Shown piece after piece: positions 1 through 41,175 of a stretch of DNA of 41,175 bases; within the stretch, counting starts at the first letter, position 1, and each line of letters starts with the position of its first letter. The stretch is from Myxococcales bacterium. GTDB taxonomy: Bacteria > Myxococcota_A > Polyangia > Polyangiales > Houyiibacteriaceae. Under the pieces are notes generated by a model. That model was not told where the DNA came from. It saw only the letters and a list, made by a program, of their open reading frames with translations, and made no database searches. The translations under genes were made by a program, and so were the position numbers. The stretch covers positions 1-41,175 of the forward strand of contig JAHBWH010000062.1 in assembly GCA_019637115.1 (NCBI GenBank), written 5' to 3'.

Positions 1-422
1 GCCGCAACCCACCCGATTTCCCCGGTGGCCGAGTGTCTTGACGAAGCGGGAACAGTACACTGCGCGACCAGTAGAGGCCGCACGACCCGGCTGCACCCTC
101 GCGCGCCCGAGGCGGTCTCCAGCAACGAGCGCCAAACTTCCGTGAACGAGCCCCCTCGGCGCTGTGCGTCGGCCGCAGAGTGCAACATGGCGATCTCGCG
201 ATCGCCGAAGCCCATCTCGGTCGTCCCGCTCGGTACGAGCACCAACCGGAACAGACCATCGAGTGCGCGATAACTCGCGAGCGGGAGGTCGTGCCTGCGG
301 AATGGCGCGAGCGACTCGAGCTCGAGACCATGCCTCGAGGCCACCTCCTCGGCGATCTCGCGTCGCCACTGTTCGCCAGCCGCGATCCACGCGGCGATGC
401 TGCTCAGCTCGGAGTCGCTCAC
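1..422 (-). CDS. FGE/SUMF-like protein, N-terminal fragment (runs off left edge)
   Basis: An open minus-strand frame enters the window at its left edge and stays open to a GTG at 422; the next in-frame stop upstream lies just beyond an alternative GTG at 458. I prefer 422 because it gives an MSDSEL start with GGGAG about 12 nt upstream. About 140 residues are visible. The segment FRLVLVPSGTTEMGFGD followed by a run toward RVVRPLLVAQ resembles the opening of formylglycine-generating-enzyme (SUMF1/EgtB/PvdO) domains, typically 'LVPGG.F.MG' followed by 'V.PFL...PVT'. Those domains act as Cys oxidases or as catalytically silent modules in bacterial proteins. The catalytic part lies outside the window, so activity cannot be judged. 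Codon use is as in the neighbours. The family call is an inference from a short motif. Confidence 0.5.
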   Translation of the reverse strand, partial: MSDSELSSIAAWIAAGEQWRREIAEEVASRHGLELESLAPFRRHDLPLASYRALDGLFRLVLVPSGTTEMGFGDREIAMLHSAADAQRRGGSFTEVWRSLLETASGARGCSRVVRPLLVAQCTVPASSRHSATGEIGWVA

Positions 423-582
423 GATGACCACCCGCTCCCAGGTTTCGCAATGCAGCACGGACTCACAGAAGCGCCTTCACCACGCGCTCATGGCGGCCCC
501 CTCGAAGAGCCGAGCGGCCGAAACGCGCCGACGTGAGCTGCCTTGCGCGGACGATGGAGCGACGTATCCATCGGTGAGCGAG

Positions 583-632
583 GGGTCTCTCGATGAGCCC
601 TCGTTCCGCTCACTCGATGACCCCTCTCCCGC

Positions 633-643
<11 letters not shown>
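583..643. repeat. 23-bp tandem repeat spanning the stop codon of the beta-helix lipoprotein gene
   Basis: A 15-bp word, CCGCTCACTCGATGA, occurs at 606-620 and 629-643, 23 bp apart, with a more diverged third unit further left (around 586-605). Read on the minus strand each unit is ATCGAGTGAGCGG; the innermost copy supplies the last codons and TGA stop of the lipoprotein gene, and the others lie downstream of it. Confidence 0.7.
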
Positions 644-2006
<1,363 letters not shown>

Positions 2007-2220
2007 TGGCGCTCTCCCACGGATGGGCCCGCGACGGGCTCGGTAGCGATAAGTACCACGACGGGGTTGGGCCGGCTCAGCGAAGCGCGTTTCCGCGGCC
2101 TGGCGCCCATGTCATGATGACGACATGCGCGTTGCGCCCTTCGACGACATCGAGCTCGACGTCACGCGCCTCTTTCCACCACTCGACGAGTCCCCCGCCT
2201 GAGCGGACAGGCTGCACTCG

Positions 2221-3198
2221 ATGTGGCGCGTTTGGATCGCGTGCGTCGTGATCGTGCTGGTGACGACGGGGGCTGGCGCGGTCGTGTGGCGCCTCGCCGG
2301 ACGCCAAGCTGCGCGCACCCGCCGCGTCGGGCGTACAATCGCGGCGTCCCTCTGGCTCGTCGGCTCGTCCGCAGCCGGGCTGGGGGTGTACCTTTCGTGG
2401 CATCTCGTGATGGGACAGCCGGAGCCTTCGGTGCGTGAGCCGCGAGCGGGGATGCGAATCGAGCGCGACGTTCGCACCACCCCACGTCGGATCGTGCTCC
2501 ACGCCGTGAAGATTCCCATGCGCGAGATCGCATCGATCGAGGTCACTCCGCCAGAGGAGACCGATGAGGGCCTCCGCGTGCGCGCAACGAAGGCGGTCGA
2601 GGCCGCGGCGGCCCTCGACGGGGACGTCGTGATCAACGGGAGCTTCTTCTTCCCTTTCTGGAGCGAGCACCCGCTGAGCTACGGGCCGCACGTGGATGAC
2701 CTCGTGCAGGTTGTCGGGGCCACCGTGGGGCGAGGTGTGCGGTATGGGATCGATGAGGCCGGGTGGCCGGCCTTCTCGGTGACGATGGGTGCGTCAGGGG
2801 TGCAGGCCGAGTTCATCGCGCCCGATGCATCGAGCTACGCCGCGCTCTCGGGGCGCCGGTGGCTCGTGTGCGGCGGCGAGCAGGCCGACGTCCCCGAGAC
2901 CGAGCCCTATCCTCGCACCGCGCTCGGCCTCGACGCAGCTCGCGAGCATCTGTGGCTGGTCGTCGTGGACGGCAAACAGCCCCGATACAGCGAGGGGATG
3001 ACCTTGGACGAGCTCTCACGCTGGCTCGTCGAGCGCGGAGTCGCCGACGCGATCGAGCTGGACGGAGGAGGCTCGAGCGTGCTCGCGTTGCGCAAGGGCG
3101 GCGCGGTCGCGTTGGCGAGTCGACCCTGCCACACGTCCATTCCAGGGCGGGAGCGCCCCGTCGCGAACCACCTCGCGGTTCGGCTGTGGCGGCGGTGA
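2221..3198 (+). CDS. Phosphodiester glycosidase (NAGPA-domain) membrane-anchored protein
   Basis: 325 residues. Two hydrophobic segments near residues 4-22 and 40-60 anchor the protein, and the rest should lie outside the cytoplasmic membrane. The C-terminal two thirds carry signatures of the NAGPA family (Pfam 09992, also annotated as exopolysaccharide-biosynthesis YjjP-like): VINGSFFF, PRTALGLD, LWLVVVDG, and the GMTLDELSRWL...AIELDGGGSS block with Asp281. Family members hydrolyse sugar phosphodiesters such as GlcNAc-1-phosphodiesters. The substrate here is unknown, possibly a cell-envelope glycopolymer. It stands alone, divergent from the lipoprotein gene and convergent with glycogen phosphorylase. 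Start by ATG; no strong Shine-Dalgarno is visible. Confidence 0.85.
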   Translation: MWRVWIACVVIVLVTTGAGAVVWRLAGRQAARTRRVGRTIAASLWLVGSSAAGLGVYLSWHLVMGQPEPSVREPRAGMRIERDVRTTPRRIVLHAVKIPMREIASIEVTPPEETDEGLRVRATKAVEAAAALDGDVVINGSFFFPFWSEHPLSYGPHVDDLVQVVGATVGRGVRYGIDEAGWPAFSVTMGASGVQAEFIAPDASSYAALSGRRWLVCGGEQADVPETEPYPRTALGLDAAREHLWLVVVDGKQPRYSEGMTLDELSRWLVERGVADAIELDGGGSSVLALRKGGAVALASRPCHTSIPGRERPVANHLAVRLWRR

Positions 3199-3223
3199 CC
3201 GCACGGCCCGACCGCACGGCCCA
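3196..3223. repeat. 14-bp tandem duplication beginning at the stop codon
   Basis: TGACCGCACGGCCC (3196-3209) is followed at once by CGACCGCACGGCCC (3210-3223). The first copy includes the TGA stop of the phosphodiester glycosidase gene; the second differs only in its first base. Confidence 0.8.
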
Positions 3224-3267
3224 ACGATCGAACGAAGGGCGCCGCCCTCCGAAGGGAGCGGAACGGA

Positions 3268-3287
3268 CGCGCCCGCGAACGGGCGCG
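3268..3287. terminator. Hairpin between two convergent genes
   Basis: Perfect 8-bp stem CGCGCCCG/CGGGCGCG with a CGAA tetraloop. It lies 2 nt beyond the stop of glycogen phosphorylase and about 70 nt after the plus-strand gene, so it could end transcripts from both sides. There is no T-run, as is usual in such GC-rich genomes. Confidence 0.55.
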
Positions 3288-3289
3288 CC

Positions 3290-5809
<2,520 letters not shown>

Positions 5810-6056
5810 GGCGGGTCGACGGTACCACAGGCCTCGACCCGACGAAGGCGTGACGCGACATGGAGTTACCAAACGGGGACAGGGCGGCCTCGGGAGCCCT
5901 GGTCGGCGCGCTCGAGCGGGCGCTCGCCAGATCCGAGGCACTCAAATTTCTTTCTAGTCGCCCACAAGAATACATCGCGACAGCGCGACCAAGACAACTC
6001 AAAAGCCCCGTAATTACGTAAAAAATCCGGGCACGGAACGTGCTGTCGGACTGTCT
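5810..6056. promoter_or_regulatory. Divergent promoter region between glgP and the SulP gene
   Basis: This 247-bp spacer contains the most AT-rich stretch of the first 10 kb (about 5940-6030), with AAATTTCTTTCTAG and GTAATTACGTAAAAAA, the latter holding a TTACGTAA palindrome. Promoters for both genes most likely lie here; I could not assign convincing -35/-10 pairs. Confidence 0.5.
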
Positions 6057-6072
6057 GTGTCCACCGACAGTC
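6043..6072 (+). promoter_or_regulatory. Two mutually exclusive hairpins around the SulP start codon
   Basis: CTGTCGG (6043-6049) can pair with CCGACAG (6064-6070), while GACTGT (6049-6054) can pair with ACAGTC (6067-6072). Both enclose the GTG start at 6057, and they compete because their right arms overlap. This may be chance in GC-rich DNA or may modulate initiation. Confidence 0.25.
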
Positions 6073-7610
6073 AAGACCTCACGATCCGTGAGCACTTCCA
6101 ACACCTCCGCCGCGACGTCCCCGCCGGCCTGGTCGTCTTCCTCGTCGCGCTGCCGCTCTGCTTGGGCATCGCGCACGCCTCGGGGGCCCCGCCCGTCGCG
6201 GGGCTGATCACCGGCATCGTGGGCGGCCTGCTCGTCGCCCTGGCGAGCGGCTCTCATACGGGCGTGAGCGGCCCGGCCGCGGGCCTCATCGTGATCGTCC
6301 TCGGCGCCTACGAGACGCTCGGCTACGGCGGCCTCTTGCTCGCCACGGTGCTGGCCGGCGGCATGCAGTTGTTCTTCGGCGTCGCGCGCTTCGGCGGCAT
6401 CGCCCGACTCTTCCCGGGCGCCGTGGTGCGCGGGATGCTGGTCGCGATCGGCCTCATCCTCGTGCTCAAGCAGATCCCCCACGGGGTCGGCTACTCGGGC
6501 GACTTCGAGGGCGACGAGGCCTTCTTCCAGGCCGACGGCCGCAACACCTTCACCGAGATCCCCTACGCCGTCGGCCACTTCCACATCGGCGCCGTGCTCA
6601 TCACGATGCTCGGCCTCGCGCTCATCCTCCTCGAGGAGAAGCTGACCTGGCTCAAGAAGATGAAGTGGCTCCCAGGTCCCCTCCTCGCCGTCCTCTCGGG
6701 CGTGGCGCTCAACGAGCTCTTCCTCGCCGTCGCGCCCACCCTCGCCGTGAGCGGCAGCCTGCTCGTCCAGATGCCGACAGGCGGCGTCGAGGCCGTCACT
6801 CGCGAGCTCTCGATGCCCGACTTCACGATGATCGGACAGACGGCGGTGTGGACCGCGGCGTTCACGATCGCCGTCATCGCGAGCATCGAGACGCTGCTCT
6901 GCGCCGAGGCGCTCGACACGATGGACCCCCTCGAGCGCAAGACGCCGAGCAACCGCGAGCTCGTCGCGCAGGGCCTCGGCAACACCGTCGCTGGCTTCCT
7001 CGGCGGCATCCCGATGACCGCGGTCATCGTGCGCGGCTCGGCCAACATCCAGGCGGGCTCTCGCACGCGCATGAGCTCGTTCGTCCACGGCCTCTTCTTG
7101 CTCGCCGCCGTGCTCGTGCTCGCCCCCGCGCTCAACCGCATCCCGCTCGCGGCGCTCGCCGCGGTGCTGCTCCACGTCGGCTACAAGCTCGCGCGCCCCG
7201 GCATCTTCCAGCAGATGCTCCGACGGGCTCCCTCGCACTCGGTGCCCTTCGTCGTGACCGTCGGCGTGATCATGTTCACGGACCTGCTCACGGGCGTGCT
7301 CGTCGGCTTCGGCGCCTCGCTCGTCTTCATGGTCTACGAGGCGCTCCGCGCCCGCCACCAAGTCCGCGCCGGCAACGGCCGCGTGCAGCTGCGCCTCGGG
7401 CCCACCGTCCCGTGGCTGAGCAAGACGCTGCTGCGCAACTCGCTCGCGGGCGTCCCGGATGGCGCGGTCGTCGAGATCGACGGCTCCTCTGCCGACACCC
7501 TCGCGCCCGACATCCGCGAGGAGCTCGAGCGCTTCGCCGCGGGCGCGAAGGAGCGGCGCATCGAGGTCGACATGCACGACCTGCCGGACCCGAACGCCGC
7601 CGCGCACTGA
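6057..7610 (+). CDS. SulP-family inorganic anion transporter, candidate bicarbonate transporter
   Basis: 517 residues with 10-12 hydrophobic segments. The opening DVPAGLVVFLVALPLCLGIAHASG and the following AGLITGIVGGLLVALASGS...VSGPAAGL match the SulP (SLC26) fold and substrate-site region. The C-terminal 90 residues (after MVYEALRARHQ) are shaped like a reduced STAS domain (VVEIDGSSADTLAPDI). Bacterial SulP members carry sulfate, bicarbonate, fumarate and other anions; this subtype with PLCLGIA is often found next to or fused with carbonic anhydrase. Only 52 bp separate it from phosphoenolpyruvate carboxylase on the same strand, which favours bicarbonate as substrate; that is inference. Start is GTG with no strong ribosome-binding site. 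Confidence 0.9.
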   Translation: MSTDSQDLTIREHFQHLRRDVPAGLVVFLVALPLCLGIAHASGAPPVAGLITGIVGGLLVALASGSHTGVSGPAAGLIVIVLGAYETLGYGGLLLATVLAGGMQLFFGVARFGGIARLFPGAVVRGMLVAIGLILVLKQIPHGVGYSGDFEGDEAFFQADGRNTFTEIPYAVGHFHIGAVLITMLGLALILLEEKLTWLKKMKWLPGPLLAVLSGVALNELFLAVAPTLAVSGSLLVQMPTGGVEAVTRELSMPDFTMIGQTAVWTAAFTIAVIASIETLLCAEALDTMDPLERKTPSNRELVAQGLGNTVAGFLGGIPMTAVIVRGSANIQAGSRTRMSSFVHGLFLLAAVLVLAPALNRIPLAALAAVLLHVGYKLARPGIFQQMLRRAPSHSVPFVVTVGVIMFTDLLTGVLVGFGASLVFMVYEALRARHQVRAGNGRVQLRLGPTVPWLSKTLLRNSLAGVPDGAVVEIDGSSADTLAPDIREELERFAAGAKERRIEVDMHDLPDPNAAAH

Positions 7611-7662
7611 AGCGGGGGCTGCCCCAACCGCGGGATCGCACGAATCCGTCGCTCGCGCGTGA

Positions 7663-10473
7663 GTGACGGACGAGGCAGAGTACGGCCTCATGAAGGCCGA
7701 CATCCCCGCCGCCGACGCCGACAAGATCGACCGTGACGTCTGCTACCTCGTCGACTGCTTCCGTGAAGTGCTCGAAGAGGCTGGCGAGCACGCGCTCGTC
7801 GCCACCCTCCCCTGGCGCTCCGACGCCGACGCCCGCGACTTCGACGCCTCGCTCCCCACCGAGCGGCTCGCGCAGGCGCTCTCGGTCGCGTTCCAGCTCC
7901 GCAGCATGGCGGAGGAGAACGGCGCGATGCAGTACCGGCGCGCGCTCGAGCGCGAGGGCGGCGCCGCGGCCGTGCCCGCCCTCTGGGGCCGCTGCCTGCA
8001 CGACCTTCACGCGGCCGGACACTCCGCCGAGACGATCGCGGCCGCGCTCGGGCGCGCGCGCGTCGAGCTCGTGCTCACGGCGCACCCCACCGAGGCGAAG
8101 CGCGCCACCGTGCTCGAGCACCACCGGCGGCTCTACCTCCTGCTGGTCCAGCGCGAGAACCAGATGTGGACCCCCGCCGAGCAGCGGCGCATCCGCGACG
8201 AGGTGAAGGCGCTCCTCCGCCTGCTCTGGGTCACGGGCGAGCTCTTCCTCGAGAAGCCCGACGTCGCCTCCGAGCGCCGCAACGTCCTCCACTACCTCCA
8301 GCACGTCTTCCCGGCCGTGGTCGGCGGCCTCGACGAGCGCCTCGCGCGCGCGTGGGAAGACGTCTTCGGCGCGCCGCTCGGCTACGACGCCGAAGCCGCG
8401 CTGCCGCGGCTCGCGCTAGGCACCTGGGTGGGTGGCGATCGCGACGGTCACCCGCTCGTCACCGCCGAGGTCACGGCCGAGAGCCTTCGTGAGCTGCGGG
8501 GTGGCGCGCTCGCGCTGCTCGACGAGCGCCTCGACGAGCTCGGCCGCGTGCTCAGCGTCTCGGCCGGCGCCGTGCCGCGACCGGCGGGGCTCGAGGCGGG
8601 CCTCGCGGCCGCGCGCGAGGCGCTCGGGCCCGAGGCGGAGGCGATCTTCCGACGCAACCGTGACGAGCCCTGGCGGCAGTGGGTGAGCGCGATGCGCGCG
8701 CGCCTGCCGAGCCGCGCGGCGCCGGGGGTCGCCGCGTATGCACGCGCCGCGGAGCTCGCGCGGGAGCTCCGCGCCTGCGAGGCCTCGCTCGTGGCGGCGG
8801 GCGTCGGCGACCTCGCGCGCGCCTGGGTCCGCCCGGTGCGCCGGATCGTCGAGACCTTCGGCTTTCACCTCGCGGTCCTCGACGTGCGGCAGAACAGCGC
8901 CTTCCACGAGCGCGCCATCTCACAGCTCCTGCGCGCGAGCGGCGCGAGCGAGACCGACTACGCCGCGTGGGACGAGCCGCGCCGCCTCGCCTTCCTGCGC
9001 GAAGAGCTGCGCTCCTTGCGCCCCTTCACGAGCCCCGACGTCGAGCTCGAGGGCGAGGCGCGCGCGGTGATCGCGTGCTTCCGCGTGCTCGCCGACGAGG
9101 CGCGCCGGCACGGCACCGCGGGCCTCGGGACGCTCATCGTCAGCATGACGCGCTCGCTCTCGGATCTGCTCGTGGTCTACCTCTTCGCGCGCGAGGTCGG
9201 GCTCGTCGCGCTCGAGCCCGAGGGCCCGGCTTGTTTGCTGCCGGTGGTCCCGCTCTTCGAGACGATCTCGGATCTCGAGGCGAGCCCCGAGATCCTCGCA
9301 GCGTTCCTCGACGAGCCGTGGACGCGGCGCAGCCTCGCGCTTCAGGGCCGCCTGCGCGGCGACGGCGACGAGCCGATGCAGGACGTGATGATCGGCTACA
9401 GCGACAGCAACAAAGACGGCGGCGCGCTCGCGAGCCTCTGGGGCCTCTACCGCGCGCAGGCGGCGCTCGCCGAGGTCGGCACGCGACGCGGCGTGAGGGT
9501 GCGCTTCTTCCACGGCCGCGGCGGCACCACGAGCCGCGGCGCCGGGCCGACGCACCGCTTCGTCAAGAGCCTGCCCGAAGGCGCGCTGCGCCACGACCTG
9601 CGGATGACCGAGCAGGGCGAGACCATCGCACAGAAGTACGCGAACCCCTCCACCGCGATCCACCAGGCCGAGCTCCTCGTCGCCAACGTCTTTCGCGCGA
9701 GCCACCTCGTCGAGGGCGTCGACCCGGCGCGCGCCCGCGAGGCGCTCGGGCAGCCGGACGACGCCGAGCGCGCGCGCCTCGAGGCCGCGATGAGCACGCT
9801 CGCGGCGCGCGGCCTCGCGGCCTACCGCGCGCTCGTCGAGCGCGAGGGCTTCGTGCGCTTCTTCCGCGAGGCGACCCCCATCGACGTGATCGAGCAGAGC
9901 CGCATCGGCTCGCGTCCTTCGCGACGCAGCGGTCAGCAGACGCTCGACGATCTGCGCGCCATCCCGTGGGTCTTCAGCTGGGGTCAGGCCCGCTTCCTGT
10001 TGTCGGGTTGGTACGGCGCGGGCACCGCGCTCGAGGCGCTCGCGGAAGAATCTCCCGAGGACTTCGAGCGCTTCCGGCACCACCTACTGACCTGGGCGCC
10101 GCTCCACTACGCGCTCAGCAACACGGCGACCTCCGTCGCGTGGGCGAGCCCCGACGTCATGCGTCGCTACGCGAGCCTCGTACGAGATCCCGCGCTCCGC
10201 GAGCCCCTCCTCGGCGCGATCCTCGACGAGCACGCCCGCACCCACCGCATGCTCGAGCGCCTTTACGGCGGCCCGCTCGCCGAGCGCCGGCCCGGGGTGC
10301 ACGCCGCCGTGAGCGCGCGCGAGGCACCGCTCGCGACCCTTCACGAGCGCCAGGTCCAGCTCCTCGAGCGCTATCGCGCCGCGCGGGCGTCGGGTGACGA
10401 GGCGCCGGAGCTGCTCACGGAGCTGCTGCTCACCGTGAACGCGCTCGCGATGGGCCTCGGCGGCACCGGCTGA
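7663..10473 (+). CDS. ppc: Phosphoenolpyruvate carboxylase
   Basis: 936 residues, in the usual 880-970 range. It makes oxaloacetate from phosphoenolpyruvate and bicarbonate to replenish the TCA cycle. Key motifs are present: VLTAHPTEAKR with catalytic His141, LGTWVGGDRDGHP, MIGYSDSNKDGG with Lys584, FFHGRGGTTSRGAGP with His617 and the Gly-rich loop, and RMTEQGETIAQKY. The C-terminus ends in GGTG in place of the common (Q/R)NTG, still with a terminal glycine. GTG at 7663 is used; ATG at 7690 (MKADIPAADADK) is a good alternative. It very likely shares a transcript with the SulP gene. Confidence 0.97.
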   Translation: MTDEAEYGLMKADIPAADADKIDRDVCYLVDCFREVLEEAGEHALVATLPWRSDADARDFDASLPTERLAQALSVAFQLRSMAEENGAMQYRRALEREGGAAAVPALWGRCLHDLHAAGHSAETIAAALGRARVELVLTAHPTEAKRATVLEHHRRLYLLLVQRENQMWTPAEQRRIRDEVKALLRLLWVTGELFLEKPDVASERRNVLHYLQHVFPAVVGGLDERLARAWEDVFGAPLGYDAEAALPRLALGTWVGGDRDGHPLVTAEVTAESLRELRGGALALLDERLDELGRVLSVSAGAVPRPAGLEAGLAAAREALGPEAEAIFRRNRDEPWRQWVSAMRARLPSRAAPGVAAYARAAELARELRACEASLVAAGVGDLARAWVRPVRRIVETFGFHLAVLDVRQNSAFHERAISQLLRASGASETDYAAWDEPRRLAFLREELRSLRPFTSPDVELEGEARAVIACFRVLADEARRHGTAGLGTLIVSMTRSLSDLLVVYLFAREVGLVALEPEGPACLLPVVPLFETISDLEASPEILAAFLDEPWTRRSLALQGRLRGDGDEPMQDVMIGYSDSNKDGGALASLWGLYRAQAALAEVGTRRGVRVRFFHGRGGTTSRGAGPTHRFVKSLPEGALRHDLRMTEQGETIAQKYANPSTAIHQAELLVANVFRASHLVEGVDPARAREALGQPDDAERARLEAAMSTLAARGLAAYRALVEREGFVRFFREATPIDVIEQSRIGSRPSRRSGQQTLDDLRAIPWVFSWGQARFLLSGWYGAGTALEALAEESPEDFERFRHHLLTWAPLHYALSNTATSVAWASPDVMRRYASLVRDPALREPLLGAILDEHARTHRMLERLYGGPLAERRPGVHAAVSAREAPLATLHERQVQLLERYRAARASGDEAPELLTELLLTVNALAMGLGGTG

Positions 10474-10622
10474 CCTTCACACCCACGCTGCGGCGCACAT
10501 CGGCGCGGGCGTCTGAGCCCGATCTCTTCGAGGCCCGAAGGCCGACGCTTCACCATCCAAGACCTTCCCGATGTGATGCGGTGGACGGCCGCGTGCTGCG
10601 CAACGAGGGGCAGGCGTCGCCT

Positions 10623-10651
10623 CCGCCGCCGGGACGCGGACCCGGCGGCGG
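10623..10651. terminator. Strong hairpin between convergent genes
   Basis: Perfect 11-bp stem, CCGCCGCCGGG paired with CCCGGCGGCGG, with a 7-nt loop (ACGCGGA). It sits 150 nt after ppc and 14 nt beyond the stop of the minus-strand lipoprotein gene, a position that suits a bidirectional terminator. No T-run follows. The remaining part of 10474-10664 shows nothing else. Confidence 0.6.
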
Positions 10652-10664
10652 CCGTCGCGTGTGA

Positions 10665-11210
10665 CTACTCGGAGAGCAGCGCGCCCCAAGAGCACGAGTC
10701 GACGAGCTGCTGCTCCTCGGCCGCGCAGGGTTCGGCGTCCACGTCGTCGAAGCACGACTCGCCGAGCGCCGTCGCCGCGCACTCCAAGAGGAGCGTGTTC
10801 GCCTCGGCGCACGCCTGCGACTCGAAGACGCGCCGCCAGAGCTCGCCGCCGATGCTGCCGGCACCCGCCGGGTCATCGCACAGGTCGCCGAAGGGATCAC
10901 CGTCGTCGTCGAAGCCGTCGTCGAAGCCGTCGTCGGCCCCAGGTTCGAGCGGCAAGGGGCCGTCAGCCTCGCAAGCTTCCAAGGACTGGCAGAACGCGCG
11001 GACGGCTCGTTGCCAATCTTCGTCGGTGATGACGCGCGACGGATCGGGGGCTCGCCCCCCGTCCGCCTCGTCGATCGGCCGCACGCCCCCGTCGTGCGTC
11101 GAGTGTCCCGCGTCGTCGACGAGGGCAACCTCACGGCTGCTCCCGCACCCGAACGCGAGCGCTCCAACGACCGAAGAGAGGATGACGCGAGTGTAGATTC
11201 GTTGCTTCAT
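10665..11210 (-). CDS. Small Cys-rich, Asp-rich lipoprotein of unknown function
   Basis: 181 residues. The signal peptide MKQRIYTRVILSSVVGALAFGC gives a lipobox with lipid Cys22, followed by an Asp/Gly linker and a globular region with spaced cysteines (FCQSLEAC, LCDDP, SQACAEANTLLLECAA, SCFDDVDAEPC, DSCSW) that probably form disulfides in the cell envelope. A DGFDDGFDDDGD stretch comes from a 12-bp repeat. ATG at 11210 is chosen because GGGAAG lies 5 nt upstream and the signal peptide begins there; the open frame continues upstream. No family is recognised. Confidence 0.8.
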   Translation of the reverse strand: MKQRIYTRVILSSVVGALAFGCGSSREVALVDDAGHSTHDGGVRPIDEADGGRAPDPSRVITDEDWQRAVRAFCQSLEACEADGPLPLEPGADDGFDDGFDDDGDPFGDLCDDPAGAGSIGGELWRRVFESQACAEANTLLLECAATALGESCFDDVDAEPCAAEEQQLVDSCSWGALLSE

Positions 11211-11529
11211 GTGACTTCCCAATGGCTCTAATGCGCAGACGCAATATCTAAATGAGCCGCATCGTTGCGAGCTCACGCGCCGCCTGTGCGAGGCTCGTGC
11301 CAGCCATGCGCAACGCTCGCCTTGCCGCATTTCGTCGCGCGATCGCGTTCGTGATGTGCGTTCACGTTCACGATCGTCAACCCAGGGTCTCAGCGTTCAA
11401 ACATTCTTTCTCTTGCTTCGCCAATCGCGGCACGCTGCCGCATGCCGCCATGCAACGGAGCGCCTCACACCTGCTTCGCCCACCTTCATTCTCCCTTGCC
11501 AAGCGGTCTCGACCGCACACGATGGGGGG
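11211..11529. promoter_or_regulatory. Divergent intergenic region with an imperfect palindrome
   Basis: This 319-bp spacer separates two divergent lipoprotein genes. At 11340-11376 lie two 15-bp arms, CGATCGCGTTCGTGA and TCACGTTCACGATCG, matching at 12 of 15 positions when folded, with a 7-nt spacer. The stretch 11395-11410 is AT-richer (TTCAAACATTCTTTCT). No convincing gene is seen here: the open frame leading into the GH5 gene has a non-coding composition before its signal peptide. Confidence 0.4.
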
Positions 11530-13182
11530 ATGGTGCGAGACGTCGTGTGCTCCGTCGCGAGCTGTCTGCTCTTGATCGCCTGCGGCACCTCGGGATCGAA
11601 CGTCGACGCGGGCGACGAGCCGGACGCCACCACCGACGCGACGACCCGCCGGGACGCCGGTCTCGCGCCGGGTCGGCAGGAGGTCTCGTTGCCTCCGTGC
11701 TCCCCCAACACCGACTCGGTTCCGACGCGACCCGCGCTGGACGCGCCGCCCACCCTCCCGCAGCTGCGCGTCGTGGGGCGAAGGATCATCGACGACGAAG
11801 GCGAGGATGTAGCGCTGCGCGGGACGAACTTCGGGGCGTGGTTGCAGGCCGAGACTTGGCTCTCGGCCTACGGACGCGAGCCTGGCCCCGACGACTGCAC
11901 GAACACGCACGCGCCGTGCTTCCACGACTTGCTCGTCGAGGACTGGCGAGCCGAGGCGGAACGACGCGGCCTGTTGGCGGACTTCGACTGGGCCCGCGGG
12001 CGAACGCAGATCGAGTGGCTCACGATTCGCTTCGCGCGGTGGCCGATCGTGCAGTCGTGGCGCGACGCGATGTGGGCGCGAGGGTTGCCCAACGCGGATG
12101 CGATCGAGGACTTCTGGGCCTATGTCGATGGGCAACCCTGGGTCTTCGAGGAGGAGTCGCTGTGGGCGCTCCTCTCTCGACGCTTCGGAGAGGCCGAGGC
12201 GGAGCGCCTTCGCCGCACGCACCAGGCGCACTTCATCACCGAGGTCGACATGGAGCGGGTCGCGGCGCTCGGCCTCAACGTCGTGCGGGTGCCCTTCTGG
12301 CATCAGAACCTCGAGACCGACGACGGTCACCGCGCGACGTATCGCGCCGAGGGGTTCGAGCTCCTCGACCGCGTCGCGCGTTGGGCGCGCACACATGGCG
12401 TCTACCTCATCCTCGACATGCACGGTGCCGCAGGAGGACAGAGCCACTACGACCATCAAGGTCTGCGCAACGGAGGCTCGCTCTGGACGCGCAGCGAGTG
12501 TGTCGAGCGCGCGGCCTCGCTGTGGCAGGCGCTCGCGCGCTACTTCCGCGACGATCCTCACGTGCTCGCCTACGATCTCCTCAACGAGCCCGCCGCGGGC
12601 GGCGTCGAGAGATACGCGCGCGTGCACACCGCGCTCTACGAGGCGATTCGCGAGGTCGACCCGGAGCACATCATCACGATCGAGGATGGCTACCAAGGCG
12701 TCGAGGGCGTGCGCTCGCCCAGCGAGCTGGGGTTCACCCAGACCATCTGGCAGATTCACGAGTACCCCACCTGGACGTCCGCCCAGGACTTCGCGGACAA
12801 GATCATGAGCGTCGTCGACTCGTGGTGGGAGCTGACGGAGCGTTTCGACGCCCCCATCCTGATGGGCGAGTTCTCGTCCGAGGCGACCGGACCCGACGGT
12901 TCTCCCGCGGCGATGCCGCTCCGGGTCGAGGCGATGGATCGTGCGATCCGCGCGTTCAACGAGCGGGGGGTGCATTGGACGACTTGGACGTGGAAGTCGG
13001 GCGGCCGCGCGGACAGCGTCTGGGGCGTCTACCACCCGACGACGAGCCGGTGGATCGACCTCACGACCCAGGACGCCGACGGGATCGCGCGCGACTTCGA
13101 GGCCACGCAGAGCGAGACCTGGGAGCCGCTCGAGCCCTTCGCCGCCGTCCTCGCGGCGCGCGCGGCCGATCCGCTGCCCTGA
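11530..13182 (+). CDS. Lipoprotein glycoside hydrolase family 5 (exo-glucanase-like)
   Basis: 550 residues. MVRDVVCSVASCLLLIAC is a lipoprotein signal (lipid Cys18), so the enzyme should sit on the cell surface or face the periplasm. The (beta/alpha)8 GH5 domain starts at LRGTNFGAWLQAETW, resembling the 'RGVNLGGWL' opening of exo-beta-1,3-glucanases. NVVRVPFWH, LILDMHGAAGGQ, YDLLNEP (acid/base Glu353), WQIHEYPTW and MGEFSSE (nucleophile Glu447) follow in order; the spacing of the two glutamates fits the family. Substrate is probably a beta-glucan. ATG at 11530 is preceded directly by a G-run; the frame is open upstream to 11356, but that part is unlike a protein start. No sugar transporter is adjacent. 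Confidence 0.9.
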   Translation: MVRDVVCSVASCLLLIACGTSGSNVDAGDEPDATTDATTRRDAGLAPGRQEVSLPPCSPNTDSVPTRPALDAPPTLPQLRVVGRRIIDDEGEDVALRGTNFGAWLQAETWLSAYGREPGPDDCTNTHAPCFHDLLVEDWRAEAERRGLLADFDWARGRTQIEWLTIRFARWPIVQSWRDAMWARGLPNADAIEDFWAYVDGQPWVFEEESLWALLSRRFGEAEAERLRRTHQAHFITEVDMERVAALGLNVVRVPFWHQNLETDDGHRATYRAEGFELLDRVARWARTHGVYLILDMHGAAGGQSHYDHQGLRNGGSLWTRSECVERAASLWQALARYFRDDPHVLAYDLLNEPAAGGVERYARVHTALYEAIREVDPEHIITIEDGYQGVEGVRSPSELGFTQTIWQIHEYPTWTSAQDFADKIMSVVDSWWELTERFDAPILMGEFSSEATGPDGSPAAMPLRVEAMDRAIRAFNERGVHWTTWTWKSGGRADSVWGVYHPTTSRWIDLTTQDADGIARDFEATQSETWEPLEPFAAVLAARAADPLP

Positions 13183-13193
13183 CCGCGCGAGCC

Positions 13194-13215
13194 GCTCCCG
13201 ACGCGCTCCCGACGC
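13194..13215. repeat. 11-bp tandem duplication abutting a stop codon
   Basis: GCTCCCGACGC occurs twice in tandem (13194-13204, 13205-13215) directly beyond the stop codon of the minus-strand DctP-like gene. Confidence 0.75.
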
Positions 13216-14199
13216 TCACTCGAGCGCTGCGCGGACCACGGCGTCGAAGAGCGCGCGCGGGAAGACGCGACCGACGAGGCGGTCGCGGGTCTGCAGCGCC
13301 GCGAGGCGCCACTCGGTCTCGTGGGCCGTGGTGTCGACGGCGGTCATTCGCTGGGCGATCACGGTGAGCGCGCGCTCGTCTTCGCGGCGGATCGCCCGCG
13401 CGACGAGCTGGTGTCCGCGCCGCGAGGTCTCGAGGAGCACCTCGCGGTCGTCGGGGCGAAGCGCTTCGAGGCGCTCTTTCCGGATGACGGTCGCCCCGAT
13501 GAGGATGCCCGCGCTGTCGCGGGAGTAGTAGCGGAGCTGCGTGTGCCATTGCAGCGCGACGGCGGCGAGCGCCGACGCGGGCACCGTGTCGACCATGCCG
13601 GTCTGCAGCGCCGGGTAGACCTCGGGGATGCCGAGCCGTCGGGGCTGCGCGCCGACCACCCCGAGGAACTCGCTGAAGATCGCGTCCTCGCGCGGCGCCC
13701 ACGGCCGGGCGCGGCGCAGATCCGCCGGGCGCTCGATGCGCTGCGTGGAGAAGAGACGCCCCTTGCCGACGTCTCCCCAGCCGAGCAGCGCGTAGCCCGC
13801 GCGATCGAGCTCGCGCTCGAAGCGCGGTCCGAGCCGCCGCCGCACACGATCGAGCGTCTCGTAGTCCTCGAAGATGCCTGGTAACCCCAGCACGAGCACG
13901 GGCCGGACGACCTGCGAGAGACCCGTCGTGGTGAGCGCCGCGCCGTCGAGCTGCCCGGCGCTCATCTTGTCGAGGTAGTCCGACTCTTGGCCTTGGCTCC
14001 CGCCCGGGTAGAGCCGCAGGCCGACGCGGTCCTGCGTGCGCTGCCGCAGCTCCCGGTCCCAGGCGCGAAAGACGCGCATCCACGGCGAGCCATCCGGCGC
14101 GACGGTCGCGATGCGGAGCTCGAGGGTCGGCGTGGGCTGCGCGCCTGCGTCCCCGAACGATGGCGCGAGCAGCAAGAGCGCGAGCGAGAGACGACGCAT
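13216..14199 (-). CDS. TRAP-type C4-dicarboxylate-like substrate-binding protein (DctP family)
   Basis: 327 residues with a Sec signal peptide (MRRLSLALLLLAPSFGDAGA). The mature part opens LELRIATVAPDGSPWMRVFRAWDREL, and GGSQGQESDYLDKMSAGQLDGA with the later VYPALQTGMVDTV are the ligand-domain signatures of DctP/TRAP periplasmic receptors. Such receptors hand organic acids to TRAP permeases, but no DctQ/DctM genes are in the window, so it is an orphan here. Myxobacteria and relatives often carry such solitary receptors. ATG at 14199 is chosen because the signal peptide starts there; the frame extends further upstream into a repeat region. The gene is convergent with GH5, with only 33 bp between the ends. 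Confidence 0.85.
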   Translation of the reverse strand: MRRLSLALLLLAPSFGDAGAQPTPTLELRIATVAPDGSPWMRVFRAWDRELRQRTQDRVGLRLYPGGSQGQESDYLDKMSAGQLDGAALTTTGLSQVVRPVLVLGLPGIFEDYETLDRVRRRLGPRFERELDRAGYALLGWGDVGKGRLFSTQRIERPADLRRARPWAPREDAIFSEFLGVVGAQPRRLGIPEVYPALQTGMVDTVPASALAAVALQWHTQLRYYSRDSAGILIGATVIRKERLEALRPDDREVLLETSRRGHQLVARAIRREDERALTVIAQRMTAVDTTAHETEWRLAALQTRDRLVGRVFPRALFDAVVRAALE

Positions 14200-14513
14200 G
14201 CACGCAGGGTAACGCTCGATGCTCCTGCCGTCTGCGCCCCCCTCGGCCGGCACCCGACGGCCCGGAGGCGCTGGACGACCTGGAAGGCAGCGACACAGCC
14301 GTCTCGCGAGCTCGGCCTGCGCACGACGGCGCGGAGGCGCTGGACCACCTGGAAGGGCAGCGAGACATCCGTCTCGCGAGCTCGACCCACCCACGATGGC
14401 GCGCGGCCCGGATCGCCCCCGAGATCGTCCTCCTCGATCCGCCAGCCGTCCGAGTGTCTGGCGACGCTCGCCTTGCCGCGTCGCGACGCGCGCCCCAGCA
14501 TCGAGCGCCTCGG
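14200..14513. promoter_or_regulatory. Divergent intergenic region occupied by repeats
   Basis: This 314-bp region separates the DctP-like and the AlkZ-like genes. Most of it is a 69-bp tandem repeat (14244-14400); the rest shows no convincing gene. It must hold both promoters, but I could not pick them out. Confidence 0.4.
14244..14400. repeat. 69-bp tandem repeat, 2.3 units
   Basis: Two full units start with CGGAGGCGCTGGA at 14263 and 14332 and share GTCTCGCGAGCTCG near their 3' part. A partial unit ending in a variant of GCACGACGGCG precedes them (about 14244-14262). Divergence between units is roughly one base in six. The unit length is a multiple of three, but the open frames through it are Arg-rich and not gene-like. 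Confidence 0.85.
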
Positions 14514-15773
14514 ATGTCGCCTTCGATCGAGCTCTCTCGCGCAGAGGCGCGCGCTTACCTGCTGACGCAGCTCGCGCTCGACCGGCGCGCTCCCGCGTCT
14601 GGCGCGTCGGTGCGCGCGCTCCTCGCGCGGCTGCGATGCGTCCAGCTCGACCCGCTCGACCCGATGGGCACGAACGCGGACCTCGTCGCGATGGCGCGCC
14701 TCTCCGGGCTGCGGCGCGGAGAGGTCTACGCGCACGTCTACCGTGACGGCGCCGCGTTCGAGCACTTCGCGAAGGAGCGCTGCCTGCTGCCGGGCGCCGC
14801 GTTCCCCTGGTACCGCGATCGCATGGTGCAGACGCCCTGGTGGCGCCTGACCGAGCGGTTGAAGCGCCTCCCCGACGGCGTCGTACGCGAGGTCGAGGCC
14901 GAGGTGCGCGAGCGCGGACCGATCACGGCGAAGGCGCTCTCCGATCGCGGGCGCGTGGAGGCGCTCGACTGGAGCGGGTGGAAGGGGACCTCGAAGGCGA
15001 CCTCGATGGCGCTCGAGGTCTTGTGGACGCAATGCCGCGTCGTGGTCTGCGGGCGAAGCGAGGGTGGCAAGCTCTACGATGTCCCCGAGCGCGCGCTGGG
15101 CATGCCCGCACCGGAGCCAGAGGCGGTCGAGCGCGCGCTGCGCGTCCACCGCCGAGGCGCGGCGGGACCCGGAAAGGCGCGCGCGAGCGAAACACCTCGG
15201 TCGCGGCCCGGTCCGGACGATCCCTTCGCGCGATGGGCCCTGATCGAGCGCGCAGAGGCCGCGGGCCTGCTCGCGCGGACGAGCGGGCCTACGTGGTCGA
15301 TGTTGGCCGACGCGCGCACGAGCCCGCTCCCCGACGCGCTCGTCCACGAGGGCGCGCTCGTGGCGGTCCGCGTCGAAGGCAGCAAGCGCGCCTTCCTCGC
15401 GCCCGCTGGCCTGCGTGACCGCGAGGTCCGCGAGCCGGACGATGCCTTGCGCATCCTCGGGCCGCTGGATCCGCTGCTCTGGGATCGCGCGCTCGTCCGG
15501 GAGCTCTTCGGGTTCGAGTACGTCTGGGAGGTCTACAAGCCCGAGTCGGTGCGACGATTCGCTTGGTACGTGATGCCCCTCCTCCACCGCGGCGCGCTCG
15601 TCGGGCGCCTCTCGGGTCGCGTCGAGGGCACCACGCTCGTGGTCGACGGGCTCTGGCGCGAAGACGCCGCGCCGCTCGACGACGTCGCGCTCGACGCGGC
15701 GCTGCGGGCCCACGCGGAGGCCTGCGGCTGCGACGCCGTGAAGCGACCCCGCCGCGCGCGACGCAACCCCTGA
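14514..15773 (+). CDS. Winged-helix DNA glycosylase of the AlkZ/YcaQ (HTH_42) family
   Basis: 419 residues. The protein matches the HTH_42/DUF1006 family, whose studied members (Streptomyces AlkZ, Escherichia coli YcaQ) are DNA glycosylases acting on alkylated bases and interstrand crosslinks. The catalytic Q-x-D/Q motif corresponds to VQLD in RLRCVQLDPLDPMG (around residues 42-52), so it is of the QxD (YcaQ-like) type. Other family blocks are AHVYRDGAAFEHFAKERCLLP, LDWSGWKGTSKATSMALEVLW and LGPLDPLLWDRALVRELFGFEYVWEVY, with the last split between catalytic and C-terminal parts. ATG at 14514 starts the conserved MSPSIELSRAEARAYLL segment; longer in-frame extensions fall in repeats. It is a single gene. 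Confidence 0.88.
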   Translation: MSPSIELSRAEARAYLLTQLALDRRAPASGASVRALLARLRCVQLDPLDPMGTNADLVAMARLSGLRRGEVYAHVYRDGAAFEHFAKERCLLPGAAFPWYRDRMVQTPWWRLTERLKRLPDGVVREVEAEVRERGPITAKALSDRGRVEALDWSGWKGTSKATSMALEVLWTQCRVVVCGRSEGGKLYDVPERALGMPAPEPEAVERALRVHRRGAAGPGKARASETPRSRPGPDDPFARWALIERAEAAGLLARTSGPTWSMLADARTSPLPDALVHEGALVAVRVEGSKRAFLAPAGLRDREVREPDDALRILGPLDPLLWDRALVRELFGFEYVWEVYKPESVRRFAWYVMPLLHRGALVGRLSGRVEGTTLVVDGLWREDAAPLDDVALDAALRAHAEACGCDAVKRPRRARRNP

Positions 15774-15887
15774 GCGCGCACGCGGAGGCCGGGCGACGGA
15801 CGCTTCGCGCGCCTGACCGCGGGGCATGCGCGCGCGACGCTGGTGGCCGCCGACGCTGCACGCGGGCGCGACCTGCAACCCCGGTCC

Positions 15888-15912
15888 GAGAAGCGGATAC
15901 CGACGCTTTCTC
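15888..15912. terminator. Possible hairpin at a convergent gene junction
   Basis: GAGAAGCG can pair with CGCTTTCTC (one bulged T) across an 8-nt loop, overlapping the first bases of the minus-strand stop codon. It is the only hairpin of note in 15774-15910, between the convergent AlkZ-like and DUF4139 genes. Confidence 0.3.
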
Positions 15913-17440
15913 AGACGCCCTGCACGTGGCTCTTCTTCGCGAGCACCCAGCGGAGCTCGATGGTCTTCGTGCTCGACGGCGCGAGCGTCACGTCCCACCG
16001 GACGAAGCCATCGGCGTCGAGCCTCGCGCCCGCCGTCGAGCCCTCCACGTCGAGCTCGATCTCCACGTCGGGGATCTCGGAGACGGGCACGCGCTCGACG
16101 AGCTCGAAGCGCGCCGGCGTGTCGCCGACGTGGCTGAGCTTGTTCTTCACCACCGTCGTCGTGCGCACCCAGCTCGAGAGCAGCTTGGTCTCGGTGGCCA
16201 GCCGCTCCTCTTCGCGCACGACGCGCACGGCCGCGTCGGGGCCGAAGCCGAGCTCGAAGCGGTCGCCTGGTGCGACGAAGCGCAGCTCGGTCTCCCCGAT
16301 CGGCCCGCTCTGCCCCACGAGCACGACCGGCCCGGCCAGCAGGGGGAGCGCGCCCGCGTGGGTCGCGCGCGCGCGGAGGATGACGAAGGGGCTCGGCGCG
16401 GCGAGCACGCGATCGACGGTCGCGGGCGTCGTCGCGCGCCCGAGCGACGTGCGATGCGGTCGGCCGTCGCTCGGCACGCGCACCCTCCCCTCGGCGGCGA
16501 GCTCGCGCGTCTCGCCGCCGTCGTCGACGCCTGGCACCTCGGCCGCGACGGCCTCGTCGCGCCCGAGCCCGGTGGTCGCGACGACCTGCGCGCGGGTCTC
16601 TACCTCGACGCGCTCGGGCTTGCGACGCGCCGTGACCCGATCGGTCTCGAGCGTGGGCGGGTGAACCCCGAGGGAGGGTCGCTCGGTCGAGAGGGTGAGC
16701 GAGACGCCATCCCAGTCTTCGCCGGTCCGCTGCCAGACGATCGCCTCGGTCTCGACCTCGAGCGACTCGCCGCGCAGCGTGGCCCGGTGACGAGGCCGCC
16801 ACACCGCGTTGGGGACCAAGTACGCGACGTGGACGCGCGCCTCGGCGGCGGCCCCCGCGTCGAGATCGAGCTCGATCCAGGTGCGCCGATGGGTCGCCGG
16901 ATGGCGCGCCGCGGCCTCGCGCTCGCTCCGATCCGCGAGGACCCGCTCGGCCTTTCGGCGCCGGGCGGCGAGCTCCGCGAGCTCCGCGCGGAGCGCGTCC
17001 TCGCGCGCGATCAGCGCGTCGAGCGCGGCCCCCGCCGCGGCGAGCTCCGCCCGGCCCCAGCCCACGTCTTCGGCGAGCTCCGCGCAGAGCAGCGCCTTGC
17101 TCGCGATCACGTCGGCGAGCTCCGTCTGCTTCGTCTCGTGCGTGACGACGATCGCGCTGTGCGCCCGGCGCGCCTCCTCGAGCTCGCGGACGCGCTCGGC
17201 GTGCGCGCCCGTGGCGTCGTCCTTCGCGACGCGCGCGCGTCGTACCCGGGACGCGGCGAGCGTCGCCCCCTCGACGCGGACCTCGAGCGTCTTGTCGACG
17301 ACCACCGGCGCGACGCCGGTGATGCGCCACCGCGTGAGCCCCTGCTCGAGCGCGACCGCCGCCTCGCGCCGCACGAACGCGCGGTCTTCGAGCACACGAA
17401 CGGCGACCACCGGCGCCTCGAGCTCTCGTCGTTCGGTCAC
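15911..17440 (-). CDS. DUF4139/DUF4140 (mucoidy-inhibitor MuiA-like) protein, shorter paralogue
   Basis: 509 residues. An N-terminal beta-rich DUF4140-like part (VVAVRVLEDRAFVRREAAVALEQG) is followed by a coiled coil near residues 90-170, then the DUF4139 body (HVAYLVPNAVWRPRHRATL, TGEDWDGVSLTLSTERPSLG) ending with the WDVTLAPSSTKTIELRWVL strand that closes the family. The biochemical role of the family is unknown; it is named after a Pseudomonas-type mucoidy inhibitor. GTG at 17440 overlaps the TGA of the preceding gene as GTGA, with GGAGGGAGCC just before it, so translation is probably coupled. No signal peptide is seen, so it appears cytoplasmic. Confidence 0.88.
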   Translation of the reverse strand: MTERRELEAPVVAVRVLEDRAFVRREAAVALEQGLTRWRITGVAPVVVDKTLEVRVEGATLAASRVRRARVAKDDATGAHAERVRELEEARRAHSAIVVTHETKQTELADVIASKALLCAELAEDVGWGRAELAAAGAALDALIAREDALRAELAELAARRRKAERVLADRSEREAAARHPATHRRTWIELDLDAGAAAEARVHVAYLVPNAVWRPRHRATLRGESLEVETEAIVWQRTGEDWDGVSLTLSTERPSLGVHPPTLETDRVTARRKPERVEVETRAQVVATTGLGRDEAVAAEVPGVDDGGETRELAAEGRVRVPSDGRPHRTSLGRATTPATVDRVLAAPSPFVILRARATHAGALPLLAGPVVLVGQSGPIGETELRFVAPGDRFELGFGPDAAVRVVREEERLATETKLLSSWVRTTTVVKNKLSHVGDTPARFELVERVPVSEIPDVEIELDVEGSTAGARLDADGFVRWDVTLAPSSTKTIELRWVLAKKSHVQGV

Positions 17441-19611
17441 GGCTCCCTCCGGTTCCCGCCGACGAGCTCGTTCTTCGCGGCGATGCGGATCACCCAGCGC
17501 GCGCGGAGCGTCCGCGTCGCACTCGGCTCGAGGCGCAGGCGCCACCGGCGGCCTCCGTCGAAGCGGCCCTGCGGCGCGTCGCTCGCGTCCGGCTCCCACG
17601 CCTCCCAAGCGGGCGTGACCTCCTCCTCGCGGACCTCGACGTCGTCGTCGCCCTCGCGCGGCGTCGGGACCCGCTCGCGCACCTCGAGCGCGGCGGCGCG
17701 CGGGAGGCTCGAGCGCACCTCGACCTCGACGTCGTGGACGAGCTCGTTGGAGCGACCCATCAGGCCCGCGGAGCGCTCCTCGAAGCGGACGTTGCGGGCC
17801 ACCCTCACCGCGGGCTCCACGCCGAGCCCGAGCCGGAGCGCGCCGCCCGTCGGCGTCGGCCCGAGCTCGCGCGCGAGCAGGTACCGGTCGCCGACGAAGA
17901 CATCGGCGGGTCCGCGCAGCAGGGGCGCGCCCTTCAGGTGAAGCTGCGCGAAGCGGAAGACGTCGTCGCTCTCGCGCGGCACGACGACGAGGCGCGCCTC
18001 GGCCTCGAGCTCCTCCTCGACGACGCGCACGCCGTGCCATTGGCCGTCGGAGGGCACGTCCGCGCGCGCGCCGACCTCGAAGGCGTGGTCGAAGCCGTCG
18101 ACCGCGGCGGCGAGGGTCGCGCCCGCAGGCAAGGGCGCGAGCTGGGTCGCGACGCGCTCGGCCTCGTACAGGCTCGCGCGCGGATCCCCGACCACGCGGC
18201 CTTCGAGCGCCTCGACGAGCGCGTCGACGCGCCCCATCGGCGCGAGCTTCCCTCGCGCTGGCTCGTCGATCGCCGCGAGCCGCAGCCGCATGTACGCGAG
18301 GAGCTCGACGTCGATGGCGACGCCGCTCGGCGCCTCCGGCTCCGGCGCGGCGTCGAGCGCCAGGCTCTCCTTGGCTTGCTCGCCTCCGCCCCCGAAGCCG
18401 GGCGGCATCCCGCGGCTCTTCTTGCGGGCCATCTCCATCCTCATCGGGGCCGCCGCGGCCTGGGGCATCGGCGCGCCGGCGGACCGCATCGGCGCGGGCG
18501 CCGCGGGAGGGGGCGGCATCGGCGACGCCACCGGCGGCATCGGCGCCGAGCGCGGCATCGGCGGCGCCGCGCCGCCGAGGGCGGGGCTCGCTTCGTCGTC
18601 GTCGAAGCTGGCGCCGGTCTCGAAGAGCTCTTCGGCGAGCGCCACGCCCCGTGGCACCGCGACCTCGAGCGGCTCGGGCGCGACACGCACGCCCTGCCGC
18701 GCGCCCGGCCCGCCGAACGCGGCGTCGTGGTCGGCGAAGAGCGCGTCGGCACCGGTTGGAGGCGCGCGCCACCCGCGGCGAGCAGGGACCTCCTGCCGGC
18801 GCCCGATGCGCAGCGACGGCAGCTCCGGCAGCTCGCACCAGCGGGTCGGCTCGGCGGTCGAGAGCACGAGCCGCACGCCGCTCCAATCCTCGCCGCTCCG
18901 CTGCGCGACGTACGCGCGCCGATCCAGCCGCGCCCCCGTCATCCCCGCGTCGAAGCGCAGCGCGTAGCTCGGCGCCCACGACGCGCCCGGCACCGCGTAC
19001 TCGAGCACGAGCCGCGCGCCCTCGGCGGCCGGCGCGGCGAGCACGAGATCGACCCGCTTGCGCAGCTCGTCGGCACGCGTCTGCCGCGCGCTCGACGCCC
19101 GCCGCTCGCGCACCTCCTCCACCGCGAGGCGATCGTAGGCCTGCGCTCGCGCCGTCTCGGCCTCGAGCAGCGCGACCCGCAGCGCCTCGGTCCGCTCCGC
19201 GCGGAAGCTCGCGAGCTCGAGCCGCGCGGCGGCGGGGATCGGCCCGGGGGCGGCGTCCTTCGCGCGCCGCCGCGCGGGCATCGTCACCTTCGCCAGCTCG
19301 CCCAGCGTCCCCATCAGGGTCGCGACGCGCGCCTCGGCCTGCGCGAGCGCGAGCCGCGCCGCCTCGAGCGCCTCCGAGTCGGCGGGGGCCAAGCGCTCGT
19401 CCGCGCCGAAGACGCCGAGCGCGACGGTCAGCTCCCGCACCTCGACGCCGCCCGCCTCGTGCACGCGGACGGAGCCGTCCTCCAACGAGCGTGGCAGCGG
19501 CCCGAGCGCAACCGTCGACACGCCAGCGGGCAGCGCAAACGCGCGCCGCACGGTCGCGCCGCGACGAAAGACGGTAACGGCCTCGACGACCCCCACGACC
19601 GGCGCTCCCAT
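17437..19611 (-). CDS. DUF4139/DUF4140 protein, longer paralogue with low-complexity insert
   Basis: 724 residues, paralogous to the next gene. It starts with VVGVVEAVTVFRRGATVRRAFALPAG (DUF4140-like), has a helical segment, then the DUF4139 opening (LEYAVPGASWAPSYALRF, SGEDWSGVRLVLSTAEPT). A Pro/Met/Ala-rich insert of about 100 residues (around 330-430, PPMPRSAPMPPVASPMPP type) interrupts it before the C-terminal beta domain ends with WRLRLEPSATRTLRARWVI. Function unknown; homologues sit in envelope-related contexts, and here the two likely form a heteromeric pair. ATG at 19611 is the only sensible start. It is the first gene of a two-gene operon. Confidence 0.88.
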   Translation of the reverse strand: MGAPVVGVVEAVTVFRRGATVRRAFALPAGVSTVALGPLPRSLEDGSVRVHEAGGVEVRELTVALGVFGADERLAPADSEALEAARLALAQAEARVATLMGTLGELAKVTMPARRRAKDAAPGPIPAAARLELASFRAERTEALRVALLEAETARAQAYDRLAVEEVRERRASSARQTRADELRKRVDLVLAAPAAEGARLVLEYAVPGASWAPSYALRFDAGMTGARLDRRAYVAQRSGEDWSGVRLVLSTAEPTRWCELPELPSLRIGRRQEVPARRGWRAPPTGADALFADHDAAFGGPGARQGVRVAPEPLEVAVPRGVALAEELFETGASFDDDEASPALGGAAPPMPRSAPMPPVASPMPPPPAAPAPMRSAGAPMPQAAAAPMRMEMARKKSRGMPPGFGGGGEQAKESLALDAAPEPEAPSGVAIDVELLAYMRLRLAAIDEPARGKLAPMGRVDALVEALEGRVVGDPRASLYEAERVATQLAPLPAGATLAAAVDGFDHAFEVGARADVPSDGQWHGVRVVEEELEAEARLVVVPRESDDVFRFAQLHLKGAPLLRGPADVFVGDRYLLARELGPTPTGGALRLGLGVEPAVRVARNVRFEERSAGLMGRSNELVHDVEVEVRSSLPRAAALEVRERVPTPREGDDDVEVREEEVTPAWEAWEPDASDAPQGRFDGGRRWRLRLEPSATRTLRARWVIRIAAKNELVGGNRREP

Positions 19612-19814
19612 GCCGCGACGGTATCGACCCGCGCGTCACGAGTCGAGCGATGAACGATCCGGTCCCACCTCGACGTCCACCATCCCCCCATCCAACGCTT
19701 CGCGCTCGCTTTGCGCCTCGGCTGCAGGAACAAGCTCCCTCCGCCCGCGAAACGCGCTCTTCCGGCAGCGTCTACACAACTCCCGCACCACGCGGCGCAC
19801 AGGACCTCGCCGCA

Positions 19815-20792
19815 TCACGAGGCGCGCAGGGCGGCGAGCCCCTCGGCGACCGACACGACGGGAGCGTAGCCGAGCTCTCGACGGGCCTTGTCGGTGTTGA
19901 CCGTGACCGTGCGGCTCGTGATCGCCACCGCGAAGGGCGTGATGGGCGGCGGAGTGGCGCGACGGAGCGTCGTCCAGGCGCGCTCGAGCGCGCGCGCGGC
20001 GGGCCGGAGGAGCGCGCTGGGTAGACTGCGCGAAGGGAGCTTCAACCCCCGTGTCAGCGCGATGGCCGAGAGCATCTCGCGCATCGTGCGCTCCCCGTCG
20101 TCGGCGATGAAGTACGCCTCGCCGCCCCTGCCGCGCTCGAGCGCGAGCAGCAGCGCGTGGACCAGGTTGGCGACGTGGGTGGTCGACGTGCGCGCCCGAC
20201 CGCCGTCGATCCACGCGAAGGTCCCCGCCGCCACCATCCGCGCGAGCTGGGGGTAGATCGTCTCGTCGCGGGGGCCCCAGACGAAGCGCGGTCGTATGGA
20301 GATCGTGGTGAAGCCCTGAGCGTCCGCCGCGAGCACGCGGCGCTCGGCCTCGGCCTTCGTCTCGGCGTAGTGGAAGCGGTGACGCGGCGGAACCGGCTCG
20401 GTCTCGTCGACGTCGACGAGATCGCGGCTGCCGTCGATCAGGATCGCCTCGGTCCCGACGTGCACGAAGCGACGTACCCCCGCGCCGCGCGCCGCCCCGA
20501 GTAGGCGGGTCGTGCCCTCGACGTTCACCGCCCAGAACGGCTCTCGCGGGCCGTGGTCAGCGACGTGCGCGGCGGCGTGGATCACCGCGTCGCAGCCCCG
20601 CAACGCCTCTGCTGCGACGTCATCCAGGCCGCACGCGACCGGCGTCGCACCGTACCGAGCCACCTTGGCCTCGCTCGCGGCGCTGCGCGCCATCGCGCGG
20701 ACCTCGTGACCCGCCGCGACGAGCCCCTCGATCACGTGCCCGCCGACGAAGCCCGAGCCCCCCGTGACGAAAACCACCACCAGCCAGATCAT
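19815..20792 (-). CDS. NAD(P)-dependent epimerase/dehydratase, extended SDR family (3beta-HSD-like)
   Basis: 325 residues with a Rossmann fold from the first residues: FVTGGSGFVGGHV (TGxxGxxG), DAVIHAAAHVADHG, and the catalytic tyrosine-lysine pair in FHYAETKAEAER. SIRPRFVWGPRD and the C-terminal ELGYAPVVSVAEGLAAL closing motif are typical of the 3beta-hydroxysteroid dehydrogenase/NSDHL-like subgroup and many myxobacterial lipid or sugar epimerases. The substrate cannot be read from sequence. ATG at 20792 precedes a short hydrophobic lead; a GTG at 20780 is an equally good start. No operon partners are close. The 203 bp between this gene and the DUF4139 pair hold nothing I can identify. Confidence 0.9.
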   Translation of the reverse strand: MIWLVVVFVTGGSGFVGGHVIEGLVAAGHEVRAMARSAASEAKVARYGATPVACGLDDVAAEALRGCDAVIHAAAHVADHGPREPFWAVNVEGTTRLLGAARGAGVRRFVHVGTEAILIDGSRDLVDVDETEPVPPRHRFHYAETKAEAERRVLAADAQGFTTISIRPRFVWGPRDETIYPQLARMVAAGTFAWIDGGRARTSTTHVANLVHALLLALERGRGGEAYFIADDGERTMREMLSAIALTRGLKLPSRSLPSALLRPAARALERAWTTLRRATPPPITPFAVAITSRTVTVNTDKARRELGYAPVVSVAEGLAALRAS

Positions 20793-20845
20793 CGCAGCAT
20801 GCTGGCGACCAGGGAAGCGGCAGATTCCAGCTCACTCGTGGCGGT

Positions 20846-20876
20846 CGGTCGCACTTCCCGGCCGGGACCGCGACCG
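20846..20876. terminator. Hairpin in the gap after the zinc-ribbon gene
   Basis: An outer stem GGTCGC/GCGACC, plus one outer C-G pair, encloses a second stem TCCCGG/CCGGGA. It lies between two minus-strand genes, about 50 nt downstream of the stop at 20925, and may end that transcript. Confidence 0.4.
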
Positions 20877-20924
20877 GGGCCAGCCTCACTGCGTCTCTCA
20901 GCGGTCCGAGCGTGTCTCGCGCGG

Positions 20925-21584
20925 TCAGCGCTCCGCTCGCGCCCCGCAGTTCGGGCAGCGCGTGTCGTGCGCCAGGAACGCGTGGTCGCAGTACCGGCAG
21001 AGCTGATGACCTGGTCGCGTCTCCTTCCGGACCGCCGAGAGGGCGGGCGCGGGCGCGTCGACGCTCGCCTGCGCCAGCCGGAGCTCGGCGCCCGCGAAGT
21101 CCCCGTCCACCCAGCCGCTGACTTTGCGCAACTCCGCGACGACCGCAGCGAGGTCGCGGCCGTCCGCCGTGTCGAGCGGACGCCGACCGCGGGCGACGAA
21201 GCCGACGATCAAGCCGCCTGGCAACCCGGAGTGCGCGACGCCGGGTCCGTGCGGCGCCGCGCTCGCGGGGCCGCAATAGGCGTGCGTCGCCGTCGGGGCC
21301 GCGCGCACCAGATCGAGCGCAGCCTCACGCGCCTGGCTCGCGCCGCCGATGTGCGCGTGGCGGCTGGCGAGCTCGCGCACGTAGGCCTCGTCGTCCTGCC
21401 CCTCGAAGCGCAGGAAGAAGATCACCTCGGGGCTTTTTTGCGTCGGCGCGGGCCCCTCGTGCGACGGCGACGGCCCCTCGCGTGACGGGGACGTCGCGCC
21501 CGATCTCTTCGCGATCGCGAGCACCACGCCGCCGACGATGAGCAGGAGGACGAGCCCGGCGAGCGCGACGAGGACGAGTCCCAT
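20925..21584 (-). CDS. Membrane-anchored protein with C-terminal zinc ribbon, unknown function
   Basis: 219 residues. One N-terminal transmembrane helix (GLVLVALAGLVLLLIVGGVVLAI) is followed by a Ser/Pro/Glu-rich linker, an alpha/beta domain (EVIFFLRFEGQDDEAYVREL...GGLIVGFVARGRRPLD) and a C-terminal zinc ribbon CRYC-x10-CPNC. The middle domain has a faint likeness to DUF1517 but I would not assign it. ATG at 21584 overlaps the TGA of the HPt gene as TGATG with GAGGAG just upstream, so the two proteins are probably made together; the zinc ribbon should face the cytoplasm if the N-terminus is outside. Confidence 0.75.
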   Translation of the reverse strand: MGLVLVALAGLVLLLIVGGVVLAIAKRSGATSPSREGPSPSHEGPAPTQKSPEVIFFLRFEGQDDEAYVRELASRHAHIGGASQAREAALDLVRAAPTATHAYCGPASAAPHGPGVAHSGLPGGLIVGFVARGRRPLDTADGRDLAAVVAELRKVSGWVDGDFAGAELRLAQASVDAPAPALSAVRKETRPGHQLCRYCDHAFLAHDTRCPNCGARAER

Positions 21585-21910
21585 CACTCCTCGCGGCTGA
21601 TGCGGCGCGCCTCGGCCATCAGGAGCGCGAGGCCATCACAGACCGGCCGCGGTGGATCGCCGTGGGTGCGGAAGGGCTCGACGAGCGAAGCCATCTCGTG
21701 GACCACCTCCCCGAGCGGCGCGAAGCCGTAGCTGCCCGCGGTGCCCGCGAGCTTGTGTGCGAGGCCCCACAGTCGCTCGATGTCGTCCGCGCTGGCGTGC
21801 TGGCCAGTGACGGCGCGGACCGCGCCGTCGAGCGCGTCGAGCTTCTCGCTCATCTTGGCAGCGTACCCTTCACGCAACTTCGCGAGCCTCGCTTCCAATC
21901 CTCCGGCCAC
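21584..21910 (-). CDS. Orphan histidine phosphotransfer (HPt) protein
   Basis: 108 residues, one HPt domain. The sequence LAHKLAGTAGSYGF carries the phosphorylatable His52 in the classical HxLxGxxxxxG motif, and the rest is a four-helix-bundle pattern ending MAEARRISREE. HPt proteins relay phosphate between histidine kinase receiver domains and response regulators. No kinase or regulator lies alongside, so it must act with partners elsewhere. Start is GTG at 21910. It is followed directly (TGATG) by a membrane-anchored zinc-ribbon protein, an unusual partner that may be its anchor or target. Confidence 0.85.
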   Translation of the reverse strand: MAGGLEARLAKLREGYAAKMSEKLDALDGAVRAVTGQHASADDIERLWGLAHKLAGTAGSYGFAPLGEVVHEMASLVEPFRTHGDPPRPVCDGLALLMAEARRISREE

Positions 21911-22053
21911 GATCGGAGAATTTCCCAGGATGGGCGGCGCCGCAAGCCGAACGTGCGGACGTCACCGAAGCGAAAAGAAGCTCGGTCGATTTCGTGAGCC
22001 CCGACGACGCGAGCGCGAAGCCATCTCGTGGGCACGGCCCTCGAGCTCGGGTG

Positions 22054-22281
22054 GGCTCGATCGACGAAACGCGTCGCGAGCGGGCTCGGTCGACGAAACG
22101 CGCCGCGAGCGGGCTCGGTCGACGAAACGCGCCGCGAGCGGGCTCGGTCGACGAAACGCGCCGCGGGTGGGCTCGGTCGACGAAACGCGTCTGCGGGTGG
22201 GCTCGGTCGACGAAACGCGCCGCGGGCTCGGTCGACGAAACGCGTCTGCGGGTCGGCTCGGTCAACGAAACGCGCCGCGAG
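22054..22281. repeat. 25-30 bp tandem repeat, 8 units, reaching into a gene's stop codon
   Basis: The core GGCTCGGTCGACGAAACGCG recurs at 22054, 22083, 22112, 22141, 22170, 22200, 22225 and 22255 (spacing 29, 29, 29, 29, 30, 25, 30). It holds a GTCGAC palindrome. In the last unit GTCGAC has become GTCAAC, which on the minus strand creates the TGA stop of the membrane-protein gene. The tract fills most of 21911-22261, a region without any gene. Confidence 0.95.
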
Positions 22282-23266
22282 CGGCGCCGCCCCCCGCGAG
22301 CTCCACGAGGAGCTCCGCGCCTGCCCGGAACGTCCGCGCGTCGGGCGTTCCCCGCCACGAGAGCCACACGAGCCCGTCGCCCGACTTGATCCGGCACACC
22401 CCGACGCGCGGCAAGAGCGCGCGTGCGTCGTCGGAGAGGAGGCCACCCGCGAGCCCGTGGGCGTGCCCGCCCTCGATGGTCACCTCGAGCGGAGGCAGGC
22501 CCCGCTCGTCGACGATCCGCATCGCGAGCCCCTCGCGACCGAGCGCCGCCATCACCTCGCCGCGCGAGGTCGCGAGGCGGATCGTCGGCGGCGTCGACCC
22601 GTCGGTCGGAAACTGCAGCGTGGCCTCCGCCGCGCTCGCGAGCGCCGCCAGCTCGGGGATGCGAAAGCTCGCGAGCTCGCCGACCATCGCCACCATCGCG
22701 CCAAGATCCTCCGGCCGATTCAGGGTGCCGAGCACGAGCGCGGTGAGCTCGTCGCCCGTCGACGTCACGTTCGGACCGCCGAGGTGCAGCGCGGCCTGTC
22801 GCGCGAGCGGCGTCCAGGCCCAGCGGATCGCGTCGGGAGAGTCGCCCTTGATGACGAAGCGCGGATCAAAGGCAGGATCGTCGAGGAGCAGGTCCTGCGC
22901 GCCGAGCGCCTTACCGACCGCGCTGAGGATCCCCTCGGCCGACACGCGGAAGCGCGGCCCGAAGCCCAGCGTGAAGCGGGCGCGCGCGCGTGTGTAGGTG
23001 GTCGACGTCTTGCCCGTGCTCACGACGTATTTGTCGAGCCGCACCCACGCGTAGCCGTGCGGAACGACCACCAATGCGGGCGTCCGAAAGAAGAAGCCCC
23101 CACTCCCCGGCACGAACTGACCCCCGAGCCCAGCGGCCCACTCGGCCCAGCGCGCCTCTCGTTCGCGCTCGGCGCGCATCGTGCTCCTCACGATGAGGTA
23201 GACGACGCCGACGACGAAGGCGACACACGCGACGAAGACGAGCGCGAGGAGGAGGGCGACTCCCAT
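22262..23266 (-). CDS. Unknown protein with N-terminal transmembrane helix
   Basis: 334 residues. A transmembrane segment (ALLLALVFVACVAFVVGVVYLIV) leads into a cytoplasmic or periplasmic domain with repeated beta motifs: FFFRTPALVVVPHGYAWVRLDKYVV, RARARFTLGFGPRFRVSA, DDPAFDPRFVIKGD and a C-terminal WRGTPDARTFRAGAELLVEL. The FDPRFVIKGD motif is reminiscent of DUF3137-like proteins, but I would not assign a family. It lies 45 bp downstream of the DUF4132 gene and may be co-transcribed. Its last five residues (RGAFR) and stop come from a tandem repeat that continues into the intergenic region, so the C-terminus may have been extended or truncated by the repeat. Confidence 0.7.
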   Translation of the reverse strand: MGVALLLALVFVACVAFVVGVVYLIVRSTMRAEREREARWAEWAAGLGGQFVPGSGGFFFRTPALVVVPHGYAWVRLDKYVVSTGKTSTTYTRARARFTLGFGPRFRVSAEGILSAVGKALGAQDLLLDDPAFDPRFVIKGDSPDAIRWAWTPLARQAALHLGGPNVTSTGDELTALVLGTLNRPEDLGAMVAMVGELASFRIPELAALASAAEATLQFPTDGSTPPTIRLATSRGEVMAALGREGLAMRIVDERGLPPLEVTIEGGHAHGLAGGLLSDDARALLPRVGVCRIKSGDGLVWLSWRGTPDARTFRAGAELLVELAGGGAARGAFR

Positions 23267-23311
23267 CGAGACGCCGCGATGCTAGCCCCAAAACGAACGC
23301 GTCACGAGTGC

Positions 23312-26300
23312 TCAGGGCGTGAGATCGTCGAGGACCCGCAGGAGGACGTCTTCGCCGACCGCCGTCCACGGGCGCTCCTCGGTGCCCTCGCGCAGGGTGA
23401 CCCGATGCTCCACGCGCGGGGTCGGACCCGCGGTCGAGTGGACGCGGAGGTGGACGAACCACTCTCCTTCGAGGGGGAGAAAAGGCTCGCCCTGCGGAGG
23501 CGAGACCCACCCGCAACGCGTGAGGCGCCTCCGCAGGAAGACCTGGTCGTACCAAGAGGTCGCTTCGATCGTGCGCGCCACGGTCGGGCCCGCGCGTTCC
23601 TCGGACGACACGCGCGGCAGCGAACGACCGAGCTGCGGGAAGGGCTGGATGATCCGGAAGTCCGCGAGCGTGTCGGCCCAGCGCCCGAGCGTGTCGTCCG
23701 GCCACCGCAGCGGGTGAGGCACGAAGACGCGCGCCCCCACCTCGAGCGTCACGGGCTCGTGGTCGCAGCTCTCGTAGGTCCCGTCCTCGGCGACGCGAAA
23801 GGTCTGCGCGCCGTCGGGCCGGCGGCCCGCGAAGACGACGCGGCGCGCGAGGTGCATCATCAGCGGGTGGTGCGCCCACGCGGCCTCGAAGTCCTCGACC
23901 GCCCAATCAGCGCCCGAGATCATCGCGCGCTCGAGCGCCTGGATCCGAAAGACCGCGATCGCGCTCACGTCCTCGCGAAGCTCATCCCATCGCTGCCGCG
24001 CCTGCTCGACCTTTGCGTCATCGTCGTCCTTGCGCGCGCGTGGCAACGCCGCGGAGCGCTTGCCCTCCTCGTCGAGCACGGCGGGCGCCAGGTGCTCGTC
24101 GAAGACGACACGAAACGAGCGCGGGCCGTAGTCGAGCTCGAGCGCTCCGTCGGGGCCGAGGCCGAGCGTCGGGGTGAGCTGCTCGTCGAGACGCTCGCGA
24201 TCGATGCCGCGCGCCTCGGCGATGCGATCGAGCGCCTTCTCCGCCAGGTCCCGGAGCTGCCCCAGCTTGCCTGGGCGGGCGCCGATGGTCGCGAGCTCCA
24301 TCGCCGCCGCGTCGGTGCCGATGTCCGCGAGCACGTCGATCACGAGCGCGTTCTTGAGCGCGGGTGTGGTCCGGCGCACGACCTCGTCGTCGGCCAGGTG
24401 GACGAGCGAGCGCATCATCCAGGCGTCGGATTTGCGCGCTCCGCTGGCCTCCCACGCCCGCGCGAGGCTCCACGCGTGCTCGGCGAGGGACCGCGCGTCG
24501 CAGACCTCGGCCACGAGCGCGAGCCCCGCGTAGGGCGCGTCCGGCAGAGAGAACGCGAGCATCTCGTCGAGGTGCCGCACGGCGGAGAGAGGGAGCGCGA
24601 GCCCGTCCTTGGTGAGCGGGCGGACCAGCCCCTCCGGGCGATAGCGCGCCGAGAGCTTCGGCGCGGACTTCGGACAGTCGCCGAGCGGATCCCAGGTGAG
24701 CACCTCGTCGATGGCCGCGCTCGCGCGGGCGCCGAGCTCGGCGGCCCGCGCGCGGATGCGCGCCTCGTGCCCCTGTGCGGCGAGCCACCGTAGCGCGCGC
24801 TCGGCCGCGGTGCGACGCGCGCTCTTCTCACCGATCGCCGCCGGGACGAGCCCCGCGATCGCCGCCTCGTCGTACCGCCGAAACCACGCGCTCGCGAAGT
24901 CGCGCAGGGGCCGGCGACCGAACGCCAACGCGACCTCCGGCGCGAGCTCGGGCGCCTCGAGCTCGACGAGCGGGCCGAGCTGATAGGTGTGCGTGACGCG
25001 GGAGAGGAGTTGGCGCGCCCAGCACACGAACCCCGGCAGGGCGTCCATGCCTTCGTCGATGAAGAGATCCCGGATCACGTGCGGCGGCGTGAAGGCGCGC
25101 CAGCGCCCCTCGTTCCAGACGCGGAGGCGCGCGTCCGGCGGGACCAGGCGCTGCGCGCGGTGATCGAAGAAGAGCGGCGGCGGCCCGGTGCGGCTGCGCG
25201 TCGGGTCGTAGGCGTCGACGGTCGCCTCCCACGCGACGACCTCCTCGGGCGTCATCATCCGGAGCGAAGGGTGTGGCTGCGACCGCGCCCTCGGGCCGTG
25301 ATACGCCCGCGGTGCGTCGAGGACCTGCGCGTCCTTCACGACGAGAGGCTTTCGCGTCGGGCGTGCTCCGCCCGCCCAGGGGGGCGCCGTGAGCACGGCG
25401 GGCAAGGCGTCGAGCGGCGCCTCGACGAGCGCGGCGGCTTGCTCCGCTCGCGCGCTCTGCGCCAAGAGCTCCTCCGCCATCGTCGCTGCGCGCCCCTTCC
25501 CCGCCGCGACCGGCTGCAGCGCGGCTTCGGCGAGCTCGGGGAAGCGGCGGAAGTAGGCGCCGGCGTGCTTGCGCACGGGGCCCTTACCGATCTGGCGGGC
25601 GATGAGCGCGGCTACGTCGGGGGAACGCACGATCGAGAGGGTGCGGACGAGCCGCTCGACCTCATGGGGCGCCTTCGTTCGATCGGCGAGCTCGATGAGG
25701 AGCCCGACGGCGGCCTCGCCGTGACCTTCGAGCAGGTTGTCGAAGTCGCCGAGATCGGCGCCCAAGACCAGCGCGGCTTCGCGGACCTTCTCGACGCTCG
25801 CGTTGGCGCCGTAGAGCGCGCGGAGGATGGGGAGGCGATGCGCGACTGCGGTCGGCGCGGCGGCGGCGGCGACCTCGGCGGCGAAGGTGTTCGCCCAATC
25901 GACCTCGGCGGGGAAGGCGTCGACGACGCCGGCCTTGCCGAGGACGTCGAGCTCGTCGAAGAGAGGAGCGACCCGCGCCCGGCACGCGGCGTAGGTCGCG
26001 TCGTCCGCGGCGAGGAGCGCGTCGCGCAGGGCATCCCCGAACGAAGCGGGCGGCGCGGGGCGCGGCGCGATCCGGAGCTCGGTGCCGCGAGGGTGCCCGT
26101 GGTAGACGACCTCGATCGCGGTGCTCCGGACCCACACCTCGACGGCGCGCTCGAGCCCGAGGCCCCCGATCAAGAGCCGCCCAACGCCGTCGAACTGGTG
26201 GTGCTGTAGGCGCGCCAACATCGCGAGCTCGTCGACCGAGAGGTCGAAGGGAGGGGTGGGCTGCTCGAGCCGGGCGCGCACCGACGTGAGCCAGGGCTCG

Positions 26301-26455
26301 ACCTCTGGCGCGACGACCTTGTAGACGGCCCGGTAGCTCTGGCGGACGGTCGCCCACGCCGCGTCGACGTCATACGAGAGGGGCCGGCCTGGCTCCCGTC
26401 GGCGTCGCCGGACGCGCCCTCGCGCCTCGTCCGTCCATTCGATGGTGAGTGTCAC
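23312..26455 (-). CDS. DUF4132 domain protein (MolR/YehI-like)
   Basis: About 1047 residues. The C-terminal third carries DUF4132 signatures: VSAIAVFRIQALERAMISGADW, FEAAWAHHPLMMHLARRVVFAG, a RIIQPFPQLGR segment, and SWYDQVFLRRRLTRCGW. The middle is rich in helical repeats (HEAT-like), as in the E. coli MolR/YehI proteins once linked to molybdate regulation. The role of DUF4132 proteins is not established; some occur with WGR domains and defence- or metal-related genes. I chose GTG at 26455 (MTLTIEWTDEARGR), as the longer frame to 26725 has a non-coding leader; GTG at 26470 is also possible. The gene is followed by the membrane protein gene at 22262. Confidence 0.75.
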   Translation of the reverse strand: MTLTIEWTDEARGRVRRRRREPGRPLSYDVDAAWATVRQSYRAVYKVVAPEVEPWLTSVRARLEQPTPPFDLSVDELAMLARLQHHQFDGVGRLLIGGLGLERAVEVWVRSTAIEVVYHGHPRGTELRIAPRPAPPASFGDALRDALLAADDATYAACRARVAPLFDELDVLGKAGVVDAFPAEVDWANTFAAEVAAAAAPTAVAHRLPILRALYGANASVEKVREAALVLGADLGDFDNLLEGHGEAAVGLLIELADRTKAPHEVERLVRTLSIVRSPDVAALIARQIGKGPVRKHAGAYFRRFPELAEAALQPVAAGKGRAATMAEELLAQSARAEQAAALVEAPLDALPAVLTAPPWAGGARPTRKPLVVKDAQVLDAPRAYHGPRARSQPHPSLRMMTPEEVVAWEATVDAYDPTRSRTGPPPLFFDHRAQRLVPPDARLRVWNEGRWRAFTPPHVIRDLFIDEGMDALPGFVCWARQLLSRVTHTYQLGPLVELEAPELAPEVALAFGRRPLRDFASAWFRRYDEAAIAGLVPAAIGEKSARRTAAERALRWLAAQGHEARIRARAAELGARASAAIDEVLTWDPLGDCPKSAPKLSARYRPEGLVRPLTKDGLALPLSAVRHLDEMLAFSLPDAPYAGLALVAEVCDARSLAEHAWSLARAWEASGARKSDAWMMRSLVHLADDEVVRRTTPALKNALVIDVLADIGTDAAAMELATIGARPGKLGQLRDLAEKALDRIAEARGIDRERLDEQLTPTLGLGPDGALELDYGPRSFRVVFDEHLAPAVLDEEGKRSAALPRARKDDDDAKVEQARQRWDELREDVSAIAVFRIQALERAMISGADWAVEDFEAAWAHHPLMMHLARRVVFAGRRPDGAQTFRVAEDGTYESCDHEPVTLEVGARVFVPHPLRWPDDTLGRWADTLADFRIIQPFPQLGRSLPRVSSEERAGPTVARTIEATSWYDQVFLRRRLTRCGWVSPPQGEPFLPLEGEWFVHLRVHSTAGPTPRVEHRVTLREGTEERPWTAVGEDVLLRVLDDLTP

Positions 26456-26712
26456 GCCGAGGAGGGTCACCCGGCGAGGCCGGCTGCGGCAATCGCCTGT
26501 CGGGCCTGCCGTCCACATCTCCTTCGCGAAGCCAGGCCTCGGGCCGGAGCGGTGGTGGAGAGCGCGGCCTTGGGCGTCGGTTGACGAGCCTTGCCGTGCA
26601 CGCAGCTTGGCGAGGCGGTACGTCCCGAACGTCGGGGCCCCATTCGTCGGCGGCGGGCGGCGGGCGCGGGCGCGGGCGGGTGCGCGCGACAGGTGCGTGT
26701 CACACTCCCGGC

Positions 26713-27966
26713 ATGCGACAGACACTTCGGTGGGGGGTCCTGGCTGCGCTCGCGCTCGGCCTGGGGGGCTGTGGGGATGACGACGTGGACCCGGTGGAGG
26801 TCCGGGTCGACACCTTCAACGTCGCGCTCGCCGGGGCGTTCGTCCCGAACGAGGCCGAGCGTCGCGGGCCCGTGATCGACGCCGTGGCCGCGCTCGAGTC
26901 GGACATCGTCTGCCTCCAGGAGGTCTGGGAACAGACCGACAAGGACGCCTTCCGCGCGGCGGCGACGGGGCGCTTCCCACACGTCGCCTCGTTCACGACG
27001 GGCTTCGACACGCCCGTCGACGATCCGCGGGACCAGAACGGGATGGTCCCGCCCACGCCGACGACGCCGCCGTGCGCGGGCGCCACGCTGCGCGCCAACC
27101 TCGAGGCCGCGCTCACCTGCCTCGACGCGAACTGCTCGACGATGCCGGGCAGCGACGATGGCCAGACGACCAGCGCCGCCTGCGCGGAGGCCAACTGCGT
27201 CGGCGCGGTCGCGGCGCTCCTCCTTGGCGACGCGGAGTCGCTCCGCTGCTATTCGTGCCTGACGACGAGCTTGCCGACCGAGACCTTCGGCGACATGCGC
27301 GAGATCTGCACCACCGAGGTGAACGCCGAGGTCGCGTTCCGTGGCCAGAGCAGCACGATGATCCTCTCGCGCCACCCGCTCTCGGACGTCGAGAATTTCG
27401 TCCTGCCGGGGACGTGGAACCGCCGCGTCGTGACGATCGCGACCGCGACCTTGCCGAACGGTCAAGCGCTCGACGTCTACTGCAACCACCTCACGCCGAT
27501 CTTCGAGGGCCTCGCGTTCCCCTACACCGGTCCTTATGGCGAGGGCGAGACGGGCCCCGCTGGGTGGCAGGCCGAGCAGCGGCTGCAAGTCGAGCAGCTA
27601 ATCACGCGCGTCGCCGCGCGCAGCGGGACGCGGCCCGCCGTCATCCTCGGCGACTTCAACACGGGCCCGGCGGCGGGCGCGTCGGTCGTCGCGGAGGCGC
27701 CCGACACGTACGCGCGGCTCGCCGCCGCGTTCTTGCCCGCGGTTGCGTCCGACTTCACGCCGACGTGCACCTTCTGCCCGAGCAACCCGAACGTCGGGGG
27801 CTCGGGGCCTCCGGTGTGGATCGACCACATCTTCGTCTCCGGGCTCGGCGCGGACGCCGTGCTCTCGACCGCGCTCACCTTCGACGAGCCCGTGGTCACC
27901 GTGGGTGATCAACGAGTGCCGCTCTCGGATCACTACGGGCTCGCGGCCACGCTGCGGGTGCCTTGA
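26713..27966 (+). CDS. Lipoprotein endonuclease/exonuclease/phosphatase (EEP) family hydrolase
   Basis: 417 residues. MRQTLRWGVLAALALGLGGC is a lipoprotein signal (lipid Cys20). The EEP (DNase I-like) catalytic motifs appear in order: VDTFNVAL, CLQEVWE with Glu70, GDFNTGP with Asp314 and Asn316, WIDHIFVSG, and LSDHYGLAATL with catalytic His407. Substrates in the family include DNA, phospholipids and inositol phosphates; secreted bacterial forms are often nucleases or sphingomyelinases. A Cys-rich insert of about 80 residues (around 120-200, with eight cysteines) lies between Glu70 and the rest. ATG at 26713 starts the signal peptide. Upstream is a 257-bp gene-free spacer with no clear features. 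Confidence 0.88.
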   Translation: MRQTLRWGVLAALALGLGGCGDDDVDPVEVRVDTFNVALAGAFVPNEAERRGPVIDAVAALESDIVCLQEVWEQTDKDAFRAAATGRFPHVASFTTGFDTPVDDPRDQNGMVPPTPTTPPCAGATLRANLEAALTCLDANCSTMPGSDDGQTTSAACAEANCVGAVAALLLGDAESLRCYSCLTTSLPTETFGDMREICTTEVNAEVAFRGQSSTMILSRHPLSDVENFVLPGTWNRRVVTIATATLPNGQALDVYCNHLTPIFEGLAFPYTGPYGEGETGPAGWQAEQRLQVEQLITRVAARSGTRPAVILGDFNTGPAAGASVVAEAPDTYARLAAAFLPAVASDFTPTCTFCPSNPNVGGSGPPVWIDHIFVSGLGADAVLSTALTFDEPVVTVGDQRVPLSDHYGLAATLRVP

Positions 27967-28047
27967 GCGCGCCTCGCGCGCTCGTCGACGGGACGCGCGC
28001 GTTCGGCTCGCGTTGACAGCGCGGACCTCGAGGCCCAGCGTGACCGC

Positions 28048-28545
28048 ATGCGCGTCGTCCCCGCCGGCTTGCAGCTCGAGGAGCACCGCACCCCCGACGG
28101 GCTCCTGGTCGTGGTGCGAGACGACGCCATCTACGGCCGCATGCGGACGGCGGCGTACGTCTTCCTGACGATCGCGCTCGTCGCGACGGTGCTGACGCGG
28201 GTGATCGCGCTCGGCCTGATCATCGGCTCGCTCGGCGGGCTCATCCTCTTGCTGAGCCGGGTGCGGCGAGGCCGGGTCACCTTCACGCGCGAGACGGTCC
28301 ACCTGCGGGAGTACGGCTACGCGCGCACCGTACGCCTCGACGAGCTCGAGGCGTTTCGCGGCGGCGCGATCCCCGTACCGCGCCTGTCGTCCTTCAGCGT
28401 CGTCGCCACCAAGCGCGACGGGAGCGTGGTGCCGACGATGATCCCCCTCGGAGACGAGGAGCGCGCCGCGCAGGTCGCCGCCGCCCTCAACGCCGCGCTC
28501 GAGGAGGTCCGAGCGAAGGGGTACCGGGACGTCCCCGTGGGGTGA
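28048..28545 (+). CDS. Small two-TM membrane protein, unknown function
   Basis: 165 residues. Two adjacent hydrophobic segments (TAAYVFLTIALVATVLTRVIALGLIIGSLGGLILLL) are followed by a basic, beta-rich cytoplasmic-like domain (RRGRVTFTRETVHLREYGYARTVRLDELEAFRGG), an arrangement like bacterial PH-domain membrane proteins. It might regulate or scaffold at the membrane; this cannot be told from sequence. ATG at 28048 has no strong ribosome-binding site. It lies 81 bp after the EEP hydrolase. The stop codon is the first of several TGA-bearing repeat units. Confidence 0.7.
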   Translation: MRVVPAGLQLEEHRTPDGLLVVVRDDAIYGRMRTAAYVFLTIALVATVLTRVIALGLIIGSLGGLILLLSRVRRGRVTFTRETVHLREYGYARTVRLDELEAFRGGAIPVPRLSSFSVVATKRDGSVVPTMIPLGDEERAAQVAAALNAALEEVRAKGYRDVPVG

Positions 28546-28603
28546 GCGGCGACGCGGGGTGAGCCTCGGGGGTGACGCGGCGTGAGCCTCGGGGGTGACG
28601 AGG
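28541..28603. repeat. 23-bp tandem repeat starting at a stop codon
   Basis: Units GGTGAGCCTCGGGGGTGACGCGG (28558-28580) and CGTGAGCCTCGGGGGTGACGAGG (28581-28603) differ at two positions. A shorter related unit at 28541-28557 (GGTGAGCGGCGACGCGG) contains the TGA stop of the small membrane protein gene. Confidence 0.85.
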
Positions 28604-28645
28604 CGCCCTCTGGCCCACGGACCGGAGCGCATTACACTGCGTCCG

Positions 28646-29659
28646 ATGTCCGAGACGAAGCCCTACATCGGGGGCCAGGCCGTGATCGAAGGGGTGATGA
28701 TGCGCGCGCCCGGCGGCATCTCCGTCGCCGTACGCCGGCCAGACGGCGCCATCGTCCTCCAAGAGCTCGAGATCCAGAAGCGCTTCTCCAGCAAGCTCTG
28801 GAAGCTGCCCGGCTTCCGCGGGGTCGCGATGCTCGTCGAGTCGCTCTCGGTCGGCTTCCGCGCGCTGCGCTTCAGCGCCGAACAGCAAATGACCGAGGAG
28901 GAGCTCGCCAAGGAGGGTGACGGGGGTGGAAAGCTCGCGATGCTCGTCTCGACGCTCTTCGCGATCGGCCTCTTCGTCGCGCTCCCGCAGCTGCTCGCCG
29001 CGGGCTCGGGCAAGCTCTTCGGGCACGACTTCGGCCTCGCCGACGCGAGCTTCCACCTCGTGATCGGCGGCTTCAAGCTCCTCGTCGTCTTCGGCTACCT
29101 GGCGCTGCTCTCGCGGATCCCCGAGGTCCGCCGCGTCTTCCAGTACCACGGCGCCGAGCACAAGACGATCCACGCCTGGGAGGCCGAGCTCGACCTCACG
29201 GTCGAGAACGTCCGCGCGCAGACGACGCTCCACCCTCGGTGTGGGACGACCTTCCTCGTCGTCGTCGTGATCATCAGCATCATCCTCGGCTCGATCGCCG
29301 CGCCGCTGCTCCTCCCGAACGCCGAGGGCATCACGGGACAGATCACGCTCTTCGCGCTCCGCGTCGCGCTCTTGCCCATCGTCGCCGCGGTCTCCTACGA
29401 GCTGCAGCGCTTCACGGCGAAGTACTGCACCCGCGGCCCGCTCCGCGTCTTCCTCTGGCCGGGCTTCCTCTTCCAGAAGCTCAGCACCCGCGAGCCGAGC
29501 GACGATCAGATCGAGGTCGCCATCGCCGCCATGGAGGCCGCCGCCTGGCGCGAGCGCGTGGGTGACCGCGCCGAGGCGGTCGTCGAGCCCCTGGTCTTCC
29601 CGAGCTTCGACGGCTTCGTCGAGGCGCTCCCCACCCTGCGCCCGATGCGCACCTCCTGA
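28646..29659 (+). CDS. DUF1385 family membrane protein
   Basis: 337 residues. The family signature GGQAVIEGVMMRAPG opens the protein, and YHGAEHKTIHAWE plus HPRCGTTFLVVV are the conserved core. Four or more transmembrane segments are visible (around 100-120, 140-160, 200-225, 230-250). DUF1385 proteins are typically encoded next to prfA and rpmE in bacteria, and their function is unproven. ATG at 28646 gives the canonical N-terminus. The TGA stop overlaps the prfA start by one base (TGATG), indicating coupling and a bicistronic operon. Confidence 0.93.
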   Translation: MSETKPYIGGQAVIEGVMMRAPGGISVAVRRPDGAIVLQELEIQKRFSSKLWKLPGFRGVAMLVESLSVGFRALRFSAEQQMTEEELAKEGDGGGKLAMLVSTLFAIGLFVALPQLLAAGSGKLFGHDFGLADASFHLVIGGFKLLVVFGYLALLSRIPEVRRVFQYHGAEHKTIHAWEAELDLTVENVRAQTTLHPRCGTTFLVVVVIISIILGSIAAPLLLPNAEGITGQITLFALRVALLPIVAAVSYELQRFTAKYCTRGPLRVFLWPGFLFQKLSTREPSDDQIEVAIAAMEAAAWRERVGDRAEAVVEPLVFPSFDGFVEALPTLRPMRTS

Positions 29660-30729
29660 TGCTCCCCCTCGCCAAGCTCGAGAGCCTCGAGGCGCGCTTC
29701 CGCGAGCTCGACGAGATGCTCTACCGCCCGGAGATCGCGGGCGACGCCGGGCGGTACCGCAAGCTCTCGCGCGAGCGCGCCGAGCTCGAGCCCCTCGCGG
29801 CCGCGTTCGTGCGCTACCGCGACGTCACGCGGCAGATCGCGGACGACGAGGAGGCCTTGCGCGACCCCGAGCTGCGCGAGCTCGCGGAGGCCGAGCTGCC
29901 CGAGCTGCGCGAGGAGCGCGACGCGCTCGAGGTGGAGCTACACCGGCTGCTCTTGCCGAAGGATCCGAACGACGGGCGCGACGTCCTGCTCGAGATCCGC
30001 GCGGGCACGGGCGGCGAAGAGGCCGCCCTCTTCGCGGCCGCGCTCTTCCGCATGTACGGCCGCTACGCGGAGACGAAGGGCTGGAAGGTCGAGATCACCT
30101 CGATCAGCGAGGCCAGCGCCGGAGGCATCAAGGAGGTCATCGCGATCGTCACGGGTGAGCGCGTGTACTCGCACCTCCGCTTCGAGGCGGGCGTCCACCG
30201 CGTGCAGCGCATCCCCGCGACCGAGTCGCAGGGCCGCATCCACACCTCGACCGCCACGGTCGCCGTCCTGCCCGAGGCCGACGAGGTCGAGGTCGAGATC
30301 GACGAGAAGGACCTGAAGATCACCAAGACCGCCGCGGGCGGCTCGGGCGGCCAGAAGGTCAACACGACCAACTCGGCCATCAACCTGCTGCACATCCCCA
30401 CCGGGATCATGGTGCGCAGCGAAGAGCAGCGCTCGCAGCACCAGAACCTCGAGCGCGCGATGCAGATCCTGCGCGCGAAGCTCCGCGACCAGGCCGAGCA
30501 GGCGCAGGCCGACGCGATCCGCGACGAGCGGCGGAGCATGGTCGGCACGGGCGAGCGCTCGGAGAAGATCCGCACGTACAACCACCCGCAGAACCGAGTG
30601 ACGGATCACCGCATCGGCCTGACCCTGCACGCCTACGAGCGCGTGCTCGACGGCGAGCTCGAGCCGCTGATCGCCGCGCTCCGCGCCGACCGGCAGGCGC
30701 GCGAGCTCGAGCGCGAGACCGCCGCCTGA
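29659..30729 (+). CDS. prfA: Peptide chain release factor 1
   Basis: 356 residues, normal for RF1. It reads UAA/UAG in the ribosomal A site and triggers peptide release. The codon-recognition PxT motif is PAT (186-188) in RVQRIPATESQGRIH, and the GGQ release motif is intact at residues 230-232. Unlike the widespread GGQHVN(T/K)TD, this protein reads GGQKVNTTNSAINLLHIPTGI, with Lys233 where His is usual. Coiled N-terminal helices and a C-terminal NHPQNRVTDHRIG block complete the protein. It is coupled to DUF1385 by a one-base overlap. Confidence 0.97.
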   Translation: MLPLAKLESLEARFRELDEMLYRPEIAGDAGRYRKLSRERAELEPLAAAFVRYRDVTRQIADDEEALRDPELRELAEAELPELREERDALEVELHRLLLPKDPNDGRDVLLEIRAGTGGEEAALFAAALFRMYGRYAETKGWKVEITSISEASAGGIKEVIAIVTGERVYSHLRFEAGVHRVQRIPATESQGRIHTSTATVAVLPEADEVEVEIDEKDLKITKTAAGGSGGQKVNTTNSAINLLHIPTGIMVRSEEQRSQHQNLERAMQILRAKLRDQAEQAQADAIRDERRSMVGTGERSEKIRTYNHPQNRVTDHRIGLTLHAYERVLDGELEPLIAALRADRQARELERETAA

Positions 30730-30929
30730 CGCTTCCTCGCTGGCGTCGAGCGGGTCGAGCGGGGTCGAGGTCGAGCGGGGTCGAACGGCCCCGTGCGGGT
30801 TGAACGGCCCCGATCACGCCGTCGAGCTCGGCGAGCGCGGCGAGCGTGGCGACGCGCGCCGATCACGAGGCTCACACGCGCCCCTCGTCGACGGGCTCAC
30901 GCCATCACCGACGAAGGAAGCGTGCGCGC
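30730..30929. repeat. Intergenic region with short repeats after prfA
   Basis: Between the convergent prfA and an unknown minus-strand gene lies 200 bp. Its first half (about 30744-30815) is made of near-repeated words such as GTCGAGCGGGGTCGA and a final pair GAACGGCCCCG, about 10-20 nt apart. The tract starts about 15-20 nt after the prfA stop and does not include it. The rest shows no gene or clear terminator. Confidence 0.6.
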
Positions 30930-32198
30930 TCAGCGATGTCCCCGCGCGAGCTTGCGCGCGACGTCGGCGTCGATGCCGACCGCGTGCTCGATCAGGTAAT
31001 CCGCGAGCACGCGCGCGACCCCACGATCCACCTTCGCCCGCTCCACGAGCGCCCGGAGCGCGGGCACGTCGCCGCGCTCACCGATCGTCGCGAGCGCGGC
31101 CTCGGGATCGACGAAGGCGAGCGTGTCGATGCGCTCGACCTCGACGAGGCGCGGCGTCAACGGGCGCGCGCTCGTCGGGTAGGTGAGCGTGACACCATGA
31201 TGCCGGAGCGCCCCGCCCGCGTCGATCACCTTCTTCAGGAGCGCGCGCGTCCCACGGACGTACGTCATAGGCTTCCCTTGGATCATCAGCGCCTTGCGAC
31301 CGATCTTCACGCGACCGACGCGTCGCGCGTTCCAAAGATCCCAGCTCGCCGTCACCACGACCTCGGTCGCGCTCTCGATCGAGAGCGAGCCGGTACGCAT
31401 CGTCGCGCTCCAGTCCAGCAACGGCGCGACGCCGCTCCAGAACGCAGGCGCATACGCCGTCGCGCGGACGAGTCCACGACGTCGCGCGACCGCGCGCACG
31501 ATCGCGAGCGCGTGCGTGGGGGCGTCGTCGCCCTCGGGGATGCGCTGGACGAGCTCGACGAGCGCCGCCACCCGGCCAGGGTCCGCCTTCATCCCCGCCG
31601 CGGCCCCCACCCACGCCTCGACGTCGAAGGGTGCAAGACGAAGCGCCCCGAGCGCCGCGCGGTCGATCCGCTCCGCGAGCTCCGCGACGTGCCGGTCGGC
31701 CCGCGCGCTCACGGCCCAGGCGATCGTGCCCAACGTCTGCCTCTCGCGCGCGAGCCCGCTCAGCGCCGCGACCTGCGCGGGGTCGTCGAGCGCGAGCCCC
31801 GCGTCGATCGCGTCGAGCACCTGCGGCGCGCGACGCCGCAGAGACGCGACGATCTCTGCGAGCGGCGCGGCGTATGCGGCGAGGTACGAGAGCTCGCGAA
31901 ACCCCGGCAGGTCGATCGCCTCGTCGTAGGTGATGCGCCGCCATGCGCGCTCGGGCACCGCGTCCAGCGCGCCGGCCAGCGCATCTCCCGTCGCCGTCCC
32001 GTGGCTGACGCGCTCGCCGCGCTTCGCGAGCCACTTCAGCAGCGCGGTGCGTTTCGGCTCGGCGAGGCCCGGACAGTCCAGCTCCAATAGCCCCGGTCGC
32101 GGCGGCGCGCCGACGACTGGCACCGTGCCCGTGTGATCGACGACGAGCAGCGCGTCCCCGTCACGCGGCTCCGCGTTCACGATCGCGAGCAGCTTCAC
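30930..32198 (-). CDS. Unknown 422-residue protein
   Basis: 422 residues, no recognised family. The N-terminus VKLLAIVNAEPRDGDALLVVDHTGTVPVV looks like a beta-strand opening domain, the middle (ERAWRRITYDEAIDLPGFRELSYL ... LAPFDVEAWVGAA) is helical, and a C-terminal region (ATEVVVTASWDLWNARRVGRVKIGRKALMIQG) is beta-rich again. No signal peptide or transmembrane segment is seen, so it should be cytoplasmic. GTG at 32198 has GGAGG 7 nt upstream, and its start overlaps a TGA stop as GTGA. The preceding gene on this strand ends in a copy of the same GGAGGTGGGCxCGTGA sequence, pointing to a shared origin of the junction. It forms a pair with the upstream unknown gene. Confidence 0.75.
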   Translation of the reverse strand: MKLLAIVNAEPRDGDALLVVDHTGTVPVVGAPPRPGLLELDCPGLAEPKRTALLKWLAKRGERVSHGTATGDALAGALDAVPERAWRRITYDEAIDLPGFRELSYLAAYAAPLAEIVASLRRRAPQVLDAIDAGLALDDPAQVAALSGLARERQTLGTIAWAVSARADRHVAELAERIDRAALGALRLAPFDVEAWVGAAAGMKADPGRVAALVELVQRIPEGDDAPTHALAIVRAVARRRGLVRATAYAPAFWSGVAPLLDWSATMRTGSLSIESATEVVVTASWDLWNARRVGRVKIGRKALMIQGKPMTYVRGTRALLKKVIDAGGALRHHGVTLTYPTSARPLTPRLVEVERIDTLAFVDPEAALATIGERGDVPALRALVERAKVDRGVARVLADYLIEHAVGIDADVARKLARGHR

Positions 32199-32350
32199 GG
32201 GCCCACCTCCGCGCACGCGAGCGATTTCACGAGCCCACCTCCACACGCGCGCCGCCCCCCACATGCCCGCCTCCATGCACGCGCGCAGCCTCTCGCGCCG
32301 TGCTCCATGCACCGGCGCGGCTCCCGATGCCCTGCGGGGGGCAGACTCAC
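32195..32350 (-). CDS. Possible small ORF in a duplicated gene junction
   Basis: A 51-codon frame runs from a GTG overlapping the stop of the 549-residue gene to a TGA overlapping the start of the 422-residue gene. It is Arg/Gly/Cys-rich and its end (AEVGP) mimics the end of the upstream protein (AEVGA), because both come from copies of the same short sequence. It is more likely a by-product of the duplications than a working gene, though it could carry ribosomes from one gene to the next. Confidence 0.15.
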   Translation of the reverse strand: MSLPPAGHREPRRCMEHGARGCARAWRRACGGRRACGGGLVKSLACAEVGP

Positions 32351-32364
32351 GCGCCCACCTCCGC
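32195..32364. repeat. Triplicated 16-bp stop/start junction motif
   Basis: TCACGxGCCCACCTCC occurs at 32195-32210, 32227-32242 and 32347-32362, differing only at the sixth base (G, A, C). On the minus strand this is GGAGGTGGGCxCGTGA: a Shine-Dalgarno-like GGAGG, a GTG and a TGA. The copy at 32347 is the end of the 549-residue gene; the copy at 32195 is the start signal of the 422-residue gene. Confidence 0.92.
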
Positions 32365-33996
32365 GGCCATCGCGCTCATCACCCGCAGCCGGTCGACGAG
32401 CTCCCCGAAGCGGGTCGCCGCCGTATCGCCGCCGCGCTCGAGCAGCGCCCAGCCGCCACGTGGCGTGGTGTACGAGGCCTGCGTGTAGAACTCGTAGCCC
32501 ACCGTCAGCTCGCCGGGCGCGCCGACCGGCGGGTTGAGGTTCAGCGCGAGATCGAAGGGCAGCAGCGCCTCGAGCAGCCGCGCGTCGCCCACGAAGGGCA
32601 CGTCGAGGAGCAGCGGCTGGCGAGGGTCGAGTGCTCCGAGCGCCTTCGCGAGCGCTGGCACGTCGAAGGTGTAGGCCGCGTCGTGCGCGATCGCGCCCAG
32701 CGCGCGCGTGAGCCACGCGTGGACGGCGCGAGGGCCCTCCACGAGGGGGTCGAGCAGATCGCTCAACGACACCGGTGGCGCGTCGGCGAGCCCGCGACCA
32801 CGCAGGATGAGCAGTCGGGCGGCGCCCGCCTGCGCGACCATCGCGTAGAGCATCAGGCTCGTCATCCGCAGCATCATCGACGGGAGCACGAAGGTGTAGT
32901 CGGTCGCGCCTGGCAGGAGCGCGCGGAGATCACTGCCGAAGCGCTCCATCAGCGGCGCGAGCAGCGGCCGCGCGAGCCCGCGGCGCACGTGCACGGGCGC
33001 CGCCTCGAACCCCTTGAGCACCTTGAAGAACGGCAAGGTCACCCGCGGGTTGCGCATCGCGCGGTGCACGCGCTCGGTGATCTGCGCGAGCTCCGCGTCC
33101 TGCAGCCAGCTCCCCCACTCGTGCAGCCGGAGCAACATCTCGACGCCGCTCGCCGAAGCGATCGCGTGCTCGCGCAGCCTCGGCAGGTGCGCTCGATACT
33201 CCACGGTCGCCCGGTCGAGGCGCACGCCCGCTTTTCCGAAGAGCCCCTGCAGTGCGGTGAGCGGTACCGCGCCCGGCGCCTCGTCCAGCGCCTTCACGAA
33301 GCCCGAGAGCCCTTGCTTCGCGAGCCCATCCCGTGCCCGCACGAACGCCCCGACCGCGGGGAGCTCCTCTGCTGCCGCCCGGCCGTCGCCGAAGCAGAGG
33401 TCGTGGATCGCCCGCTCGCGCGGGCCCTCGAACCGAAACCGAAGGAGCGCCGCCGATTGCTTCACGGCGTCGCGGAACTTGAGCAGCGTCGCCGCGGGCG
33501 CCGCCGCGATCGTCGCGCGGAAGATCGCGCGCAGGCGCTCGAAGGGCGGATCGATGAGCCGAAAGGGGACCCACTTGCGCCACCCGGTCAGCACCATCGC
33601 GGCGGGCTTGATCACCGCGGTCGGGAACCCGAGGCGCCACGCCCAAGGCAGCGCGTCGAGCATCGCCTCGAGCGTCGCCTCGTCTCCGCGCTCGAGCGCA
33701 CCGATGGCGTGCAGCAGCTTGTGGTCGTTGAGGAGCGCGCGGGCGTGGGCACGCAAGAGCGCGTGGTGACGCGGAGTCGACGCGCGGACGAGCTCCCAAG
33801 CCCGCGCGAGGTGCTCGGCCTCGCCCATCGTCGCCGTCGGAACGATCTTCTCGAGCAGCGCCGCGTCGAGCACGGGATCACCGGTCGAGATCGGCAGCGA
33901 CACGCCGAGGTCGATGACGTGGAGCGCGCGCCGCTCGGCGAGCAGCAGCTTGTACCGGCGCTTCAGATCGCGAACGGAAGGGAGCGAGGGGCTCAT
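32347..33996 (-). CDS. Unknown 549-residue protein
   Basis: 549 residues, no recognised family. It is largely helical with repeated Leu/Ala/Arg patterns (LAERRALHVIDLGVSLPISTGDP, RVTLPFFKVLKGFEAAPVHVRRGLARPLLAPLMERFG) and two hydrophobic stretches (TFVLPSMMLRMTSLMLYAMVA near 370), but no convincing membrane topology or signal peptide. ATG at 33996 (MSPSLPSVRDLKRRYKLLLAERR) begins with a basic helix. It is the first of two adjacent minus-strand unknown genes that most likely form an operon. The last residues (AAEVGA) are part of the triplicated junction repeat. Confidence 0.72.
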   Translation of the reverse strand: MSPSLPSVRDLKRRYKLLLAERRALHVIDLGVSLPISTGDPVLDAALLEKIVPTATMGEAEHLARAWELVRASTPRHHALLRAHARALLNDHKLLHAIGALERGDEATLEAMLDALPWAWRLGFPTAVIKPAAMVLTGWRKWVPFRLIDPPFERLRAIFRATIAAAPAATLLKFRDAVKQSAALLRFRFEGPRERAIHDLCFGDGRAAAEELPAVGAFVRARDGLAKQGLSGFVKALDEAPGAVPLTALQGLFGKAGVRLDRATVEYRAHLPRLREHAIASASGVEMLLRLHEWGSWLQDAELAQITERVHRAMRNPRVTLPFFKVLKGFEAAPVHVRRGLARPLLAPLMERFGSDLRALLPGATDYTFVLPSMMLRMTSLMLYAMVAQAGAARLLILRGRGLADAPPVSLSDLLDPLVEGPRAVHAWLTRALGAIAHDAAYTFDVPALAKALGALDPRQPLLLDVPFVGDARLLEALLPFDLALNLNPPVGAPGELTVGYEFYTQASYTTPRGGWALLERGGDTAATRFGELVDRLRVMSAMAAEVGA

Positions 33997-34366
33997 GAGA
34001 TCTCGGACGCGGGCCGCGATGAAGCGGCTAGTGGTGCTCGGCGGAAGTGACGATACCGTACCGGCGAGGATTCGGCGTCGCTTGGCGGTCCGAATCGACG
34101 AAGGACATGCAGAGCATATTCGAGGAGATAGGCCGAAGGCCGGTCGGGCCGCCGAGCGGCGCCGAGGACCGGCGCAAACGGATCGTCAGTTTCGCTGAGC
34201 ACCACTAGGGAGCGACGCTGCGCGAATGTCGCCGCCGAGTGCATGGGTCCGGCGGCCGTTTTCCAATAAAAGAACTGAACGCTCTGCCGTGCGTGAGTCG
34301 CGGAGCGGGAGGACTGTACCACGAGCCCCTCGACTCGCAGCCACTCCTCGCCAGCCCGCGCGGAGC
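33997..34366. other. Gene-free interval with long palindrome and AT-rich segment
   Basis: 370 bp without a credible gene. Open frames are short and of non-coding composition. It contains the 181-bp inverted repeat (34028-34208) and, at about 34255-34280, an AT-rich GTTTTCCAATAAAAGAACTG that may hold a promoter for the gene ending at 32347. Confidence 0.6.
34028..34208. mobile_element. 181-bp imperfect palindrome bounded by CTAG; MITE-like or RNA hairpin
   Basis: The left end CTAGTGGTGCTC (34028-34039) is the exact inverse of GAGCACCACTAG (34197-34208). Pairing goes on inward with only scattered differences through TGACGAT, and with a one-base slip through TCGGCGTCGCTTGGCGGTCCGA, which pairs at 18 of about 21 positions. 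The middle 45-50 bp are unpaired. Most mismatches in the arms would be G-U pairs in a plus-strand transcript. CTAG at both ends could be a target duplication. There is no transposase gene. Whether this is a mobile element or an RNA is not settled. Confidence 0.65.
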
Positions 34367-34978
34367 TCACTCGCCTCGACTGCCTCGAAGCGCCTCGCGA
34401 TACGCGCGAATCGCCGCGCTCGTGGTGGGCTGGTCGATGAAGCTCGCGAGCTGCGCGAGATCGATCCCAGGGAGGGCTTCGCTGACGTCGACCTCTTCGT
34501 ACCGATCGCCGCGCAGCCGATGCACCGAGATGCGCCCCTGCCGCCAGTACCACACCTCGGCGACGCCGAGCTTCCGGTAGATTTCCAGCTTGTCGAGGCC
34601 CCCCGAGGTCCAGACCACCTCGATGGCCAGGTCGGGCCTCGTCGCCCCCTCGCGCCCACCGAGCACGTAGCACTCGTCGGGCTCGGCGCCGCGCTCGAGC
34701 GCTTTCTCCTCGAGGGTCCAGGATCCGAGGGTGTGAAACTCGATGTCGCGCTCGAGGCAGTAGACCTCCACCAAACGACCGATCATCGACTTGATGGACT
34801 CGTGGGTCGCGGAGGGGCTCATGAGCTCGAGGCGTCCTTCCAGGTAGGCGAGCCGCGGCACGGACTGGTCCCCGCGAATCTCGAGCATTCGCTGGTAGTC
34901 CGCCCACGTGACCCCGGAGAGGACGACGATGTGGTCCTGAGGGGCCGCCGGAGCCTGCGCGAGAGCATGTGCCAGCAT
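34367..34978 (-). CDS. Uma2-family (DUF820) PD-(D/E)xK endonuclease-like protein
   Basis: 203 residues. The family core is GVTWADYQRMLEIRGDQSVPRLAYLEGRLELMSPSATHESI, then ATRPDLAIEVVWTSGGLDKLEIYRKLGVAEVWYW with the D-ExV and K of a restriction-endonuclease-like fold. Members are common in cyanobacteria and myxobacteria and of unknown physiological role. ATG at 34978 starts MLAHALAQAP; the longer frame to 35407 is not supported. It stands alone beside the CTAG palindrome. Confidence 0.9.
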   Translation of the reverse strand: MLAHALAQAPAAPQDHIVVLSGVTWADYQRMLEIRGDQSVPRLAYLEGRLELMSPSATHESIKSMIGRLVEVYCLERDIEFHTLGSWTLEEKALERGAEPDECYVLGGREGATRPDLAIEVVWTSGGLDKLEIYRKLGVAEVWYWRQGRISVHRLRGDRYEEVDVSEALPGIDLAQLASFIDQPTTSAAIRAYREALRGSRGE

Positions 34979-35037
34979 GCGGTCAGTATAGCCCGCCGTG
35001 TCGCGCACGTCGCTGGCGCGGGGGTCCACCTTCTGAC

Positions 35038-35382
35038 TCAGAGCAGGTGGAGCGCGGCGAGCGCGAGCGCCGCGGGGAGCGCCTGGAGCAAGACGATCGT
35101 CCAGCGGGCCGAGTACCCCCCGTAGAGGCCGACGACCACGACGAAGGTGAGCAGCACGGTCACCGTCGTCCACTCGCCTCGGAGCGCGGCGTAGGTGAGC
35201 GCGACGGCGAGCGCTCCGTTGTACACGCCCTGATTCGCGGCGAGCACGCGGGTCGTCTCGGCCTCTTCCGCGCTCATCCCGAACGAGCGCCGCACCTTCG
35301 GCGTCGTCCAGAGGAACGTCTCGAGGAGCATGAAGACGACGTGGAGGAGCGCGACGAGCAGGGTGAGGGCGAGCGGGAGCAT
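35038..35382 (-). CDS. DUF1304 family membrane protein
   Basis: 114 residues, four transmembrane segments. The family signature is clear: LLETFLWTTPKVRRSFGMSAEEAETTRVLAANQGVYNGALA, with the remaining two helices ending LPAALALAALHLL. Function unknown; it is a small, widely spread inner-membrane protein. ATG at 35382 matches the usual N-terminus. It lies 60 bp before the Uma2 gene on the same strand, but co-transcription is uncertain. Confidence 0.92.
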   Translation of the reverse strand: MLPLALTLLVALLHVVFMLLETFLWTTPKVRRSFGMSAEEAETTRVLAANQGVYNGALAVALTYAALRGEWTTVTVLLTFVVVVGLYGGYSARWTIVLLQALPAALALAALHLL

Positions 35383-35414
35383 GGACCATTCTTGAACGAT
35401 CGCCCAATAACAGT

Positions 35415-35591
35415 CAACTCGCGGATCACTCCCCGTGGATCGCGCCCCGCGGACACTCCTCGCGCATCACTCCTCGCGCATCACTCCTTGCGCATCACTC
35501 CTCGCGCATCACTCCTTGCGCATCACTCCTCGCGGCGCACGCTCCCCGCGGATCACTCCGCGCCATTCACCCCGCGCCATTCACTCCGCCA
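35415..35591. repeat. 14-bp tandem ladder running from a stop codon
   Basis: The unit CATCACTCCTCGCG or CATCACTCCTTGCG starts at 35465, 35479, 35493, 35507 and 35521, with C and T alternating, flanked by degraded units on both sides (GGATCACTCC, CCATTCACCCCG, CCATTCACTCCG). On the minus strand most units read GGAGTGA, the first being the stop of the lipoprotein gene at 35581, and many continue as GGAGTGATGCGC. Confidence 0.93.
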
Positions 35592-36552
35592 GGATCCAGA
35601 GGCGTCCGGCGTTCCAGAACGCCGCGCCAATCCGCGCGATGGGCGGCGCGCCGAGCCGCCGGAAGGGCGCGAAGTCTCCGATCGGCGTCCGCGACGCGAA
35701 CTCGAAGCAGTGCTGGCCCTCATAGATGTGCACGTCCGTCGACGTCGCGAAGGCCGCGTACCCCTCGATCATGGGCGGCCCCTCGCCACAGAGCCCGTTC
35801 GGGTCGCCAGCGGCCCAGCCGGGGTTCTCCGCCGCGGTCCACGAGAAGCGGACGAGCGCTGGGTCGGGCGCGAAGGGCGGCTCCCAGGTCCGCTCGTCCA
35901 CCTGGTTCGTGAAAGCGACGAGCCGCGCGGGCAGCGTCATCTGGTATTGGTAGACGCTCCCCGCGCTGCTGAGCGAGAGCGGCTCGACGTCGGGGTTACC
36001 GCCCAGGTAGCCCGCGGGAATGGAGAACGCGGAGTTGAGCGCGGCCCCTGCCGCCTCTGGGAAGAGCAGGTCGCGATTGCCGGCCTCGACCCACGTCCGG
36101 TCCGCGAGCCGGAGCACGTGATACGTCGTGTCCGTCAGCACGTAGGCCAGCTCGATCGACTCGACGTCGAAGGCGGCGCGGACCGGCGAGGTCGGTGCGA
36201 GCGCCGAGGCGATCGCGGGGTAGGCGCTCCAGGCCGTCTCGGCGGGCGCGATCGTCCATATCGCGCACGGCTCGAGGCCGCATGGGCCGGGCGGGGGTCC
36301 AGCGTCGACGCCCCCGTCGCGCTCGGGCTCCGCGTCGTCGCTCGCGTCTCGCCCCGCGTCGAGCGGCCCCGCGTCGACACCGCCGTCCTCACGTCGCCCC
36401 GAGACGCAGCGGCCATCCACGCAGCGCTCTCCGGCGCCGCACTCCGCCACGGTCGTGCATTGGGCGCCCTCCCCGTTCGCGCACGCGACCAGGCCCGCCG
36501 TGAGCGTCACGTACACGAGGCCGAGGATTCGCGGCGCTGTCTTCATCTTCAT
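35581..36552 (-). CDS. Lipoprotein with Cys-rich module, unknown function
   Basis: 323 residues. Signal MKMKTAPRILGLVYVTLTAGLVAC gives lipid Cys24. Next comes a short Cys module (CTTVAECGAGERCVDGRCV), an Asp/Ala/Gly linker, and a globular beta-rich domain (LTDTTYHVLRLADRTWVEAGNRDLLFP, VYQYQMTLPARLVAFTN). Such architecture is frequent in myxobacterial surface lipoproteins of unknown role. ATG at 36552 begins the signal peptide. It is divergent from the TetR gene, with a palindrome between them, so the regulator may control it. Its stop codon opens the 14-bp ladder. Confidence 0.8.
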   Translation of the reverse strand: MKMKTAPRILGLVYVTLTAGLVACANGEGAQCTTVAECGAGERCVDGRCVSGRREDGGVDAGPLDAGRDASDDAEPERDGGVDAGPPPGPCGLEPCAIWTIAPAETAWSAYPAIASALAPTSPVRAAFDVESIELAYVLTDTTYHVLRLADRTWVEAGNRDLLFPEAAGAALNSAFSIPAGYLGGNPDVEPLSLSSAGSVYQYQMTLPARLVAFTNQVDERTWEPPFAPDPALVRFSWTAAENPGWAAGDPNGLCGEGPPMIEGYAAFATSTDVHIYEGQHCFEFASRTPIGDFAPFRRLGAPPIARIGAAFWNAGRLWILAE

Positions 36553-36578
36553 CGGGAGCGCACCTGAGAGCGTCATCC

Positions 36579-36599
36579 TACTCGTTCGAGGTACGAGCA
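36579..36599. promoter_or_regulatory. Possible TetR operator
   Basis: TACTCGT and ACGAGCA flank a 7-nt spacer and match as an inverted repeat with one mismatch. They sit in the 64-bp gap between the lipoprotein and TetR genes, where an autoregulatory operator would be expected. Confidence 0.35.
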
Positions 36600-36616
36600 T
36601 GCACTACTACCTCCGC

Positions 36617-37147
36617 ATGGGACGACCTCGCGACTTCGACCTCGACGCTGCGCTCGACGTCGCGGTCGAGCTCTTCTGGCGGCAGGGATACGAGGCGACC
36701 TCGGTCCGCGCGCTCGCCGACGCGATGGGTATCCGCCTCGGGAGCTTCTACGCGGCGTTCGAGAGCAAGGAGGCCTGCTTCCGACGCGCCCTCGGCCGCT
36801 ACCTCGCGCAGCAAGGGCTCCCGGCCACGCCGAGCACCGACGCCGTGCGCGCGTGGCTGAAGGCGATCGTCGATCCGAAGCGGCAGCCGAAGGGATGCCT
36901 GCTCGTGGTCTCGGCCGGAGAGCACCCTTCCCTCGCGCCCGAGAGTCAGGCCGCGGTGACGAACCGCGTGCGCGGCATGCAGGACTTCTTCGCCGCCTGC
37001 CTTGCGGGCCGGCCGAGCGCACGAGAGGACGCCGCGCTGCTCGCGGCCGCGGTCGTCGGGATCCACGTCATGGCCCGCGCAGGCGTCGGCCCCACCGAGC
37101 TGAAGCGGGCCGCGCGGCGCGCGCTCGACGCCGTCGGTCTCGGCTGA
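36617..37147 (+). CDS. TetR/AcrR family transcriptional regulator
   Basis: 176 residues. The N-terminus MGRPRDFDLDAALDVAVELFWRQGYEATSVRALADAMGIRLGSFYAAFESKEACFRRAL is the classical TetR helix-turn-helix; the recognition helix is in the RLGSFYAAF part. The C-terminal ligand domain is short (AVVGIHVMARAGVGPTELKRAARRALDAV). Ligand unknown. ATG at 36617 is preferred over ATG at 36599 since TetR proteins begin MGRPR. It is divergent from the lipoprotein gene and probably regulates it and itself. Confidence 0.93.
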   Translation: MGRPRDFDLDAALDVAVELFWRQGYEATSVRALADAMGIRLGSFYAAFESKEACFRRALGRYLAQQGLPATPSTDAVRAWLKAIVDPKRQPKGCLLVVSAGEHPSLAPESQAAVTNRVRGMQDFFAACLAGRPSAREDAALLAAAVVGIHVMARAGVGPTELKRAARRALDAVGLG

Positions 37148-37168
37148 GCCACCGTCGCGACGAGCTCG

Positions 37169-38008
37169 TCAGGTGAGCGCGTTCGCGAGTGCTCGCACGT
37201 GGGCGGGGCCAGTGCCGCAGCAGCCGCCGAGGATCGTCGCCCCGCGCTCACGCCAGACGCGCGCGTGCTCTAGGTACCTCCTCGCGGCGTCCGGCGCCTC
37301 CTCGCTCGTCCAACCCATGCCCTCGTCCACCCGGCCCGCGTTCGCGTACGCGCCGACTGGCACGCCGAGGTCGAGCGCGAGGAGCGCGTCGAGGTAGTCC
37401 CCGACGCGCGCGACGGGCACGCAGTTGACGAGCACCGCCGCGGCCCCTCTGCGCACGGCCTCTCGGGCGCCTCGCGCGAGCGCGGCGGGGCTCAGCAGAT
37501 CCGCGTCCGGCCCGGCCGTGAGCGCGAGCCAGGTGGGGAGGCCCGTCGCGACCGCGGACTCGACCGCGACGAGCGCCTCGCCGACGTGCGGGAAGGTCTC
37601 GCAGAGCAGGAGGTCGGCCCCCGCGTCGGCGAGCACCTTCGCGAGCGCGCGGTGCTCTCCGCGCGCCCCCGCACCGGGCGAGAGGTCGGGTCGGTAGCAG
37701 TCCTCGACGGGCGCGATCGAGCCCGCGACGCGGTGGCTCGCAGGGATCGCGTCGCGGGCGATCTGGACCGCCCGCCCCGCCGCGCGGGCCCACGCGGAGC
37801 CGAGCGTGCGCGAGCGCGCGCGGAAGGTGTTGGTCGTGTGGATCTGTGCGCCCGCTGCGGCGTAGTCTGCGTGGATCGCCCCGAGCACGTCCGGCGCGCC
37901 CTCGATCGCGCCGGCGCTCCACGCCGGCAAGGGCGTCGGGACGCCGCGGCGAAGCAGCTCGGTCCCCACGGGGCCGTCCAAGATCAGGAGCTCGGTCGCC
38001 GCGCTCAC
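37169..38008 (-). CDS. Homocysteine S-methyltransferase family protein
   Basis: 279 residues. LLILDGPVGTELLRRGVP opens the (beta/alpha)8 barrel, TTNTFRAR, LLLCETFP and LVNCVP follow (zinc ligand Cys196), and the C-terminal GGCCGTGP gives zinc ligands Cys263 and Cys264. Family enzymes move methyl groups from S-methylmethionine, betaine or methyltetrahydrofolate to homocysteine; the donor here cannot be inferred. The stand-alone barrel resembles MmuM-like proteins. GTG at 38008 overlaps the TGA of the upstream gene as GTGA, so the two are co-translated although functionally unrelated at first sight. The longer frame up to 38233 is not supported. Confidence 0.92.
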   Translation of the reverse strand: MSAATELLILDGPVGTELLRRGVPTPLPAWSAGAIEGAPDVLGAIHADYAAAGAQIHTTNTFRARSRTLGSAWARAAGRAVQIARDAIPASHRVAGSIAPVEDCYRPDLSPGAGARGEHRALAKVLADAGADLLLCETFPHVGEALVAVESAVATGLPTWLALTAGPDADLLSPAALARGAREAVRRGAAAVLVNCVPVARVGDYLDALLALDLGVPVGAYANAGRVDEGMGWTSEEAPDAARRYLEHARVWRERGATILGGCCGTGPAHVRALANALT

Positions 38009-40434
38009 TCCGCGCGCGGGCTGGACGTCCCGCGCTCGCGGAGGATCCGCCCGAGCAGCACGCGGTACTCGTCGCGTCGGCGACGGATGGACACCGCCTC
38101 GCGCGCCCACGCTTCCGCCAGCTCGAGGTCGCCGTCCTCGAAGGCGAGGTGCGCGAGCTCGGCCGCGACGTGCGGGTTGCGGCGGTGCGCGTGCGCGGCC
38201 TCCCAGAGGAGCTGTCGACGCTCCGCGCCCCACACCTCGCGCGCGCTGCGGAAGAGTCGATCCGAGAGCTCGCGGTCGTCGCCCGCTCCGGAGAGGTCGG
38301 ACGGGAAGAAACGATCCGGCGCGCGCGCGAGGAAGGTCCCCGGCGTCGCGGCCTCGGCCGGTTCGCGCGCGTTGGCGGCCCTGGGAGAGGTCACGTCGTC
38401 AGCCGTCTGCGGCGCCCGCGCCTCTGGTGCTGTTGCCTCTAGTGCGGTCGCCCCCGGCGCCCGCGCCTCCGCCCGCGCGGACGCCGTCAGCGCACGCGAC
38501 GGTGCGTCTTGCCCCACGCGCACGCTCGCCTCGCCCTGCTCGGCGCGGAGCTCCTCGGGGGCCGACGAGACGCGCGGCGCGAGCGAGGCGACGGTCGCCC
38601 CCTCGTCCGCGCCGTCGACGTCGAGCGCCGTCGCGAGCAGCCAGCCGAGCGCCGCGGTCGCGACCGCGGCGAGGGCGAGCGGCATCCAGCCGCGAGGCGC
38701 AGGGGCCCGCGTAGCCGGCGGGGCCACGCGCGGCGGCTCGTCGACCTTGACGGCCACGGGCGGGCGATAGCCCGCGGCGGCGACCAGGACCCGCGGGGCG
38801 AGGGGGCTGGTCGGCGCGTCGCCGAGCTCCTTCATCCACGCCGGTTTCGCGCGTTTCGGCTCGAGCGGACGCGGGGGTAGCGGGAGGCTGACCTGCGCGG
38901 CCTTCGCCCAGGGCGCCTCGACGGTGGCTTTCATGGCGACCGAAGGCGCCCCGCGTGACGAGCCCTCGAGCAGCTCGTCGACTGGAGAGAGCGCGCGCGC
39001 GGTCGCGGCGCTCTCGACCACCGTCGCCGCCCGCTCCGCGCTCGCGTCGGGCTCGGAGCCGGCGTCGCCGACCGCCGCTCCGCCGATCACCGCTTCGCCG
39101 GCGCTCGCTCTGCCAGCGCTCGCTTCGCCGGCGCTCGCTCGGCCAGTGCTCGCTTCGCCGACCGCCGCCTCGCTGGCGCTCGCGTCGCCGACCGCCGCGT
39201 TGCCGGTGCTCGCTTCGTTGGCGCTCACGTCGCCAGCGGTCGCCTCGGCCTCCCTGCCACGCTCCTTCGGAGCTGCGGGCTCGTCGTCGAAGGACACGGG
39301 CACGCCAATGCTCGGAAGCGAAGCCGACGAAGGCGCGGTCGGAGCCAAGCCCAGCGCCCCGCTGAGCGCACCCTCGAGCCCTCGTCGGCCCGTCGGGAGC
39401 AGATCCTCGGTCGGCGGGTCTTCGGGGAAGGCCTCCGGTGGCAGCGGCGTCAACCCCTGCTTCGTGGTGACGTCCTCCCAGCTCGCGTCCTCCGCCGATG
39501 GCGGCGCGACCGCTGGACGCGCCGGCGGCGCGTCCGCCTCGTCCTCTTGGCTCGCGAGCATCGCCGAGAGCGCGACTCGATCGACTGTCTCACCTTCACG
39601 CGGCGCGAGCGCCCGCAGGTCGCTGGTGGTCGCGTGGCGCTCGCGGTCGGCCCCGAGGAGCGCCAACGACACCGGGGCCATGATCGTCATCACGCGCGCG
39701 AGCTCGTGACGCTCGACGTGCGCGCGGCCGCTGCGCAGCCCCAGGAACGCGCCGAGGGCGCGCGTCCCGACGTAGCGCGGCGCGGCGCTCTGCCCCTGGT
39801 ACCAGGTCGCGCTGACGATCAGATCGCCGCCGATCTCCACCGTGGCGCGGATGTCGTCGTCCGCAACCACGAGGCGGAGCACCGCCCCACACGCGCCCGC
39901 CAACGCCTGCAGCGTACGCGTCGGACCGAGGCGCGCGAAGGGGACGGGGAAGCTCGAGCGCGCCTGCGCCATCCACCGCAGCTCGCGGTCGAGCTGGATC
40001 TCCCGCGCGATGGTGGTCGCCAAAGGCATCAGCTGGGGCTCGCCACCCGGCCAGACCTCGTCCCACGAGAAGGGGATCACCGCGGCGCCGCGCAGCCGCA
40101 CCTCGGCCTCGAGGGCGCGCGCGACGCGATCCTCTGCCGCGCGAGACGGATCGAGGAGGACCGCCTGGGCGTCGAGGAACCCCAAGCGGCTGAGACCACG
40201 GCCGCGCCCGTCCGTCACTCCGACGAACGCGCCGTGAGCGCGGAGCTGCTGCACCAGACCGTCGGTCACGACCGGGTCGTCGCCCACGACGACGAGGCGA
40301 GCCCCCTCGAGGAGCGAGGCCGCGATGACATCGGCAGGAGGCCGCGGGTCGTCCGCCGAGCCGAGCTCGTCGACGACGGAGCTCAGCGCGCTCCACTCGC
40401 TGCTCTCCCAACCGCTGCGTGCCATCCCCTCCAT
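38005..40434 (-). CDS. Receiver-like/DUF4388 protein with TM segment and helical-repeat C-terminus
   Basis: 809 residues. The N-terminal 150 residues look like a receiver domain (LVVVGDDPVVTDGL, AQAVLLDPSRA with candidate phospho-Asp95). Residues about 160-255 resemble the DUF4388/PATAN domain common in myxobacteria (FPVPFARLGPTRTLQALAGACGAVLRLVV). Next is a long low-complexity Ala/Ser/Glu region with 15-bp-encoded GEASA repeats, a transmembrane segment (GWMPLALAAVATAALGWLLATAL, about 582-605), and a C-terminal helical TPR-like part (AAHAHRRNPHVAAELAHLAFEDGDLELAEAWAREAV). It may be a signalling or motility scaffold. ATG at 40434 is chosen; ATG at 40425 is close behind and has GGAGGGG directly upstream. 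Confidence 0.8.
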   Translation of the reverse strand: MEGMARSGWESSEWSALSSVVDELGSADDPRPPADVIAASLLEGARLVVVGDDPVVTDGLVQQLRAHGAFVGVTDGRGRGLSRLGFLDAQAVLLDPSRAAEDRVARALEAEVRLRGAAVIPFSWDEVWPGGEPQLMPLATTIAREIQLDRELRWMAQARSSFPVPFARLGPTRTLQALAGACGAVLRLVVADDDIRATVEIGGDLIVSATWYQGQSAAPRYVGTRALGAFLGLRSGRAHVERHELARVMTIMAPVSLALLGADRERHATTSDLRALAPREGETVDRVALSAMLASQEDEADAPPARPAVAPPSAEDASWEDVTTKQGLTPLPPEAFPEDPPTEDLLPTGRRGLEGALSGALGLAPTAPSSASLPSIGVPVSFDDEPAAPKERGREAEATAGDVSANEASTGNAAVGDASASEAAVGEASTGRASAGEASAGRASAGEAVIGGAAVGDAGSEPDASAERAATVVESAATARALSPVDELLEGSSRGAPSVAMKATVEAPWAKAAQVSLPLPPRPLEPKRAKPAWMKELGDAPTSPLAPRVLVAAAGYRPPVAVKVDEPPRVAPPATRAPAPRGWMPLALAAVATAALGWLLATALDVDGADEGATVASLAPRVSSAPEELRAEQGEASVRVGQDAPSRALTASARAEARAPGATALEATAPEARAPQTADDVTSPRAANAREPAEAATPGTFLARAPDRFFPSDLSGAGDDRELSDRLFRSAREVWGAERRQLLWEAAHAHRRNPHVAAELAHLAFEDGDLELAEAWAREAVSIRRRRDEYRVLLGRILRERGTSSPRAE
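39064..39248. repeat. 15-bp degenerate in-frame tandem repeat
   Basis: About 12 units of the type GCGCTCGCTTCGCCG, each five codons (GEASA, GRASA, GDASA and similar), inside the low-complexity region of the receiver/DUF4388 gene. The length is a multiple of three, so the frame is kept. Confidence 0.85.
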
Positions 40435-40652
40435 GAGTCGGATTCGCGGTACCAAAGAAGCGCGCCGCGATCCAGCCGAGAATCACGGGTCTTTGTTACA
40501 TCGTCTTACGAGGATGCCTCCAACCCTCGGGGGCGTCACGGATCGTGGATGCTCCGTCTCGGTGCGCAGCCGCGGCCTCGCTGGGGATTGGCTCGGGTTC
40601 GGTTGGAGGGCGCCCGGCGCGGCACGGCGAGGCCCACCCGGCTACCCCATGC
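40435..40652. promoter_or_regulatory. Gap between clpB and the receiver/DUF4388 gene
   Basis: 218 bp with a 9-bp inverted pair CCTCCAACC/GGTTGGAGG about 80 bp apart and an AT-richer TTGTTACATCGTCTTACG near 40493-40511. No gene is seen. The inverted pair may be chance. Confidence 0.3.
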
Positions 40653-41175
40653 TCAACGTTTCGTAAACGTGAAGCCGTCGTCGGCCACGTCCACCACGAT
40701 CGTGTCCCCGCTCTCGTATCCGCCCTCGAGCATCGTCTGGGCCATCGGGTCTTGGAGGTTGCGGAGGATCACGCGCTTGAGCGGGCGCGCGCCGAAGGCC
40801 GGCTCGTATCCGAGGTCCACGATGCGCTCCTTCGCGGCGTCGGAGACCTCGAGCCGGATGTGGCGTGCGTCGAGCAGCTTCTCGAGCGCGCGGATCTGGA
40901 GGTCCGCGATGCCGCCGAGGTCGTCCTTACCCAGCGGATCGAAGACGACCACCTCGTCGATGCGGTTGAGGAACTCGGGCCGGTAATGGCGCTGGATCTC
41001 CTGCTCGACCTTGGCCTTCAGCTCCTCGTTCGTGCCCTCGTGATCGAGGATGAGGTGCGAGCCCACGTTGCTGGTCATGATGATGACGGTGTCGCTGAAG
41101 AACGCGGGCCGGCCGCGCGAGTCGGTGAGGCGACCGTCGTCGAGGATCTGCAGGCAGATGTTGAAGACGTCCGGG
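40653..41175 (-). CDS. clpB: ClpB disaggregase, C-terminal part (runs off right edge)
   Basis: About 174 residues are visible. The frame is open to the right edge: PDVFNICLQILDDGRLTDSRGRP matches Walker B and the following AAA+ region of the second ATPase domain; FFSDTVIIMTSNVGSHLIL is the sensor 1 block; RPEFLNRIDEVVVFDPL carries the arginine finger; FGARPLKRVI is sensor 2. The C-terminus ends GFTFTKR. ClpB is the Hsp100 chaperone that unfolds aggregates with DnaK. The 218 bp between this stop and the next gene at 40434 contain a possible promoter (TTGTTACATCG...TTACGAGGAT, near 40495) and no gene. Confidence 0.96.
   Translation of the reverse strand, partial: PDVFNICLQILDDGRLTDSRGRPAFFSDTVIIMTSNVGSHLILDHEGTNEELKAKVEQEIQRHYRPEFLNRIDEVVVFDPLGKDDLGGIADLQIRALEKLLDARHIRLEVSDAAKERIVDLGYEPAFGARPLKRVILRNLQDPMAQTMLEGGYESGDTIVVDVADDGFTFTKR

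Follow-up and report, generated by a model that had tools for sequence, protein, structure and literature searches.

An imperfect palindrome with CTAG ends from a Myxococcales genome belongs to a cross-phylum group of elements with differing arms and the same folded tip

Introduction

Bacterial MITEs are usually viewed as passive insertion-sequence remnants that are defined by their ends alone. Insertion sequences of the IS701 family use YTAR-like targets, and some subgroups of the IS5 family produce 3-bp TWA duplications. IS5 itself has been reported to duplicate YTAR/CTAG (PMC10359306, PMC10379815). Repeats with a conserved structure have also been described; the CIR elements of Caulobacter and other Alphaproteobacteria are intergenic, longer than 100 bp and have a conserved secondary structure (Chen and Shapiro 2003, as excerpted in PMC2229807).

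In a 41,175-nucleotide window from a Myxococcales bacterium (the whole stretch of DNA analysed), a first-pass annotation had described a 181-bp palindrome with CTAG ends and had read it either as a MITE mobilised by IS5-like elements or as a structured RNA. Here we report that this palindrome is one family of a so far unnamed cross-phylum group, the members of which differ in their ends and arms and have the same folded tip. This main point, an apical core common to many families with unrelated ends, was not foreseen by the annotation. The group appears undescribed: it has no Rfam family, we did not find an account of it in the literature covered, and a literature search with the core letters gave no relevant paper among the matches listed.

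Results

The palindrome is real and its coordinates are exact, as CTAGTGGTGCTC starts at position 34028 of the window and the reverse complement of CTAGTGGTGCTC finishes at 34208. The outermost 27 nt of the arms, CTAG included, are 89% complementary (inverted repeat I1), and the flanks of this copy have no matching bases past the 4-bp CTAG. There is no plausible gene inside the 181 bp, in agreement with the annotation, and the likely neighbours are a gene for a 549-residue protein and a Uma2-family gene. The parts of the locus are as follows.

34028–34208, plus strand: whole element with flanking CTAG 4-mers; orientation taken from the conserved core; fold z = −10.9; ~18 substantial genome copies
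34028–34031, no strand: left CTAG, presumed target-site copy; in several families, most intact copies have a CTAG at either end
34032–34054, plus strand: terminal inverted repeat on the left (TGGTGCTCGGCGGAAGTGACGAT), where the left arm begins; part of inverted repeat I1 (27 nt including CTAG, 89% complementarity)
34055–34096, plus strand: inner part of the left arm, which the fold prediction pairs to the right arm
34097–34127, plus strand: conserved apical core, GACGAAGGAC-ATGCAGAGCAT-ATTCGAGGA(G), composed of tandem G·A pairs, C-G, a bulged A, G-C, G·U, A-U, C·A, a covarying stem and a triloop; common to ~40 families with other arms, with covariation and divergent cores
34131–34141, plus strand: small side hairpin GGCCGAAGGCC of the right arm, specific to the window family; in the predicted fold and kept in copies
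34142–34181, plus strand: inner part of the right arm, from the predicted fold
34182–34204, plus strand: right terminal inverted repeat (I1)
34205–34208, no strand: right CTAG, presumed target-site copy on the same basis as the left CTAG
32347–33996, minus strand: left neighbour, 549-aa gene without a Pfam match, gene start facing the element
about 34370–34981, minus strand: right neighbour, Uma2-family gene, gene end facing the element

When folded as RNA, the plus strand forms a single rod of −126.8 kcal/mol, as compared to −76.9 ± 4.6 kcal/mol for dinucleotide shuffles (z = −10.9; 0 of 200 shuffles as stable), while the minus strand folds worse (−99.7, z = −7.8). This strand difference bears out the proposal that the arm mismatches become G-U pairs in a plus-strand RNA. 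An Rfam search returned no match above the gathering score for the element.

The window's own genome (G000) is an 8.9 Mb, 98% complete MAG in 434 contigs. The element is not unique in it: BLAST revealed 18 substantial copies with 82–99% identity over long stretches, plus fragments, and 14 aligned copies of the window family have a mean column identity of 90%. The same genome holds a second family with the ends CTAGTGCCCCCAACCC, about 169 bp long with its flanking 4-mers and present in tens of copies, the ends of which occur 72 times when up to 2 mismatches are allowed. The CTAG-flanked terminal ends are TGGTGCTCGGCGGA in the window family and TGCCCCCAACCCGA in the second family; the arms of the two are unrelated and the tip is the same. 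Some window-family copies abut second-family elements. In G060 (C125) and at two G000 loci, two different families lie directly side by side with one CTAG in common, a pattern that resembles insertion of one into the CTAG that ends another. At G000:C380:7551, a 19-bp right-end remnant of the window family lies between two CTAGs (CTAGGCCAATCCGCCGAGCACCACTAG) and is perhaps an internal deletion product. Many contigs of G034, G052, G057 and G060 end within or next to an element, and thus the copy numbers from these genomes are probably too low.

A scan of species genomes with the core pattern identified at least 103 stretches. Among the matches listed, the taxa include Myxococcota, Rhodospirillales, Parvularculaceae, Hyphomicrobiales, Bdellovibrionia, Ca. 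Muiribacterium and others, and the few without a fold represent chance. By flank similarity the listed matches fall into at least 52 groups, and in most of these the same tip forms despite differing arms; besides the two host families, about 40 others were found among the matches listed, in Myxococcota, Alphaproteobacteria, Bdellovibrionia and Ca. Muiribacterium. The architecture of the group consists of CTAG/YTAR-like ends, arms that are complementary within an element and mutually unrelated between families, and the common core GACGAAGGAC-[stem-loop]-ATTCGAGGA. Elements are about 160–182 bp long in Deltaproteobacteria/Myxococcota and about 265–275 bp long in Alphaproteobacteria. A covariance model, R1, found matches in 14 of 282 Myxococcota genomes, indicating that occurrence is patchy, with up to 85 matches in one genome (about 38 in G000, 83 in G041 and 20 in G057). 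Single matches occur in Roseospira marina and in Roseospirillum parvum. On plasmids, an alphaproteobacterial member had no match and the window element a short one only, and the single match on viral contigs lacks the fold and is probably due to chance.

The alignment used to assess the structure contained 41 sequences, one per flank group, which were found by pattern, such that pattern-fixed letters cannot count as conserved. Within it, 93.6% of pair cells are standard pairs and 86 cells are changed on both sides. The covariation that the first-pass annotation had proposed to look for is strong across families, with a score of 0.508 compared to 0.135 ± 0.017 for shuffled sequences and at most 0.075 when the partners were slid, and it is located in the core's inner stem and in the stem that flanks it. 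Divergent matches found by the model, the alignments of which were read by eye, have Watson-Crick pairs in place of the A-U and C·A pairs and retain the tandem G·A pairs and the G·U pair, while the bulged A is missing in one lineage. Immediately outside the core, 22 of the 41 sequences have a third tandem G·A step, where the others mostly have Watson-Crick pairs.

The arm mismatches are unequal between the strands. On the core strand G-T outnumbers A-C (175 versus 66; binomial p about 1e-12) and G-A outnumbers T-C (195 versus 49; p about 1e-21), in tests where sites of one family are not fully independent. This bias points to selection on the fold of one strand. Judged from the aligned sequences, the data show that a one-strand fold is under selection, and the core strand appears to act as a folded single strand, more likely as RNA than as ssDNA. 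Hence, the structured RNA of the annotation stands as to selected structure, on both covariation and strand-specific mismatch bias, with RNA as the probable nature of the strand. If the element were an ordinary IS-derived MITE, with a functionless shared relic as its core and the pairing kept by gene conversion between the arms, this would be in line with the long hairpins common in MITEs (PMC2229807). However, the same tip recurs in families with unrelated arms, its pairs covary and the mismatches favour one strand, and arm-to-arm conversion would yield no strand bias, nor would it keep tandem G·A mismatches. We consider such a relic rather unlikely.

At the sites of two other copies, not the window copy, the orthologous regions of relatives align across the junction without the element, these species being too distant for the precise junction to be placed. 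For a third copy, the adjoining gene end is kept in a relative and the sequence beyond the junction is unalignable. Most intact copies of several families are flanked by CTAG on both sides. The G052 and G059 families have 3-bp flanks, TTA/TTA or TAA/TAA, which are direct and not inverted repeats, as expected of duplications. By contrast, second-family copies often have unequal flanking 4-mers, even at 98% internal identity, and CTAG pairs inside one family are accounted for by the concordance expected by chance; target duplication is thus not proven for the window's own host. The unequal flanks may have arisen by mutation, recombination, misassembly or imprecise insertion. Most of the variation in these 4-mers falls on the two central bases (CNNG: CCAG, CGAG, CTCG, CTTG), and the terminal bases of the element itself hardly change. 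The idea that the element inserts into hairpins already present in the host was considered and rejected, as flank complementarity was 4.40 compared to 4.69 in shuffled pairs.

Many copies start at the stop codon of a gene, as called by a simple home-made gene caller, with the TAG lying within CTAG on either side of the element. A CTAG duplication would retain the stop codon, and such insertions would therefore be harmless. For example, the second-family element at G000:C334:101791-101959 starts exactly at the TAG stop of a nadA-like gene, identified from its C-terminal sequence. The orientation relative to host genes has no clear bias (32 versus 20 upstream, not significant), which makes a role in host mRNA unlikely, and within 3 kb of the core there is no recurring neighbour gene other than ORFs running through the element itself. 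These data bear on the view that the element is a host structured RNA gene or a cis-regulatory RNA duplicated by other means. The RNA-like covariation and the invariant G·U pair would fit this view, but the copies lie at CTAG sites by unrelated genes with no recurring neighbour and no clear orientation bias, there is no Rfam family, and the element is present in only 14 of 282 genomes and missing at orthologous sites, which already disfavoured a host gene. We regard it as highly improbable.

The candidate movers differ between lineages. The alphaproteobacterial genome G064 contains an 841-bp IS5-family transposon (NF033580, E = 1.7e-35) with ends that agree in 16 of 18 positions with those of alphaproteobacterial elements, and the ends of insertion sequences in G057 and G063 match local alphaproteobacterial elements at 13–15 of 18 positions, in a comparison where the end-match shuffles ignore the general resemblance among IS5 ends. 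On its antisense strand, an IS5-family transposon of 841 bp (L402, 1430-2275) holds GGGCATATTCGAGG, which resembles the alphaproteobacterial core in its 3′ half, probably by chance. The idea that the core is a relic of an IS5 gene was rejected, as one weak resemblance had no clear counterpart at five other IS5-type loci. In the assembly of the window's genome, there was no IS5 transposase or transposon with window-family ends and no DUF4096 IS5 gene; the transposase genes found are two IS4/Tn5-like and one IS701-family. Insertion sequences are often absent from short-read MAGs, making the absence of a mover from the assembly weak evidence. The IS701-family enzyme is a candidate mover for the window family. 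An IS5-type mover is supported for the alphaproteobacterial relatives and may apply to the window family. The annotation of the element as a MITE mobilised by IS5-like elements thus holds for the MITE, given the multiple copies, empty sites and CTAG or 3-bp direct repeats outside the inverted repeats; the IS5 part is supported for the alphaproteobacterial relatives only, as the host assembly has no matching IS5.

A different route would be that of REP/REPIN sequences, whereby a Y1 (HUH) transposase, recognising CTAG at the foot of the hairpin, would cut and move the folded ssDNA with no target duplication. The strand-specific hairpin, the unequal second-family flanks and the conserved tetranucleotide at the foot, comparable to the GTAG of REPs (PMC8266576), are consistent with this mechanism. 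Yet Y1 transposases (PF01797) were absent in G000, G041 and G057 despite their many matches, two families have 3-bp direct repeats, and REPs are 20–40 bp (PMC3733652); we thus find this route quite unlikely. An IS200-like gene beside one G060 copy was taken to be an ordinary neighbour with its own hairpin.

Discussion

The element is 181 bp, contains no gene and has terminal inverted repeats, dispersed copies and, for other copies, empty orthologous sites. With a probability of roughly 60%, we favour a MITE that is moved in trans by DDE transposases and carries a conserved core that works as a folded single strand. By this mechanism, a DDE transposase supplied in trans would recognise the terminal repeats, and insertion at CTAG/YTAR-like sites would duplicate 4 bp, or 3 bp (TWA) in two related families. 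For the alphaproteobacterial members the mover would be an IS5-family enzyme. The core strand would fold as a single strand, RNA being favoured over ssDNA, and would serve the element's own spread or tolerance. The core acts as one folded strand and is kept in families that differ in their ends and probably in their movers; for this reason its most likely partner is a widely conserved host factor, which it would bind as RNA or ssDNA. The ends may be exchanged or may evolve to fit whichever transposase is available. A bolder proposal, which we hold only tentatively, is that the core acts as a functional module, as RNA or ssDNA, and marks out a cross-phylum mobile class, in which the core and not the ends constitutes identity, ends are swapped to borrow different transposases and the element's own folded strand is recognised.

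With a covarying tip, common to families with unrelated ends and selected on one strand, the question of whether certain MITEs require a folded RNA or ssDNA to spread becomes open to experiment. In addition, the covariance model allows annotation of a repeat class that is absent from Rfam and reaches up to about 85 matches per genome.

Among known systems, the REP/REPIN sequences with their RAYT (Y1) enzymes are similar in that they, too, form repeated hairpins, carry a tetranucleotide at the hairpin foot and have one strand as the active fold. However, REPs are 20–40 bp with GTAG on one side, whereas the present elements are about 160–275 bp with CTAG on both sides and a conserved tip, and several element-rich hosts are without a Y1 gene. 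CIR elements, in the excerpted description (PMC2229807) that sets them apart, have two separate arms, GANTC in the loop and unpaired ends, unlike the single rod with paired ends found here. The Correia/NEMIS and ERIC sequences are also MITEs of 100–200 bp with 5′ and 3′ ends that pair into one long stem, but each is a single family with TA ends from one or a few genera, and none is described with a tip common to elements with unrelated ends. The IS5-family MITEs are likewise short and gene-less, with terminal inverted repeats, CTAG/YTAR flanks and ends like those of IS5-family transposons in alphaproteobacterial hosts. For the window family, however, the host assembly yielded no matching transposon, and known MITEs are defined by their ends, whereas here the ends vary between families and the folded core is conserved.
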